A DNA stretch of 64,000 bases from Massilibacillus massiliensis (GTDB lineage Bacteria > Bacillota > Negativicutes > FLKF01): NCBI RefSeq assembly GCF_900086705.1, contig NZ_LT575483.1, positions 1,953,894 to 2,017,893 on the forward strand. Reading direction: 5' to 3'. How positions within the stretch are numbered: the first letter of the stretch is position 1; every line of letters begins with the position of its first letter. Position numbers and translations under genes: made by a program. Positions 1-64,000 of this stretch are shown piece by piece. The notes beneath the pieces were generated by a model that saw nothing but the letters and a program-made list of their open reading frames with translations, made no database searches and was not told the origin of the DNA.

Positions 1-395
<395 letters not shown>

Positions 396-523
396 ATTTA
401 TTATTAGAAAGCCTAAAAGGCTCAATTAATATCTTGTTTCTTTTTAAAAGAAATTGTTTTTGTTTTGTGTTTATCTTACGATAGACACCGCACATCTGGC
501 ATTTATTACATCTACATTGTTTA

Positions 524-537
524 GTTTTCAGAGAACA
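524..537 (-). promoter_or_regulatory. boxA-like rrn antitermination motif
   Basis: On the minus strand this reads TGTTCTCTGAAAACT, close to the boxA-type leader element found ahead of 16S genes in Bacillus and relatives, where Nus factors load onto RNA polymerase. It lies between the second rrn promoter and the 16S 5' end, where such an element is expected. Confidence 0.6.
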
Positions 538-568
538 CTTGCTGGCAAGCTTCGTTGTCAGCTCATTT

Positions 569-598
569 ATATTAACACAACGTTTAAGTTGTTGTCAA
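569..598 (-). promoter_or_regulatory. rrn promoter P2
   Basis: The minus strand shows TTGACA (593-598) and TTAATA (570-575) separated by 17 bases; TAATAT with an 18-base spacer is an equivalent reading. This is the downstream member of a tandem pair ahead of the 16S gene. Confidence 0.85.
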
Positions 599-641
599 CA
601 TCTTTTTTATCGCCGCGCTTTGTTCATCAGCGACTTGTATT

Positions 642-670
642 ATGTTACACGTTTTATTCGATTATGTCAA
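642..670 (-). promoter_or_regulatory. rrn promoter P1
   Basis: The minus strand shows TTGACA (665-670), a 17-base spacer and TAACAT (642-647). Tandem strong promoters of this type are usual for rRNA operons. Confidence 0.85.
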
Positions 671-804
671 CACCTTTTTGAAAGTTTTTTAAAACTTTTT
701 TATAAAAAACTAATCAATTCTTCGCACGGCAATGTTTCAGCCCACTGAAACGCGCTCCTTGTTTTGCTTCTTCTATTATATAGTCGTTTCTAATTATAGT
801 ATAG

Positions 805-992
805 AGAGCAGATGCTTTACATAAGAAAACAATCCAACGAAGGCAATGAGATGAATCAGAGTCTATACGGAGTAAAACCGACTTATGTCTGACCGTAGGG
901 AGTTTAAGTCGGTTTTGCGGTCTTAGCATTTGTACTACCTTAAGATTCATCTCGCGCCGTCTTGCCTGTTTTCGTTGTGAAGTATCTGCTCT
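805..992. repeat. Long imperfect palindrome, copy 1 of a structured repeat family
   Basis: About 190 bases fold on themselves in nested steps. AGAGCAGAT near 805 pairs with ATCTGCTCT near 984, GAGATGAATC (848-857) pairs with GATTCATCTC (944-953), and AAAACCGACTTA (874-885) pairs with TAAGTCGGTTTT (905-916). The apex holds CTGAC followed by GAGTTTAA, which recurs in the same order and orientation in the element at 4441-4580. It sits about 100 bases beyond the stop codon of the dehydrogenase gene at 1089-2069. It could be a mobile palindromic unit, a 3'-end RNA structure or a weak terminator; nothing here decides which. The rest of 396-1088 beyond the rrn promoters holds no convincing gene. Confidence 0.6.
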
Positions 993-1088
993 CGCATTGC
1001 AAAATAAAAGCATCTTACCTATAACCTTATCACAAAGTCTTTCAAAATAAAAATACAACTTAACATCTGCAGCTAACTTACCCAGTAA

Positions 1089-2069
1089 CTAATCTTTTAA
1101 AATATCATGTTTCTTCAACGTGTCTGTAAGCGTCTGCGCACTTCTTCTTATTTTTATTACTTCATCTTCCTGCAACGAAACTGCCAGCCGTCGTTCTACT
1201 CCATTCTCTGTAACCAAGCACGGTAAGCTAAGTGCTACATTATGGATACCGTATTCTCCTTGCAATGTTGTAGAAACAGGTAGAATAGAACGTTCATTGA
1301 ATAGTACTGCCTTCGCTATACGACATACCCCCATTGCAATTCCATAATTCGTCCATCCCTTGTGATCTACAATGTCACTTGCCGCCCGAATTACTTGATC
1401 ATCAACCCAGCTGCGGTCAAGTGGTTTTTCAGGTTGAAAATAATCTTCAAACTTTTTTATAGGAATGCCTCTAATACTAGTCAAGCTCCATGCCGCGAAA
1501 GCAGATTTACCATGTTCACCAAGCATAAAACCATTGACATCTTTTGCATCAATTCGATAATGATCTGCTAGAATGCGCTGAAAACGCAGCGTTTCCAGCG
1601 TCGTCCCTGTGCCAAGCAAGCGATCTATTGGATAATCAAAAAAGTTAGCTGCATAATATGTGGTGATATCAAGTGGATTGCTAATCATAAGAATAACTGC
1701 TTTTTTCGTATGTTTTGTTATTTCCCTCATAACTTTACGAATCACATCAATATTACATGCAGCAAGGCGCAAACGATCGCGAACTTCTCCCGGTTTTAAT
1801 GGCGGGAGTGAGCGTCCTGCAAACCCAGCCGCAATAATAATCAAGCGTGCATCCCTACATTCTTCATAGTCTCCATCATATACTTTTATATTTTGACTAT
1901 AATTACAGGCTGTAGAATGACTTGCATCTAATGCCTCTCCATGCGCTTTCTTTTTATCAATATCAACAACAGCAATTTCTGATACCAATTGAAAAGCAAT
2001 TGCACGATTCAATACAGCCGCACCTACGTGTCCCATACCTATAATAACCATTTTATTTTTCAACGACAT
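1089..2069 (-). CDS. L-2-hydroxyacid dehydrogenase (lactate dehydrogenase family)
   Basis: The 326-residue protein has the NAD-binding Rossmann start IGMGHVGAAV, the conserved NPLD near residue 130, the substrate-carboxylate Arg in ETLRF and the catalytic His in GEHG. It should reduce a 2-oxoacid to the L-2-hydroxyacid with NADH. The position that is Gln in true lactate dehydrogenases (QKPGET) and Arg in malate dehydrogenases is Leu here (PLKPGEV). That fits broad 2-hydroxyisocaproate-type enzymes better than strict LDH. It starts at an ATG behind AAAGGAG. It is the last gene of a co-directional set with an amino-acid binding lipoprotein and an aminotransferase, so the likely substrate is a keto acid made from an amino acid. 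Substrate choice is inference. Confidence 0.85.
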   Translation of the reverse strand: MSLKNKMVIIGMGHVGAAVLNRAIAFQLVSEIAVVDIDKKKAHGEALDASHSTACNYSQNIKVYDGDYEECRDARLIIIAAGFAGRSLPPLKPGEVRDRLRLAACNIDVIRKVMREITKHTKKAVILMISNPLDITTYYAANFFDYPIDRLLGTGTTLETLRFQRILADHYRIDAKDVNGFMLGEHGKSAFAAWSLTSIRGIPIKKFEDYFQPEKPLDRSWVDDQVIRAASDIVDHKGWTNYGIAMGVCRIAKAVLFNERSILPVSTTLQGEYGIHNVALSLPCLVTENGVERRLAVSLQEDEVIKIRRSAQTLTDTLKKHDILKD

Positions 2070-2153
2070 AATCCGACTCCTTTACTTTTAACGCAAAATC
2101 TAGCTACTTATTATTACAATGATAGAACTTTGCCTGTTCATTATGCTTGAAAC

Positions 2154-2999
2154 TCATTTACTATTTTCTTGTTCTGGTAAAATATATTCGCCCAAAAATT
2201 CCTTTGATAATTTTTCTAGCGTTCCATCTTGTTTCATTTCGCGAACAGTTGCATCTATTTTATCCGCTAAGAATTTTTCGTTTTCATCATTTTTACGCAA
2301 AATAAAGAATGTTGGAATCGGCGTAATATTTTTACCGACAATTTTAAGGTTTAGATTATGCGATTGATTAATCTCCTTTACAGTAATCGGATCGGCCAAA
2401 GTAGCATCCGCTTTACCATCGACAACCATATAAATCGTTTCGGCTGTTCCCTTGTCTGTAACTAAGAATTCAATTTTAGGTTCAGCTGTTTGATTGTATT
2501 CTTTTAAAATTCTATAACCTGGGCTGGTCGATGTAACCGAAACTTTCTTTCCTCTTAAATCTTCAATCGTTTTAATATCATTGCGCTCACTGATAACAGT
2601 AATTCGATTATTTTTATAATTATTAGCTTCATTTGTATAATAGTATTTACTGTCTCTTTCATTATTGTGGGTCATTTGATTGGCTATAATATCAATTTGG
2701 TTTCCTTCTAGTGCGACAAAAGCGCTCGACACGCTCATTGTTTTAAATTCAAATCTAATATCCTTATTTCTTTTTTCTACTTCTTTAAGAATTTCAATAT
2801 CAAATCCTGTTAATTGATCTTTATCATTTACATAACTGTACGGTTTAAAGGTTCCACGAGTGCCAACATAATAGGTCTTAGCCGCACCACTATTCTCTTC
2901 AACTTTTTTTTGTTCTTGCAGCCCACAGCCAGCCATGATATAAGTTGCCGACAAAAATATCATAATTAAAAAATAAGTACACCATTTATTTCTATACAT
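2154..2999 (-). CDS. Amino-acid ABC transporter substrate-binding lipoprotein
   Basis: 281 residues with an N-terminal hydrophobic segment ending in a lipobox (IMAGC, Cys about residue 25), followed by a bacterial solute-binding family 3 domain: KPYSYVNDKDQLTGFDIE near the front, then DLRGKKVSV and a region ending in KEFLGEYI. Such proteins sit on the outer face of the membrane and deliver polar or branched amino acids to a permease. No permease or ATPase is encoded nearby, so it must use components encoded elsewhere or act as an orphan. A good AAAGG site precedes the ATG. It lies 58 bases after the aminotransferase gene, most likely in one transcript. Confidence 0.85.
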   Translation of the reverse strand: MYRNKWCTYFLIMIFLSATYIMAGCGLQEQKKVEENSGAAKTYYVGTRGTFKPYSYVNDKDQLTGFDIEILKEVEKRNKDIRFEFKTMSVSSAFVALEGNQIDIIANQMTHNNERDSKYYYTNEANNYKNNRITVISERNDIKTIEDLRGKKVSVTSTSPGYRILKEYNQTAEPKIEFLVTDKGTAETIYMVVDGKADATLADPITVKEINQSHNLNLKIVGKNITPIPTFFILRKNDENEKFLADKIDATVREMKQDGTLEKLSKEFLGEYILPEQENSK

Positions 3000-3057
3000 A
3001 TTGGTTCACCTTTCTTTCCTTTTATTTCTATGAACCTCACAACTTGTAAAGTTCTGT

Positions 3058-4245
3058 TTAAACCGATTTTAACTTTTTGAATCTTTCTATTACTTCCGCT
3101 AATACATTTTCTTTTTTACAAAATGCCAACCTTAACCAAATTTTTCCATTCGGCGAAGTTTGCTGCGGGTAAAATCCTGATAGCGGCCTAGCTGATACAC
3201 CGAAATTCTCAGTAATATAGCGGGCAAATTTTAAATCATCCGTCCACCCAAATTGAGAAAAATCAACAAGTAAAAAATAGCCGCCTTCTGGCTGCAAATA
3301 TGGAATTTTTAAAGCATCAAATCCAGCTTTTAATAAATTCAGCCGCCGTTTATATGCTTTTCTTAAATTTACATAATAATCTTCATGACTACGAATTGCT
3401 GCTGCCATTCCCATCTGCAACGGCAACGCGGAACTCAAGGTTAAATAATTGTGTGCCTTACGAATGCCGTTTGTCAGCACGGGCGTCGCAATCACATACC
3501 CAAGCCGCCAGCCTGTAACACTATAAGCTTTCGAAAAACCATTCATGATAATCGTCCGTTCACGCATATTGGGTAAAGTCCAAATTGAAATCGGTGCTTT
3601 TTCTTCATAATAGATTTCATTATAAATTTCATCCGTGATCACAATTAAATCATATTTTTGTGCGATTTCAGCCACACCTTGAATTTCTTCAAAACTAAAA
3701 ATTCGTCCCGAAGGATTATGCGGTGAATTAAAAATGATTGCTTTTGTATGCTTTGTAATTGAGGCTTCAAGTTTAAACTTCTCTAAGCGAAAATTTGGTT
3801 GCGTTAATTCTACATAAACAGGTATACCCCCGCATAAATGTATATCTGCGGCATAGGCAGCAAAAGAAGGTGTAAAAACAATGACTTCATCCCCCGGATT
3901 GATCAAAGCTAACAATGCTGCTGCCATCCCTTCTGTCACACCATTGCAAATTGTGATTTCCTGCTCTGCATGAAAATGTATCCGCGTCTTTTGCTGAAAT
4001 CTACTAGCTATTCCTTCACGTAAACTCTGTATCCCTTGCGTTGGTGCATATTGATTAAAGTCCTGTTCAATTGCTTCAACAGCAGCTTTTTTAAATAAGA
4101 GATCGGTTGAAAAATCTGGTTTGCCGCTGCCCAAATCAATCGCCTGGTGCTGCAAAGCAAGCGCCGCTAATTCTTTAAAACGTGGTATTGTTATTTGATT
4201 TATTCGTTCTGAAATTTTGTTTTCGGCATGAAGTAAATACGTCAT
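3058..4245 (-). CDS. PLP-dependent class I/II aminotransferase
   Basis: 395 residues of fold-type I aminotransferase. NSPHNPSG binds substrate and cofactor, DEIYNEIYYE carries the Asp that contacts the PLP ring nitrogen, and SKAYSVTGWRLGY holds the Schiff-base Lys. The family includes methionine, aromatic and kynurenine aminotransferases; the exact donor cannot be read. An upstream GTG at 4260 is in frame but overlaps the ribosome binding site GGGGAG. The ATG at 4245 has correct spacing and is chosen. It is the first gene of the aminotransferase, binding-protein, hydroxyacid-dehydrogenase set, and its leader carries a terminator hairpin. Confidence 0.88.
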   Translation of the reverse strand: MTYLLHAENKISERINQITIPRFKELAALALQHQAIDLGSGKPDFSTDLLFKKAAVEAIEQDFNQYAPTQGIQSLREGIASRFQQKTRIHFHAEQEITICNGVTEGMAAALLALINPGDEVIVFTPSFAAYAADIHLCGGIPVYVELTQPNFRLEKFKLEASITKHTKAIIFNSPHNPSGRIFSFEEIQGVAEIAQKYDLIVITDEIYNEIYYEEKAPISIWTLPNMRERTIIMNGFSKAYSVTGWRLGYVIATPVLTNGIRKAHNYLTLSSALPLQMGMAAAIRSHEDYYVNLRKAYKRRLNLLKAGFDALKIPYLQPEGGYFLLVDFSQFGWTDDLKFARYITENFGVSARPLSGFYPQQTSPNGKIWLRLAFCKKENVLAEVIERFKKLKSV

Positions 4246-4280
4246 AATGTTTCTCCCCACAATAAATTTTACAAATAAAA

Positions 4281-4318
4281 AAAGGCTGGAGACATCTTTT
4301 CAGATGTTCTCCAGCCTT
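4281..4318 (-). terminator. Intrinsic terminator in the aminotransferase leader
   Basis: A near-perfect 17-base stem (GGCTGGAGA... on the minus strand) is followed on that strand by seven T residues. It lies after the promoter at 4385-4414 and before the start codon at 4245, so it would end transcription ahead of the gene unless relieved. The roughly 60 bases before it show no recognised riboswitch. Confidence 0.75.
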
Positions 4319-4384
4319 CATTTATTATGATCAGCTTTTGCAAACAAATTTTTATAAATATGTAATTTTAAATTTCTTGTTATG

Positions 4385-4414
4385 AGAATATCATATTCAT
4401 TTATATGCTGTCAA
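4385..4414 (-). promoter_or_regulatory. Promoter of the aminotransferase operon
   Basis: The minus strand shows TTGACA (4409-4414), an 18-base spacer and TATTCT (4385-4390). Transcription would begin near 4378, about 130 bases ahead of the start codon. Confidence 0.7.
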
Positions 4415-4440
4415 TATAAATAAAATTAGCCTCAAAAGAG

Positions 4441-4580
4441 ATACTGGGTATAAGAAAATCACTAAAGGTACTAAGACGAATTCGAAGGTGTCAAAGGAAA
4501 ACTAATTCAGCTCTGACGAAGAGAGTTTAAATCAGCTTTATGAACTTAGACTTCTAAATTCGTCTTGTACTGTCTTATTC
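4441..4580. repeat. Long imperfect palindrome, copy 2 of a structured repeat family
   Basis: The outer arms pair as GTAC plus TAAGACGAATT near 4468-4482 with AATTCGTCTTGTAC near 4557-4570, and ATAAGA pairs with TCTTAT further out. The inner arms flank an apex with CTGAC then GAGTTTAA, shared with the copy at 805-992. It begins about 20 bases beyond the stop of the SDR gene at 4600-5610, in the same orientation relative to that gene as copy 1 is to its gene. Confidence 0.6.
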
Positions 4581-4599
4581 GTTTTTATCATAGAAAATG

Positions 4600-5610
4600 T
4601 TATCTTTTAACTTTCCCCACACTGCGAAGCCATTCTACTGAATCGACCATGGTTTCCTCAAATGGCCGTGTATGATAACTTAATTCTTTTATCGCCTTTT
4701 CCGAAGAAAAATTATTGTTGCGTGTCAAATTATAAATTTCAAATTCTAAAACTTTTTGGTTTTTCTCAGTTTCTGAACTATGGCTTCCCTTCTCCTGCAT
4801 TTGCAGCATTTGCTCCTTTGTAAGAATTGTTTCAATTCGTTTTGCCCCACTAGCTTGACTTATAAGATCAAACATCCGCCGCATGGTTACCAGTTCATTG
4901 CTCATAATATACCCTTCACCTTTACGCCCGTTTTTCACGCAAGAAATGACTCCATCCGCAAGATCTCGCACATCTACAGAATTAAACGTACCTTCAATTC
5001 CAACAGTCATTTTGCCTTGACAATAACGTATGATAAATTCGGCAACCGGCCCATAAGCATAATCATTGGGTCCACAGATGCCGGACGGATAGATAACAGA
5101 AGCATCCAAGTTTTTTTCTTGTACCATTTTTAAAACATATTGCGTTGCAAGTGCTTTTGTTTTTGCATAATATCCTACTACTTGGTCTGGGAGAAACATT
5201 GCAGGCTCTTGAATGATTTGATTTCCTGGTGCCTCGGCAATAGCACCGGTAGAACTAATATATATTAGTTTTTTTACTTTTTTCGCCACACAAAAATCTA
5301 CGATATTCTCCGTACCCGTAACGTTGATATCATATACTTTCTGGCTGAAATCTGGAGAAAGAGAAACAATACTCGCACAATGAATCACAACGATCTCTGT
5401 ATGCGCAGGTACTGTAAAAAACTTTTCAAGCGACGTTTTATCTATCAAATCACCAAGAACAATCTCCGCTTGATCGGGTAAATAGTTTATAACAGGATCA
5501 CCGGCTAATACAAGCACTTTCATCTTTTTATTTTGCGCGGCTAATTTTTTTGCAATATTCATTCCTAGAAATCCGGTAGCGCCAGTTACTAAATAAATTG
5601 TTTCTTTCAT
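4600..5610 (-). CDS. NAD(P)-dependent extended SDR (epimerase/dehydratase family)
   Basis: 336 residues. The Rossmann motif VTGATGFLGMNIAKKL is at the N terminus, GDLIDKTSLEKF gives the usual Asp, ISSTGAI the catalytic Ser region and YYAKTKALATQYV the YxxxK pair. This is the extended short-chain dehydrogenase group that includes dihydroflavonol-reductase-like and nucleoside-sugar enzymes. The substrate cannot be predicted. An in-frame GTG at 5634 overlaps the AAAGGATG binding site, so the ATG at 5610 is used. It appears to be a single-gene unit with a candidate operator upstream. Confidence 0.82.
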   Translation of the reverse strand: MKETIYLVTGATGFLGMNIAKKLAAQNKKMKVLVLAGDPVINYLPDQAEIVLGDLIDKTSLEKFFTVPAHTEIVVIHCASIVSLSPDFSQKVYDINVTGTENIVDFCVAKKVKKLIYISSTGAIAEAPGNQIIQEPAMFLPDQVVGYYAKTKALATQYVLKMVQEKNLDASVIYPSGICGPNDYAYGPVAEFIIRYCQGKMTVGIEGTFNSVDVRDLADGVISCVKNGRKGEGYIMSNELVTMRRMFDLISQASGAKRIETILTKEQMLQMQEKGSHSSETEKNQKVLEFEIYNLTRNNNFSSEKAIKELSYHTRPFEETMVDSVEWLRSVGKVKR

Positions 5611-5691
5611 ATTAATCTGACATCCTTTCTTCACTACTTAGAAATTGATCCAATTCAACTCTTCCTACTTTATCGTTTTAGCTCCTTACAA

Positions 5692-5711
5692 ATTAGTATG
5701 CACATTCTAAT
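5692..5711. promoter_or_regulatory. Palindromic operator candidate upstream of the SDR gene
   Basis: ATTAGTATGCACATTCTAAT has matching arms ATTAG.ATG and CAT.CTAAT around a short centre. It is about 80 bases upstream of the SDR start, where a MarR- or TetR-type repressor might bind. No regulator is adjacent. The rest of 5611-5800 shows nothing else. Confidence 0.35.
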
Positions 5712-5799
5712 TACAATCATGAAATTTTAAACCTTTGCTATTTTTGATTAACGTCGTCCTTTTATAAATGAGTTACTTACTGAAGATCATAAAAAAAAT

Positions 5800-5840
5800 T
5801 AAGACACGTTAACTGCTATACTCCAGTTAACGTGTCTTAA
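5800..5840 (-). terminator. Terminator of the ribose-type operon
   Basis: A perfect stem of about 16 bases (AAGACACGTTAACTG and its complement) is followed on the minus strand by eight Ts. It lies about 145 bases past the ribokinase stop; 5841-5985 contains no gene. Confidence 0.8.
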
Positions 5841-5985
5841 CCTTAAATATTGAAAGAAACGATCAAAAAAATTCTCTAAATATAAATAAACGTCCTCAAT
5901 ATAAAACTTCTTAAACCCTAATGATTAATAGGATTTAGAAACTAGGACTCCTTACGAACATTTTATTAAAGTTCACCCACAGAAT

Positions 5986-6912
5986 TTATATATTCTGCCT
6001 TCTCGCCAAGAACGATCTCACTTCATCTTCCGAAGGATAAGACATCTGTGTACCTGATTTCGTTACACTCAAGGCAGAAAATGCACTTGCCTCTTTCATT
6101 GCATTTCGTACATCTTTTGTTTTCACATAATGATTCGCAAAAGATCCAATAAATGCATCCCCGGCACCAGTCGCATCTTTCGCCTCCACTTTATATGCCG
6201 CAAAAAAATAAAACTCGTCCTGGGACAACCACATCGAGCCCCTGCTTCCCATTGTCACCAGCACATTTTTCACACCTTGCTGCACCAGATGCTGTGCCGC
6301 CCTCTTTATTTCATTTTCTGATCCTACCGGCATTCCTGTTAATATTTCTAGTTCCGTTTCATTCGGAACAAAAAAATCACATTTACATACCATATCTATA
6401 TCCAAATCTTTCACTGCCGGAGCTGGATTTAATAAAACCGGAATGTCATTTTCATTGGCAAATGCAATTGCATATGCAACCGTATCCATAGGAATTTCCA
6501 ATTGCAGTAATAGCAAATCACATTCTTTTAATGTTTCAGAAGCTTGGTCAATATCAATAGGTAAAAGAGAATTGTTTGCACCTTTATGAATTAAAATGCG
6601 ATTTTGAGAGGACTCGTCTACAATAACAGTTGCCATACCACTTGGCGTATTCGGCACTTTCTGAACAAATTGCGTATCAATTTTATGTTGTTTAAAATTT
6701 TCAATCGTAGTATCACCAAATATATCATCACCGACTTTTGCCAGCATGATAACGCCCGCCCCCATTTTCGCTGCAGCAATCGCTTGATTTGCTCCCTTGC
6801 CTCCGCAACTTATAGAAAAATCAAAAACTTCCTTCGTTTCACCTGCTACAGGAACTTTATCAACATATGACATAAGATCTACCATACAAGAACCAATCAC
6901 CGCTATTTTCAT
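5986..6912 (-). CDS. rbsK: Ribokinase (PfkB family)
   Basis: 308 residues. The first PfkB signature GGKGANQAIAAAKMGA is near residue 38, and the C-terminal signature DATGAGDAFIGSF holds the catalytic Asp. It phosphorylates a free sugar, in context ribose or a related pentose, at the 5 position with ATP in the cytoplasm. The start chosen is MKIAVIG at 6912, preceded by GGGAG; longer in-frame starts run into the upstream regulator gene. It is the last gene of the ABC transporter operon, 16 bases after the LacI-type gene. Confidence 0.9.
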   Translation of the reverse strand: MKIAVIGSCMVDLMSYVDKVPVAGETKEVFDFSISCGGKGANQAIAAAKMGAGVIMLAKVGDDIFGDTTIENFKQHKIDTQFVQKVPNTPSGMATVIVDESSQNRILIHKGANNSLLPIDIDQASETLKECDLLLLQLEIPMDTVAYAIAFANENDIPVLLNPAPAVKDLDIDMVCKCDFFVPNETELEILTGMPVGSENEIKRAAQHLVQQGVKNVLVTMGSRGSMWLSQDEFYFFAAYKVEAKDATGAGDAFIGSFANHYVKTKDVRNAMKEASAFSALSVTKSGTQMSYPSEDEVRSFLARRQNI

Positions 6913-6928
6913 TTCAGCATCTCCCTGT

Positions 6929-7936
6929 TCATTTGGATTTAAGAGTACAAACACTGTCCCTTTCAATAAGTTCATTACAAATTTGAATTTTGATTTTTAG
7001 TGTTGTATTTGTTTTAATCAATTCAATCAAACGTTGTACTGCCAATTGGCCCATTTCCTGCTTAAAAACCCGAATGGTCGTAAGTGCAGGTATAAAGACA
7101 TTACAAAAAGGTAAATCATCAAAACCAATAAATGATAGATCCTCCGGAATTCGATAACCGTTTTTCTGAAATGCTTTCATCGCACCAAGCGCAATAATAT
7201 CATTATCAGCGAAAAAGGCGGTAGGTAAATCAGGTTTCTTTTGCAGAATTCGATCCATTTCGATATATGCCCCATCTAGGGTAGGCGGTACAGAGAAAAA
7301 ATACTTCGTATCTACTTCTAAGTTTCTATTATGCATAGCTCGTTCATATCCTTCTTGGCGAAACCGAAAATTTTGAATACGAATTGCGCTCTTTAAATAA
7401 CCAATACGTTGGTGTCCTTTATCAATTAAGGATTGTACAGCCTGAAACACAGAATCTACATTATTCATAAGAACCGCATTAAACTCCAAATTTTCAAACC
7501 AGCTATCCAGCATAACCAGTGGTACCGGAATATTTTGAAACATTTTTGCATCCTGTTCAGAAAGTTCCGTTCCCATAAACAAAATGGCTGAAGTGCTATC
7601 ATTTAAAATTTGGAGTAAACGCTCTTGATAATCTGAACTGGCTTTATACAAATTAAAAATTGTTGTACTATATCCGGATCTTCTGCTCTCATTTTCAATT
7701 CCTTCCAACAAGGCAGCAAAAAATGGTGAATCAGAAAAAATCATTCCGCTATCCTTATATAAGACAAGCTTTATATTTGTTATTTTACTTTCATGAAGGT
7801 AACCATATTCCTGCGCAATTTTTATGATTTTTTTTGCAGTTTCTGCATTTACGCCTTTCTTGTTGTTCAGTGCATTTGAGACTGTTGCGGGAGAAAATCC
7901 GGATAATTGACTGATTGTTTTAATATTGATCTTCAT
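6929..7936 (-). CDS. LacI-family transcriptional regulator
   Basis: 335 residues. An N-terminal LacI helix-turn-helix (KTISQLSGFSPATVSNALNN) is followed by a periplasmic-binding-protein-like sensor domain. The start overlaps the rbsC stop as ATGA, so the two are translationally coupled. Placement between rbsC and rbsK suggests that it represses this operon in response to the transported sugar. It is encoded inside the operon it probably controls. Confidence 0.88.
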   Translation of the reverse strand: MKINIKTISQLSGFSPATVSNALNNKKGVNAETAKKIIKIAQEYGYLHESKITNIKLVLYKDSGMIFSDSPFFAALLEGIENESRRSGYSTTIFNLYKASSDYQERLLQILNDSTSAILFMGTELSEQDAKMFQNIPVPLVMLDSWFENLEFNAVLMNNVDSVFQAVQSLIDKGHQRIGYLKSAIRIQNFRFRQEGYERAMHNRNLEVDTKYFFSVPPTLDGAYIEMDRILQKKPDLPTAFFADNDIIALGAMKAFQKNGYRIPEDLSFIGFDDLPFCNVFIPALTTIRVFKQEMGQLAVQRLIELIKTNTTLKIKIQICNELIERDSVCTLKSK

Positions 7937-8967
7937 TCTTTGAATTCATTGCGCGCCTGCAATGCGATCTTCTCCTGTAAATTTCGTTGAAACTGATCCA
8001 CAATCACCGCTAAAATGATCACCACGCCTTTGATAATCATCTGCCAAAATTCAGATACCCCACTCATCACCATACCGTCACTGATCACACCGATAACAAA
8101 TGCACCGACGATCGTTCCACCAATCGTTCCAATCCCGCCTGCCATAGAAGTTCCGCCAAGAACGGCTGCCGCAATTGCATTCATTTCCCAAGTCTGCCCC
8201 GTTGCGGGATGTGCAGCCTCTAATTGGGAGGCCGTAATGATGCCGACAATCGCCGCACAGATTCCTGAGAAAATATATACCAGTGTTTTTACCTGATCTA
8301 CCTTAATTCCTGATAATTTAGCAGTCTTTTCATTACCGCCAATTGCGAAGATATGCCATCCAAAAGTCGTTTTTTTCAAAAGAACTGCTGCAATAACCGC
8401 AATAAAAATTAAAATGATCGCACCAACCGGAATGCCCAGAATCCTACTGCCAAATACCGTAAAACCAACATTTCCAAGTGCCTCATTGCCGACGATATTC
8501 GAATACGTCGCTCCATTAGAATGCAGCATCGCAAATCCACGCCCGATATACATGGTGCCAAGCGTTGCAATAAAAGGTGCTACCTTACATTTTGTGATAA
8601 TCGTGCCATTGATCCATCCAACGACAGCACCAACAAAAATCGTAAACGCTACAACCAGCCAAACGTTAAAATAAAGCGTAACTCCCAGCATTTTTACTGT
8701 CAGACCTTCATTGATCATGCCACCGGCAATCATGCCGGCAAGACCGACTACTGCACCAACCGAAAGGTCAATTCCTCCGGTGATAATTACATACGTCATG
8801 CCGATTGCCAAAATGCCATATAGCGCTACATGTTTTGCAAGCAGCAAGAAGGTATTGGCGGATAAGAAATTTGGGGTAGTTGCACTGAAATAAACGAGCA
8901 ATAACACTAAAACAATGATGGTCCGCCCTTTTAATATCGCTAAGGCAAACGAATTTTTTGTTTTCAT
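7933..8967 (-). CDS. rbsC: Sugar ABC transporter permease, RbsC type
   Basis: 344 residues, almost entirely hydrophobic with about 8-10 membrane segments. It has the branched-chain/ribose permease features GIDLSVGAVVGLAG and AAAVLGGTSMAGGIGT, the latter being the EAA-like coupling loop region. It forms the membrane channel for the RbsA ATPase and RbsB receptor. It lies between rbsA and the lacI-type gene, overlapping the latter by four bases. Confidence 0.92.
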   Translation of the reverse strand: MKTKNSFALAILKGRTIIVLVLLLVYFSATTPNFLSANTFLLLAKHVALYGILAIGMTYVIITGGIDLSVGAVVGLAGMIAGGMINEGLTVKMLGVTLYFNVWLVVAFTIFVGAVVGWINGTIITKCKVAPFIATLGTMYIGRGFAMLHSNGATYSNIVGNEALGNVGFTVFGSRILGIPVGAIILIFIAVIAAVLLKKTTFGWHIFAIGGNEKTAKLSGIKVDQVKTLVYIFSGICAAIVGIITASQLEAAHPATGQTWEMNAIAAAVLGGTSMAGGIGTIGGTIVGAFVIGVISDGMVMSGVSEFWQMIIKGVVIILAVIVDQFQRNLQEKIALQARNEFKE

Positions 8968-9003
8968 CCTATGTCCATCCCTTTCGTCAAAACGATGAAG
9001 CAG

Positions 9004-10557
9004 CTATTTTTCATGTCCGTCATGGCCTTCATAAGACGCAAGCACCAATTTTTCCTCTGTGATTTCTTCCTGATCTAGCTCACATGTTTTCCGCCCATTC
9101 GAAAGAACCAGAATTCGATCAGCAATCGTCATGATTTCCTGCAGTTCTGAAGATATCACAATGATAGAAAGACCTTGCTTGGCATACCGGCTGATAATTT
9201 CAAACACTTCTGCCTTAGCACCGATATCAATCCCTCTACTCGGTTCATCCAAAAGCAATATTTTAGGTGCTGTAAGCAGCCCTTTTCCAATTACAACTTT
9301 TTGTTGATTGCCACCAGAGAGCGATAAAATTGGCAGACGTTTATCTGCTACTTTAATGTGAATATCTTGAATTTGCTTCATTACATTTTGATCCTCACGT
9401 TGTTTGCTCAAAAAAATACCTTTTGCATACTTTTTAAGACTAGAGAGAGAAATGTTTTTACCGATATCTAAAGTCTGCACCAAGCCCTCTCTCTGTCTAT
9501 CCTCCGGAACCAATGCAAAACCTCGTTCAATCTGCTCTGCGACATGCTGTATTTGGATGATTTCCCCTTGCAACTTAACAGTACCCGTATGTTCCGAACG
9601 CAGCCCCATAATACATTCAAAAATTTCGGTACGTCCGGCACCCATCAAGCCATATATGCCAAGAATCTCGCCCTTTTTTAACTTAAAGTTCACATGATCA
9701 AGCAGATAGCCACCACCCTTTTTGGGTAAGGTAAGCTCTTCTACTTCTAACACCACCGCTTGCCGCGTCCGATCACTTACAGGCTTTCGCCGTGGATATG
9801 ATTTTTCTTGTCCTACCATCTGCTTTACAATCCACGCTATATCTACATCCTCAATTGCAGCATTTGCGACCAATCTACCGTCTCTCAAAATTGTAATAAA
9901 ATCACCGATTTTCATAATCTCCTCTAACTTATGTGAAATATATACGATTGATATTCCTTCAGCTGTCAATTCACGCATGATGCGGAACAATACCTCAACT
10001 TCTTGGGCACTCAATGATGAGGTAGGTTCATCCATAATGAGAATTTTTAAATCATCTTGCATTAAGTTGCGAGCAATTTCAACCATCTGCTGCTGCCCAA
10101 CGCGAAGTTCCCCAAGCAAAGTTTTGGGATTCAACGGATGCTCCAATTTATCCAAAATCTTTTTTGTCAACGCAATATGTTGTTGATCGTCTAATCGAAT
10201 TCCACCAATCTTTTTTTCCCTAGCCATGAAAATGTTTTGATAGATATTGAGATTTGGGAACAAGTTTAGTTCTTGATGAATAATACCAATTCCATGCTTT
10301 CTTGCTTCAATTACATTCTGAAAGGCAGAGACTTTTTGATTCTCCATAAAAATTTCACCAGAACTTGGCTGCTCAATCCCGGCGATGATTTTCATCAAAG
10401 TAGACTTTCCGGCTCCGTTCTCGCCAATCAAGACATTTACCTTGCCTCGATATACAGCGAAAGATACATGATCCAGTGCCTTCGTGCCAGGATAGTTCTT
10501 GCAGATATTTTTTACATGCAGGCAAATATTTTCTTCTGTTTTTATCCCCGTATCCAT
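9004..10557 (-). CDS. rbsA: Sugar ABC transporter ATP-binding protein, RbsA type
   Basis: 517 residues with two nucleotide-binding domains. The first has Walker A GENGAGKST near residue 42 and Walker B LIMDEPTSSL. The second has a changed P-loop region (GLMGAGRTEIFE), the signature LSGGNQQKV and LLLDEPSRGID, the usual pattern for ribose, galactose and xylose uptake ATPases. It powers import with RbsC. The start is an ATG behind GGAGG. It lies 12 bases after the DUF2291 gene. Confidence 0.93.
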   Translation of the reverse strand: MDTGIKTEENICLHVKNICKNYPGTKALDHVSFAVYRGKVNVLIGENGAGKSTLMKIIAGIEQPSSGEIFMENQKVSAFQNVIEARKHGIGIIHQELNLFPNLNIYQNIFMAREKKIGGIRLDDQQHIALTKKILDKLEHPLNPKTLLGELRVGQQQMVEIARNLMQDDLKILIMDEPTSSLSAQEVEVLFRIMRELTAEGISIVYISHKLEEIMKIGDFITILRDGRLVANAAIEDVDIAWIVKQMVGQEKSYPRRKPVSDRTRQAVVLEVEELTLPKKGGGYLLDHVNFKLKKGEILGIYGLMGAGRTEIFECIMGLRSEHTGTVKLQGEIIQIQHVAEQIERGFALVPEDRQREGLVQTLDIGKNISLSSLKKYAKGIFLSKQREDQNVMKQIQDIHIKVADKRLPILSLSGGNQQKVVIGKGLLTAPKILLLDEPSRGIDIGAKAEVFEIISRYAKQGLSIIVISSELQEIMTIADRILVLSNGRKTCELDQEEITEEKLVLASYEGHDGHEK

Positions 10558-10569
10558 TTCGCATGCCTC

Positions 10570-11211
10570 CTATTGCACGGTCAATTCGACTGGCGTAATC
10601 AATACTTCATTTGCCTTATCCACACTAAAGCACCCCATAAAATAAATTTCCTTCCCTTGGATCGCATCTAAATCAATTTTTTTGATAACATCTGCGTAGA
10701 TTACATCATGAATACTTTGCGATACCTTTGCCCATTCTACTTGATTCTTATAGTCCTCATATTTGATAAAGTCGAGAGAATCGCGAACCGCAGCGCCTTT
10801 ATAGACGCTTCCGATCTGCAGTTTGATAAGTGGTATTTCTTTTTGTTCCTTTAATTTTACAATGATATAGCCGGCCTTTTTTTCTCTATGTACTGCAGTA
10901 ACGATTCCTACACCTTTTACGACATAATTCAATTCACCCGATTTTCCCATAGAGTATTTTCCATATTTGTCGGCCAAAGATTTTAAATCACCATTCGCTT
11001 CCTTAAAAAAACTTGGCAAATCCACCGCTTTTCTTTTCAGCTCTGGAATTGCGGTTTCATTCCAGATCGCAGCAACATTTTCTGCCGCATTAAAAGCAAT
11101 ATCCCCGGTTAATTTTCCCTCTTGCCCAATCGGCACAACTTTTACACATCCAGTCAGAAACACTACCATCACGAAGCACACGATTAAAATAAAACGCACA
11201 CGTTTTTTCAT
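10570..11211 (-). CDS. DUF2291-type lipoprotein of a sugar ABC operon
   Basis: 213 residues starting MKKRVRFILIV, with a signal ending in a lipobox (LTGC, Cys about residue 22) and a small beta-rich domain. Similar DUF2291 proteins are encoded inside ribose-type ABC operons; their biochemical role is not established. An in-frame ATG at 11247 lacks a good binding site, while that at 11211 follows ATAGGAG. It sits between rbsB and rbsA, so it probably acts at the membrane surface with this transporter. Confidence 0.75.
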   Translation of the reverse strand: MKKRVRFILIVCFVMVVFLTGCVKVVPIGQEGKLTGDIAFNAAENVAAIWNETAIPELKRKAVDLPSFFKEANGDLKSLADKYGKYSMGKSGELNYVVKGVGIVTAVHREKKAGYIIVKLKEQKEIPLIKLQIGSVYKGAAVRDSLDFIKYEDYKNQVEWAKVSQSIHDVIYADVIKKIDLDAIQGKEIYFMGCFSVDKANEVLITPVELTVQ

Positions 11212-11259
11212 AGACAGACTCCTATCCTCCGCATCATGAGACAGCATTCGTGTAATTAC

Positions 11260-12285
<1,026 letters not shown>

Positions 12286-12301
12286 TTATTTTTAAGCATA
12301 C

Positions 12302-13789
12302 TCATGCATGATATAAAGCTTGCTTTATTGCTTCTTTCCAGCCTTGATATAAAGCTTTGCTTCTCGCCTCATCCATTTTCCGCTCATACTTAACCCTATC
12401 AATTCGAGAAAAAATTTGCCGTTCATCATAGATTCCAACTGTGATTGCTGCAGCGTATGCTGCTCCCATACCTGATAATGTTTCTACATTCGGCACTTGT
12501 ACAGCTACCCCCAATGTATCACTTTGAAATTGCATAAGATAGGTATTCTTTGTTGGTCCTCCATCTACACGTATCTCCTTGATTTCAATTTCGGATTCTT
12601 CCTGCATAAGTGTCACAATATCTACAATTTGATACGCAATACAATCCAAAGCCGCACGTACGATTTCCGCCCGACCGGTCACTCTGGTAATGCCTGTAAG
12701 AAGACCGGTCGCTCTAGAATCCCAATACGGTGCCCCAATCCCCGTAAATGCCGGTATAAAATAACTTCGATCCTCGGCATGCGCATGCTTCGCTAACGTT
12801 TGCGCCTCTTTTTCCTGTGCGATGATTTTCACCTCATCTTTTAACCAGCGAATCACCGCACCGGTATAATGAATATTTCCCTCTAGCACATAGTGGACCT
12901 TTTCCCCCATCTTCCATGCAATCGAAGTAACTAAACCTTTTTTACTTACCATTGGCACTTCACCAATATGCATCATAACAGAAGAACCTGTACCGTAAGT
13001 AGCTTTCACCATGCCTATTTTATTGCAATTTTGCCCAAACAAAGCCGCCTGAGAATCTCCTAATACCGCATGAATAGAAACTGGATTTTCCAAATAGCCA
13101 TTAAAATCTGTTACTCCATAATTTGCATCAGAAGCACATACCTCAGGAAGTGCATTACAGGGGATATCAAACATTTGGCAAATTTCTTTATCCCATGTCA
13201 GCATTGCAATATTGAATAACTGTGTTCTTGATGCATTTGAATAATCGGTTTTAAACGACTTTCCTCCCGTTAAGCGATAAACCAGCCAGCTATCCATTGT
13301 TCCAAAACAAATTTCACCCTGCGCAGCCTTTTCTCTAATACCTTTTACATTTTCTAAAATCCAGGCAAACTTAGCTGCAGAAAAATAAGGTGATACCGGC
13401 ATGCCCGTAGCCGTCTTGATTTTATCAGCAAAGCCGGCTGCCTCTAATCTTTGACAAATTTCCGCACCTCTCGCACATTGCCAGACAATCGCGTTATATT
13501 CTGCTCTGCCTGTTTTACGATTCCAAACCAACGCAGTTTCCCGCTGATTACTGATTCCGATAACAGCAATTTCTTCTTTATCAATATTTGCTTTTTCCAC
13601 CACCTCTTTCACAACCATTAAAACATTTTGGTAAATTTCCTCCGGATCATGCTCTACCCAACCTTTTTCATTAATCCTTTGAAGATGGGATCGATCACTT
13701 CTGGCAATTAATTCACCCTGCAAATCAAATAAAAGACCTTTTGTCCCTTGCGTACTTTGGTCAATTCCTAAAATATAATTTCCTGTCAT
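12302..13789 (-). CDS. FGGY-family carbohydrate kinase, glycerol-kinase-like
   Basis: 495 residues in two actin-like halves. The ATP loop is DQSTQGTK rather than the DAGTTSNR of the true glycerol kinase in this window. The residues that contact glycerol in E. coli GlpK are present: Arg and Glu in SNQRET, Tyr in SPYFS, and the catalytic Asp in LGDSQAALFGQ. YGTGSS keeps the phosphate contact. Position in a ribose-type ABC operon beside a transketolase remnant suggests a polyol or ketose substrate rather than glycerol itself. It begins one base after the remnant's stop, so translation is coupled. Confidence 0.8.
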   Translation of the reverse strand: MTGNYILGIDQSTQGTKGLLFDLQGELIARSDRSHLQRINEKGWVEHDPEEIYQNVLMVVKEVVEKANIDKEEIAVIGISNQRETALVWNRKTGRAEYNAIVWQCARGAEICQRLEAAGFADKIKTATGMPVSPYFSAAKFAWILENVKGIREKAAQGEICFGTMDSWLVYRLTGGKSFKTDYSNASRTQLFNIAMLTWDKEICQMFDIPCNALPEVCASDANYGVTDFNGYLENPVSIHAVLGDSQAALFGQNCNKIGMVKATYGTGSSVMMHIGEVPMVSKKGLVTSIAWKMGEKVHYVLEGNIHYTGAVIRWLKDEVKIIAQEKEAQTLAKHAHAEDRSYFIPAFTGIGAPYWDSRATGLLTGITRVTGRAEIVRAALDCIAYQIVDIVTLMQEESEIEIKEIRVDGGPTKNTYLMQFQSDTLGVAVQVPNVETLSGMGAAYAAAITVGIYDERQIFSRIDRVKYERKMDEARSKALYQGWKEAIKQALYHA

Positions 13790-13790
13790 C

Positions 13791-14405
13791 TTAGATCAAC
13801 TCCATAACTGCTGCCGCAATCGTTTCATTACGTAATCGATGATCAAACTGCTGCTCTGCTTTATCATTTGAGGCGGTTGGATCAGGGAAGGAAAGACGGA
13901 TCACTTTAATCGATGATATTTCGGCTGCAATCCGGCTTACTGTGCAGCCAAGTCGGCTATGATGCGGCTGGGGTTCTACCGTGATAATTCCTCTTGTTTC
14001 TTTTGCTGCTTTCTCCACTGCAACTGCATCAATCGGTTTCAAACAATACATATCGAGTACTCTTACATGAATTCCTTGTTCTTTCAGAATACATGCCACC
14101 TCTTCAGCCGCCTTCACCAATTCACCGCACGCAATGATCGTAGCATCGTTGCCTTCATGTAAAACGGTAGCGCGATCCATATGAAATAAAACCTTATCCT
14201 CGCCATAAACTTCCTTTGCAACATTACGTCCAACACGTACATAAGCAGGTTTTTCGTTTTGTAAAAGTGCCCGCACAACTTGCTCTGTCTGAAGATGATC
14301 ACTTGGCAGATAAACGCACATATCGGGAACCGATGTCATAATTGCAAGATCATCCATCGACCTACCTTTTTGCAGCCGCGCAAATTCCAACTGAATGGAT
14401 TCCAT
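13791..14405 (-). pseudogene. Truncated transketolase C-subunit
   Basis: About 204 residues match the second half of a split transketolase pyrimidine domain (VYLPSDHLQTEQVVRALL, KPAYVRVGR) and the complete C-terminal domain (IIACGELVKAAEEV through ITVEPQPHHSRLGC). The first roughly 100 residues of the subunit, including the TPP-activating Glu region, and the partner N-terminal subunit are absent, so it cannot be a working transketolase alone. Yet the ATG at 14405 has a textbook GGAGGG site, and the frame is intact and coupled to the FGGY kinase. It is best read as the product of an internal deletion that kept the operon's start signals. Confidence 0.75.
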
Positions 14406-14411
14406 GCTCAT

Positions 14412-14862
14412 CCCTCCAATTTATTGACTAGATATAGCCTGTTACGCAAGTAACCAAAAAGAAGTTATAGTTGCAGATGTATTTTATTTTTAATATTCAG
14501 ATATTTCCGACTTTATTTCCTTGCGGTACACATACAGCAATACATCTAACATTTCTTAACCAAGAGGCCTGCTACTTTATGTATCGAATCGCCAGCAACT
14601 GTTCATTTAAAAGTTTAGATGATTTTTAAAAATCTTTAGTTAAAATTTTTCACGCACTTATTTTTTATTGCATCTTAATTCCCTATTAAATGGTTTGTTT
14701 TTAGAAATATACGCTTTGATTTCAGAATAATACCATGTTGTTTGATATATTTTTTTGAAAGTGAGCTAAAAATTTAGATAAAATATTTAGTTCACTTTTT
14801 TCATTGTCATAAAATAATACAACGAAAGAAATCCCGATTTTCTCCCCCCTATTATTTTTCTG
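14412..14862. other. Intergenic region 5' of the sugar operon
   Basis: No gene is seen in this 450-base AT-rich stretch. A stem (AAAGTGA.CTAAA at 14758 with TTTAGTTCACTTT at 14786-14798) followed by Ts looks like a plus-strand terminator without a visible plus-strand gene before it. The promoter of the minus-strand operon should lie here, but I see no clear match to -35 and -10 boxes. Confidence 0.4.
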
Positions 14863-14892
14863 TTGCAAAACCTATTGAATCTATAGTAAAAT
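14863..14892 (+). promoter_or_regulatory. tRNA-Val promoter
   Basis: TTGCAA (14863-14868) and TAAAAT (14887-14892) are spaced by 18 bases and end 13 bases before the tRNA. Confidence 0.6.
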
Positions 14893-14905
14893 GAATTATA
14901 TATTC

Positions 14906-14982
14906 GGGGTTATAGCTCAGTTGGTTAGAGTGCTTCGTTGACATCGAAGAGGTCACAGATTCGAATTCTGTTAACCCCACCA
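14906..14982 (+). tRNA. tRNA-Val (GAC anticodon)
   Basis: A cloverleaf with acceptor GGGGTTA/TAACCCC, D arm around GCTCAGTTGGTTAGAG, anticodon stem CTTCG/CGAAG enclosing TTGACAT (anticodon GAC) and T loop TTCGAAT. The CCA end is encoded. It reads GUC and GUU valine codons. Confidence 0.95.
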
Positions 14983-15009
14983 ATCATGATTTTTATACAC
15001 TCAATTTTG

Positions 15010-15041
15010 AGGTCATGCCATTCAGGTCATGGCTTTTTTTG
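15010..15041 (+). terminator. Terminator after tRNA-Val
   Basis: A short GCCAT/ATGGC stem with a 7-base loop is followed by seven Ts, about 30 bases beyond the tRNA. Confidence 0.6.
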
Positions 15042-15133
15042 TGTCTGCCTTCAGCGACATCCAATATATTGCAATTTTCGTAGAGACAACGCAAGCTAAA
15101 TAAGCTATAATAAATTTATAAGGTGGTGTGAAT

Positions 15134-15388
15134 ATGGATACTGAATTAATGAAATACTTAGACGAAAAATTCAATAAAATTGATGCTAAATTTGACAAGC
15201 TCGAAACTAAGATTGATGCTATCCAACAAGACCTTAAAGAATTCCGAGTAGAAACTCATAATGATATCAAATCTCTTTATACCATCGTTGGAGAACTTCA
15301 AGGAAATATTGAAGAAATGCAATACGACACATCCTATATAGCCGCTAAAACATTACTTAAAAAAATGCCAAAATTCCCAAATAAATAA
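15134..15388 (+). CDS. Small coiled-coil protein, function unknown
   Basis: 84 charged residues with a strong heptad pattern through about residues 8-60 (LDEKFNKIDAKFDKLETKID) and a basic C-terminal tail. No signal or membrane segment is seen. The ATG at 15134 has AGGTGG seven bases upstream; a GTG two codons earlier overlaps that site. It is a monocistronic gene between the tRNA and a strong terminator. Proteins of this build occur in phage and chromosomal contexts; I cannot name a function. Confidence 0.65.
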   Translation: MDTELMKYLDEKFNKIDAKFDKLETKIDAIQQDLKEFRVETHNDIKSLYTIVGELQGNIEEMQYDTSYIAAKTLLKKMPKFPNK

Positions 15389-15393
15389 AGACA

Positions 15394-15451
15394 AAAAAGA
15401 GCCTATAAGGTACCGAAAGATTTACTTTCAGTAGCTTATAGGCTCTTTTTT
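15394..15451. terminator. Bidirectional terminator
   Basis: AAAAAGAGCCTATAAG (15394-15409) pairs with its complement at 15435-15450. T runs lie on both strands, so it can serve both the coiled-coil gene and the minus-strand aroF unit. Confidence 0.75.
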
Positions 15452-15510
15452 CGTTTGGCGATAAATATTATGGCTTCAGCCAAATACGACAACTTTTGTG
15501 AAACATCTAT

Positions 15511-15918
15511 CTATTCTTTTAAATCTATCTGCATTTCAGAATAACCGTCAAACTGCACCAACAACCCATCCAACGCATTCTCGACGTTCGTCAAGGTTAC
15601 CTTTGATGCATCATGCCGATTTGTTAAATGAAGATCAAAGCCAAAAATTTGTTTTTCATTGTCCACATACGCACGGTTATTGCCAACATTAATCAATGAA
15701 ATAACCTTATTCTCAAATAAGCGTTTGGCAATCTCCTTATACAAATCCATGTTATTACTAACAGGTTCTTGCGTTACAATTCCTACGGAAAAAATTCGAG
15801 ACGTTTCATCGCACGAAACACACATTGTTAACACATCCTCATTCAATTGCTGAAAACACAAGTCGCACTCCACGTTTTCGCCATGTATTATTGTAACATT
15901 GATGAGAATGATTTTCAA
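15511..15918 (-). CDS. Hypothetical protein downstream of aroF
   Basis: About 135 residues with four cysteines in the N-terminal third (CDLC near residue 19 and CVSC near residue 33), which might bind a metal. It is otherwise a mixed alpha/beta soluble protein, with no family recognised. The best in-frame start is TTG at 15918, three bases after the aroF stop and with only a weak AAGAGAA upstream. That implies reinitiation from aroF; a later GTG in the same frame is an alternative. The open frame and its position in the aromatic operon support a real gene, but the start is uncertain. Confidence 0.5.
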   Translation of the reverse strand: MKIILINVTIIHGENVECDLCFQQLNEDVLTMCVSCDETSRIFSVGIVTQEPVSNNMDLYKEIAKRLFENKVISLINVGNNRAYVDNEKQIFGFDLHLTNRHDASKVTLTNVENALDGLLVQFDGYSEMQIDLKE

Positions 15919-15921
15919 TAT

Positions 15922-16938
15922 TTATAAATTCTCTTCTTTGATAAATTTCGCTAATTTAAATACACTTCGCATAGCTTCCTGATAATTTTCCGGTGTCAGG
16001 GACTGTGGTCCATCTGATAAAGCTTTCGATGGATCTGGATGTACTTCAATCATCAGCCCATCTGCGCCGGCAGCCACCGCCGCCATTGCCATAGGTTTTA
16101 CCATTCTCCATTTTCCTGTACCATGGCTTGGATCCACAATGATTGGCAAATGACTTAAATGCTTCATCGCTGCAATCGCACTTAAATCCAATGTATTGCG
16201 CGTGTATTCTTCATAGGTTCTGATCCCGCGTTCACATAATACAACATTATGATTGCCCTCGCTCAGAATATATTCTGCAGCATGCAGCCATTCGTTGATC
16301 GTCGCAGCAAGACCACGTTTTAATAAAACCGGTTTATCCCCACGGCCAACCTCTTTTAACAAGCTGAAATTCTGCATGTTACGAGCACCAACCTGCAGCA
16401 TATCTGCATATTTGGATACGGTTTCTACCGCTTCAACTTCCGTTACTTCCGTCACGACTTTCAATCCTGTCAATTCTCTGGCTTCTGCTAAAAATTTTAA
16501 ACCTTCTGTTTCAAGCCCCTGAAAAGCATAAGGAGATGTCCGTGGCTTATAGGCCCCACCTCTTAAAAATTGCGCTCCGCCAGCTTTCACAATCTTTGCT
16601 GATTCAAACAATTGCTCTCTGCTTTCAACTGCACACGGGCCTGCCATAACAACCAAGTTGCCACCGCCGATTTTCACACCATCTACGTCAACAATACTAG
16701 GCGCTGGGTGAAATTCCCTGCTGACTAATTTATAACTTTTTGAAATGGCAACGCTTTTTTCAACACCATCCATTGCATCAATTGCAAGCGTTTCCATTAA
16801 ACTCTTATCTCCGATTACTCCAATAATTGTTTTCGACTCCCCTTCGACAACATGCGTTTTTAGACCAATTCCCTGTACTCTTTGAATGACAGTTTTAATT
16901 TGCTTTGCAGTTGCCCCTGCATTCATAATAATTACCAT
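15922..16938 (-). CDS. aroF: 3-deoxy-7-phosphoheptulonate synthase (DAHP synthase)
   Basis: 338 residues. An N-terminal ferredoxin-like domain ([19 protein letters not shown] onward, about 70 residues) precedes a DAHP synthase barrel with [37 protein letters not shown] and [10 protein letters not shown]. It joins phosphoenolpyruvate and erythrose 4-phosphate, the first step to aromatic amino acids. The N-terminal domain is the type that gives feedback control. The start at 16938 has AAGGTGG nine bases upstream. It follows pheA by 29 bases and shares its T-box transcript. Confidence 0.94.
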
Positions 16939-16967
16939 TTCATTCTACCACCTTTTATTATTTATAT

Positions 16968-17834
16968 CTATTTTTGTTTATCAATTGTTATCACATCAAA
17001 AGAGCCTAGATTTTTTACCCACAAACTCTTTTGCTCAACAGCCGCAAGCGCTGCTTTTACATTGTCCTGATCTGTTGCGCCTTCTAAACTTAAGAAGAAG
17101 ATATATTCACCTAATCCAGTACGTGCTGGTCTAGACTCAATCCGCGTTAAATTGACATTACGTTTCGCAAATTCGAGCAGCACATCACATAGACTTCCGG
17201 CTTTTGCACCTTTGATTTGGCAAATGATCGATGTTTTTTCTTTTCCGTATACACCAGACGCATTCGGCTTGGTAAGCATCAAAAAACGCGTACAGTTCGT
17301 ACGGTTATCCTGAATCTCCGTTGCAACCGTAGTCAATCCATATAACTCCCCTGCTCGTTTGCAGCCGATAACAGCATATCCTTTATAATTCCCTTCAGCA
17401 ACGATTTTAGCCGCTCGTGCAGTGCTTGAAACTGGTTTAATTTCAGCATTTGGATAATGCGTTTTTATATAACTGCGGCATTGCGCAAGCGGTTGTGGAT
17501 GGGAAAGAATCGTGGTAATCTCGTCATCTGTATTTTTTACCATCAATTGATTGTGTACTGCCCAAATAAATTCACGCTCAATCTGTAAGTTCACTTCATG
17601 TACAAGTGTATCTAACGTGATGTTAATAGAACCTTCAATTGAATTTTCTACCGGAACTACACAATAGTCTATTGCTCCATGCTCTACTGCGCAAATCGCA
17701 TCATAAATACTCGCATAGGGCATCAATTGCCAGGCATCATCCGATGCGGCTTTTTCAATATTCAAATACTGCGCTAATTCTTCACTATGCGTACCTTGGG
17801 GGCCGAGAAAACCTAGTGTTTTTCTCTTTTTCAT
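16968..17834 (-). CDS. pheA: Prephenate dehydratase
   Basis: 288 residues. GFLGPQGTHSEELA opens the catalytic domain, VVPVENSIEGSI is the prephenate-binding motif, and the conserved TRF triad appears as NCTRFLML. A C-terminal ACT domain carries GSLCDVLLEFA and LTRIESRPARTGLGEYIFF, the phenylalanine-sensing ESRP motif. It makes phenylpyruvate. The AGGAGG site lies 12 bases before the ATG at 17834; an in-frame TTG one codon upstream is also possible. It is the first gene after the T-box leader. Confidence 0.92.
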   Translation of the reverse strand: MKKRKTLGFLGPQGTHSEELAQYLNIEKAASDDAWQLMPYASIYDAICAVEHGAIDYCVVPVENSIEGSINITLDTLVHEVNLQIEREFIWAVHNQLMVKNTDDEITTILSHPQPLAQCRSYIKTHYPNAEIKPVSSTARAAKIVAEGNYKGYAVIGCKRAGELYGLTTVATEIQDNRTNCTRFLMLTKPNASGVYGKEKTSIICQIKGAKAGSLCDVLLEFAKRNVNLTRIESRPARTGLGEYIFFLSLEGATDQDNVKAALAAVEQKSLWVKNLGSFDVITIDKQK

Positions 17835-17871
17835 CAATGCATTGCGCCTCCTTTCAAAAAGCTTTATAGAA

Positions 17872-18150
17872 ATAAAATAAACCCTCATCCTAATAAAAGG
17901 ACGAGGGTTGAACTCGCGGTACCACCTTAATTATTTGCTATAATAGCAAATCACTTTAAAAGTACGGGCCGTGTTAGCCGATACTCCCCTTCTTGATAAC
18001 GGAAAGGTGCCGACACCGCCTACAATACATTGTTCAGCGGGTAACTCCAAGGCGAACTTCAGCTTACCTTCTTATATCAGGTTCCCAGCATCCCCGACTC
18101 TCTGGAATAATCCAAACTAAGCTTACTTTTCCTCTTCATTGTTTTTTTCT
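17872..18150 (-). ncRNA. T-box leader of the pheA-aroF unit
   Basis: The minus strand carries the conserved antiterminator sequence AAGGTGGTACCGCGAG (17913-17928), followed by the competing terminator AACCCTCGTCC...GGATGAGGGTTT (17878-17909). Upstream lie a long Stem I region and the CCGTTATC segment typical of T-boxes. Uncharged tRNA would stabilise the antiterminator and switch on pheA and aroF. A TTC triplet near 18054 makes phenylalanine the likely specifier, but I could not fold Stem I well enough to be certain. Confidence 0.9.
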
Positions 18151-18166
18151 AATTACAATTTTTATC

Positions 18167-18195
18167 ATTGTAACAGATAATTATAATAAACGCAA
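18167..18195 (-). promoter_or_regulatory. Promoter of the T-box transcript
   Basis: The minus strand shows TTGCGT (18190-18195), a 17-base spacer and TACAAT (18167-18172), placing the transcript start near 18160. Confidence 0.65.
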
Positions 18196-18269
18196 TATTT
18201 TTTTAACATTATATATTCATGTTCTTTACGATCGTACTTTTGTTTTTAATGGAAATTTGTGTATAGCAT

Positions 18270-19769
18270 TTATGCCTTATCAACCCATCTCATAACATGA
18301 GAAACCGCATTTTGCCAACCACTATAATAAGTTTCCCGCTCATGCTCCGATATTTGTGGTTTAAAACAAGCGTCTCCTTGCCATTTATTTTTCAATTCTT
18401 CTGTATCTTTCCAAACGCCAATCGCTAATCCGGCAAAATATGCAGCACCTAATGCAGTTGTTTCTCTAATCCGAGATCGCTTAATAGGAACGCCTAAAAT
18501 ATCCGATTGAAATTGTACCAGCAGATTATTATTACTCGCGCCGCCATCCACTTTTAAATCCTCAATTTTCATTTTCGTATCCGATTCGATCGCCTCCACG
18601 ACGTCGCGTACCTGATAGGCCATCGCAACCAGCGCAGCTCTAACAATATGTGATTTTGTCGTATCATTTTTCAGACCGATCATCATTCCGCTAGTTTGCA
18701 TATCCCAATAAGGCGCACTGAGCCCGCGAAACGCCGGCACGAAATATACCCCGCCAGTATCCCCCACTTTTTTAGCCAGCCACTCTGATTCTGCCAGAGT
18801 ATCCAAAATTCCTAACCCGCTTTTCAACCATTGAATTGCCGCCCCAGCAACGAAAACACTGCCTTCAAGTGCATATGTAATTTCGTTCTTCAACCCCCAA
18901 GCAATTGTTGTAATTAACCCATTATTGGATTGATAAAATTTGCTTCCCGTATTCATGAGGAAAAAAGAACCTTCTCCATAAGTATTTTTCGCCATACCCG
19001 GATCAAAACACCCCTGTCCAAATAAATCTGCCTGCTGATTACCGGCATCTCCCGCAATCGGTGTCTTCATACCAAAAACCGCTGGATCGGTATATCCATA
19101 GACCTCGCTTGAAGAACAAACTTTAGGCAGCATACACTGCGGGATTTTTAAATACCGTAATAGATCCTCGTCCCACTTTAATTCACGCAAATTGTAAAGT
19201 AACGTTCTTGATGCATTAGAATAATCTGTCGCAAAAATTTTTCCTCCACTAAGCTTCCACATAATCCACGTATCCACTGTTCCAAAAAGCAGCTTTCCAT
19301 CTTCTGCACGCTGCTTTGCACCTGTTACATGATCCAAAATCCAACGTATTTTACTACCGGAAAAATACGAATTGATAATCAGCGACGTTTTTTGCCTAAA
19401 CTCCTCTTCCAATCCCATGCTTCGCAAGTTACAGCAAATATCCTCCGTCTGTCGCGACTGCCAGCTGATGGCATTATAAATCGGTCTTCCCGTAAACCTG
19501 TCCCATATCACAGTCGTCTCTCGCTGATTTGTTATTCCGATTGCTACAATGTCTTCTTTTTTTATTCCCGATTTTTCAATTGCCTCCTGCACCACCAGCA
19601 GTTGGGTACTCCAAATCTCCTCGGCATCTTGCTCCACCCAGCCGGGCTGGGGGTGGAGTGACACAATCTCTTTTTGCGCTACTGACACAATATTTGAGTC
19701 GTTATCAAAAATAACGGCTCGGTTTTTCATCGTGCCTGCATCCAAAGCCAATACATACCCTTTTTTCAT
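18270..19769 (-). CDS. Glycerol-kinase paralogue, probably catalytically inactive
   Basis: 499 residues, the same length as and colinear with the true GlpK at 24153-25652. Three key sites differ. The ATP loop DAGTTSNR has become DAGTMKNR, the catalytic Asp in [10 protein letters not shown] is Asn (GNQQADLFGQ), and the phosphate-contact YGTGC has become YGEGS. Glycerol contacts in TNQRET and the Tyr in NSYFSGSK remain. The frame is intact with a good GGGAG site, so this looks like a conserved pseudoenzyme that may bind glycerol without phosphorylating it, perhaps as a sensor or a partner of GlpK. It lies after glpC, with its own promoter and leader hairpin. Loss of activity is inference from known glycerol kinase residues. 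Confidence 0.8.
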   Translation of the reverse strand: MKKGYVLALDAGTMKNRAVIFDNDSNIVSVAQKEIVSLHPQPGWVEQDAEEIWSTQLLVVQEAIEKSGIKKEDIVAIGITNQRETTVIWDRFTGRPIYNAISWQSRQTEDICCNLRSMGLEEEFRQKTSLIINSYFSGSKIRWILDHVTGAKQRAEDGKLLFGTVDTWIMWKLSGGKIFATDYSNASRTLLYNLRELKWDEDLLRYLKIPQCMLPKVCSSSEVYGYTDPAVFGMKTPIAGDAGNQQADLFGQGCFDPGMAKNTYGEGSFFLMNTGSKFYQSNNGLITTIAWGLKNEITYALEGSVFVAGAAIQWLKSGLGILDTLAESEWLAKKVGDTGGVYFVPAFRGLSAPYWDMQTSGMMIGLKNDTTKSHIVRAALVAMAYQVRDVVEAIESDTKMKIEDLKVDGGASNNNLLVQFQSDILGVPIKRSRIRETTALGAAYFAGLAIGVWKDTEELKNKWQGDACFKPQISEHERETYYSGWQNAVSHVMRWVDKA

Positions 19770-19829
19770 GCCAAAATCTCCCTCATCATGACTGAAAAAT
19801 TCTCTGTTTTATTCCAAGTCTGGGGTACC

Positions 19830-19865
19830 AAAAATAAGATGAATATAACGATTCATCTTATTTTT
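19830..19865 (-). terminator. Hairpin between glpC and the kinase paralogue
   Basis: AAAAATAAGATGAAT pairs perfectly with its complement 6 bases later, giving A/T-rich tails on both strands. It can end the glp transcript, but it also lies between the promoter at 19891-19920 and the paralogue's start codon, so it could attenuate that gene. Confidence 0.6.
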
Positions 19866-19890
19866 CATTCTACTTATACTCTTATGGAAT

Positions 19891-19920
19891 ATTATACCAT
19901 GTCATGAATGATAATATCAA
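19891..19920 (-). promoter_or_regulatory. Promoter of the kinase paralogue
   Basis: The minus strand has TTGATA (19915-19920), 18 bases and TATAAT (19891-19896), just downstream of the glpC stop. Confidence 0.6.
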
Positions 19921-19948
19921 AACAAATGAGAAATAAAATTTAAACTTT

Positions 19949-21184
19949 CTATTTTTTATCTATTCGATTGCTTAAACCATATGCTAGATTAAGCACTTCT
20001 ATCGGGTGCACTGCCCGAACTCCAGTTGCATGCTCTATCTGAACCCGACATGTTCCACAGTCGGAAATCACGCGATCCGCTACTGACGCCTTAATACGAT
20101 GAAAAAGTTCCCTGCCCACGTCCATTGATATCTCATATTTATCTGCCTTAAATCCATAATTTCCCGAGATTCCACAACAGCCCGCATCCGCATTTTCAAC
20201 GTTACTATGTGGAATAAGTGACAACAATTCAAGTGCCGGTGCCCCAATCCCTTGCACACGTAAATGGCACGGTGCATGATAAATATAGTGCTCAGTTAAT
20301 TTATTAAAATTTTGATTCAAACGATTTTTATCATATAAATCCAATAAAAATTCACACGCGTCATAAATTAATGCCGCGTTTCTATCGACATCCGGCAAAT
20401 CAAACAACTCCGCATATTCTTGTTTAAGCATCAAAGAACAGCTTGTGCAGCAAGTCAGAATCGGATAATTTTTATCTGCCCATTTACGAAGAATTGCAGT
20501 ATTTTTAGACGCCTTTTTTTTCGCTTCCTCTAAGTAACCTGTAACAACTAAAGGTGAACCACAGCAAACAAATTCTTCATCAACAATAACTTCATAATGA
20601 TTCTGCTGCATAACTCGTACGAGTGCAAGACCGACTTCCGGATTGTTCTCATTAACGAAGCATCCTGGGAAAAATACCACTTTATCGGCATACGCAACCT
20701 GCTCTATTTCCCGAAATTGATGAAGAAATGATTTTTTTGCATAGCTGGGCATAGGACGCTCCGATGCAATTCCCACCATTTTAAACATCCCTGATTTCCG
20801 TCCGATTTCTGCTCCTAAATTCGCAAAAAAAGCCCCCAACGGCAGTCTTCGTGCCATTTTTATCATCAGCTCACTATGCGCCAAAATATAATCTCTTAAA
20901 GAATGCCTGTGCGTTTTATAATATTCACCACGCTGCAACATATTTAAAGTCGATATGGCCACCCCAGAGGGGCAGGAAATATCACAATTCTTGCAATTTG
21001 AGCAAAACTCAAGCGATGCTTCATCATCCTCTTCTGCAAAATGCATTCTGCTTTGCGCGGGGCCAACAAGTTTGGGCCCCTTGAATTTCCGAGTTGCAGC
21101 AGTTACTGGGCAGGCAATCATACAGGATGTACAAGCAGTACAATAGTCTGCAGTCCCCTTAGGATTTTCTTCTAATGTGCTCAT
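19949..21184 (-). CDS. glpC: Anaerobic glycerol-3-phosphate dehydrogenase subunit C
   Basis: 411 residues. Two ferredoxin-type Cys clusters lie near the N terminus (CTACTSCMIACP and CSNCKNCDISCP). Two CCG domains follow, with CFVNENNPE, CCGSP, CCTSC, CHLRVQ and CCGISGNYG, ending in DCGTC. The subunit passes electrons from the GlpAB flavoprotein to the membrane quinone pool or another acceptor. It is 10 bases after glpB, and the start has GGAGGCG just upstream. Confidence 0.9.
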   Translation of the reverse strand: MSTLEENPKGTADYCTACTSCMIACPVTAATRKFKGPKLVGPAQSRMHFAEEDDEASLEFCSNCKNCDISCPSGVAISTLNMLQRGEYYKTHRHSLRDYILAHSELMIKMARRLPLGAFFANLGAEIGRKSGMFKMVGIASERPMPSYAKKSFLHQFREIEQVAYADKVVFFPGCFVNENNPEVGLALVRVMQQNHYEVIVDEEFVCCGSPLVVTGYLEEAKKKASKNTAILRKWADKNYPILTCCTSCSLMLKQEYAELFDLPDVDRNAALIYDACEFLLDLYDKNRLNQNFNKLTEHYIYHAPCHLRVQGIGAPALELLSLIPHSNVENADAGCCGISGNYGFKADKYEISMDVGRELFHRIKASVADRVISDCGTCRVQIEHATGVRAVHPIEVLNLAYGLSNRIDKK

Positions 21185-21194
21185 GATGCGCCTC

Positions 21195-22442
21195 CTATAT
21201 TGACATTGCTGCCTGATAAGCAGATACTAATGCCACACCATTTCCTGATTGCTCAAAACAAAAATCATATCCACCAAGATTCCGTCCGACAACGAAAACA
21301 TTTTTAAACAAGCAGTTTTCCTGTGCATCTAATGGACGCATCTGCTGATCTGTAGATATTCCAACCAATGCAAAAGGCTGCTTTTGTGAAGAAAAAATCT
21401 TCTCATTTGCCCATTGATCTGCAGCCCCATCAAACTGAACTGGAATATCAAAAATAGCTTCTTCTATTTCTCCAAAGTTCTCCATCTTCAAACCACCGCC
21501 ATAAAAACCACCGGTTGCCAAAATAAAATGATCTGCCGCATAACTTTTTTCTCTACTTGTACTCTTTGCTTTAACAGCTATACAAACAGCTTCTTTCATC
21601 TGCGCACGCATGACCTTGCAGTTTTCAATAATATCGACATGATGTTTCTTTAAATACCTCAGCAGCATGCTTCGCATTCTCATACCATTTACCGATGGCG
21701 GCAAGCCGGTACATTCGACAACTTCACATTGCAACTCTTCTTGTAAACGTTCCCAAATCTCATAGACTGGACGTACGCCTAAAACCTGCGGTAAAACGAT
21801 AACGCAATCAGAACTTGCCACCTTACGCAACTGCTGTATAAACGTTTCGTAACCTTCTTTCGTATGCAGCCAACGAGCAATATCAAGGCTTGTTAAATCT
21901 CTACCGTCCTCCAAATCAGTAAAAATCATAATCGATTTAAACTGATTTTCTTCTCCCAGCGTCTTTTGTAGATTCTCCTGCATCATATCGATATAATGAT
22001 CTTTTAAGCCAGTAAATCCAACCAAAACAATGGTCTTCCGTTTTAAGCATACATTCCCCTGCATACTGCGCGGTACAAGACAAGATGGTTTCATGGTTCC
22101 CAAAGCAGTTACCACCCATTGATGCTCTGAAAGACTACCACAATAAGGATATTTTTCCGCCTTGCACAGTGTCAAAAAAAACGCGATCGCTTCTTCTATC
22201 ACCTTTATTCCAACTCTTTTATATGGATGTTGTTCTGGCAACGCTGTAATTCCCTCTGCTGGAGAAGCACAAACCAGCTCATCAATTGGATTTGCCAAAA
22301 TATCAATTAAGCCGCTATTTAAAGGAAATGAACCCGAACCATAGGTCAACAAAGTTACTTTTTTACCCCGCTTCGCACTGACTGCTGCTGCCATCAAGCC
22401 GGCAAATCCACCACCAATCACAATTACATCAGACTTTCTCAT
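21195..22442 (-). CDS. glpB: Anaerobic glycerol-3-phosphate dehydrogenase subunit B
   Basis: 415 residues starting MRKSDVIVIGGGFAGLMAA, an FAD-binding motif. A central region has VLPQVLGVRP and CEVVECTGLPPSV, and the C terminus ends in NVFVVGRNLGGYDF. It is the second flavin subunit of the anaerobic enzyme, associating with GlpA. The ATG overlaps the glpA stop as ATGA, fixing the start at 22442 and implying coupling. Confidence 0.88.
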   Translation of the reverse strand: MRKSDVIVIGGGFAGLMAAAVSAKRGKKVTLLTYGSGSFPLNSGLIDILANPIDELVCASPAEGITALPEQHPYKRVGIKVIEEAIAFFLTLCKAEKYPYCGSLSEHQWVVTALGTMKPSCLVPRSMQGNVCLKRKTIVLVGFTGLKDHYIDMMQENLQKTLGEENQFKSIMIFTDLEDGRDLTSLDIARWLHTKEGYETFIQQLRKVASSDCVIVLPQVLGVRPVYEIWERLQEELQCEVVECTGLPPSVNGMRMRSMLLRYLKKHHVDIIENCKVMRAQMKEAVCIAVKAKSTSREKSYAADHFILATGGFYGGGLKMENFGEIEEAIFDIPVQFDGAADQWANEKIFSSQKQPFALVGISTDQQMRPLDAQENCLFKNVFVVGRNLGGYDFCFEQSGNGVALVSAYQAAMSI

Positions 22443-24046
22443 TGCGGAGTTCCTCCCTTCACATTGAATCCGACGCCGTATATTCCTCTCGTTATCTCTA
22501 TTTCTCGCAATGCATTTCCCCAAAGAATAGGTCGAATCCCTTTCCAACGTGCTTGTAAAAAATCCTCTAACTGCTGCAGAGAGTTTTGTTTTCCTGAAAT
22601 TTTCTCAAAACGTGATAGGACCCCAACACTACGCATCGCACAAAAAATCCCTTGACAAGTTCCCATTCCCATTCTTGTTTTCCGCCGAATATCACTCACT
22701 GTATAACTAGTTCCTTCTTGCATGACTTCTTCAATTTCTGCTAATGTTACATTCTCACATTCACAAATCAACTGACGCTCTTGTGGATTTCCTTCTAGCC
22801 GCTTCACTACACGTTGAAAGCGTTCTTCTCCCAATCGATTTGCAGCCAGCGCAGTTCCGTAGGCGGGAAAGTACTTTTTCGCCTTGCGTTTCAACTGCTC
22901 TGATACATCCTGAATTAAAGGTTCCTGCGCAGTACGGCATACTGCAGATATTTGTAATTTCTCACAAACCAGATCCGTTAATCTTTCTGCCATAAGACGA
23001 TAAGTCGTAAATTTTCCGCCTGTAATCGTAATCATTCCATATAATCCATCTTCTGCATGGTCTAAAATAACAAAACCTCTCGAAGCACCGCGTCCCTTAC
23101 CGCCTGACGAACTATATAGAGGTCTGGAACCGGCAAATACTCTCAAAACACGATATTTACGCAAGTTTTCAAAAGTTTTTTCACCAATTTGCAACAAACT
23201 TTCTATTTCTCTAAAAGATGAACTCGTATCTTCAGGGTTCTCTACTGCCATAGAAGTTGTGCCCAAAATTGTGATGGAGCCATGCGGGACAAATATATCT
23301 CCGTCGGCAGGTACATGCAATCGATTTACGATCCGACTCGTAATTCTTTGGTTAAATGCAATTAATGTTCCCTTATCGGGTTGTACACGCACATCAAGCC
23401 CAGCGAGTGCAGCAATTTTTCCAGACCACGGGCCCGCTGCATTGACTACAAATTCACAATAAATAAAATAAGTTCTCCCTGTAAACTGCTCCAGAACTTC
23501 AACGCCGGTTACTTTACCATTTTCTGAAAAAATTTTTATAACCTCTGTATAAGTTTTAATACGTCCACCATACCGCCTCGCAGAATCTATGTTTTGCCAC
23601 GCCATGCGAAAACCATCAATTGCAGCATCAGGCACTCTGTATGCCGACACAATTTTATGTGATAAATTCGGCTCCAACTGGCAAGCCTCTTGCGGTGAAA
23701 TTGCAACTGCATCTATTCCACTATTCCTGCATCCTTCCACCCACTTTTTTTCAAATTCCACATCATCCTCCGGTAAACGGACAAATAAACCTTCTGTTGC
23801 CTCCACACAGGACTTTCCAATCTTTCGTAAAATCTCATTTTCTTCTATGCATTCTCTAGCCGCTTCCTGATCCTTTACAGCGTAACGTGCTCCACTATGC
23901 AAAAGTCCATGATAGCGGGAACTGGTTCCATTGACCATATCCAGCTTCTCTAAAAGTAATACATCGACGCCACGCATAGCTAAATCACGCAATATTCCAA
24001 CGCCGGTTGCTCCACCGCCGATAACAATTACCGTCGCTCTCTCCAT
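22439..24046 (-). CDS. glpA: Anaerobic glycerol-3-phosphate dehydrogenase subunit A
   Basis: 535 residues. The FAD fingerprint VIVIGGGATGVGILRDLAMRG is followed by the glycerol-phosphate oxidase family motif SSRYHGLLHSGARYAV. At the C terminus is a BFD-like [2Fe-2S] domain with CECENVTLAEI and GTCQGIFC. It oxidises glycerol 3-phosphate to dihydroxyacetone phosphate under anaerobic conditions. The start MERATVIV at 24046 follows AAAGGGG. It is co-transcribed with glpK upstream. Confidence 0.92.
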   Translation of the reverse strand: MERATVIVIGGGATGVGILRDLAMRGVDVLLLEKLDMVNGTSSRYHGLLHSGARYAVKDQEAARECIEENEILRKIGKSCVEATEGLFVRLPEDDVEFEKKWVEGCRNSGIDAVAISPQEACQLEPNLSHKIVSAYRVPDAAIDGFRMAWQNIDSARRYGGRIKTYTEVIKIFSENGKVTGVEVLEQFTGRTYFIYCEFVVNAAGPWSGKIAALAGLDVRVQPDKGTLIAFNQRITSRIVNRLHVPADGDIFVPHGSITILGTTSMAVENPEDTSSSFREIESLLQIGEKTFENLRKYRVLRVFAGSRPLYSSSGGKGRGASRGFVILDHAEDGLYGMITITGGKFTTYRLMAERLTDLVCEKLQISAVCRTAQEPLIQDVSEQLKRKAKKYFPAYGTALAANRLGEERFQRVVKRLEGNPQERQLICECENVTLAEIEEVMQEGTSYTVSDIRRKTRMGMGTCQGIFCAMRSVGVLSRFEKISGKQNSLQQLEDFLQARWKGIRPILWGNALREIEITRGIYGVGFNVKGGTPQ

Positions 24047-24084
24047 GATTACATCCCCTTTATTCACCTTATAAGCGAGCAGAA

Positions 24085-24118
24085 AGGATCCTCTTGTGAA
24101 ATTATCCAAGAGAATCCT
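24085..24118 (-). other. Hairpin between glpK and glpA
   Basis: AGGATCCTCTTG pairs with CAAGAGAATCCT across a 10-base loop. No T run follows on the minus strand, so it is more likely an RNA processing or stability element than a terminator. Confidence 0.4.
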
Positions 24119-24152
24119 CCCAGCATGATCTGTTCATGCCTTACAATCAAAA

Positions 24153-25658
<1,506 letters not shown>

Positions 25659-25738
25659 TCACTCCCCATTCCATTTTATAGATTTTAAAGATAATATTCT
25701 CAATGTTTAGAATATTAAGAATTTATGTAGATTAAAAT

Positions 25739-26473
25739 TTATATAATTGCAAATATTTTGGCTATCCATACTGCCGCTACAGCACCAGCCATCGGTGCAA
25801 CAATGGGAACCCAAGAATAACTCCAATCAGAATCACCTTTGCCGGAAATCGGTAAAATTGCATGTGCAATACGCGGTCCAAGGTCACGAACTGGATTTAC
25901 AGCATATCCTGTAGGCCCGCAAAACGACAACCCCACTGCCCAGACTGCTAATCCAGCCATATACGTACCCATTCCTGGAATAAATCCATTGGTCCCGGAA
26001 ACGAATTTATTGCCAAAAGATATGAAAATAAGGAACAGCAGCATACTGGCAAGAAATTCACAAAGCGCATTTGCACCATAATTCCGGATCGCAGGAATCG
26101 TACAAAAAACCCCCAACTTTGTAGCCTTATCTTCCGTAGCCTCCCAATGTGGCAAATAAGCAAGCCAAACAATCGTTGCGCCAACAATTCCGCCGAGAAG
26201 CTGTGCAATCATAATTTGAATTGCGACGGATAATGAATATGTTCCCATCAATAATTTGTAGAAAGTTACTGCTGTATTCAAGTCTCCTGTATTTCCGACG
26301 GCAAGCCCGCAACTGATTCCCATAACCACTGCCATTCCCCATCCTGTATAAACAACAATGGGTCCACCACCAAGACCTTTTGATTTTTTTAAAGATACAT
26401 TGGCCACAACTCCACAACCAAAGGCTAATAGTACTGCAGTTCCGATAAATTCTCCTAATAAGACTCCATCCAT
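25739..26473 (-). CDS. glpF: Glycerol uptake facilitator (aquaglyceroporin)
   Basis: 244 residues with six membrane segments and two pore half-helices. The usual twin NPA motifs are changed: the first is NTA (DLNTAVTF) and the second NPV (AVNPVRDLGPR), with the Arg of the selectivity filter kept. Family membership is clear, and the glp context argues for glycerol. The altered motifs may widen or shift selectivity, for example toward diols. The start follows a GGGGGG site. Confidence 0.9.
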   Translation of the reverse strand: MDGVLLGEFIGTAVLLAFGCGVVANVSLKKSKGLGGGPIVVYTGWGMAVVMGISCGLAVGNTGDLNTAVTFYKLLMGTYSLSVAIQIMIAQLLGGIVGATIVWLAYLPHWEATEDKATKLGVFCTIPAIRNYGANALCEFLASMLLFLIFISFGNKFVSGTNGFIPGMGTYMAGLAVWAVGLSFCGPTGYAVNPVRDLGPRIAHAILPISGKGDSDWSYSWVPIVAPMAGAVAAVWIAKIFAII

Positions 26474-26669
26474 TTTTCATGCCCCCCTATTCAGTTTAAT
26501 GAATTTTCATAAACATAGGTCATACACACAGATTTTTAATATTCAGAATATTCAGCGGTTTAAATCTCTTTTACTTCACACTCCTTTTTCAGAAATTCAT
26601 CACCTGAAACTTCTCAGCTTCCTTCACCGACATTTTGATTTTAAAAACTAAATATTGTATTTAATATAA

Positions 26670-26697
26670 ATATTATCATAATATTTCGTACTGTCAA
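26670..26697 (-). promoter_or_regulatory. Promoter of the glpFKABC operon
   Basis: The minus strand shows TTGACA (26692-26697), a 16-base spacer and TAATAT (26670-26675), about 190 bases ahead of glpF. Confidence 0.65.
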
Positions 26698-26828
26698 TAC
26701 GTAATTTCGTAAAATATTTTATATTATTATGTTTTTTCGTTTTGTCATTTACTTACTTTAAAATATATCTTATGATATAATATAAATGTTTTATTTTATA
26801 AATTAACCACTTTTCCTTCACACAACAT

Positions 26829-26868
26829 CAGATAAAATCGGCTGTAGCAGCGATAAGTATTTTATCTG
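26829..26868. promoter_or_regulatory. 10-base inverted repeat in the glp/HTH intergenic region
   Basis: CAGATAAAAT (26829-26838) is repeated inverted as ATTTTATCTG (26859-26868). It lies between the glp promoter and the divergent HTH gene and could be an operator or a leader hairpin. The remaining bases of 26474-26959 are AT-rich with no gene. Confidence 0.4.
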
Positions 26869-26959
26869 TCTGCATATAAAATTTGCTAAGTTATCTGTAT
26901 ACGCGTGAACTAAAATGTTAGAGCGTATCAGAACTTAGAATAAGAAGGTGTATACTATT

Positions 26960-27286
26960 TTGACTCGAGAGGATTATATTAAATCGCTTATAAAATCGCA
27001 TGGTTATAATTTAAAAGAATTTGCCACGCAAATTAACATGCCCTACACAACTTTATTATCTATTTTAAACGGATCCATTGGCGGTGCGGCTGTGGATAAT
27101 GTATTAAAAATCTGCCATGCGCTCCATATAAAAATTGAAGACTTGGATCACTTCGGAACAGAAGCTCAAATTCTGCCTAATCATCAAAAAGATGAACAAG
27201 ATATTGATCCCTTTCTGTTAAAACTCATCCGTGAACTTTCTCCTGAGAAACGCATTGCACTTAAAATACTTTTAACACATATGTAA
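26960..27286 (+). CDS. Small XRE-type helix-turn-helix protein
   Basis: About 108 residues. An N-terminal XRE/Cro fold (SHGYNLKEFATQINMPYTTL as the HTH, then LLSILNGSIGGAAVDNVLKI) is followed by a short acidic linker and a helical tail. The start is taken as TTG at 26960 because AAGGTG is nine bases upstream. The in-frame GTG at 26948 is part of that site. It is divergent from the glp operon and may regulate it, but there is no direct evidence; it could equally be autonomous. Confidence 0.7.
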   Translation: MTREDYIKSLIKSHGYNLKEFATQINMPYTTLLSILNGSIGGAAVDNVLKICHALHIKIEDLDHFGTEAQILPNHQKDEQDIDPFLLKLIRELSPEKRIALKILLTHM

Positions 27287-27296
27287 TTTGATAAAA

Positions 27297-27341
27297 CAAA
27301 GAGAGGATGATGCACCAAAAAACTGCATCATCCTCTCTTTG
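27297..27341 (+). terminator. Terminator after the HTH gene
   Basis: An 18-base perfect stem (CAAAGAGAGGATGATGCA) is followed by TTTTA, 10 bases beyond the stop codon. Confidence 0.8.
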
Positions 27342-27477
27342 TTTTATTACAACGAAATACGCAAATTCTCATAAACTTCTCTATTGCTTTTCCATTATAT
27401 AAATAAATATTTGCTTTTCCACAGATAATACGATATTCTACAATAAATATAATTATTTTAATAGATAGGTGGCTACG

Positions 27478-29034
27478 ATGAGCGTATTAAATGTAGAAAA
27501 TGTATCACATGGTTTTGGTGCAAGAACCATTTTGGAGGACGCTTCCTTCCGATTATTAAAAGGTGAACATGTTGGGTTGATCGGAGCAAATGGCGAGGGA
27601 AAATCAACCTTTCTAAATATTATTACCGGGCAATTACAGCCCGATCAAGGAAAAGTCACTTGGTCAAATCGTGTAACTGTTGGTTATTTAGATCAGCATG
27701 CTGTGCTAAAAAAAGGAATGAGCATTCGTGAAGTACTCCGTACGGCTTTCGATGAAATGTACAAATTAGAAGCCGAAATGATCGGAATTTACGATAAGAT
27801 GGGTGACGCTGCTTCAGACGAACTCGACAAAATGATGACGGATGTCGGCGAAATTCAAGATATTTTAGACCACAACAGTTTTTATATGATCGACGCGAAA
27901 ATTGAAGAAATCGCCAATGGTCTTGGCTTACGTGATATCGGACTGGATAAAGACGTAACGGATCTTAGCGGCGGACAACGCACAAAAGTCTTATTAACAA
28001 AACTTTTATTGCAAAACCCTACGATTTTAATTCTCGATGAACCGACAAACTATTTAGATGTAGAGCATATTGACTGGCTGACGAATTATTTGAAAAACTA
28101 TGAGAATGCTTTCATTCTCGTATCACATGATATCGCATTTTTAAATAATGTAATCAACGTCATTTATCATGTTGAAAATGCCACTTTAACACGATATACC
28201 GGCGACTATACACAATTTCAAGCGATGCATGAAATGCGTAAAAAACAAGAAAATGCTGCGTTTGAACGACAACAGCAGGAAATTGACCGTTTAGAAGATT
28301 TCATTGCCAGAAATAAAGCCCGTGTTGCTACACGCGGCATGGCAAACAGCCGGCAAAAACGTTTAGACAAAATGGAAATCATCGAAAAACCAAAAGAAAA
28401 GCCAAAACCTCATTTTCATTTTAAAGAAGCAAGAACACCAAGTCGTTTCGTAATCGAAGCCAAGCAGCTTGTACTCGGTTATGACGAACCACTCACAAAG
28501 CCCGTCGATATCGTACTTGAACGCGGACAAAAGATTGCCATTCGCGGCGTAAATGGCTTAGGTAAAACTACATTACTTAAAACATTACTTGGAAAAATCC
28601 AACCAATTTCCGGTAAAATAGAACTCGGTGAATTTTTAGAACCAGGTTATTTTGAGCAAGAATCTAGCCGCGACAATGATAATACAGCGCTTGAAGATGT
28701 TTGGGCCCAGTATCCCGGCATGAGTAACTACGAAGTACGTGCCGCACTCGCTAACTGTGGTTTAACCAACGAACACATCACCAGTAAAATGATGGTTTTA
28801 AGCGGCGGCGAAGCTGCCAAAGTCCGCCTGTGCAAAGTTATGCAAAGCAAGATTAATTTACTGGTATTAGATGAACCGACAAACCACTTAGATGTGGAAG
28901 CAAAGGAAGAGCTAAAACGCGCCTTAATGGATTTTAAAGGCACAATTCTCCTCGTATCCCATGAACCTGAATTTTATGAAGGCTGGGTAACCGATGTATG
29001 GAACGTCGAAGGTTGGACAACAAAAATCGTTTAA
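27478..29034 (+). CDS. ABC-F family ATPase
   Basis: 518 residues with two cytoplasmic nucleotide-binding domains and no membrane part. Walker A motifs are GANGEGKST and GVNGLGKTT, signatures LSGGQRTK and LSGGEAAK, and Walker B ILDEPTNYLD and VLDEPTNHLD. A charged linker of about 80 residues joins them (EMRKKQENAAFERQQQEIDR). ABC-F proteins act on the ribosome in translation rescue, ribosome maintenance or antibiotic resistance. The motifs resemble the housekeeping EttA/YbiT type more than known resistance types. The ATG at 27478 has AGGTGG five bases upstream. Confidence 0.88.
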   Translation: MSVLNVENVSHGFGARTILEDASFRLLKGEHVGLIGANGEGKSTFLNIITGQLQPDQGKVTWSNRVTVGYLDQHAVLKKGMSIREVLRTAFDEMYKLEAEMIGIYDKMGDAASDELDKMMTDVGEIQDILDHNSFYMIDAKIEEIANGLGLRDIGLDKDVTDLSGGQRTKVLLTKLLLQNPTILILDEPTNYLDVEHIDWLTNYLKNYENAFILVSHDIAFLNNVINVIYHVENATLTRYTGDYTQFQAMHEMRKKQENAAFERQQQEIDRLEDFIARNKARVATRGMANSRQKRLDKMEIIEKPKEKPKPHFHFKEARTPSRFVIEAKQLVLGYDEPLTKPVDIVLERGQKIAIRGVNGLGKTTLLKTLLGKIQPISGKIELGEFLEPGYFEQESSRDNDNTALEDVWAQYPGMSNYEVRAALANCGLTNEHITSKMMVLSGGEAAKVRLCKVMQSKINLLVLDEPTNHLDVEAKEELKRALMDFKGTILLVSHEPEFYEGWVTDVWNVEGWTTKIV

Positions 29035-29046
29035 AGATAAAAAATC

Positions 29047-29095
29047 AGGGAATGTAAAATCGTTTTCAATTACTGTAAACGATTTTACATTCCCT
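29047..29095. terminator. Bidirectional terminator between convergent genes
   Basis: AGGGAATGTAAAATCGTTT and its complement form a 19-base perfect stem with T runs on both sides. It serves the ABC-F gene and the galactitol operon. Confidence 0.8.
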
Positions 29096-29118
29096 TTTTC
29101 TTATCATGTACATAATGC

Positions 29119-30045
29119 TTAGATTTCTTTGATGATAATGTGCTGAAGTAAATCATCAACTACACTTTTTCTAACAAATCCACTTTCTTCTTCCAAGGCA
29201 TTTGCAGTTCCGCAGGCAGAAGCAAATTTAAGTGCATCCAGTAGCGGATATTCTTTCTGCACAGCAACTGCCATGCCAGCTACATAGGCATCTCCCGAGC
29301 CGATTGGATTTATCGCTTTTACGTTTGGTACATCTACTTTATATATTTTGTCCCTATATCCAATAACAGCTCCATCGGCACCTAAAGATATGACAACGAT
29401 TTGAATACCAAATTGAAGAAAATTTCTTATTTCATTTATTGCATCATGGATATTTCGAATCTTCCGTCCAGTCAGCGCTTCAACTTCATCCTGATTAGGC
29501 TTAATAAAATAGGGCTTAGCTTGTATCCCATTTTTTAAAAGTTCACCACTTGCATCTAAAAATACTTTTTTTCCATACTCCTTGGCAATTCCCGTTAAAA
29601 GCTCATAAAAATCATTTGGCACATTTTTAGGAGCACTTCCTGAAATAACAACAATTTCGACCGCATGAATCAGTTCACTATATGTATCGATAAAATACTG
29701 CTGATCAGCAGCAGTAATTTCTGGTCCTGGTTCTAATATTTCTGTTTGTATTCCATCATCCGAAATAAAAGCCAAACACGATCGTGTCTCTCCTTGGATT
29801 TTTACAAAGTCTTGTTTTATTCCGTACGCTCTTAATTTTTCTTCAATAAAAGTTCCCGTTTTTCCTCCAAGAAATCCTGTCACAATACACGCTTCATCTA
29901 AAATGGTCATGACATTTGCAACATGGATTCCTTTTCCGCCGGGTGTATTCTCAACATGCTTCGCTCTTATCACTTTACCTTTGGCAATATCGGCAATTTC
30001 ATAACGTTTGTCCATCGAAGCATTTAAATTCACCACTAAAACCAT
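29119..30045 (-). CDS. PfkB-type phosphosugar kinase (tagatose-6-phosphate kinase/1-phosphofructokinase family)
   Basis: 308 residues. The family N terminus VVNLNASMDKRY is followed by NTPGGKGIHVANV and the C-terminal signature INPIGSGDAYVAGMA with catalytic Asp. Placed last in an operon for galactitol use, it most likely phosphorylates tagatose 6-phosphate to tagatose 1,6-bisphosphate. Fructose 1-phosphate is an alternative, but the window holds a separate fruK. The start follows TAGGAGG. Confidence 0.85.
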   Translation of the reverse strand: MVLVVNLNASMDKRYEIADIAKGKVIRAKHVENTPGGKGIHVANVMTILDEACIVTGFLGGKTGTFIEEKLRAYGIKQDFVKIQGETRSCLAFISDDGIQTEILEPGPEITAADQQYFIDTYSELIHAVEIVVISGSAPKNVPNDFYELLTGIAKEYGKKVFLDASGELLKNGIQAKPYFIKPNQDEVEALTGRKIRNIHDAINEIRNFLQFGIQIVVISLGADGAVIGYRDKIYKVDVPNVKAINPIGSGDAYVAGMAVAVQKEYPLLDALKFASACGTANALEEESGFVRKSVVDDLLQHIIIKEI

Positions 30046-30076
30046 TTACCTATCCTCCTATGATGTCTAAGGCTAT

Positions 30077-30934
30077 CTAATATCGATCAGAACTGCCACA
30101 TATTTTAATTTTATGCTGCACAATTTTTTTCATTGCCTCTTTTGCCGGTGTTAAATATTTTCTAGGATCATTGGCGTTTGGATTTTGGATAAAGTAATCT
30201 TTTATTGCATTAGAAAATGGAATTTTTAGATCAGTAGCAATATTTACTTTGCAAATCCCCATTGAAATTGCCTGCTCTACTAACGCATCCGGTACATCAG
30301 AAGCTCCATGTAATACCAATGGAATCCTTACTTTTTCTCTAATTTTTTGCAAACGTTCAAAATCTAGTTTCGGTTTTCCTTTATATAATCCATGTGCTGT
30401 ACCAATAGCAATAGCCAGGGAATCAATTCCTGTTCTCCGGGCAAAAGTTGCTGCATCCTCAGGATTGGTATACATGCTGTCTTTTTCATCTACAACCAAG
30501 TCGTCTTCTATCCCAACGAGTTTACCAAGTTCGGCTTCTACCGTTGCATCGTATCGATGTGCATAAGCTACCACGTCTTTTACTTTTGCAATATTCTCCT
30601 CAAAGGCTTCTTTTGAAGCATCCATCATGCATGATTTAAAGCCCACATCAATCGCCTGTTTGATTTTTGAAATGTCTTCAAAATGATCTAAATGAATTGC
30701 AATTGGAGTATCCGTGTTTTTTGCGGCCGAGTTTGCCATTGCTACCACATACTCAGCTCGTGCATAATCAATCGTTGATGGTGTTACCGCAATAATAACC
30801 GGTGACTTCATTTCTTTTGCAGTGTCAGCAACAACTTGCAACGTTTCTAAGTTATGAATATTAAACGCAGGTACTGCATATTTATTTTTTTGTGCATTCA
30901 TTAACATTTCTCTGGTCGATACGATTGTTTTCAT
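30077..30934 (-). CDS. gatY: Class II ketose-bisphosphate aldolase (tagatose type)
   Basis: 285 residues of the zinc-dependent class II fold. PAFNIHNLETLQVV is near the start, IAIHLDHFED carries a catalytic Asp and a zinc His, and AIGTAHGLYKG and LVLHGASDVPD give further zinc-binding His. The sequence and context fit tagatose-bisphosphate aldolase, giving dihydroxyacetone phosphate and glyceraldehyde 3-phosphate. No GatZ/KbaZ-like companion is present. It is preceded by an RNA hairpin in the 97-base gap from gatD. Confidence 0.85.
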   Translation of the reverse strand: MKTIVSTREMLMNAQKNKYAVPAFNIHNLETLQVVADTAKEMKSPVIIAVTPSTIDYARAEYVVAMANSAAKNTDTPIAIHLDHFEDISKIKQAIDVGFKSCMMDASKEAFEENIAKVKDVVAYAHRYDATVEAELGKLVGIEDDLVVDEKDSMYTNPEDAATFARRTGIDSLAIAIGTAHGLYKGKPKLDFERLQKIREKVRIPLVLHGASDVPDALVEQAISMGICKVNIATDLKIPFSNAIKDYFIQNPNANDPRKYLTPAKEAMKKIVQHKIKICGSSDRY

Positions 30935-30960
30935 TTACAAAACCTCCTGAAATTTAAAGA

Positions 30961-31022
30961 ATAAAGGCTCTCCTTTGCTAGCTTTGTGAATTCTCACTTA
31001 GCCTATTGGGTGAGCCTTTAAT
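30961..31022 (-). other. Intergenic hairpin between gatD and the aldolase gene
   Basis: AAAGGCTC at 30965 pairs with GAGCCTTTA at 31012-31020 at the ends of a 60-base loop with smaller stems. The T run on the minus strand is weak, so this may tune or stabilise the distal part of the gat mRNA rather than end it. Confidence 0.45.
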
Positions 31023-31031
31023 TTTAGCTAT

Positions 31032-32072
31032 TTAAAAAACATACATTACCTTTAAAGATTTTTCATCCTTACTGAGCATTGTTTCAAAAGCTTTATACCC
31101 ATCTTCTAATTTAAATTTATGCGTTATCATATCATCCACTTTGATTTTTCCGGAATCCAAATACTCAACGGCTGCTGTCCACTCTGTACCAGGAAACGGT
31201 GCAGAATAACTCATCCATGAACCAGTTACCTGCAGCTCACCACGTAAAATCAATTCAAAGTTTTTTGCTTCAATGTTTACATCATTGTGCGCCGTACCTA
31301 CATAAACAATCGTGCCTAATTTATTTACCAGCGTTAATACTTCATTCTGAATAAAGTTAATACCAGCAGTTTCAAAAATATAATCAACTTTTCCATGCGC
31401 AGAAAAATATTCTTTTACGTTTGTATGCAATGGATTGATCGTTTTATAAGCGCCCAAATTTCTAGCCAACCCTAACTTATAATCATCAATGTCTATCACA
31501 TATACTTTTCCTATGCCTTTTGCTAATAAACATTGCATCACCAAAATACCAATCGTACCACAGCCATAGACAATTGCTTTTTTACCACCTTGAATCGTTG
31601 CTCTTTCCACCCCATGAATGGCAACAGTGATTGGTTCTATACATGCCGCTTGCGCATAGCTTACTTTTTCCGATATTTTTATAACATTTTTACTTGGTAC
31701 AACAACGTATTCTGCCATTGCGCCATTTTCTCGGGAACCAATAAAGGAATACTGTGTACACATTGCAGGTTTTCCCTTTTGACAGTTTTCACATTTTTCA
31801 CAGGGAATGAGCGGCGCCGCTGTCACCCGATCTCCGATCTTACAATTGGCTACCTTGTATCCGACTTGCACAATATCTCCAGAAAACTCGTGTCCAATGA
31901 CAATAGGATACTGATGCACGCCACCATCTTTTGCTCTTGGGATATCAGAACCGCAAATCCCACACGCTCTTACTTTAATCAACACTTTATCAGCTGTTAC
32001 TTCAGGTTTTGGGATATCTTGATAAACAAGTTTTTTCATACCTTCTACAACCAATGCTTTCATTGTTGCCAT
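31032..32072 (-). CDS. gatD: Galactitol-1-phosphate 5-dehydrogenase
   Basis: 346 residues of zinc medium-chain dehydrogenase. The catalytic-zinc sequence CGICGSDIP and GHEFSGDI are followed by four cysteines of a structural zinc (CEKCENCQKGKPAMC) and a Rossmann stretch VYGCGTIGILVMQ. It oxidises galactitol 1-phosphate to tagatose 6-phosphate with NAD. The start codon overlaps the IIC stop by one base (TAATG), giving tight coupling. The PTS genes just upstream support galactitol. Confidence 0.88.
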   Translation of the reverse strand: MATMKALVVEGMKKLVYQDIPKPEVTADKVLIKVRACGICGSDIPRAKDGGVHQYPIVIGHEFSGDIVQVGYKVANCKIGDRVTAAPLIPCEKCENCQKGKPAMCTQYSFIGSRENGAMAEYVVVPSKNVIKISEKVSYAQAACIEPITVAIHGVERATIQGGKKAIVYGCGTIGILVMQCLLAKGIGKVYVIDIDDYKLGLARNLGAYKTINPLHTNVKEYFSAHGKVDYIFETAGINFIQNEVLTLVNKLGTIVYVGTAHNDVNIEAKNFELILRGELQVTGSWMSYSAPFPGTEWTAAVEYLDSGKIKVDDMITHKFKLEDGYKAFETMLSKDEKSLKVMYVF

Positions 32073-33457
32073 TATTTAGCCATCCCCTTTTGAACTTCCC
32101 TAACCTCAGCAACAGCCATTTTCTGTTGTCCTTTTTTATACCAAAAATAAGTAAATACGACACAAGCAAGATAAAAACCGCCAACACAAAGGAGTCCAGT
32201 TACATTTGTTGTATGGAATACTTGCGTTAAAATATAAGTAATGGGGCTGCCACCTTGGTCAAGAGAGGCAATTTTCGCACTTGCATCTGTCAATTGGCCT
32301 GCATTTTTTGCTAATATTGTATGTAAACCAATCGTCTGGTTTGCTATCCAAATTGTAAAACTCATGACCACCGAGCCAGTAATGATGGTTCTAAACAAAT
32401 TTCCACCATGAACCCCAACCGCCATTGCTACAAAGAAACCAATCGTTGCTAAATCACCAAAAGGAAGAATTTGATTTCCGGGAATAATTGCTGCTAAAAA
32501 TATCGTAATTGGAATAAACAAAAGCGAAGCTGTTACCACGACCGGGTCCCCAAGTAGCAATGCACAATCAAGGCCAATGTAGAATTTACTATTTTTAAAA
32601 CGCTTTTGTAACATTGCTTTTGCTGCTTCTGAAACAGGAAGCAACCCGGTCATAATATGTTTTACTACCTGTGGCATAAGAATGATAACCGAGGCCATTT
32701 GAATACCCAACGTTAAGATTCCCCGTACATCATATCCTGCAAGAATCCCAATCATAACGCCCATAATGGCTCCCATAATTGCAGGGTCACCAATAACACC
32801 AAATCGTTTTTCGATTTGCCCCGGATTAATGTTAATATCTTTAATCACTGGAATTCTATCTAATAAACAATTAATGGGTACTGAAATTGGTGCGAGGTAA
32901 CCAGTTGTACCATGTGGCAACGCAATGCCCTCTAATCCGAAATAATCTTCTGCAATTGGTGCAAACCAATCGCCCAGCTTATAAGCAAATGCCGCATGTA
33001 GGATAACCCCGACAATACCAAGGGCATAGCTACCGGTTGCAATATGAACCAGTGCACCTGTAAAAGCAAAATGCCAAATATTCCAAATATCAATATTAAC
33101 GACTCTCGTCATTCTTAATGCCAGCATGACCAGGTTGACTGCAATAGCAACTGGAATTGCAACCAATGCAATATCGCTTGCCCATGTCATGGGTGAAGAC
33201 CCCGGCCAACCAATATCAATGATACTCATGCTAATACCAAAGTTTTCAGACATGGCAACTGCAGCCTTTGCCAAATTATTTAGCATTAAACTAATTACCA
33301 ATCCAATACCAATAAAACCAATGCCAATCGAAATACCAGACTTTAAAGCTTTACCAATGGATTGCCCTAAGCATAACGCTACAATAAAAATAACAATTGG
33401 CAGCATAACTGCCGGTCCCAAATCTACAAAGTACTGTACAAAAGATAATATTTCCAT
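32072..33457 (-). CDS. gatC: PTS galactitol-type transporter, EIIC subunit
   Basis: 461 residues, about ten membrane segments, in the EIIC-Gat family. MEILSFVQYFVDLGPAVMLP is the usual opening and PHGTTGYLAPISVPIN a conserved re-entrant region, with LLDRIPVIKDININP after it. It imports galactitol and presents it for phosphorylation by IIB. It is 40 bases after gatB. Confidence 0.9.
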   Translation of the reverse strand: MEILSFVQYFVDLGPAVMLPIVIFIVALCLGQSIGKALKSGISIGIGFIGIGLVISLMLNNLAKAAVAMSENFGISMSIIDIGWPGSSPMTWASDIALVAIPVAIAVNLVMLALRMTRVVNIDIWNIWHFAFTGALVHIATGSYALGIVGVILHAAFAYKLGDWFAPIAEDYFGLEGIALPHGTTGYLAPISVPINCLLDRIPVIKDININPGQIEKRFGVIGDPAIMGAIMGVMIGILAGYDVRGILTLGIQMASVIILMPQVVKHIMTGLLPVSEAAKAMLQKRFKNSKFYIGLDCALLLGDPVVVTASLLFIPITIFLAAIIPGNQILPFGDLATIGFFVAMAVGVHGGNLFRTIITGSVVMSFTIWIANQTIGLHTILAKNAGQLTDASAKIASLDQGGSPITYILTQVFHTTNVTGLLCVGGFYLACVVFTYFWYKKGQQKMAVAEVREVQKGMAK

Positions 33458-33497
33458 TATAAATGCACCCTCCCATAAGTTTTATTAGAGTTAAAAA

Positions 33498-33773
33498 TTA
33501 TTTTAAATATCCTAATATTTTCTCTTCTGTTTCTGCTTTATTGATCCCCGTTAAAAAAGCCATACCATTTACATAGGGCAACCCATAATCTCTTTTGATT
33601 TTCATCGTAGTTACAATTAAATCTATCCCTTGTAAACTACTTTCAATTTCAGACATTCGAATTTGTAAAATTTCCACTTCAATACCATTTGCCTTGCACA
33701 GCTCTTTAATCTCATTTGCCGCAACGGTCGATGTTGCTACCGCACCACCACAAGCTACAATTACTTTTTTCAT
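33498..33773 (-). CDS. gatB: PTS galactitol-type EIIB
   Basis: 91 residues. The phosphocysteine loop is ACGGAVATSTVAANEI near the N terminus, matching the lactose/galactitol-type IIB fold. It takes phosphate from IIA and passes it to the sugar. Its ATG overlaps the IIA stop as ATGA. Confidence 0.9.
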   Translation of the reverse strand: MKKVIVACGGAVATSTVAANEIKELCKANGIEVEILQIRMSEIESSLQGIDLIVTTMKIKRDYGLPYVNGMAFLTGINKAETEEKILGYLK

Positions 33774-34261
33774 ACTCGTTCCTCCTCAGATTTATCTTTT
33801 AACTTACTTAGCATCAGATTTTTAATTTCTTCTTCGTTACTGGAATTTAACAATACATCAATACAGCTCTCTTCCTGCAACATTGCAAATAATTTTTGCA
33901 GCATCGTTAAATGCTGATTGCTTTCCTTTAATGCCAGCAAAAATATCAGGTTGACCGCCACGGTTTCATCACTATTTTCCATGCGATGAAACACAACTGA
34001 ATCAGCCAATTGCAATATCGCAATTCCATTTTTCACTACAGTTTTTTCGGGACTTGCATGTGGTATGGCAATTCCATTTTTCAGCAACTTTATTCCTGTA
34101 GGAAAATTGACTTCTCTTTTTAAAACATTCTCAATATATGCCGGTTTTATATACCCTTTTTCCAGCAAACACTGTCCTAATTTTCGAATTGCCGCTTTCC
34201 TGTCGCTCACATTTTCCTTAAGGCGAATTAGATCTGTTGTAATAAACCCTTCTATATTCAC
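33770..34261 (-). CDS. gatA: PTS EIIA, fructose/mannitol/galactitol type
   Basis: 163 residues of PTS_EIIA type 2, with the phosphohistidine in NGIAIPHASPEKT. It passes phosphate from HPr to GatB. I choose the GTG at 34261 because it overlaps the upstream regulator's TGA as GTGA. A GTG at 34270 is also in frame and only weakly distinguishable. Confidence 0.85.
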   Translation of the reverse strand: MNIEGFITTDLIRLKENVSDRKAAIRKLGQCLLEKGYIKPAYIENVLKREVNFPTGIKLLKNGIAIPHASPEKTVVKNGIAILQLADSVVFHRMENSDETVAVNLIFLLALKESNQHLTMLQKLFAMLQEESCIDVLLNSSNEEEIKNLMLSKLKDKSEEERV

Positions 34262-36207
34262 AAAGTCCACCTTCTCCTAAAACTTTTCATAAATTTTTGA
34301 TAAGATTTTTCTCTAATCAGAGCCTTAACTCCATTTTCTTTAACCAAATATTCAAACAATTTCAAAAAAACAGTTTCCCATAAAGCAGCGTTATCTTTTG
34401 CTATATTGATTAAAAACACGACTTGCACAGGCTGTTCATCCCATAGAATCGGTTTATCCAAAATCAAAATTGCAATCGAAGATAGATCCATATCGTTATA
34501 CATTGGATGCGGTATTGCGACTAAATTGCCGATTTCAGTGGATGATGCTCCTTCTCTTTCAAATACAGAAAGTTTGGTTTGCTCACTCATATACTTTCTC
34601 TTGATCATCTCATTTGTCATAAAATCTAAAACTTCTTGTTTATTTTTAAACGGCATATTTTTATAGAAACAATCTTCACTGAAAAATTTCTCATACGCGA
34701 TCTCCTCATGTATCCCCGCCCTAAAAAGATAATTCTCAATGCTGTCTAATTCATTTTTATTTAATAAATTTGTTACGCGCATAATCTTTTCAGACTGTAT
34801 ATGTTCTATCGGTATCGTTGTCAAAATGATATCAATATCATTTACTGCGATTTCATCAAGTTCATACCCAGCTATCGTTTTAACGACTTGAATCTGATTT
34901 TTAAAATGTTCTTCTATTTTGGTTTTTATTAAAATTGCAGTCCCAATTCCCGTTGCACATACAATAATTGCTTTCTTTAAATTTGCCTCATCTTTTATCC
35001 CTTTACGGCTTAAAGCCGCACCAAAATGAATGGCAATATACCCAATCTCATTTTCATCTACATGAATCGTTTCCATTTTCTCAATGACACTGCTTGCAAT
35101 TACTGCGATCTGAAAAGCTAATGGATATTCACTTTTAATCACTTCTAAAACTTCATTCCGAATATTCATCTGAAATTTCATTCTTGTAAGCGCGGCTTTG
35201 AGATGGAGCATCAGTCCTTTGATTAAATTTTGATCACTAGAAAAATCAATTTTCACAACTTCATCTATTTTAAATAAAATCTGCTTCAGCATATCTTCAA
35301 TATGATCTGTCGGTTCCTCAGAACTTACATCTAAATATTTTTTACTTGCAATTAAATGCTGTGCAATATAATAAATTTCACTCATTGCAATATCGATATT
35401 TAACTGTTTGTAAATTTCCTCAATGATTCCCTTAGCAACCTGAAATTCTATTGTTTTTTCAATCTTTTTTGCCTGACTAATCGTATACACAATTTGATTT
35501 TCATATTTAGCTCGTTTAATTGCAATCGCCGTATGAATCAATAGATTTTTAATCGATATATCCGTCAATTTCATAGATTTGGCGGCTGTTACAGCAAGAA
35601 TAATCTCTTGAATTTTATCCAGCGCAATTTCTTTAAAAAACTCTCGATAAAATTGATTTGTATAAATAAACGCCTGCTGCTCGCGATTAAATATATACTC
35701 CGAAATACAATATCTAAGCTGGGCTTCATTCCCTGAAATCTGTATCCCTTTACTTTTATAACGAATAACCCGAAGGGCATACTTTGCTATTTTTTTCTCG
35801 ACTTCTTTCAGGCTGAGTTTCAGTGTTGATATACTAATAAACATCTCATCTGCTAAATCCATTTGCGTAATTTGCTTATTCTGCAATGCATTAAACAACA
35901 GTTTTTTAATAATATAAAACACCCTCGCCTCGTTTGATGTTAAATTCACTCTATTTACTGCTTGATCGATAAACCCCATTTCTTTAAAAGACTCTTGATT
36001 CGTAACAATCAAACTATAGCCAGCTCTACTCGTTGAGTGAACCGCCGCCCCCTTATCTTTCAAATAACTATGCAAACTCTTCATATCACTACGAATGGTT
36101 CTTGACGATACCCCCACCAGTTTGGACAATTCTTCGCCTGTAATACCTGCATCATGTTTCATCAACAATTTAAAAATTTTTAAAATTCGCTCGTTTGGTG
36201 TATTCAT
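34258..36207 (-). CDS. PRD-containing PTS-controlled transcriptional regulator
   Basis: About 649 residues with HTH, PRD, IIB and IIA modules. The N-terminal HTH (GITGEELSKLVGVSSRTIRSD) is followed by two PTS regulation domains with conserved His, a GatB-like IIB domain (VCATGIGTAILIKTK) and a C-terminal IIA domain (LVAIPHPMYND). This is the MtlR/LicR-type activator layout, in which PTS phosphorylation sets activity according to galactitol flux. The start MNTPNERI at 36207 follows GAGGGGTG. It is first in the gat operon and probably regulates it. Confidence 0.85.
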   Translation of the reverse strand: MNTPNERILKIFKLLMKHDAGITGEELSKLVGVSSRTIRSDMKSLHSYLKDKGAAVHSTSRAGYSLIVTNQESFKEMGFIDQAVNRVNLTSNEARVFYIIKKLLFNALQNKQITQMDLADEMFISISTLKLSLKEVEKKIAKYALRVIRYKSKGIQISGNEAQLRYCISEYIFNREQQAFIYTNQFYREFFKEIALDKIQEIILAVTAAKSMKLTDISIKNLLIHTAIAIKRAKYENQIVYTISQAKKIEKTIEFQVAKGIIEEIYKQLNIDIAMSEIYYIAQHLIASKKYLDVSSEEPTDHIEDMLKQILFKIDEVVKIDFSSDQNLIKGLMLHLKAALTRMKFQMNIRNEVLEVIKSEYPLAFQIAVIASSVIEKMETIHVDENEIGYIAIHFGAALSRKGIKDEANLKKAIIVCATGIGTAILIKTKIEEHFKNQIQVVKTIAGYELDEIAVNDIDIILTTIPIEHIQSEKIMRVTNLLNKNELDSIENYLFRAGIHEEIAYEKFFSEDCFYKNMPFKNKQEVLDFMTNEMIKRKYMSEQTKLSVFEREGASSTEIGNLVAIPHPMYNDMDLSSIAILILDKPILWDEQPVQVVFLINIAKDNAALWETVFLKLFEYLVKENGVKALIREKSYQKFMKSFRRRWTL

Positions 36208-36270
36208 GTCATCACCCCTCTGGCTTAATTTTAGTTTAGCAATCATTCCATTCATAGCATAGTTCATCTA

Positions 36271-36289
36271 TTTCCTTCCATCAAGGAAA
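36271..36289. promoter_or_regulatory. Inverted repeat upstream of the gat regulator
   Basis: TTTCCTT and AAGGAAA are separated by five bases, about 65 bases upstream of the regulator start. It could be the activator's operator. The AT-rich stretch 36290-36554 has no gene. Confidence 0.4.
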
Positions 36290-36554
36290 CATGCTGACCA
36301 TACGATTTAGATATTTTCAAACACTTGATAAATGACGGAAATAGAGTTTCTACAAGTAAATAAATTCAGCTAAAGTCTTTCAGATCTTTATTGTTTTCGT
36401 GTAATTATTTTTACATAGTATTACTTTTTTGATTTTTTACTTCATGTATCAATGATCATACACACTACATATTTCCCTTTTAAAAAGTCATACTAAATTT
36501 TATTGGAGTCTTTTATTTTTCTTAAAATTTTATTAAATTCTCTACTTTGACCTT

Positions 36555-36583
36555 TTGACTTTTTCAATTATTTGCGCTATAAT
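36555..36583 (+). promoter_or_regulatory. hsp20 promoter
   Basis: TTGACT (36555-36560) and TATAAT (36578-36583) are spaced by 17 bases, a normal vegetative promoter. No CIRCE element is seen. Confidence 0.8.
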
Positions 36584-36595
36584 AAAGGCGTAAGG

Positions 36596-36630
36596 AAGAA
36601 TCATCCATAGCCAACGCTATGCTGATTCTT
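36596..36630 (+). promoter_or_regulatory. Dyad in the hsp20 5' untranslated region
   Basis: AAGAATCA and TGATTCTT flank a second pair ATAGC/GCTAT, forming a hairpin just after the transcription start and ahead of the SD at about 36651. It could be a repressor site or a stability element. Confidence 0.5.
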
Positions 36631-36660
36631 GTCAATAAAATAGTTAAGGGGGAAGAGAGT

Positions 36661-37098
36661 ATGTTTGATTTAGTACCATTCCGATCTCAAGGCAATATTG
36701 CTAAAAAAGGAGATGCTTTCGACCGTCTATTCGATTACTTTTTAGAGCAACCGTTTAGCGCAATGGGCAAGCTCCATTCTACATTTAAGGTGGATGTCAA
36801 AGATAACGGTTCTGTATATGAATTGGTCGCTGAACTACCGGGTATCCAAAAGGAAGATATTGCATTGCAGTATGAAAACAACTATTTAACAATCACTGCA
36901 AAGCGTGAAGAACAATCTGAAGATAAAAATGAAAACTATGTTTGCCGTGAACGCCATTTCGGTTCTATGCAGCGCAGCTTTTTCATTAGCGATATTGCCA
37001 GAGAAAACATCACCGCAGAATTTAAAGATGGTGTACTAAAGGTGGCTTTGCCAAAAGTGAATCCAAACGAGAATTATAAACAAATTGAAATTCATTGA
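36661..37098 (+). CDS. Hsp20/alpha-crystallin small heat-shock protein
   Basis: 145 residues. A short N-terminal arm is followed by an alpha-crystallin domain (FKVDVKDNGSVYELVAELPG, ENYLTITAKREE) with the conserved AEFKDGVLKVALPK near the end. It binds unfolding proteins as an ATP-independent holdase. The start at 36661 follows GGGGGAAGAGAG; an in-frame ATG at 36619 lies upstream without a site. It is monocistronic, with a strong terminator behind it. Confidence 0.93.
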   Translation: MFDLVPFRSQGNIAKKGDAFDRLFDYFLEQPFSAMGKLHSTFKVDVKDNGSVYELVAELPGIQKEDIALQYENNYLTITAKREEQSEDKNENYVCRERHFGSMQRSFFISDIARENITAEFKDGVLKVALPKVNPNENYKQIEIH

Positions 37099-37167
37099 GT
37101 CGAGACTAAAAACCTACCGCATAAATACGAAGCTGCTGAAAAAGTCTGTATTCAAAAAATCCAAGCA

Positions 37168-37213
37168 AAAAGAGGCCGTTAAAACGCACAAATGCGTTTT
37201 AACGGCCTCTTTT
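37168..37213 (+). terminator. Terminator after hsp20
   Basis: A perfect 21-base stem (starting AAAAGAGGCCGTTAAAACGC) with a short loop ends in TTTT. Confidence 0.85.
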
Positions 37214-37297
37214 CTATGTGACTACACATTTTTTCTCCTTATTACATAGTACACCTTTCCTTACATTACATTGTAGAAATAATAAACCACATACGGA

Positions 37298-38218
37298 TTA
37301 TACCTCTCCCTCAGCAATCAGCTTTGCTGCTGCTGCTGCCATTCCGACATCATCATGTCCAACACCTGGGACCCTAATTAATTGCCAATGAAAAGGTACG
37401 CCCAATTCTGCTGCTTTTGCTTTTGCTTCCTCAAAGAATTGGCTTCCCCGTTCAAAACGATTTGCCCCTTGTGCATCCGCCTCTGGTGTTTTACGAAGTA
37501 CCTTACTTCTTTTAATATCCTGCTCACCTAATAAAATCGTTACTGGTTTTGCAAATGCTTGCGCCAGCTCTTCTTTGTTCATCGACATATTTTTAATTCC
37601 ATAAGGAAAATCTACAGTTGTATCTGGCATCGAATACCAGCCAGCATTCGCTGAAATGATTCTCTTCGCCTGTGTTTGTCCGCCGAAAAGTACATATCTA
37701 TGGACTAACTGTGCACCAGCTGAATGTCCGAAAACTGCAACGTTATTACCCGTGGCGCCCGATCGTATCCGTGCTTCAGCAATCACATGGTTAATCACCG
37801 GAAAAACCCATTGATTTTTGGGTTGTAAATTTCCTTTATCATGATCCGTATCTGATACATTTCCTGTATTATAGTAACGCACCCCCGGGTACTTTGCTTC
37901 AGAATATTGTGGACATACGACCAATAAATTATACTGATCTGCATATGTCTTCCAGCCATCACGATACTCCTCTGCATTACGCTGCAACCCATGCTGTACA
38001 ATAACAATTGGTTTATCCGGAGTCCATCCGGCTGGACGATAATAAAAAACCTGAAGATCATCCTTATTAACACCTGTAGTTTCCGGCATCGTAAACATGC
38101 CTGACCCGATATCCAATGATGCCGCTTTTTGTGGACTAGCAGCACAACCGACTGCCATCAGTAATAGAATAAAAAGACAAATAATAACCATATATACTTT
38201 AGAAAATTTATTTTTCAT
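37298..38218 (-). CDS. Secreted alpha/beta hydrolase (esterase-like)
   Basis: 306 residues. A signal segment ends near AVGCAAS, a weak lipobox or signal-peptidase site. An alpha/beta hydrolase core follows, with the nucleophile elbow GHSAGAQ and a candidate late His in VPGVGHDDVG. YRPAGWTPDKPIVIVQHG is a typical oxyanion-loop region, reminiscent of polyhydroxyalkanoate or feruloyl esterases. It probably cleaves an ester outside the membrane; the substrate is unknown. The ATG at 38218 has TTGGAGG upstream. Confidence 0.75.
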   Translation of the reverse strand: MKNKFSKVYMVIICLFILLLMAVGCAASPQKAASLDIGSGMFTMPETTGVNKDDLQVFYYRPAGWTPDKPIVIVQHGLQRNAEEYRDGWKTYADQYNLLVVCPQYSEAKYPGVRYYNTGNVSDTDHDKGNLQPKNQWVFPVINHVIAEARIRSGATGNNVAVFGHSAGAQLVHRYVLFGGQTQAKRIISANAGWYSMPDTTVDFPYGIKNMSMNKEELAQAFAKPVTILLGEQDIKRSKVLRKTPEADAQGANRFERGSQFFEEAKAKAAELGVPFHWQLIRVPGVGHDDVGMAAAAAKLIAEGEV

Positions 38219-38313
38219 CCAGGAAGCCTCCAATTTTAAGGTTTCTTTTTACTTCGTCTCAATCTGAATATTTCGCTCATATCATTTCCCTAAAATTCTT
38301 CTTAAAGAACTCG

Positions 38314-39684
38314 TTAAAAGAAAAGAAAACTAGCAATCGTCGTAGCCAACAATGCCCCTGCCATAGGGATTGCTGTTCTTTTTGCAATATCAATGGGTGA
38401 AACCATGGCCAAGCCCGCAACTGCAACACAAACACCAGAAATCGGCGAAACCGCCCGGGCAATCGTACCGGAAAACTGCATCGGAAGCAAAACGTGAGCT
38501 GGATCAATATTCATGCGCTCGGCTATTGCAGGCACTAATCCGGCAAAAGAAAAGAGAGAAGCATCTCCTGAACCTGTTAAGAGTGATGCACCAGTAATGA
38601 CGCCCTGCATAACAATAATCATCGACCATGAGCCCACCCCTGCTGTTTCTGTTGCCTCAATAATATGATGAATTGCTCCAATGACAGTTAACCCTGTTGA
38701 AAAAGTTTCAGCCGCTATTATCAAGGTAACGACCGATGCAAAAGAACTTCCCATCCCATCAAAAAAACTTTGCACACTGCCAAACACCGTTTGTGCATTT
38801 CTATGACGAATATACTCAAATACCATACTAATAAACATTCCAATTAAAATTGAACTAATCAGTGTCATTTTTGCCTTGGAACCAAATACAGGATTGAACA
38901 CAAAAATTAAAATCAGTGGCAGTATCGGCAATAAAGCATATATAGCTGGTGGTAAATTCTTACCGTCTTCCTGCTGCAGTTCGATTGTTTCTTCCTTCCG
39001 AACTGCTATATGTCCACTCCTTTTATCAAACCATTTCTGCGTAAAATAATGCAAAATTGCAATAAGCGGCAAAACAATTGCCACAATTGGCAACTGATAG
39101 TTCAAAAAATACACCATGGCTTCTATCCCGGAGTTCTTAGCTACCAATTGAGAAGATGCGGCTACCGGTCCAAGATCAATACAAGAAGTCGTAACAATCA
39201 CCGCTGCCGCTGCCGCTCGGCTGGCACCTAAGCTTACAAGGATCGGAAACATAGTCCCCATCAATAATACACCTAAGCCAGCTGCACTTGTAATCGCCAT
39301 CTTCATGATCTGCCCAACAAAAAAACCTAATGCAAGTACAAGATAAGGTGAACGAACACATTTCAGTGGTTTAACACCTAAATTGACAAACACTTTATTA
39401 GCTCCTATCTTATCCATAAATCGCACATATCCGGCTACCGACATAATCATAAGCCCCAGCCCGGCAACCCGCTTACTCATTAAATCTTCGACTACCTTAA
39501 AAATATCAAACCAGCCTATTCCTAAGCTTTGTTTATTGGCAATAATTCCTTTTCCCATCAGTAGTGCACAGCCGAGCAATACCAAACCGCCCAGTAGAAT
39601 AATTGGCTGTGGTTTATATTTTTTTATTACAAAAAAGCCCATTCCCATAGTAACAACCGCTGCAATAAAGATCTCCAGCATCAA
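38314..39684 (-). CDS. DcuC-family anaerobic C4-dicarboxylate carrier
   Basis: 456 residues with 10-12 membrane segments and a polar loop near residues 225-245. The pattern SAAGLGVLLMGTMFPILVSL and FSGTIARAVSPISGVC matches the DcuC/YfcC group, which exchanges succinate, fumarate, aspartate or similar acids. Placed beside a peptidase and a hydrolase and opposite a LysR gene, it could move products of that pathway. The substrate is not fixed. Confidence 0.8.
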   Translation of the reverse strand: MMLEIFIAAVVTMGMGFFVIKKYKPQPIILLGGLVLLGCALLMGKGIIANKQSLGIGWFDIFKVVEDLMSKRVAGLGLMIMSVAGYVRFMDKIGANKVFVNLGVKPLKCVRSPYLVLALGFFVGQIMKMAITSAAGLGVLLMGTMFPILVSLGASRAAAAAVIVTTSCIDLGPVAASSQLVAKNSGIEAMVYFLNYQLPIVAIVLPLIAILHYFTQKWFDKRSGHIAVRKEETIELQQEDGKNLPPAIYALLPILPLILIFVFNPVFGSKAKMTLISSILIGMFISMVFEYIRHRNAQTVFGSVQSFFDGMGSSFASVVTLIIAAETFSTGLTVIGAIHHIIEATETAGVGSWSMIIVMQGVITGASLLTGSGDASLFSFAGLVPAIAERMNIDPAHVLLPMQFSGTIARAVSPISGVCVAVAGLAMVSPIDIAKRTAIPMAGALLATTIASFLFF

Positions 39685-39791
39685 ATGATCCCTCCAACTT
39701 TAAACTTATAAACTCCTTTATCAATTACATTTACTAAGCTAATATTTTAAATTCCCGTGACTTAAACGCTAAAATTAAGCTTTCTATGCCA

Positions 39792-40943
39792 TCATACTTT
39801 TTCTCTTAAAATATGCATTAACGTTCTACACAAAAGTTCATATCGTGGTATAATCGTATCAATTTCCATATATTCTCCTGAGCTATGCGCCCCGCCACCA
39901 ACTGGGCCTAATCCATCAATCGTCGGTGTACCTATTGCTGCGGCAAAACTTCCATCAGAACCGCCTCCACTTGCCATCCAGCCAAAATCCACACCGATTT
40001 CTGCCCCGATATCATCAATTACCTGACAAAGCTGCATCGTCTTTTCTGTCGGCAGCATTGGCGGACGCGTTATCCCACCAGTAAACTCTGCTGTTGTTCC
40101 CTCTATATGCGGATTCGCTATCAAATCTTGCATCAGAAGTTCAATGGCTTTTGCTTCCTCCACATCGTAATAACGAATATCCAGTGCTGCTTTTGCTTCG
40201 GCGGGAACTGCACTAATTGAATCTCCACCTGACACCATCCCAATATTCAGTGTGGTTTCTTTCACATAATCGGTACGCCCTTGCAACGCCAGTATCCAAT
40301 GCGCCAACTCCTCAATCGCATTTCTGCCACTTTTATGATCAACACCAGCATGCGCTGCCACGCCATGAACTGTAATATAATAACGCCCAATGCCTTTTCG
40401 CTTATTGACCAGATTACCATTGGCACGACCTGCTTCTAACACAAGCACATATCGGCTTTTTTTTGCCAGAGATTGCGAGTAGTGTTGTGAATATTTGGAG
40501 CTAATTCCCTCATGATCACTATTTAGAAACACGCAAACGGCTTTATCTTCAAGTTCACCTTGCTGTGTTAAATACTGCAATGCATAAAATCCACTAAGCA
40601 TCCCAGCTTTGCAATCAATAACACCAGGACCATATGCACGATTTCCACGAATCGAGAAAGGACGTTGTTTTGCTGTTCCTACCGGAAAAACTGTATCCAT
40701 ATGAGCTAGGATTAAAACATCATAATGAGAAGCCTCACCATTGGTAATTTCCAGACAAGGGCCAATACTTGGTGCGAATTGATGCTTTTTTACCCGCCAC
40801 CCAATACTTTCATATTTTTCTTTCATCATATTAGCGATCCGTGTTGTTCCCATGGATTCAGATGAAACACTATCAACGTTTACCATGTCTTTCAATTCTT
40901 CTAAATATTGCGATAATTCGAATGTCTTCATTTTATACCTCAT
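39792..40943 (-). CDS. M20-family metallopeptidase (carboxypeptidase type)
   Basis: 383 residues. ILAHMDTVFPVG carries a zinc His and the catalytic-side Asp, GVIDCKAGML the bridging Asp, NSDHEG the general-base Glu region (usually DEE), LEAGRANG another ligand, and GGGAHSSGEYM the late His. A dimerisation lid lies around residues 190-290. It would hydrolyse a dipeptide or N-acyl amino acid in the cytoplasm. The AGGAG site fits the ATG at 40943. Confidence 0.85.
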   Translation of the reverse strand: MRYKMKTFELSQYLEELKDMVNVDSVSSESMGTTRIANMMKEKYESIGWRVKKHQFAPSIGPCLEITNGEASHYDVLILAHMDTVFPVGTAKQRPFSIRGNRAYGPGVIDCKAGMLSGFYALQYLTQQGELEDKAVCVFLNSDHEGISSKYSQHYSQSLAKKSRYVLVLEAGRANGNLVNKRKGIGRYYITVHGVAAHAGVDHKSGRNAIEELAHWILALQGRTDYVKETTLNIGMVSGGDSISAVPAEAKAALDIRYYDVEEAKAIELLMQDLIANPHIEGTTAEFTGGITRPPMLPTEKTMQLCQVIDDIGAEIGVDFGWMASGGGSDGSFAAAIGTPTIDGLGPVGGGAHSSGEYMEIDTIIPRYELLCRTLMHILREKV

Positions 40944-41087
40944 TTCTTGCTCCTAAATTAAATTAAAATCCTCATCCTTTTCATGTACATCCTAATCGTT
41001 TTTACAGGATCAATTTGATTTCATCATACAAAGATTCTAGATGAAAGTACAATTCGTATTTCTACTATTGTTATTAGTAAAAATAAT

Positions 41088-41117
41088 TTGATTAATAATC
41101 ACAGTTAATGATATTAT
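41088..41117 (+). promoter_or_regulatory. Promoter of the LysR gene
   Basis: TTGATT (41088-41093) and TATTAT (41112-41117) with an 18-base spacer, in the divergent region facing the M20 gene. The spacing is good, but the region is very AT-rich. Confidence 0.4.
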
Positions 41118-41179
41118 AGTAAAATATAATATCAAAGTTGGGACAGTATCGTTAAATGACTTAATTTAAAGGTGATTTT

Positions 41180-42082
41180 ATGCTATTAAAACAAATTCAA
41201 TATTTTATGGCAGTTGCCGAGTGTAAACATTTCACACGTGCTGCTGATCGTCTTTTCGTCTCACAATCCGCCTTATCACAACAAATTACCAAACTAGAAA
41301 ATGACCTTTGCGTTAAACTCATCAACCGCATTAATCATCCTATAGAATTGACACCCGCCGGACAAGATTTTATGCAATACGCGATCAAAATTCTTGATGA
41401 CATCTCGGCATTGCAAAATCAGTTGCAAAAATATCGTCCGTGCCAAGGACAAAATACCATTCGCATTGGTATGATTACAGGACTTGGCAATATCAATATC
41501 GCGGATATCCTCTCCTCGTTCAATACTAAATTTTCAGATATTAATTTTACCTTGACCAATAACCTGAGTAAGGAGCTTTGCCGCAAACTAAATGATGACG
41601 AACTTGATTTGGCACTTTTTGCTGCACCCTACAACATCAAAGATTATGATTTTGATTTCATCTCACTAGGAAAAGAAGATTTTGTTTGCATTGTCCCTAA
41701 GCTCCATTCCTTTGCCCAAAAGAAGATGCTTAATCTTAAAGACGCCAAAGATGAAAAATTCATTTTTCCTTCACCCGAAAATGTATCCTATGACATCTTC
41801 CTGACCGAATGCCGCAGATCTGGGTTCTCCCCCCATATTATCAGCTATTGTAACGAACCGGGCCGCAGAGTTGATCTGGTAAACGCAGGTCTAGGTATAT
41901 CGCTGATCTCTCTGAGTGGTCTGCAATACTACAACTGCCCTGATATTACCGTTCTCCCGCTCGCTAAACCTTTTTATAAACACATCGTGCTCGCCCGCAA
42001 AAAACAGAAGCACACATTTTCATCACTTCAAACATTTTGGAATTATATACAAAAATACGAGGCTGACTATCATTATGTGTAA
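41180..42082 (+). CDS. LysR-family regulator divergent from the peptidase/carrier genes
   Basis: 300 residues. An N-terminal winged HTH (FTRAADRLFVSQSALSQQIT) is followed by a substrate-binding domain beginning about residue 90 (IRIGMITGLGNINIADIL). LysR proteins usually control the divergent operon, so its target is probably M20-DcuC-hydrolase. A small-molecule co-inducer is expected but not known. The RBS is AAAGGTG. Confidence 0.88.
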   Translation: MLLKQIQYFMAVAECKHFTRAADRLFVSQSALSQQITKLENDLCVKLINRINHPIELTPAGQDFMQYAIKILDDISALQNQLQKYRPCQGQNTIRIGMITGLGNINIADILSSFNTKFSDINFTLTNNLSKELCRKLNDDELDLALFAAPYNIKDYDFDFISLGKEDFVCIVPKLHSFAQKKMLNLKDAKDEKFIFPSPENVSYDIFLTECRRSGFSPHIISYCNEPGRRVDLVNAGLGISLISLSGLQYYNCPDITVLPLAKPFYKHIVLARKKQKHTFSSLQTFWNYIQKYEADYHYV

Positions 42083-42213
42083 GCTCACTTATCCCCAAGA
42101 AGCCAAAATGGTAATTTCTAACATGAAAATTTTTTGTTAAAAATAAAGTCGGACATTTTTTCATCGTCATCTTTTTACCAATTAAGCTTACATATTTCCT
42201 TAAAAATAAAAAA

Positions 42214-42267
42214 GAAACGCCCGCCACGTTCATACAGAATTCAGCAGGAGTTTCTTTTTTTATTTTT
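42214..42267 (+). terminator. Terminator after the LysR gene
   Basis: AAAGAAAC near 42210 pairs with GTTTCTTT near 42252, followed by T runs. 42268-42382 holds no gene. Confidence 0.55.
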
Positions 42268-42382
42268 ATATTCTATTTATCCATTATTTCTATGAATTTT
42301 TTTCAATAGTTTATTAAGTGTCAAACTAGCAATCCATAGAAAAAACTTCAATAAAAAATCATGTTTTGCCTACTTTTGCTTG

Positions 42383-42407
42383 CAATCGATAAAAATTGTA
42401 ATATAAT
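42383..42407 (+). promoter_or_regulatory. Promoter of the structured RNA
   Basis: TTGCAA followed by 16 bases and TATAAT gives a good vegetative promoter directly upstream of the structured region. Confidence 0.65.
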
Positions 42408-42413
42408 TAGAAA

Positions 42414-42677
42414 TAGGTGGAAATTAAAAAAGTCGCCGTGTCCCAAGAGTGGTGGAACACTCTTAGGCACGAGCAGGTGTCCGAAGCACCTACACGTAAC
42501 AGCTAACTGTCTACGACGACAATTTATTATACCTTGCTTTTCCTTTTATTACAAGGGAGGCGTCTGTTTGCTCGGTATAATACAATTGAAGTTTTAGCAG
42601 AGGCTTAGCGTCTGCATGCAATCAAGATATAGCACTGCGCATGTGTAGGTTGAATAAACCTTCGCATGCGCTTTTTT
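42414..42677 (+). ncRNA. Unidentified structured RNA or leader with its own terminator
   Basis: About 260 bases carry several compact stems. CGTG.CC (42437-42443) pairs with GGCACG (42466-42471) around AAGAGTG (42445-42451)/CACTCTT (42458-42464). AGGTG (42475-42479) pairs with CACCT (42487-42491). GTCG (42432-42435) pairs with CGAC (42517-42520). TATTATACC (42525-42533) pairs with GGTATAATA (42574-42582) around CCTTG/CAAGG, and GCAGA (597) pairs with TCTGC (615). The last stem GCGCATG (42637-42643)/CATGCGC (42665-42671) precedes six Ts. It matches none of the riboswitch consensus sequences I know (TPP, SAM, cobalamin, c-di-GMP, purine, glycine, ykkC, T-box). It is either a free ncRNA or the sensor of the gene at 42919. 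Confidence 0.65.
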
Positions 42678-42701
42678 AATTTCCCCTGAAACAAACTGTA
42701 T

Positions 42702-42760
42702 GTTGGTTTCTTCTATCTACCTTAGCCAATAGGAGAAACCACATGCAGGATGATGATGGG
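42702..42760 (+). other. Hairpin over a candidate ribosome binding site
   Basis: GGTTTCT near 42706 pairs with AGAAACC (42734-42740), covering an AGGAG that precedes an 8-codon reading frame beginning ATGCAGGATGATGATGG. It may be part of the long leader of the gene at 42919. Confidence 0.35.
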
Positions 42761-42770
42761 GGGATATAAA

Positions 42771-42926
42771 TTGGTATCAGTACAAGCCAGTAAAAATTTG
42801 CAGTCAATGCAGCATACCAGCCTGTGGCGGGGAGCCATCCTCGCCACCGCAAAAGGAAAAAGTTCGCTCTATTTACATAGAACAAGATATGTGTTCTTGG
42901 AAAATAGAGGTTCTATACATGTATAA
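42771..42926 (+). CDS. Possible 51-residue leader ORF
   Basis: A TTG start preceded by GGGGGG opens a 51-codon frame, basic and rich in Ser and Arg (WRGAILATAKGKSSLYLHR in the middle). It ends eight bases inside the next gene. No family is recognised. Overlap with the start of the downstream gene would couple their translation. It could be accidental, as the region also encodes RNA stems. Confidence 0.3.
   Translation: MVSVQASKNLQSMQHTSLWRGAILATAKGKSSLYLHRTRYVFLENRGSIHV
42867..42909 (+). promoter_or_regulatory. Two-tier hairpin enclosing the SD of the 42919 gene
   Basis: CTCTATTT (42867-42874) pairs with AAATAGAG (42902-42909), and inside it AGAACA (42879-42884) pairs with TGTTCT (42892-42897). 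The outer arm contains part of the GAGG binding site, so the hairpin would limit translation of the gene at 42919. Confidence 0.6.
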
Positions 42927-43242
42927 AACCTACCGAACAACAAAAGACACGATTATCGGTGAAGAATCGGAAAATACCGATCTTACAGTTAAATTAATTA
43001 CAGATTTAGATAAGAAAGAATACATGCTGATCAAACAGCAAGATGACGTTACGATCTATAATCTTTCGTTAGTTGGTCGAGTCACTGAAATAGTGGACGA
43101 CGTTTCATTCGAAGAATATAGAGATCTTACCTACGCCAGATTAGACAAAGAACTATTATCACAGGGCATTACCCCCAAGAGAATGCATTCTCTAAAGCTC
43201 TACCGAAAATATATCATGGACAAAAGCACACCTAGCAGTTAA
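42919..43242 (+). CDS. Small hypothetical protein under a long structured leader
   Basis: 107 residues, acidic in the first half and more basic toward the end (DKELLSQGITPKRMHSLKLY). No membrane or signal segment is seen, and no family is recognised. The ATG at 42919 has AGAGG eight bases upstream. The 500 bases before it hold a promoter, a structured RNA with a terminator and a hairpin over the SD, an unusual amount of control for so short a gene. A terminator overlaps its stop codon. Confidence 0.65.
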   Translation: MYKTYRTTKDTIIGEESENTDLTVKLITDLDKKEYMLIKQQDDVTIYNLSLVGRVTEIVDDVSFEEYRDLTYARLDKELLSQGITPKRMHSLKLYRKYIMDKSTPSS

Positions 43243-43262
43243 TCCCTGCTAGGTGCACTTTT
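43229..43262 (+). terminator. Terminator overlapping the stop of the 42919 gene
   Basis: CACCTAGCAG (43229-43238) pairs with CTGCTAGGTG (43246-43255), followed by CACTTTT. The stem's first arm is inside the coding sequence. 43263-43447 shows no gene. Confidence 0.75.
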
Positions 43263-43447
43263 ATCTGTACGAATGAGAGACTTCTAAAGACAAGAGAATA
43301 CTCATTTTTGTCTAAAAACTAATAGCATGCTAGGGTTCCGGCGAACAGAAATGCTCAAATGTTAGACGCAACAAGAAGATTGTGAAATAGTCGTTTTTTA
43401 CACGATCCGTTACAGCACCACTCTATCTGTAGGTAATTCTCCTCTTT

Positions 43448-44440
43448 TTATATGATAAAATGTTTTTTCATAAAATCTACGCTATAATTTTCTGATTCTT
43501 TTAAGGTTTTTTGCATATCTTTATCGTGCGTAAGTATAACAACATTTTTATCTTCAAATGCATATAAACAATATAATATTAGTAAATCAGCAATATCATT
43601 CGTTTTTAACTTTGCATCTGAATAAAATGTTTGTATTACTTTTTTCATAAAATGGTTTAATGTTATATCCATATTTTTAAAAATAGGTTCATTTTCTAAA
43701 TGCATTTTTAAAAATAGTAAATTGTTTTTTAGTGCATTTTTATACTTCGAATTTTTGAAAACAGAGCATCTATTTTTTTTATTACTAATCCATAAAAATA
43801 AATCGTCTTGCTCTGGTAAGTTAATAGTATTGGAATTACCTAAATAAAACTTACATAATAGAATTAGTGTAAACCGCTTAATATCTGAATCGAATGCGGC
43901 TTTTACTATTTTTTTAGCCGATCTATCTTGATATCCATTTATATATAAATTTCTATACCTACTTACAAAAAAATTTGGGTTTTTTGTTAATTTTTCTTTA
44001 AAAAATTCACGAATTTTTATTGATTGGTTTATACATGTTGAATTAGTATCAATTATACAAAAAAGGATAATTGATAAAATTGAGTAAAAAATTTGAGCTG
44101 TAAATTCAGCTTCAATTTTAATTTTTCTTACTTGAATATTATCAATTAGATCAGAAATTTCATCTAGACTTGTACTGTTTTTAATAAAGTCTATTTCTTC
44201 ATTTTCTATAGATAAATTACTTGTATTAATATATGAGAAATCTTTATCAATACTATCAAAAACTGTTTTTATGACTTTAAAATTTTTTCTAAAATAAATA
44301 ACTACTTCAGCTACCGTTACAGATGTCAAATAGGAGTCATAATTTTGTACAATTTCTTTGAGTTTAAGTTTTTGTACAGTATTTTCTCTTAGCTCTAAGT
44401 AATTATAGAACATATTTGTATCAAAAATTATCTTTTCCAT
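43448..44440 (-). CDS. PIN-like domain protein
   Basis: 330 residues, very AT-rich codon use. A PIN nuclease pattern is visible: DTNMFYNYLE at the N terminus, an acidic residue in VTVAEVV, then much later TNDIADLLILY and ILTHDKDM. A long middle insertion of about 150 residues contains a hydrophobic run (FYSILSIILFCIID) that may be a membrane segment. PIN proteins cut RNA, often as toxins, but no antitoxin gene is adjacent. The start follows GGAAGGG. The accessory setting suggests a defence or toxin role; this is inference. Confidence 0.55.
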   Translation of the reverse strand: MEKIIFDTNMFYNYLELRENTVQKLKLKEIVQNYDSYLTSVTVAEVVIYFRKNFKVIKTVFDSIDKDFSYINTSNLSIENEEIDFIKNSTSLDEISDLIDNIQVRKIKIEAEFTAQIFYSILSIILFCIIDTNSTCINQSIKIREFFKEKLTKNPNFFVSRYRNLYINGYQDRSAKKIVKAAFDSDIKRFTLILLCKFYLGNSNTINLPEQDDLFLWISNKKNRCSVFKNSKYKNALKNNLLFLKMHLENEPIFKNMDITLNHFMKKVIQTFYSDAKLKTNDIADLLILYCLYAFEDKNVVILTHDKDMQKTLKESENYSVDFMKKHFII

Positions 44441-44776
44441 GTTACCCTTCCAAGTTTTTATTCAAATAAATGTTATTGAAAAACTCAGTCATCATTTATA
44501 AAGTTCTCCAATGCTCTGTTAAGAATCCAAAGGAATGTATACCTTTTCCTCAAAAACTATCAAAATAAAATTTAATCCATGTAAACAAACTAATAATTAA
44601 AAAGTAACCCTAATTTCTAAAAAAAATAAATTTTTATGTATTTTATTGTTATATTCTTGAATCGACAATAGACAAAGGAACTTTTACATTGTCTACTGCT
44701 TCTATTCACGAATAGTTAGTTAAAATAAAAAGTCTAGGTTCGCTTCATATCATGAACCTAGACTTTTTCATAAGAT
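44441..44776. terminator. Intergenic region with the terminator of the 44777 gene
   Basis: A perfect 15-base stem, AAAAAGTCTAGGTTC at 44727-44741 with its complement at 44754-44768, gives a T-run terminator on the minus strand for the gene ending at 44777. The remaining sequence to 44440 is AT-rich, with a weak partial palindrome around 44650-44720 and no gene. Confidence 0.7.
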
Positions 44777-45736
44777 TTACGATACTTTTGATATCTTTTT
44801 ATATACAATATTATCTAATTGTTCATTCGTTAAACATAATTCTAATAAAAGTGATTTTTTTATCATACGTTTTCTGAATTGAAGTAATGAATTTGGATTC
44901 TTGCGTGAATAATCTTCTACATATTGTTTATGAGGAGTTCCTCTTACTTCGTCTTCGTATATAGCTTTTTTCGATGGCTTTTCATAATACATATTTCCAA
45001 ATTTATCTTGTTTAATTTTCGCTAAGCTAGTTTTATTGGCTTGATGATAATCCTGTCTCTCAACTAAAATTTTTTGTTGAAGGTATTCTCTTACAGAATA
45101 AGCAAATCTTTGACGAACAAAAAATTTAGGTACTAACATTAATGTTATGTTACCTGCTTTCAATGGATATTCTTCTAATAAATTCCACGAAAGGGTATCT
45201 TTATCCCAATAACTACCAATAATTTCTTTTTTACTCTCAAGGGCAATTTTATGTTTGCAACATTGAGCCTTAGTAAATTGATAAAGTTCTTTTCTAAGAA
45301 TATTTGTTATCAAGTCCGACATTCTATCTTCCGCAAAATTATCAATAAAAAGACTTAGATCCTTGTGACTTTTAACAAGACCATCCGAAATTAGATTTTT
45401 TTCATATACTTGTTTAAAAATTTTGTGTAAAATGTCCGAAGATGCTCCTTTACCACTTGACTGTTTGCGAGAAAGACCTAATTTAGTTTCATTTGGTTCA
45501 TGTCCGAAATCAAGTAGTGCTTGAAGTCCGTTATCATCATTAGTTTTGCAACATTCGAATACACGGTTAAAAAAACTATTTAGAACTATTGTACAGTGTC
45601 TTGAAAAAATATCGTTTGAACATTCTATGAGCAATGGATCTATGAATAATTTAGTATCTGTTTTTAAGTTAACATCTACGAAGTCAATATCCTCATGTCC
45701 GTTGATTTTAAGATTAATATACTTACTAAAGTGCAT
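44777..45736 (-). CDS. Hypothetical protein of the accessory region
   Basis: 319 residues, soluble, rich in Lys and Asp. It opens MHFSKYINLKINGHEDIDF with an early TKLFIDPLLIE stretch, and has a basic middle (KHKIALESKKE) and a Lys/Arg-rich C terminus (RKNPNSLLQFRKRMIKK). No catalytic motif is recognised. It is a single gene with its own terminator, between a PIN-like gene and an ATPase pair, all on the minus strand and similarly AT-rich. Linked defence functions are possible but unproven. Confidence 0.6.
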   Translation of the reverse strand: MHFSKYINLKINGHEDIDFVDVNLKTDTKLFIDPLLIECSNDIFSRHCTIVLNSFFNRVFECCKTNDDNGLQALLDFGHEPNETKLGLSRKQSSGKGASSDILHKIFKQVYEKNLISDGLVKSHKDLSLFIDNFAEDRMSDLITNILRKELYQFTKAQCCKHKIALESKKEIIGSYWDKDTLSWNLLEEYPLKAGNITLMLVPKFFVRQRFAYSVREYLQQKILVERQDYHQANKTSLAKIKQDKFGNMYYEKPSKKAIYEDEVRGTPHKQYVEDYSRKNPNSLLQFRKRMIKKSLLLELCLTNEQLDNIVYKKISKVS

Positions 45737-45792
45737 CTAATAATTCCTCCTTAAAATTGTAAAAATAGATATGCTATCTTTAACCTTGATTT

Positions 45793-45849
45793 TTTTTGAG
45801 AGTATGATACACTATGAGTGGTATATATCATAGTGAGTATTCTCAAAAA
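45793..45849. repeat. Interrupted inverted repeat upstream of the 44777 gene
   Basis: TTTTTGAGA (45793-45801) and TCTCAAAAA (45841-45849) enclose ACTATGA (45811-45817) and TCATAGT (45828-45834). It lies about 60-110 bases upstream of the start codon, where an operator or a leader stem would be. Confidence 0.45.
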
Positions 45850-45872
45850 TTGAATTGATTGAGTTGGTATCC

Positions 45873-45917
45873 AGATAAGCACTAATATTTGCTGTATTAG
45901 TGCTTATCTTATTTTTT
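45873..45917 (+). terminator. Plus-strand terminator-like hairpin
   Basis: AGATAAGCACTAATA pairs perfectly with its complement across 7 bases and is followed on the plus strand by TATTTTTT. All neighbouring genes run on the minus strand, so any RNA it ends would be antisense. Confidence 0.5.
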
Positions 45918-45989
45918 AAGTAAATACACCATAACACCTCCTTTAGGTTTTGATATCTATATTAAACTGTAGTAAACACCACAGGAATA

Positions 45990-46340
45990 TTAAAAAGCTT
46001 TTAATTGATTTAACCAGGCTTCGAATTTTGTAATATTAGAAAAGCATTCAATCATAATTTTACTACTTCTTACAGTTTCAGATTGATTTGACGATATAAC
46101 ACAAATCTTATCTAAGTGCCTATCATAATTATGATAGGCAGTATTAATTTTTCGTAATATTTCACTATTGGTAAGAGGCGAATGATGAACGTAATCCTTC
46201 ATCAACCAACAATTATGTATATTAGCAAGTTCATGTGCCATAATCCTTAAACGTGGACCTATAACTAAATCATCGTAAAAAATATATATGAATTTTGATA
46301 ATTTACGCTGTGGCAAATTACGTTTGCAACGGTTATTCAT
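45990..46340 (-). CDS. Small hypothetical partner of the AAA ATPase
   Basis: 116 residues starting MNNRCKRNLPQRK, basic at the N terminus, with a central KDYVHHSPLTNSEI and a C-terminal ICVISSNQSETVRSSKI. No family is recognised. It starts six bases after the ATPase stop, behind GAGGT within the ATPase's last codons, so translation is coupled. ATPases of this type in defence loci usually travel with a second effector gene. This protein is short for the known Toprim or RloB-like partners and could be a new or shortened effector. Confidence 0.6.
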   Translation of the reverse strand: MNNRCKRNLPQRKLSKFIYIFYDDLVIGPRLRIMAHELANIHNCWLMKDYVHHSPLTNSEILRKINTAYHNYDRHLDKICVISSNQSETVRSSKIMIECFSNITKFEAWLNQLKAF

Positions 46341-46345
46341 AATCT

Positions 46346-47695
46346 TTATACCTCTTCGAAATTTGGAATTGCATTATATCTACCCATTAAGTAAGATTTA
46401 TCTATTTTCTTATCAAATCGTTCATTAAATTGTTCTAAAGAATATATTTCAGATTCATGATTTACATTTTTATTTACAAACCAAATTTCATCACGTCTTA
46501 ATAAATCGAGGTTAAGTAATCGAGATTCATGTGTAGTTACAATTAGTTGTATATTCTTTTTTCCTAATGAATTAAGATATAAGTCAATAAATTTATATGT
46601 TAAATTCGGGTGAAGACTTCTATCAATTTCATCTATTACATATACTTTGTTGTTATTTTCTGTAAATAATATTTCAGCGAGTTCTAAAATTCGTCTTGTC
46701 CCATCCGATTCTTCACATATATTGAATGATCCATGGGAACCGTGCTCAAACTCAATAGTTTTTGTTGTAATATTGAAATTTTCATCTATCTCAAATATAT
46801 AAAAATCTCTATTTCCTCTTATAACAAATCCTGATTTTAAATGAGGATTTGTTTCTTTTTTTGAACGCACAATTTTTTTTTCTATATCATCATGGACTTT
46901 TTTTAATATTTTATCTGGTATAGAATTGGCAATTTCCTCTGGTTTAGCATCAATAATTTTAAAGTTAGTTATACCAGTACTAAATTTAGCAATTGCATTA
47001 CATATTTCTTCAGTATTAGAATTAGTCATAAAATAGGAATAATTTGAGAATGGACTGTCAGGATAATTAATATCCAGCTCATGCTTAAACCAATTATAAA
47101 TTTTTTTGAAGATAATTAATTCTGAATTTGTTTTATATAATTCAGATTTATCTCTATTCATAACGCTCAAAAATAATGTAGATTCATCTGTTTTAATATC
47201 ATCAAAATATATATGTATGCGATTAACAATATCTTCTTTTTTTAAATATTTACCAATTGAATGATTATTTTCTAATAAATTTCTAGTGAATATAGTAATT
47301 AAATTATTTTGATTTACTTCATGCAACCATTCTTTTGTAATGCTATTTTCGCTAAGTAAAATTTCAAAACCGTAATTATAAAATTGATTATCTATTTTAA
47401 TTTCAAATTCAAAATGACTAACTTTGTTTTTATTTTGTTCCGTCGTTCTATTATATTTTTGAATAAATCCTTTTGGAATTCCATTAATAATCACTTGCTT
47501 AGCAAAATCTAGCGCATTGATAAAATTGGATTTACCAGAAGCATTCGCTCCATATAAGGCACTAAATCTTAACATCTTTATTTTCTTGCTAATTAATAAA
47601 TGTTCACGGTGGCCTCTAACCTTCCCTGCAACCATATTAAATTCTTGTATTGATCCGAACGACATAAAATTTCCAATTAACACCTTTATAAGCAT
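46346..47695 (-). CDS. AAA_15/RloA-type ATPase
   Basis: 449 residues. Walker A is LYGANASGKSNFINAL near residue 50, the signature-like ESDGTRRILELAEIL is near 330, Walker B is VYVIDEIDRSLHP near 355, and an H-loop follows as VTTHESRLLNL. A long insertion between A and the signature is typical of SMC/OLD-like ABC-type ATPases used in phage-defence systems such as RloA, AbiL and retron-linked ATPases. Codon use is strongly AT-biased, unlike the core genes. It is first of a two-gene unit with the 116-residue protein. Confidence 0.8.
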   Translation of the reverse strand: MLIKVLIGNFMSFGSIQEFNMVAGKVRGHREHLLISKKIKMLRFSALYGANASGKSNFINALDFAKQVIINGIPKGFIQKYNRTTEQNKNKVSHFEFEIKIDNQFYNYGFEILLSENSITKEWLHEVNQNNLITIFTRNLLENNHSIGKYLKKEDIVNRIHIYFDDIKTDESTLFLSVMNRDKSELYKTNSELIIFKKIYNWFKHELDINYPDSPFSNYSYFMTNSNTEEICNAIAKFSTGITNFKIIDAKPEEIANSIPDKILKKVHDDIEKKIVRSKKETNPHLKSGFVIRGNRDFYIFEIDENFNITTKTIEFEHGSHGSFNICEESDGTRRILELAEILFTENNNKVYVIDEIDRSLHPNLTYKFIDLYLNSLGKKNIQLIVTTHESRLLNLDLLRRDEIWFVNKNVNHESEIYSLEQFNERFDKKIDKSYLMGRYNAIPNFEEV

Positions 47696-48047
47696 TGGGA
47701 TTCCTCCTAATTTATCGCTAACTAAATTATATGTGAAAAAATCACATTTGTAAATATAAAAATTTATAATTTAACCATTTACCATCATTTAAATACGAAA
47801 AAATCACATTAAGTTAAAGCAAAGTGCACTTTTCCATTTCAAAATTCAGTAAACAACGAGCCAATCTTCTCATATTATTACATTTATGTCCATTATAGTA
47901 ATTGGTTATTTTTTTAACTCATAATTCAGTGTATTTCTGCACAAAACTAGATATTCTACCATTAATTTTTTAAAAGCAAGCAAACTGTTACCGAACTCCA
48001 TTTCATATTTTCATTAGAAGGTTAAATCACTTCGTAATGATATTCTT
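47696..48047. other. Non-coding stretch beside the ATPase gene
   Basis: No gene, repeat or RNA is seen in these 350 AT-rich bases. The ATPase promoter should lie near 47700-47800; I see no clear boxes. Confidence 0.4.
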
Positions 48048-48415
48048 TTAGTTTCTCATTCGGTGTTTCAAAGCGAAGTAACCTCCCTGTTCATATTCAT
48101 ACACAAATTTCACTGTTGCCGTAACCTTATCGCCTAAATATACCAGCACTGAACATCGACTACTTGGTCAGCCTTGCTCAATATCACAGTAAAAGAATTT
48201 TGTACTTAATTTTTCAATAATTTCTGTAACAAGCGAAAAATTATTTTTCTGTTTTTTCATCTTCACATCCGTTAGTAATAATAACGCTACTTTATCGATT
48301 CCTAATGATAGCAAGATATTTTTCGTTTCATAACCATAATATCGTAAATGAGTTACTCTAATTGCGTCTTTAAGCGAACAATGGTAAATTGACCTTTAAT
48401 CTGTTCTTCCTACAT
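48048..48415 (-). pseudogene. Gene relic with internal stop and probable frameshift
   Basis: On the minus strand one frame reads continuously (SLKDAIRVTHLRYYGYETKN, later MKKQKNNFSLVTEIIEKLS) until TGA at 48168-48170. It then resumes in the same frame (CSVLVYLGDKVTATVKFVYE) to TAA at 48048. Upstream, the natural continuation (GQFTIVRLK) is in another frame near 48375. The protein-like composition on both sides of the TGA suggests a decayed small gene. No family is recognised. Confidence 0.4.
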
Positions 48416-48438
48416 GAAAAACAAAAATGATATGCGTT

Positions 48439-48870
48439 CTACAATTGCAGCATATCATTTTCATCAAAAGTAAAATCTGGTCCCCATGCAACTTCCCAAT
48501 AGTACCCATCCGGATCAGAAAAATAAGCATGATATCCACCCCAGAAAACATCTTCTGGTTCTTTTACAATCTTTGCGCCCGATTTTCTCGCCAATTCAAT
48601 AATTGTATGAACTTCTTCTTTATTTTTAGCATTGTAGGCAAGCGTAATTCCTCCGAAACCACTGGCAATTTCAGGGGGATTCTTGGCATCAATATCTTTT
48701 GCCAACAGTTCCAATGGGTACAGCTCAAGCTTAGTCCCCGATGTACTAAAAAATACAACTTCAGGATTTACGCCTTTTTCATCCGTTTGGAATCCCAGAC
48801 CATCCCGATAAAATCGAATTGATTTTTCCATATTTCTTACGCCAAGACAAACGATATTCATTCTATTCAT
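48439..48870 (-). CDS. VOC/glyoxalase-fold protein
   Basis: 143 residues with two beta-alpha-beta-beta-beta modules: CLGVRNMEKSIRFYRDGLGF opens the first, and YHAYFSDPDGYYWEV closes the second with the usual metal Glu. It belongs to the vicinal oxygen chelate family (glyoxalase, dioxygenase or antibiotic-binding types); the substrate is unknown. The ATG follows AAGGAG. It is next to the GntR regulator and may share its regulation. Confidence 0.85.
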   Translation of the reverse strand: MNRMNIVCLGVRNMEKSIRFYRDGLGFQTDEKGVNPEVVFFSTSGTKLELYPLELLAKDIDAKNPPEIASGFGGITLAYNAKNKEEVHTIIELARKSGAKIVKEPEDVFWGGYHAYFSDPDGYYWEVAWGPDFTFDENDMLQL

Positions 48871-48922
48871 TGCAGCATTCTCCTTATATTTTTATTATTT
48901 ATGCATATTTTTTCGTTACTCT

Positions 48923-49660
48923 CTATGAAATCTCCTGTGTTTCCATCGATGCAGCTTCCCTTGTTCCCGCTTTTTTTAGTTTATCAGCGATATATTCACG
49001 CAAGAGACTTATGTGTATCATCATAGAATTGGATGCACTGATTGGATCGCCATTTATAATGGCATCGATCGTTTTTCGATGATAAACCAGTGTATTATTA
49101 TCACGCAGCGAATCTGCCGTGGCAATAATATTTCTCTTGATTGATGTATTGATGATATAGGATAAATTACTAATCACATTATTCCTGCTCGCTTCTGCGA
49201 TCAATTTATGTAACTCAATATCTTCTTCTTGATAAACTTGTTGTTCTTTGATCAGTGCTTCTACGACCAAACATTGTTTTTCCAATTGTATTCGCTGCTT
49301 AGGCGTAGCATGCAAGGCCGCAAGCATAGCTGCCTGTGGTTCGATTAAAGCTCTGACATCGAGTAAATCCAAAGCTAAACGATCATCGTTATAAATAAAA
49401 GTAAGCCCCAGTGGATCATCGGGAATTCCGCATTTATGAGAAACGAATGCCCCCGACCCCTGTCTGATATCCAAGATATTACGCGCACTCATGATTTTAA
49501 AAGCCTCGCGTAAAGTCGACCGTCCGACGCCCAAATATTTTAGCATTTCATTTTCCGTCGGCATTTTATCGCCAGGCATCATTTTATTTGAAGTTATGTA
49601 TTCTATAATTCTATTCGCTGTTAGTTCCGCCATAGACGGTTCATGTGCTTTTCTACTCAT
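48923..49660 (-). CDS. GntR-family regulator, FadR/FCD subgroup
   Basis: 245 residues. The N-terminal winged HTH has GDKMPTENEMLKYLGVGRST and LREAFKIMSARNILDIRQGSG. The C-terminal FCD domain carries DVRALIEPQAAMLAA and a likely metal-binding pattern (IELHKLIAEAS). It most likely represses the divergent sugar-acid operon, with a sugar acid as inducer. The two matching 15-base sites at 49761 and 49858 are candidate operators. Confidence 0.88.
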   Translation of the reverse strand: MSRKAHEPSMAELTANRIIEYITSNKMMPGDKMPTENEMLKYLGVGRSTLREAFKIMSARNILDIRQGSGAFVSHKCGIPDDPLGLTFIYNDDRLALDLLDVRALIEPQAAMLAALHATPKQRIQLEKQCLVVEALIKEQQVYQEEDIELHKLIAEASRNNVISNLSYIINTSIKRNIIATADSLRDNNTLVYHRKTIDAIINGDPISASNSMMIHISLLREYIADKLKKAGTREAASMETQEIS

Positions 49661-49760
49661 CGTATGATTCCCTCTTCTATTTTTCGTATTTTCGTCATAT
49701 TTAAAATAATTTTATTATAAACGGAACAATCCTGCAATATTTATACGATGACCTCGAATT

Positions 49761-49775
49761 AATCATCAGACGAAT
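49761..49775. promoter_or_regulatory. Candidate GntR operator, copy 1
   Basis: AATCATCAGACGAAT matches copy 2 at 13 of 15 positions and lies between the divergent GntR and MFS genes. Confidence 0.5.
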
Positions 49776-49819
49776 ATTGTCATTTTCATGTTTTAATTAT
49801 TAAAAATTTTCTAAATTTA

Positions 49820-49848
49820 TTGACTAATCGTAATATTAGCATTAATAT
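49820..49848 (+). promoter_or_regulatory. Promoter of the MFS operon
   Basis: TTGACT (49820-49825), a 17-base spacer and TAATAT (49843-49848). Confidence 0.7.
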
Positions 49849-49857
49849 ATTACATAT

Positions 49858-49872
49858 ATTCATCAGATGAAT
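49858..49872. promoter_or_regulatory. Candidate GntR operator, copy 2
   Basis: ATTCATCAGATGAAT is a perfect palindrome around a central A and overlaps the expected transcription start, a classic repressor position. Confidence 0.6.
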
Positions 49873-50004
49873 TTTAAGTAAATATGGGATGATTTTATTG
49901 CATGCAAAGAAATCCCATATGTTTTTCTATTGGACGGCATCCTGTTTTGCCGGTTTATCACCTGCTTTCTAAAAACTAAATAAACATAAAGAGAGGGTAT
50001 CCGA

Positions 50005-51324
50005 ATGAAAGATCAACTTAACGTACAACCTCTAGGTCAAAGTGAAGTAATGAATTGTGTTCCAGAAAAAGTGGGAAAAACACGTTATGTAATTGCAATT
50101 TTAATGCTGGGAGCCGTTGCGATCAACTATCTTGACCGTACAATTATTTCTGCAGCCGCGCCAATCATTATGCAAGATTTAAATATGGGTCCTACAGAAA
50201 TGGGATTTGTTATGTCAGCATTTTTCTTCGCCTATATGCCGTGTCAAATACCGTCTGGCTGGCTAGCCGATAAAATCGGGCAGCGAATTTGTCTGACCGT
50301 TGGCATCATCTGGTGGTCTGTCATGACGATGGCGACTGCCGGTGCAAAATCCATAGGTGCTTTATTTGGAATTCGCTTTCTCATGGGTGCCGGTGAAGCA
50401 ACAGTATATCCCTGTAATACAGGTATTGCTGCAAAATGGTTTCCCGACAATGAACGTGGTCGCGTAACCGCCCTATTTGATAGCGGCAGTAAGTTTGGTA
50501 CAGCCTTTGCCATGCCATTTGTCGCATGGATGATCAGTTTATATGGTTGGCAATTCCCCTTTATTGTCTGCGGGGCAATTGGTATTTTATTCGCGGGTAT
50601 TTGGTATTTTTACTATCAGGATCCAGAAAAACATAAATTCATAAAAGCACGTGAACTTGAATATATTCGTCAGGGACAAATAAAAAAAGAAGGCATTGAT
50701 AAAGTTCAGCCGATGAAATGGTATCAACTGCTGAAATATCGTAATGTACTAGCTATGTGTTCAGCATTATTCCTTTACAATTATGTCATGTTCTTCTTCG
50801 TGACATGGTTCCCTACTTATTTGATTCAAGTACGCGGTATGGCACTCATGACAATGGGCTGGCTTGCAATGCTGCCGCCATTATGCGGTATTGTCGCCCA
50901 ATGGTGTGGCGGAATTTTTACGGACTGGATCTACAATAAAACCGGAAATCTAACGCTCTCGAGAAAAATCAATTTAGTTGCAGGTCTCCTCTTAGCTTCC
51001 GTCATTCTAGGCGTTGATTTTGTTGAGTCCAATACTGCCACCATCGTATTATTTTGTCTCGCTTATGCTGGTATGTCATTTGCTGCTTCCGTACATTGGT
51101 GTCTGCCAAGCGATATTGCACCCCGTAATATGACCTCAGTACTTGGCGGCATTCAAAACACTTTTTCGGGTGTCAGCGGTATTCTAGGGCCCGTGGTTAC
51201 CGGTTATTTCGTTGCTGTAAGCGGTTCTTTTACGATTCCATTCTTCATCGCCGGCACAGCTTGTTTCGCAGCAGCAGCGATTTATGCTTTTGTACTAAAA
51301 GATATTAAACCAATCACAGTTTAA
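50005..51324 (+). CDS. MFS transporter, anion:cation symporter (sugar-acid) family
   Basis: 439 residues with 12 membrane segments. INYLDRTIISAAAPIIMQDL is the signature opening of the ACS family, which imports galactonate, glucarate, hexuronates and similar acids. RFLMGAGEATVYPCNTGIAAKWF follows in the fourth and fifth segments. It is first in an operon with two oxidoreductases and a HIT protein, so its cargo is probably a sugar acid they use. The start has GAGAGGG upstream. Confidence 0.88.
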   Translation: MKDQLNVQPLGQSEVMNCVPEKVGKTRYVIAILMLGAVAINYLDRTIISAAAPIIMQDLNMGPTEMGFVMSAFFFAYMPCQIPSGWLADKIGQRICLTVGIIWWSVMTMATAGAKSIGALFGIRFLMGAGEATVYPCNTGIAAKWFPDNERGRVTALFDSGSKFGTAFAMPFVAWMISLYGWQFPFIVCGAIGILFAGIWYFYYQDPEKHKFIKARELEYIRQGQIKKEGIDKVQPMKWYQLLKYRNVLAMCSALFLYNYVMFFFVTWFPTYLIQVRGMALMTMGWLAMLPPLCGIVAQWCGGIFTDWIYNKTGNLTLSRKINLVAGLLLASVILGVDFVESNTATIVLFCLAYAGMSFAASVHWCLPSDIAPRNMTSVLGGIQNTFSGVSGILGPVVTGYFVAVSGSFTIPFFIAGTACFAAAAIYAFVLKDIKPITV

Positions 51325-51425
51325 TCGTCATAAACTTTTCTGTTAAAAGACTACATATCGATCTGTATCCTTTCAACCACAATGCTAAACTAATCCGTTC
51401 AAAAATTTTTATGAGGTGATTTGGT

Positions 51426-52433
51426 ATGGAAAAATTCAAGGTATATGTAACAGATTATGAATATGCATCTTTAGACGAAGAAAAAACAGAACTAGAAAAA
51501 ATCGGTGCAAAATTAATTCCTCAGCAATGCAAAACAGAAGAAGAGATTATGCAGCATTGCGCTGACGCCGACGGACTGTTAAACCAATATGCTCCAATTA
51601 CCCGAAAAGTAATGAAAGCGTTACCGCATCTAAAAGTAATCTGCCGCTATGGAGTCGGTGTCAATACGATTGACTTAGATGCAGCAACAGAGTTTGGCAT
51701 CTGCGTATTAAATGTGCCGGACTACGGGGTTGATGAAGTTTCTAATCATGCATTTGCCCTCCTAATCGCTTGCGCCCGCAAACTCACACTTTTACATCAG
51801 CAGGTACAGTCCAAGGGTTGGGATTATAAAATCAGCAAACCCATTTATCGGCTCAGCGGACAGAAACTAGGGCTACTCGGATTCGGAAGAATTGCAAAAG
51901 CTTTGGCGAAAAAAGCGCAGGCATTTAACCTCAAACTTTTAGTTTATGATCCTTTTGTAAAAGAAAGTGATGCCGCTTTATTGGGCGCTAAACTTTTATC
52001 TCTGGAAGAGGTATTAACAGAAGCAGATTTTATTTCAGTTCATGTTCCATTAAGCAAAGAAACCTATCATATGCTCGGAGAAAAAGAATTTGGCATGATG
52101 AAAAACACCGCTATCATTATCAACACTTCCCGCGGCCCACTCATCGATGAAGCAGCCTTGTCAAAAGCCTTAGCACATAAACAGCTTGCCGGTGCCGGTT
52201 TGGATGTAACAGAAGAAGAGCCGTTAGCAACGTCCAGCCCGCTGCTCGGACAATCAAATGTTATCATTACACCACATGTGGCCTGGTACTCAGAACAGGC
52301 AGAAATAGATTTAAAAACGAAGGCAGCACAAGGTATTGCTGATGTGCTTGCGGGATATTATCCTGCCGCATTGGTAAATCAGGAGGTCTCACCTAAACAG
52401 ACTTTAGTAAAAGCACCAGCGAGAAGGTCATAA
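51426..52433 (+). CDS. D-isomer-specific 2-hydroxyacid dehydrogenase
   Basis: 335 residues. The nucleotide-binding GLLGFGRIAKALAKKAQ is near residue 155, with the catalytic Arg in NTSRGPLIDE, Glu in GLDVTEEEPL and His in TPHVAWYSE. The family includes glyoxylate/hydroxypyruvate reductases and phosphoglycerate dehydrogenases. In this operon it could reduce or oxidise a 2-keto sugar acid. The start follows GAGGTG. It is the second gene of the operon. Confidence 0.86.
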   Translation: MEKFKVYVTDYEYASLDEEKTELEKIGAKLIPQQCKTEEEIMQHCADADGLLNQYAPITRKVMKALPHLKVICRYGVGVNTIDLDAATEFGICVLNVPDYGVDEVSNHAFALLIACARKLTLLHQQVQSKGWDYKISKPIYRLSGQKLGLLGFGRIAKALAKKAQAFNLKLLVYDPFVKESDAALLGAKLLSLEEVLTEADFISVHVPLSKETYHMLGEKEFGMMKNTAIIINTSRGPLIDEAALSKALAHKQLAGAGLDVTEEEPLATSSPLLGQSNVIITPHVAWYSEQAEIDLKTKAAQGIADVLAGYYPAALVNQEVSPKQTLVKAPARRS

Positions 52434-52520
52434 ATATCAGCAGTCTCCTTATTATTTTTGAACACCAATTGGATGTATACTATATATAGATTTTAAATAA
52501 ACAGAAAGAGGTCAAATACT

Positions 52521-53288
52521 ATGTCTTTTATGGAGCAATTTTATTTAAACGGAAAATGTGCACTTGTCACCGGAGGTACAAGAGGTTTGGGCAGAGGAAT
52601 GGCAGAAGCATTATGTGAAGCAGGTGCAGAGGTTGTCATTCTTTCATCCAGCGATGAAGTTTTCAAAACCGCCCAGCAGTTGCGTGAAAAAGGCCATCGT
52701 ATTCAAGGAATACAAGGAAATTTAATGAATCGCGATGAAATCAATGCGGTATTTGATAAAGCACTTGATCTGCTGCACGGAAAAATTGATATTTTAATCA
52801 ATAATGCCGGTATCCAGCGCCGTAATCCATGCGAAGATTTTTCTTTAACTGATTGGGATGATGTCATAAATGTCAATTTAAATGCTGTTTTTCAACTTTG
52901 CCAACTTGCCGGTAGAAAAATGCTCGCACAAAAATCCGGAAAAATCATTAATGTAGCTTCTATGTTGAGTTTTTTCGGCGGCTATACCGTGCCGGCATAT
53001 GCAGCAAGTAAAGGCGGTGTTGTACAATTGACCAAAGCATTGTCTAATGAGTGGGCGGGACAGGGTGTGCATGTGAACGCCATCGCCCCAGGTTATATGG
53101 CAACAGAGATGAATACAGCTTTAATGCAGGATGAGAAAAGAAATACCGAAATTTTAGCACGTATACCGATTGGTCGCTGGGGCACACCAGAAGATGTAAA
53201 AGGTCTTACTGTTTTTCTTGCCTCATCCGTTTCCGACTATATTAACGGCGCAGTCATTCCCATTGATGGTGGATACCTTGCAAAGTAA
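52521..53288 (+). CDS. Short-chain dehydrogenase, KduD-like
   Basis: 255 residues: VTGGTRGLGRGMAEALCEAG for NAD(P), ILINNAGIQRR, catalytic Ser in NVASMLSFFGG and YAASKGGVV giving Tyr and Lys. It ends with the usual VIPIDGGYLAK. It closely resembles 2-deoxy-D-gluconate 3-dehydrogenase and gluconate 5-dehydrogenase. It probably oxidises or reduces a keto-sugar acid brought in by the MFS carrier. The start follows AGAGGT. Confidence 0.85.
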   Translation: MSFMEQFYLNGKCALVTGGTRGLGRGMAEALCEAGAEVVILSSSDEVFKTAQQLREKGHRIQGIQGNLMNRDEINAVFDKALDLLHGKIDILINNAGIQRRNPCEDFSLTDWDDVINVNLNAVFQLCQLAGRKMLAQKSGKIINVASMLSFFGGYTVPAYAASKGGVVQLTKALSNEWAGQGVHVNAIAPGYMATEMNTALMQDEKRNTEILARIPIGRWGTPEDVKGLTVFLASSVSDYINGAVIPIDGGYLAK

Positions 53289-53329
53289 ATCCGCCTAAAA
53301 TTAAAAATACAGAAAAGAGGCTTTGCAAA

Positions 53330-53752
53330 ATGAGCGAAGATTGTTTTTATTGCCAAAATGATCAAAACTTAAAAAATTTGATGATTGAACTATGTTCTTT
53401 AAAAACCTCCACCTTATATTTATTTAGAGAACAAACCTACCAAGGCCGATGTATTGTTGCTTATAAAGGGCATGTAAATGAATTATTTGAGTTATCGGAA
53501 ACAGAACTGGAACTTTTTATGCAAGACGTTGCCAATGCCGCCCAGGCTGTAAAAAAAGCTTTTTCAGCCGATAAAATAAATTACGGCGCGTATTCAGATA
53601 AGCTCGCCCATCTTCACTTTCATATCGTTCCCAAATATAAAAATGCGCCGAATTGGGGCGGCACTTTTGAAATGATGCCTGCAAATAAGGTCTTGCTTGA
53701 TGATGCAGCATATCAAAAAATCAGTGAAAAAATTCAGGCTTATTTAAAATAA
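53330..53752 (+). CDS. HIT-family nucleotide hydrolase/transferase
   Basis: 140 residues. The histidine triad motif HLHFHIVP is near residue 100, and the N terminus has CFYCQND, a Cys pair that may bind zinc. HIT proteins hydrolyse or transfer nucleoside monophosphates from AMP-adducts. It is the last gene of the sugar-acid operon and an unusual passenger there. The start follows GAGG. Confidence 0.88.
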   Translation: MSEDCFYCQNDQNLKNLMIELCSLKTSTLYLFREQTYQGRCIVAYKGHVNELFELSETELELFMQDVANAAQAVKKAFSADKINYGAYSDKLAHLHFHIVPKYKNAPNWGGTFEMMPANKVLLDDAAYQKISEKIQAYLK

Positions 53753-53802
53753 TTAAGGCAAACGTATCTATACCTGTTCCGCCAACATCCTAACCAATTA
53801 CA

Positions 53803-53854
53803 AAAGACGAATTCTGAAGATAGAATAATCCATCCTATCTTAGAATTCGTCTTT
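53803..53854 (+). terminator. Terminator of the sugar-acid operon
   Basis: AAAGACGAATTCTGAAGATAG pairs with CTATCTTAGAATTCGTCTTT and ends in TTATTATTTT. The outer arms AAGACGAATTC match those of the palindrome at 4441-4580. Confidence 0.75.
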
Positions 53855-53953
53855 ATTATTTTCTCTGATGCCTGCCCTGCTCTAATATCTCGATGTCTAC
53901 AAGCGGTGCGATTCTTTGCAGTTCTTACAGTATCTGCTCATGCTCCTTTAAAG

Positions 53954-54868
53954 TTATCGCAAAGACTCCTTCATTAAGCGAATAAATTCTATGGCAGCCT
54001 TAGATAGATAGCGGTTTTTGCAATAGGCGACAATGACCGTGCGGAACGGTTTTGAGGAAAGCGAGAAATAACAAGGATTTTTGTCGAGATTACTAGCACG
54101 AATCAACGTATCTGGTAGTAAAGCTGCTCCCATTCCAGCACCTACGAGTGCCTGCGCCACATTCATACTTTGCGTTTCGAGCAGAATTTTCGGCTTAAAA
54201 TTTGCTTTATTGCATAAATCAAATAAAGTTTCATGAATTTTTTGACCTTGATCCATGAAAATAAAAGGCGTATCACTGATCTCTTCCAGCTTTATTTGAG
54301 GTGGATTTTGATAGTCTCCCGGTTGGCTGTGATGCTTAACACAAAGTGGATGACTCGGGGGCAAAGCAAGAAGCAGTTCTTCCTGAAATAGTTCTTCATA
54401 ATCGAAGAGTTTTGTATTGATCGGTAAAAGTGATATTGAAAAATCCGTCAAACCACTTAATGCAAGAGACTCTAAACGAAGCGTCGTATCTTCCTTTAAA
54501 ATAAGTTCCACCCCAGGAAACCGTTGTTCAAAGACAGGAATAATCTGCGCCATTAAATAGGTACTGCGGAACGGTGAACTGCCGATCGTCAAACGCCCAC
54601 GACGCAAATTAGCAATATCATCTGCCTGTTTTGTAAATTGATCATTTAAATCTATTATTTTTTTCGCCATCTCGATATATAATTCACCAACATAGGTCAG
54701 CTTTAATGGTGTGCAGCTTCTGTCAAACAAGGAAAAGCCAATTTTATCTTCTAATTTTAGAATGAGTTGACTCAATGAGGGCTGTGAAATATAAAGCTTT
54801 TTGGCTGCCAAAGAGAAGCTTTTTTCTTCGCTTACTGTGAGAACATATTTTAAATGGCGATATTCCAT
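53954..54868 (-). CDS. LysR-family regulator of the tartrate dehydratase pair
   Basis: 304 residues. The HTH region FSLAAKKLYISQPSLSQLI is followed by an effector domain from about residue 95 (LTIGSSPFRSTYLMAQII). It is divergent from ttdA, the arrangement of TtdR with ttdA in E. coli, so it probably activates the operon in response to tartrate or a related acid. The frame opens with ATG; the binding site is only moderate. Confidence 0.82.
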   Translation of the reverse strand: MEYRHLKYVLTVSEEKSFSLAAKKLYISQPSLSQLILKLEDKIGFSLFDRSCTPLKLTYVGELYIEMAKKIIDLNDQFTKQADDIANLRRGRLTIGSSPFRSTYLMAQIIPVFEQRFPGVELILKEDTTLRLESLALSGLTDFSISLLPINTKLFDYEELFQEELLLALPPSHPLCVKHHSQPGDYQNPPQIKLEEISDTPFIFMDQGQKIHETLFDLCNKANFKPKILLETQSMNVAQALVGAGMGAALLPDTLIRASNLDKNPCYFSLSSKPFRTVIVAYCKNRYLSKAAIEFIRLMKESLR

Positions 54869-54942
54869 TCGTTTATCGACTCCTTTGATTATATGAAAAA
54901 TCCTATAATGATTATAAATTTTTTCATATTCGACTTATAACC

Positions 54943-54959
54943 AAGTATAAATTATACTT
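54943..54959. promoter_or_regulatory. 17-base perfect palindrome, LysR box candidate
   Basis: AAGTATAA, A, TTATACTT lies between the divergent LysR gene and ttdA. Length and position fit a LysR recognition site. The rest of 54869-55142 has an additional small palindrome (ATAATGATTAT at about 54905) and no gene. Confidence 0.55.
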
Positions 54960-55142
54960 TAAATTGTGTAAAGGAATGTGCAACGCCGCGCATAAAAAAC
55001 AGATTTTTCTTACTATTTATGAAGTGATTTATCATACAAAACACATCATCTAATACTATAAAATCCGGAGGAATTATTTTTTGATTATAAGGTCTTTAAA
55101 GCAATGGTCATAATAAATCTAATTGTCTTCCTAGCAGGAAAG

Positions 55143-55148
55143 TATAAT
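55143..55148 (+). promoter_or_regulatory. -10 element ahead of ttdA
   Basis: TATAAT lies at 55143-55148 with only TAATTG in the -35 position, a weak box as expected for a promoter that depends on an activator. Confidence 0.45.
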
Positions 55149-55168
55149 ACAGAAAGAGGTTGATATTG

Positions 55169-56068
55169 ATGAATAAGGAAGAAGTCGTATCGCGTTTAAC
55201 AGATACAATTGCTAAGGTTGTAGCGTATACAGGCAAAGTATTACCAGATGATGTGAAAAAAAAGTTGAAGGAACTTGGTAAAGAGGAAGATGCTCCACTT
55301 TCAAAAGTTATCTATGAAACGATGTTTAAAAATCAGGAGCTTGCCATAGAATTAAATCGACCAAGCTGCCAAGATACAGGAGCGATTCAATTTTTCATCA
55401 AGTGTGGTGCAAATTTTCCTTATATAAATGAAATAGAGGAATCCTTGCGTCAATCCGTGTTACAGGCTACCGAGGATGCTCCATTGCGTCATAATAGTGT
55501 AGAAACATTTGATGAATATAACACAGGTAAAAATATAGGAAAAGGTGTTCCAACATTATTTTGGGATATCATTCCAAATAATGACAAGCTTGAAATTGAT
55601 ACGTACATGGCCGGCGGCGGTTGCAGCTTACCCGGGAAAGCTATGGTGCTCATGCCCGGCGAAGGTTATGAGGGCGTAACACGTTTTGTCATGGATGTGA
55701 TGACAAGTTACGGATTGAATGCTTGTCCGCCATTATTAGTCGGCGTTGGTATTGCAACATCGGTAGAAACCGCAGCTGTCCTTTCAAAAAAAGCTTTGAT
55801 GCGACCGCTTGGCAGTCATAATCCGAATGCGCGGGCCGCTTCAATGGAAAAACTATTAGAGAATGGGATTAATAAAATTGGACTTGGCCCACAGGGCCTA
55901 ACAGGAAAAAACTCGGTACTTGGTGTTCATATTGAAAATACGGCGAGACATCCATCGGTTATCGGTGTCGCTGTAAATGTGGGTTGCTGGTCACATCGAC
56001 GTGGACATGTCATATTTGATCGAGAGCTAAATTATACAATTGATTCTCATGCGGAGGTGGATTTCTAA
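55169..56068 (+). CDS. ttdA: L-tartrate/fumarate hydratase alpha subunit
   Basis: 299 residues of class I hydratase. Three cysteines that hold the [4Fe-4S] cluster are seen in [19 protein letters not shown] and [29 protein letters not shown] and [11 protein letters not shown] are diagnostic. The sequence resembles E. coli TtdA more than a fused fumarase, so L-tartrate dehydration to oxaloacetate is likely, with fumarate as an alternative. The ATG at 55169 has AGAGG nine bases upstream. It is coupled to ttdB by a one-base overlap. Confidence 0.9.
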
Positions 56069-56679
56069 TGACAAAGAAAATTTTAACAACGCCGATCAAA
56101 GCGGAAGATTTAGAAGATATTAACGTAGGCGATATTGTCTATTTAAACGGTTATATTACAACGTGCCGCGATGTCGCACACCGCCGCCTGATTGAAGAGG
56201 GACGAAAACTTCCCGTCGATCTCGATGGCGGAGCCATTTTTCATGCAGGCCCGATTATTCGTCCATTGGGGGATGAAAAATATGAAATGGTATCCGTTGG
56301 ACCAACGACAAGCATGCGCATGGAAAAATTTGAAGAAGAATTTATTAAACAAACCGGGGTTAAACTCATTGTCGGCAAAGGCGGCATGGGCGATGGCACA
56401 ATGAAAGGCTGCCAGAAGCATAAGGCACTTCATGCGGTTTTCCCCGCAGGCTGTGCCGTTGTTGCGGCAACTTGTGTTGAAAAAATTGAGTCTGCGAATT
56501 GGAAAGATCTTGGCATGCCAGAGACGCTCTGGACTTGTAAAGTGAAAGAATTCGGTCCGCTTATTGTTTCCATTGATACACATGGCCGCAATTTGTTTGA
56601 GGAAAACAAAGTTATTTTTAACGAAAAAAAGGAAGAAGCAATTGCCGAAATTTGCGAACAGGTGCGTTTCATTAAGTAA
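56068..56679 (+). CDS. ttdB: L-tartrate/fumarate hydratase beta subunit
   Basis: 203 residues, the C-terminal swivelling domain of class I hydratases as a separate chain. [28 protein letters not shown] and GPTTSMRM are conserved, with KGGMGDGTM after them. The start ATG shares the A of the ttdA TAA (TAATG). Together they form the heterodimer. No TtdT-type carrier is adjacent. Confidence 0.9.
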
Positions 56680-56761
56680 ACTGTGATATGGTTATTTGGC
56701 ATAAGCTCTATTGAGTTTATGCGCATCAAGCTACTAAAAAATAATATTGCTTTTTAAGTTT

Positions 56762-56800
56762 AAATGATAGCGTGGAAAAAATCCGCGCTATCATTTTTGT
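56762..56800 (+). terminator. Terminator after ttdB
   Basis: AAATGATAGCG pairs with CGCTATCATTT, followed by TTT. Confidence 0.7.
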
Positions 56801-56852
56801 ATGTATCTATCTCACCTTGCCATTAGAAATTTCCCCTCCTAAACAAGTACAA

Positions 56853-56905
56853 AAAGACGAATGCTGCATTTGAGACAAGAAATCTTAACTTCAGCATTCG
56901 TCTTT
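56853..56905. repeat. Short palindrome sharing AAAGACGAAT arms
   Basis: AAAGACGAATGCTG (56853-56866) and CAGCATTCGTCTTT (56892-56905) form a hairpin with a variable middle. The arms resemble those at 53803 and 4473. It follows the ttdB terminator and may be a second terminator in either direction. 56906-56986 shows no gene. Confidence 0.5.
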
Positions 56906-56986
56906 AATATGTTCCAGCTTCATATGATATACCAATGGAATAAATCAAACGATTTTATCACAATTGAAATTACATCCTTATACGGC

Positions 56987-57015
56987 TTGACACAAACTAC
57001 ACTTTTTGCAATAAT
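56987..57015 (+). promoter_or_regulatory. Promoter of the metallopeptidase gene
   Basis: TTGACA (56987-56992), 17 bases, AATAAT (57010-57015), 67 bases before the GTG start. Confidence 0.7.
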
Positions 57016-57081
57016 GGCAGGACTACTTACTTTTATTCTAAATACCGGCAATGGTTTTATCGTCTGAAAGGAGACAGTAAC

Positions 57082-58686
57082 GTGAAGAAATTTTTAGTCT
57101 TACTACTATTTTGCATCGGTATATTGGTCGCAGCCTTTTTTTTCTTTTTCCCTTCTGAAAATGGCACTGGAAAGATTGATATCATCTCCCGTGGGAAAAT
57201 GAATCAATCCTTAATAGAGAACACACAAAAAACAACGGTACTCTTCAAGCAATTTTTAAAAGCTGAGATGAAATTGGAACTTACCCGTGATATCAAGCTG
57301 CTCCTTTGTTCTACACAGGAGGAGTACACAAATGTCTTAGCACAAGAAATACATCTACCGAAAGACAAAGCGATGCGGCAAGGTAAGCTTTCAGCGGGAA
57401 TATCCAATGATAAATTACATATGGTTGCATTGAATGGAGCTGCAAACAAAATGCAGATTCCGCAAAATCTGATTGCCTCAGCCGGGCATGAACTCTTTCA
57501 TCAAGTACAAGCGCAATTATCCCATAACAACGATGACAAAGGATTGTATTGGCTGAAAGAAGGCACCGCTGATTACATTGGTGCCGCACTGACTGAAAAA
57601 AGCGGTTTCCAGAGTCTGGCTGTCTGGCAATTGGACACGATCAATATTTTGCGTAATGCGGACAGTTACGTCTCTGTGTCAGAAATTTCACATATAGACC
57701 TAGATTCTTGGACGACGTTAATGGAACAAGAAAAATATCCTTATCAAGTATCTGATTTGATGGTCTGCTATCTACTGTCAAAACAAGACCCCGATAAAAA
57801 CTTTACATCAATTGCTGACTATTTTCGTCTTTTAAATGACGTAGATGATGAAAAAGCCTTCGAGCAAGCCTTTGGCATTCCACTCGATCAATTTTTAAAA
57901 GAATTTCGAACATGGTTCCACAATATAATGGCAGCACCGGCGACCATAGAAGTGATTGCTTCAGCAGATGTTGCACCCGAAACGATAAATGACGTTGAAC
58001 GTAGTACAAAACTAACGCGCCAATTTTTCCAAAATAACTGGCATAGTGATTTAAGAACTTCACAACGGCTTTTGCTCACAAATAGTAAAGATGAATATCT
58101 TCGTTTACTCAAGAAAGAATTTGGTATGCATACCGAAACGAATGGAAAAGACCTGCAAGATAGTATTTGGTTTTTAAACACCAGCAGCACACTCATCGAT
58201 ACAAGTGCACTTCCAGATCGTCATCAAAAAATATTTATGACCTCTACCATCATGACCAAGCGCTTTCAAACACAGCTCGTCTCACCAGATGTACTGGTCA
58301 CAATGAGTTGGCTTGTAAATGGCAGCGCTTCTGTCGTTGCCGCGCATATCGTTGAAACCGCAGGATTGTATACAATGGAAGATTATAAATATTCTTGGCT
58401 TAACAGTTTGCATAAAAAAACGACCTTACCTTATTTGTCAGATTTGCGATCAGAGCAAGATTGGATCTCTGCCACCGATAAATATGGAGCTGATACTGTG
58501 TACACACTTTCAGAGCTTGCCGCTTTACACCTCGTAGAACAATACGGATTTGCGTCTTTGCATACATGGCTCGAAACGGTAAAAAGTACAGGAAACACAG
58601 AGGAAGCATTTACAAAGGTCTATGGCATATCTTCTTCGCAATACGATTTAGAATTTAAAGACTTTTTAAGAAAACAAGCAAGATAG
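57082..58686 (+). CDS. Membrane-anchored gluzincin-like protein with two tandem domains
   Basis: 534 residues. One N-terminal membrane segment (FLVLLLFCIGILVAAFFFFF) suggests anchoring with the rest outside. The first domain has a zinc motif GHELFHQVQ (HExxH) and a downstream WLKEGTADYIGA that supplies a third ligand Glu, as in peptidase MA-like enzymes. A second domain from about residue 300 repeats the fold outline (TRQFFQNNWHSDL matches TVLFKQFLKAEMKL early on) but has no HExxH, so it is degenerate. The start is GTG at 57082 behind AAAGGAG. The target is unknown; a role on cell-wall or secreted proteins is likely. Confidence 0.7.
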   Translation: MKKFLVLLLFCIGILVAAFFFFFPSENGTGKIDIISRGKMNQSLIENTQKTTVLFKQFLKAEMKLELTRDIKLLLCSTQEEYTNVLAQEIHLPKDKAMRQGKLSAGISNDKLHMVALNGAANKMQIPQNLIASAGHELFHQVQAQLSHNNDDKGLYWLKEGTADYIGAALTEKSGFQSLAVWQLDTINILRNADSYVSVSEISHIDLDSWTTLMEQEKYPYQVSDLMVCYLLSKQDPDKNFTSIADYFRLLNDVDDEKAFEQAFGIPLDQFLKEFRTWFHNIMAAPATIEVIASADVAPETINDVERSTKLTRQFFQNNWHSDLRTSQRLLLTNSKDEYLRLLKKEFGMHTETNGKDLQDSIWFLNTSSTLIDTSALPDRHQKIFMTSTIMTKRFQTQLVSPDVLVTMSWLVNGSASVVAAHIVETAGLYTMEDYKYSWLNSLHKKTTLPYLSDLRSEQDWISATDKYGADTVYTLSELAALHLVEQYGFASLHTWLETVKSTGNTEEAFTKVYGISSSQYDLEFKDFLRKQAR

Positions 58687-58805
58687 TTTCTGCCGTTTTC
58701 GACAAAATCGCATGCAGACGTGAATTTAGAATGATCCAGTATATTTGGCATATTTCTTTTCATACTATAAAGAGCCATACTCTTCATATCATGAAAGGAG
58801 AACTT

Positions 58806-60032
58806 ATGCTTTCTAAAAAATCACGAATCTTTCTATTTCTATTGATTGCATTACTTGGAAGCGGTACCTATTTTACCTTTGGAGAACAATTGGACAGCCC
58901 CACTCCACATTATATTACGCAGACGATAACGACAAATTCTAAAACAATGCGCACAATTGCTTGGCAAACTACGCCTTCAGAAGTAATACAAAAAATAGAA
59001 TACAAAGAAATCAATCAAACCGATGCGTTAAGCCTCCCGGCGAATTCACAAAAACTAACGACAAATGCTGAAGCCATGACCATTCACTCGGTTACACTCA
59101 CAGATTTATCCCCCAGCACCATCTATACGTATCGTGTGGGCAGTGATAACAACTGGTCTCCTTGGCAGCAGTTTACAACCGAAGATATGGATCCTTCAAC
59201 TTTTAAAGCGATTATCTTTGGCGATTCACAAAGTTCTGATTACACAGTTTGGAAACAAACCGCGCAAACCGCTTGGTCAAAAAATATGGATGCTGCTTTT
59301 TTCATGAATCTTGGCGATTTAGTCGACATCGGCTCTCACTATGATCAATGGAAATCTTGGTTTGACGGTGCCGGTGATATGATTGCTACGATCCCTGTCG
59401 CACCAATCAGCGGTAACCATGAAAATTATTTACCTGGCGGCACATATTCCCCTGCATTTTTATATCTTGAATTATTTAATCTGCCCATGAATGGTCCTGA
59501 TGACTTAAAAGGACAGGCTTATTCCTTTGATTACGGCAATGTCCATTTTGTCGTGTTAGACAGTCAGCTGGAAGAATTGCTGCAATTTCAGCCAGATTTA
59601 ATTACCAAACAGAAAGCATGGTTGGATAAGAACTTGCAAACAACTTCAAAACCTTGGAAAATCATTTTAATGCATCGCAGTCTATTTAGTTATCCCGACG
59701 TCGAAAACTTAAATGAAATAGGTCAGGCATTTGTCCCTATTTTTGATAAATACAAGGTTGACTTGGTCTTTACAGCACATATCCATTCTTATGGCAGAAC
59801 CTCTCCACTCTTTGATGGAAAACCTGCTAAAGAAGGCACGATTTATATTTCCACAGGGCGCAGCGGAAATATTGCCTGGGCAGAGTCCTTGCAAAAACCG
59901 TTTGAGGTGGTATTTGACAGCGCCTTGGATCAACCAAATTACTTGACCTTAGAAATAAATGAAGACTCCCTCAAAGTTACAAGTCTTAAACAAGATGGAA
60001 CTCTAATCGATACTTTTGAAATGAAAAAATAA
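58806..60032 (+). CDS. Purple-acid-phosphatase-like metallophosphoesterase
   Basis: 408 residues. A signal or anchor segment (ESRIFLFLLIALL-like opening) is followed by an N-terminal fibronectin-type domain (TMRTIAWQTTPSEVI to YTYRVGSDNNWSPW). A calcineurin-like phosphatase domain then shows IIFGDSQ, NLGDLVDIG, ISGNHENY, LMHRSLFS and FTAHIHSYGR, the five metal-binding blocks. It would hydrolyse phosphate esters outside the cell. The ATG at 58806 follows AAAGGAG at five bases. It is 120 bases after the metallopeptidase-like gene, possibly co-transcribed. Confidence 0.88.
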   Translation: MLSKKSRIFLFLLIALLGSGTYFTFGEQLDSPTPHYITQTITTNSKTMRTIAWQTTPSEVIQKIEYKEINQTDALSLPANSQKLTTNAEAMTIHSVTLTDLSPSTIYTYRVGSDNNWSPWQQFTTEDMDPSTFKAIIFGDSQSSDYTVWKQTAQTAWSKNMDAAFFMNLGDLVDIGSHYDQWKSWFDGAGDMIATIPVAPISGNHENYLPGGTYSPAFLYLELFNLPMNGPDDLKGQAYSFDYGNVHFVVLDSQLEELLQFQPDLITKQKAWLDKNLQTTSKPWKIILMHRSLFSYPDVENLNEIGQAFVPIFDKYKVDLVFTAHIHSYGRTSPLFDGKPAKEGTIYISTGRSGNIAWAESLQKPFEVVFDSALDQPNYLTLEINEDSLKVTSLKQDGTLIDTFEMKK

Positions 60033-60071
60033 AAACTGGAGGCGAGCCATAAATGGCTCGTCTCCAGTTTT
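60031..60071. terminator. Terminator after the phosphatase gene
   Basis: AAAACTGGAGGCGAGCCAT pairs with ATGGCTCGTCTCCAGTTTT; T-rich ends lie on both strands, and it also faces the convergent YitT gene. Confidence 0.75.
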
Positions 60072-60097
60072 CTCCTAGAATCTCTATATAATTCACA

Positions 60098-61018
60098 TTA
60101 GTGAATCGCTTTCTTCTTAAATCGTCCACCCATAATATCGTGAACTTCGGTAATCGTCACAAAAGCCGCCTCGTCTTTTTCCGTGACAATTGCCTTCAAT
60201 TTCTCTACTTCCAATCGAGTAATTACACAATATAGAACTTTCTTTGCATCCCCGGAGTAAGCACCTTCTCCATGAAGAATCGTTACGCCACGCCCCAATC
60301 TTGCCATCAGTGCATCTGCAATTTCATCAGGCTCATTGCTTACAATCGTAACACCTTTTGATTCATCAATACCGTCAATTACTGTATCCATCACTTTCGC
60401 AATGATAAAATACGCCACCAAAGAGTACATTGCTTTATCCCAAGAAAACACTAATCCAGCGATACTTAGAATAAATAAATTGATGAACATAACGATTTCA
60501 CCAACGGAGAACCCACTGCGTCTATCCAAAATGATTGCTACAATTTCTGTACCATCCAATGAGCCACCATTCCGGATAATAAAGCCTACACCTAATCCAA
60601 CCAATATGCCGCCAAAGATCGTTGCCAAAAATAAATCATGTGTAACAACCTCTACCGGATGAAATTGGTTTGTCCAAAAAGCCAAAGAACAAATCGCAAA
60701 AATCGAGGAAATTGCGAAAGTCTTGCCAATTTGTTTGTATCCTAAATATAAAAACGGCAAATTAAATAGCACCAAGAAAAAACCTATGGATTGACCACTT
60801 AAATAACTCGCCATAATAGATACCCCAACAACGCCGCCATCAATAATATTATTAGGAACTAAAAACATCTCTAAGCCAATCGCTGTAATAATCGATCCAA
60901 TAAACATAAATAGATATTTTCTAATATAATCCCATGTTTTCTTTTTCTTCGGTTTTGGATTACTAGGTTCAAACGCTGGTTTAATATCTTCTTTAATCTC
61001 TTCTTTAATTTCTTCCAT
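60098..61018 (-). CDS. YitT-family membrane protein
   Basis: 306 residues. A charged N terminus (KPKPKKKKTWDYI) is followed by five membrane segments (FMFIGSIITAIGLEMFLVPN, then VVGVSIMASYL) with the conserved NGGSLDGTEIVAI. A C-terminal DUF2179 cytoplasmic domain ends in VTITEVHDIMGGRF. The family is widespread in Firmicutes; the function is not settled. The start follows TAGGAGAG. The gene stands alone, convergent with the phosphatase gene. Confidence 0.85.
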   Translation of the reverse strand: MEEIKEEIKEDIKPAFEPSNPKPKKKKTWDYIRKYLFMFIGSIITAIGLEMFLVPNNIIDGGVVGVSIMASYLSGQSIGFFLVLFNLPFLYLGYKQIGKTFAISSIFAICSLAFWTNQFHPVEVVTHDLFLATIFGGILVGLGVGFIIRNGGSLDGTEIVAIILDRRSGFSVGEIVMFINLFILSIAGLVFSWDKAMYSLVAYFIIAKVMDTVIDGIDESKGVTIVSNEPDEIADALMARLGRGVTILHGEGAYSGDAKKVLYCVITRLEVEKLKAIVTEKDEAAFVTITEVHDIMGGRFKKKAIH

Positions 61019-61336
61019 TCAGCCACTCTCCTATCTATAATTAACAATCTATTACGATTGTTTTTAACAACCCCCAGTATAATTATACGAATAAATTATT
61101 TTTCTTTCCTATATATATTATAAACATAATTTCATAAATACCGCAAATTTGTTTGAAAAAATTTTTTTAATTTTTATGTTATGAATCTTTGTATAATAAA
61201 GATTTTTAACGAAAAACATAAAATTATTTAAATAAACAGCGAATAAAATTGATAAAATTAACACAAAACCAAGTTGGTACAAACTGTATTTTTGATTCAT
61301 TGTGATTGTTTTCGACTATATATTGCATTTATTTGA
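61019..61336. other. AT-rich divergent intergenic region
   Basis: No convincing gene in these 320 bases. The YitT promoter should lie here; no clear boxes are seen on the minus strand. Confidence 0.4.
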
Positions 61337-61365
61337 TTGACTTTGGCTATTTGTGGTGATATTCT
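61337..61365 (+). promoter_or_regulatory. fru operon promoter
   Basis: TTGACT (61337-61342), 17 bases, TATTCT (61360-61365). Transcription would begin near 61372, almost at the SD of fruR. Confidence 0.7.
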
Positions 61366-61379
61366 AATCATGAAAGGAC

Positions 61380-62141
61380 GTGGATACAATTTTAACAGAA
61401 GAACGCTATGCAACAATATTGAAAATATTAGAAGAGAAGAAAGCAGTAACCGTCCTTGATTTGACAAAATTACTCAATTCTTCCGAATCTACGATTCGTC
61501 GAGATTTAACGGTGCTCCATAATAACGGGAAATTATATAAAGTCTATGGTGGAGCAACCTCAATTGACAATAATTACAGTACCCGTGAAGAAGATGTTTC
61601 CACAAAAAAAGATCTGCATCGAGAAGACAAACTGGAAATTGCAAAATATGCTGCGACTCTAATTAAACGAAATGATTTCGTTTATCTGGATGCAGGCACG
61701 ACAACAGAGTTGATGATTGATTTTATCACGGAAACAAATGCAACTTACGTTACGAATGGAATCTATCATGCCAGCAAATTATCTTCCAGAGGGCTCAATG
61801 CTTATATTCTCAGCGGAAAAATAAAAAGTTCCACTGCCGCTATCATCGGTACACAAGCGATGGACAACTTAAAACGCTATAATTTTACCAAAGGTTTTTT
61901 CGGTGTAAACGGAATCAGCACAACCGCTGGTTTTAGTACGCCCGATGCAAGTGAAGGTATGATAAAAGCCGAGGCATTAGCAAAATGTAAAAAATCCTAT
62001 ATCCTTGCTGACGCTTCAAAATTTAACAAAATCTCACCGATTACATTTGCTAATATTTCTTGTGCAACAATTATCACGAATGCCTCTGCTGATAAAAAAT
62101 TTCATGACTATACAACGATTATAGAGGTGAACTCGCTATGA
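61380..62141 (+). CDS. fruR: DeoR-family regulator of the fructose operon
   Basis: About 250 residues. An N-terminal HTH (VTVLDLTKLLNSSESTIRRDL) is followed by a DeoR sensor domain with YLDAGTTTELMIDF, TNGIYHASKL and GVNGISTTAGFS. It most likely represses fruR-fruK-fruA until fructose 1-phosphate appears. The only ordinary in-frame start is GTG at 61380, one base after AAAGGA. ATT at 61389 has ideal spacing and gives the family's usual MLTEERY opening, so a rare ATT start is possible. It overlaps fruK by four bases. Confidence 0.85.
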   Translation: MDTILTEERYATILKILEEKKAVTVLDLTKLLNSSESTIRRDLTVLHNNGKLYKVYGGATSIDNNYSTREEDVSTKKDLHREDKLEIAKYAATLIKRNDFVYLDAGTTTELMIDFITETNATYVTNGIYHASKLSSRGLNAYILSGKIKSSTAAIIGTQAMDNLKRYNFTKGFFGVNGISTTAGFSTPDASEGMIKAEALAKCKKSYILADASKFNKISPITFANISCATIITNASADKKFHDYTTIIEVNSL

Positions 62142-63043
62142 TTTATACAGTAACTTTTAATCCATCTCTGGATTACATCGTAAAATTGGATACTTTTACA
62201 CCAGGTGCAGTCAATCGCACAAAAACAGAGATGATTTATTGTGGTGGCAAAGGAATTAACGTCTCTATCGTATTAAAAAATCTTGGTTTTACTAGCAAAG
62301 CACTTGGTTTTATCGCTGGTTTTACCGGTCAGGAAGTAAAGAAACGTTTGCAGCAACTTGGTTGTGAAAGTGATTTTATTGAACTCGATCAAGGTCTTTC
62401 TCGCATCAATGTAAAAATTAAAGCCGAAGCAGAAAGTGAAATCAACGGGCAAGGTCCTTTTATCGATGCAATTGCCTTACAAGCATTATTTACGAAATTA
62501 GATCATTTATCCGCCGGCGATATATTGGTACTCGCCGGCAGTATTCCAAGTACGCTCCCAAATGATATTTACGAAAAAATCATGGCAAAACTCATGAAAA
62601 AAGATGTGCATATCATTGTCGATGCGACTTGCTCTTTATTATTAAATGTTTTAAAATACAAACCTTTCTTAATCAAACCCAATCATCACGAATTGGGTGA
62701 AATGTTTGGCGTAACGCTAAACAACGACGAAGAAATCATCACTTACGCTAAAAAGCTGCAAGATCTTGGCGCACAAAATGTACTCATATCGATGGCCGGG
62801 GATGGAGCGATCCTCCTGACAAACAAGCAGGATGTTTATAAAAGCCAAGCTCCTAAAGGTAAAGTGATCAATTCCGTCGGCGCAGGTGATTCAATGGTGG
62901 CAGGCTTCTTAGCTGGCTATTTAGACAGCGGCGATTTGCAAAAAGCTTTTAAAATGGGCATAGCAACTGGCAGCGCAAGTGCCTTTTCAGAAGAGTTAGC
63001 AACAAAAGCCGAAGTTGAAAAACTTTTTAATGCTTTATTATAA
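62138..63043 (+). CDS. fruK: 1-phosphofructokinase
   Basis: 301 residues of the PfkB family: TFNPSLDYIVKLDTF, CGGKGINVSIVLKNLG, and the C-terminal INSVGAGDSMVAGFL with catalytic Asp. It phosphorylates fructose 1-phosphate made by the PTS to fructose 1,6-bisphosphate. The start overlaps the fruR stop as ATGA. fruA follows 13 bases on. Confidence 0.93.
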   Translation: MIYTVTFNPSLDYIVKLDTFTPGAVNRTKTEMIYCGGKGINVSIVLKNLGFTSKALGFIAGFTGQEVKKRLQQLGCESDFIELDQGLSRINVKIKAEAESEINGQGPFIDAIALQALFTKLDHLSAGDILVLAGSIPSTLPNDIYEKIMAKLMKKDVHIIVDATCSLLLNVLKYKPFLIKPNHHELGEMFGVTLNNDEEIITYAKKLQDLGAQNVLISMAGDGAILLTNKQDVYKSQAPKGKVINSVGAGDSMVAGFLAGYLDSGDLQKAFKMGIATGSASAFSEELATKAEVEKLFNALL

Positions 63044-63056
63044 GGGGGATATATAT

Positions 63057-64000
63057 ATGCGTATTACCGATTTATTAAAAGCTAGCGGCATTGCTTTAGA
63101 TGCAAAAGTAACCTCAAAATCAGAAGCGATTGATATGCTGGTTGATCTTATGGCAGATACCGGAAACCTATCAGACAAGGAAGCCTATAAAAAGGATGTA
63201 CTTGCGCGTGAAGCAAGCAGTACCACCGGCATAGGTGAAAGCATTGCAATTCCACATGCCAAAAGCCGTGCTGTAAAAGCAGCCGGACTTGCTGCAATGG
63301 TTGTAAAAGACGGTGTCGAGTACGAATCATTAGACGGTCAGCCGGCAAAACTCTTTTTCCTGATTGCGGCACCGGATACTTCTGCTGACTTACATGTTGA
63401 AGTACTCAGCCGCTTAGCTACAATCCTTATGGATAGCAATTTCAAAAATAGCTTACTCCATGCAACAAGTGCAGAAGAATTTTTAAAACAAATTGACGAA
63501 ACAGAAGCAAAAAAATTTCCTGAGGAAGCAAAAAAAGCACCGGATATTCAGCCAGGACAATATCAAATTCTTGCTGTTACTGCTTGTCCGACAGGTATTG
63601 CGCATACTTTCATGGCAGCTGAAAAACTTGAACAAACAGCAAAAGAAATGGGTATTTCGATCAAAGTAGAAACCAATGGCTCCGGAGGCGCAAAAAATGT
63701 CCTCACTGCTGAAGAAATAAAAAATGCAGATTGTATTATCATTGCTGCTGATAAAAATGTTGAATTAGCACGGTTTAGCGGTAAACCAGTCATTCAGACA
63801 AGAGTCGCCGATGGTATCCATAAGGCAAAAGAGTTGCTAGAACGCGCCACAAAAACAAAGGTTCCCGTCTATTACAGTAATACAAAAGAAGCTACGCAGC
63901 TAACCGACGAACATGAAAGTTTCGGTCGTCAAATTTATAAACACTTAATGAATGGCGTATCACATATGCTTCCGTTCGTAATTGGCGGCGGTATTTTGAT
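63057..64000 (+). CDS. fruA: PTS fructose transporter EIIABC, 5' part
   Basis: At least 314 residues in the window. A IIA domain has its phospho-His in SIAIPHAKSRAV near residue 66. A linker of about 20 residues follows, then a IIB domain with CPTGIAHTFMAAEKLE near 180. IIC begins near 295 (LMNGVSHMLPFVIGGGIL). It imports fructose as fructose 1-phosphate. The ATG at 63057 follows AAGGGGG. The gene is cut by the window end. Confidence 0.93.
   Translation, partial: MRITDLLKASGIALDAKVTSKSEAIDMLVDLMADTGNLSDKEAYKKDVLAREASSTTGIGESIAIPHAKSRAVKAAGLAAMVVKDGVEYESLDGQPAKLFFLIAAPDTSADLHVEVLSRLATILMDSNFKNSLLHATSAEEFLKQIDETEAKKFPEEAKKAPDIQPGQYQILAVTACPTGIAHTFMAAEKLEQTAKEMGISIKVETNGSGGAKNVLTAEEIKNADCIIIAADKNVELARFSGKPVIQTRVADGIHKAKELLERATKTKVPVYYSNTKEATQLTDEHESFGRQIYKHLMNGVSHMLPFVIGGGIL

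Follow-up and report, generated by a model that had tools for sequence, protein, structure and literature searches.

The leader and its small genes

The window analysed here, a stretch of 64,000 nucleotides from Massilibacillus massiliensis, carries on its plus strand a promoter at 42380-42407 (-35 box TTGCAA at 42380-42385, 16-nt spacer, -10 box TATAAT at 42402-42407), from which a leader RNA is predicted to extend over 42414-42677, its start being inferred from the -10 box and its 3' end being the U-run of a terminator-like hairpin. The promoter is kept across a family of related elements, the columns of the -35 box being conserved at 85-97% and those of the -10 box at 82-100%, with a spacer of 16 nt in 72 of 95 elements. 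A sequence-only reading of this locus had described a structured RNA of no recognised family, preceded by a good promoter, held together by long-range pairs and closed by a final T-run terminator, and this description was borne out. The minimum free energy of 42383-42677 is -91.7 kcal/mol against -68.9 +/- 5.2 kcal/mol for shuffled sequences (z = -4.4; 0 of 200 shuffles as good). Two long-range pairings join 42488-42497 to 42641-42650 (10 nt) and 42415-42432 to 42671-42687 (17 pairs), and the 9-bp stem near 42522-42582 is local. A hairpin with a bulge at 42637-42671, absent from the listing of a simple terminator scan, runs into a U-run at 42672-42677. A scan against Rfam returned no family at gathering score for this locus.

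Behind the leader lie two overlapping ORFs on the plus strand: A1 (42771-42926), which encodes 51 aa from a TTG start and is preceded by a GGGGGG Shine-Dalgarno sequence (42758-42763), and A2 (42919-43242), which encodes 107 aa. An intrinsic terminator detected by the terminator scan (43229-43255) ends the unit. The RNA had been taken either for a standalone noncoding RNA or for the regulatory leader of the gene at 42919; the second reading is the most likely and the idea of downstream control survives, with the correction that the first gene under control would be A1. Neither ORF matched a family in Pfam or NCBIfam, nor did A1 in PHROG, and the AlphaFold model of A2 (mean pLDDT 56.8, pTM 0.32) was too poor for a fold search.

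The genes behind other copies of the element are varied. In the genomes checked, A2 was met with only beside the element: G000, G023, G055 and G004 together have 11 intact A2 genes, each of which adjoins a copy. A SymE toxin gene (PF08845, 42.8 bits, cut-off 29) lies downstream in 17 of 116 elements, and all seven SymE genes of two genomes (G018 and G011) adjoin one. Other copies precede DUF6809-like ORFs (PF20648, 27.7 bits, cut-off 27), a family also encountered away from elements (at 3083415 in G000 and at 62771 in G011:C3), and the remainder precede the A1/A2 pair, a family termed C, a short Desulfosporosinus family and further small ORFs without a Pfam match. In genome G082 the majority of ORFs downstream have in common a motif like LNEAFDQYVFTRVDxIL behind variable N-terminal extensions, and constitute a large paralogous family, each member with its own switch. 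In two copies (L095 and L167) the gene directly behind the element is not small but a long ORF resembling a regulator (522 aa in the case of L095), a hint that other kinds of gene can acquire the cassette.

A probable antisense RNA opposite the leader

Examination of relatives of the element revealed strong conservation, and the covarying structure in the 5' half of the leader proved to be that of the opposite strand. Conservation per column across 116 elements is 100% at 42526-42532 and 97-100% at 42551-42555, with a variable stretch between, and on the minus strand these two blocks read as TATAAT and as the TTGT of a -35 box. They belong to a putative antisense promoter on the minus strand (42554-42526; -35 box TTGTAA at 42554-42549, 17-nt spacer, -10 box TATAAT at 42531-42526), whose hexamers are conserved and whose spacer is variable in sequence and fixed in length. 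The TATAAT is invariant (121 of 121 elements), the best -35 box stands at 17 nt from it in 107 of these, and in G082 the distance is 17 or 18 nt in most copies. The sequence-only reading had overlooked this promoter, though it was detected in the promoter scan, and its presence accounts for the conserved half of the locus. It also bears on the 9-bp stem at 42522-42582, which we considered as a conserved sense structure and rejected: its 5' side is the antisense -10 box, and the 3' partner differs between copies.

The RNA expected from this promoter (42521 to about 42426, minus strand) is about 95 nt long and complementary to the first ~110 nt of the sense leader. It is predicted to form a three-way junction (-44.3 kcal/mol) with two hairpins, P2 (42437-42471, apical loop 42452-42457) and P3 (42475-42491, loop 42480-42486), and with a closing stem GUCGUCGU/ACGGCGAC that runs directly into UUUUUU, as in the self-terminated RNAs of antisense attenuators. 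In an alignment of 30 diverse copies, 99.0% of 869 cells are paired on the antisense strand, with 36 double-change cells, a result that none of 500 shuffles reached, and sliding the structure along the alignment reduced pairing to 32-49%. The strands differ sharply: 860 of the 869 cells keep their pairs when read as antisense against 733 when read as sense, and the cells contain 129 wobble G-U pairs in the antisense reading but only 2 in the sense reading. Hairpin P2, taken by itself across 116 elements, has 87 cells that read A-C as sense, and hence G-U as antisense, against 5 that read G-U as sense. For all five copies of the genome, a covariance model gives 104-113 bits when the strand read is the antisense one and 29-37 bits when it is the sense one, the window's own copy scoring 113 against 31 bits. 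Comparative sequence analysis thus gives good support for assigning the conserved and covarying 5' structure to an RNA read from the opposite strand, and we consider it highly likely that such an RNA is made and folded as described.

This asymmetry led us to set aside a standalone sense noncoding RNA, and with it a riboswitch. An orphan riboswitch or other ligand sensor in the sense leader, controlling both transcription and translation of the small genes, would suit a leader that is large, conserved and able to take up either of two mutually exclusive folds, and the many unrelated genes downstream are also what riboswitches display. However, the pairing of the conserved domain is kept on the antisense rather than the sense strand, a perfect minus-strand promoter bounds the conserved block, and the loops are hypervariable, unlike a conserved binding pocket; we regard a ligand sensor as highly improbable.

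The antisense RNA is predicted to overlap the mRNA of small proteins, as is the case in type I toxin-antitoxin systems. As for known toxins, SymE is present in the 17 of 116 elements noted above, the window's A1 and A2 match nothing, and toxin relatives account for no more than a part of the genes downstream; the products may nevertheless be toxic.

Predicted pairings in the leader and two putative locks

A segment at the very start of the leader, T2 (AGGUGGAAAUUAAAAAAG, 42415-42432), whose complement forms the tail of the antisense RNA together with its U-run, is the 5' arm of a long-range helix, P0, and is complementary over 17 pairs to the tail M2 (CUUUUUUAAUUUCCCCU, 42671-42687), including its U-run and CCCC. 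Compensated variants of the two arms are found in several copies, namely, GGAAAUCGAAAG with CUUUCGAUUUUCC in L071, GGGAAUUUAAAAG with CUUUUAAAUUCCC in L051, and further examples in L072, L060 and L126, and several variant arms fit their own tail no better than the tails of other copies. On average, an arm pairs with its own tail at -18.7 kcal/mol versus -16.4 (sd 0.16) with swapped tails, values uncorrected for relatedness. The CCCC of the tail (42683-42686) can pair instead with the GGGGGG Shine-Dalgarno sequence when the 5' region is masked; this second helix also favors its own partner (-12.2 versus -11.3 with swapped partners, sd 0.14), and in L048 a tail change to CCCUC is matched by a GAGGG Shine-Dalgarno sequence. 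Over 90 elements the mean computed probability that the Shine-Dalgarno sequence is unpaired is 0.27 in the free leader, 0.05 with the antisense region masked and 0.22 with a control mask, and in the window it drops from 0.81 to 0.04 upon antisense masking. Given this complementarity, and the hiding of the Shine-Dalgarno sequence under the mask, T2 and the Shine-Dalgarno sequence appear to compete for one and the same CCCC. We propose that sequestration of the Shine-Dalgarno sequence is probably one lock on the downstream genes, the change in accessibility being a computed one.

A further segment, T1 (ACCUACACGU, 42488-42497), is a candidate pre-emptor or antiterminator: it is complementary over 10 nt to M1 (AUGUGUAGGU, 42641-42650), which lies in the 5' arm of the terminator-like hairpin (42637-42677 with its U-run). 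Both segments are nearly invariant across 116 elements, and the pairing is therefore one of conservation without covariation. The hairpin itself shows a wobble bias opposite to that of the antisense region (190 sense G-U against 4 A-C across the family), which indicates that it works in the sense RNA. Its U-run is present in most copies and weak or broken in some (those of genome G018, and L048 and L089), and these would be expected to terminate poorly. Folding does not favor T1 at equilibrium: T1:M1 is in the predicted best fold only of a nascent RNA ending at 42650, and is lost once more of the hairpin is made; in an RNA reaching 42671 the finished terminator is computed at -90.2 against -76.8 kcal/mol for T1:M1, and the terminator forms with or without the antisense mask (12.4 versus 12.7 expected pairs). 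Since the finished terminator wins at equilibrium, antitermination by T1:M1 would need kinetic control. Transcription attenuation through T1:M1 may be a second lock besides the sequestration of the Shine-Dalgarno sequence, an idea that we favor only slightly and that is the weakest step of the mechanism, the terminator being always formed at equilibrium and some U-runs being poor.

Taking these features together, we propose, with a probability of roughly 0.8, that the element is a cis-acting antisense-RNA switch of the pT181/pIP501 type placed over a small operon. The sense promoter at 42380-42407 would transcribe the leader of about 260 nt and then the operon at 42771-43242, and the convergent promoter at 42554-42526 would produce the antisense RNA. 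When the latter is absent, T1 would hold M1, the 5' arm of the terminator, and P0 would keep the CCCC away from the GGGGGG Shine-Dalgarno sequence, leaving the operon on. When it is present, it would pair with the leader first through the two hypervariable loops and then along its full length, taking up T1 and T2, whereupon the terminator would form, and any mRNA that reads through would have its Shine-Dalgarno sequence inside the CCCC:GGGGGG helix. Any drop of antisense RNA relative to leader would suffice to turn the operon on. That the antisense RNA represses the downstream operon in cis is very likely.

One possibility is that the antisense RNA acts on translation and mRNA stability only, in the manner of SymE/SymR or hok/sok, and that the hairpin is structural or a constitutive partial terminator. 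Indeed, if transcription attenuation is dropped, a translational antisense RNA of the SymR kind is what remains. The Shine-Dalgarno helix and P0 are better backed than T1:M1, the terminator is predicted to form regardless of the antisense RNA, some copies lack a good U-run, and SymR is known to affect translation more than mRNA level (PMC1891008). However, such a purely translational switch leaves unexplained both the nearly invariant terminator 5' arm complementary to an invariant T1 and the presence in most copies of a terminator-shaped hairpin with a U-run, and we consider it unlikely.

In one copy (L077) a group II intron (RF02003, 81.5 bits; 151-288, minus strand) lies beside the element (321-602). 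It starts right after the tail AATTTC and parts the element from its gene. As some group II introns insert after terminators, this position would fit the terminator-like hairpin.

Dispersal, loop diversity and kindred systems

The genome of the window holds five copies of the element, 83-89% identical in a DNA search; the element being thus dispersed around the genome, the position of this copy at the edge of an accessory region, to which the sequence-only reading had drawn attention, is incidental. When 60 genomes of the class were searched at the DNA level, 17 had copies, one of them as many as 13, and a covariance model of the conserved domain recovered them in 30 of 250 genomes of the class and 15 of 91 genera. 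Of the genomes examined in full, G082 has the most copies, 24 strong and one weak; some anaerobic bacteria carry up to about this number. A pattern scan of named genomes recovered the element in Pelosinus, Sporomusa, Propionispora, Propionispira, Anaerospora and Massilibacillus (Negativicutes where looked up) and also reached Desulfosporosinus, which belongs to another class. When hits with E up to 10 were admitted, Rfam added only microRNA models, all far short of their thresholds, and one bacterial family, rli48 (RF01479); the latter scored 26 bits over 42577-42702, against a gathering score of 100 bits, and is treated as a chance match. A targeted search of the open-licence literature found no paper describing the element, which is in no RNA database searched; it resembles antisense attenuators in its proposed working and type I modules in part, a likeness of mechanism rather than demonstrated homology.

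Its multicopy dispersal, its complementary ends and one copy on a contig of a viral collection could be those of a mobile element whose folding is incidental. This last copy, which is of the SymE type, adds nothing on origin; neither a transposase nor a target duplication was noticed in the neighborhoods read, the conserved promoter sits outside P0, and blastn gave no match to the element in a phage collection or in a collection of 72,556 plasmids. We therefore see next to no likelihood in this explanation.

Across 116 elements, variability within the antisense region is greatest in the P2 and P3 loops. Co-resident copies never share a loop combination (0 of 157 within-genome pairs), and those of G082 are all distinct (24 of 24). 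Pairs of copies in which the rest of the antisense region and the tail are 95-100% identical have only about 60% of loop letters in common, close to the 49% of random pairs, and loops differ even where the flanks are 99.5% identical. It is conceivable that the minus-strand RNA acts in trans as a small RNA, many copies serving one regulon, and that its gene merely overlaps the leaders, as an invariant core present as many as 24-25 times in one genome might suggest; yet loops that differ in every co-resident copy are contrary to redundant small-RNA genes, and full complementarity to the RNA's own leader and constant linkage to a small operon also speak for the cis-acting switch, making a trans-acting role improbable. 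Co-resident copies might be expected to avoid one another's loops more than copies of separate genomes do, but this was not supported, loops being no more different within genomes than between them. The comparisons support fast loop variation everywhere, and since divergence between genomes is equal, this fits antisense specificity without being proof of cross-talk avoidance. The variation suggests that each copy may have its own, loop-determined specificity. Such specificity is established for FinP; in attenuators of the pT181 type it is partial, and engineered pT181 variants required changes in both loop and stem.

The P2 loops of L048 and L089, GTGAGA and TCTCAC, are exact reverse complements of each other between flanks that are 98% identical. 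Among 58 distinct P2 loops, 20 have their reverse complement in other copies (column-shuffle expectation 11, maximum 22), and no such excess was seen among these loops for the plain reverse or the plain complement. This is suggestive of an inversion of the loop between the arms of its stem.

Several parallels are offered by known systems. In the antisense attenuators of pT181 (repC) and pIP501 (repR/RNAIII, 136 nt), for which dual control of transcription and translation has been proposed in the case of pT181 (PMC4981023; PMC5435934), a convergent antisense promoter likewise lies inside a long leader and produces a structured RNA with loop-based recognition, and a pre-emptor segment is complementary to the terminator 5' arm, the candidate counterpart here being T1:M1. 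Unlike these, the element is chromosomal, has many copies per genome and precedes varied small genes instead of a replication initiator; no Cop protein gene was noticed near it, the downstream genes are not Rep, and no plasmid matched by blastn. Its second lock would be a separate Shine-Dalgarno helix with P0 as competitor, not a Shine-Dalgarno sequence within the terminator. SymE/SymR of Escherichia coli resembles it in that a small operon is faced at its 5' end by an antisense RNA acting in cis, and some copies of the element would control a gene of the SymE family itself. In E. coli, however, symR is transcribed from a promoter within the symE coding sequence and its product has two hairpins (PMC1891008). 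The antisense promoter of the element is placed instead in a long leader that is untranslated and carries a terminator-like hairpin, the predicted RNA is a three-way junction, and most copies, the window's included, precede other gene families. The long-range pairing of the 5' and 3' parts of the mRNA, linked to Shine-Dalgarno access, is shared with hok/sok; in hok/sok and related type I systems such pairing decides access to the Shine-Dalgarno sequence. P0 differs in that it is predicted to free rather than to hide the Shine-Dalgarno sequence, and the window locus encodes no hydrophobic peptide of the hok type.

We tentatively suggest, at slightly less than even odds, that these elements represent a new class of chromosomal antisense-attenuator cassettes, in which one module, present in up to 24-25 co-resident copies with their own loop codes, is placed over small, possibly toxic genes of unrelated families, thereby providing mutually orthogonal switches in which specificity evolves much more quickly than the stems do, loop inversion being one possible route. 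The natural chromosomal family has well over 100 sequenced members with two apparent locks and hypervariable recognition loops, and might serve as a natural data set on cross-talk avoidance among paralogous antisense systems. It also places SymE-family genes in a new context and provides the first functional leads on DUF6809 and on three or more nameless families of small proteins.

Beside the window's copy, accessory genes on the minus strand (43448-47695) are probably a defence island: 46346-47695 encodes an AbiEii/AbiL-like AAA ATPase (PF13304, 102.6 bits; PADLOC AbiLi), 44777-45736 matches PADLOC PDC-M36A, and the other two genes gave no match. Elsewhere in the window, a T-box leader (17894-18148, minus strand; RF00230, 145.8 bits) lies just upstream of 16968-17888 and 15922-16938, which, from reading by eye, we take to be genes for prephenate dehydratase and DAHP synthase.
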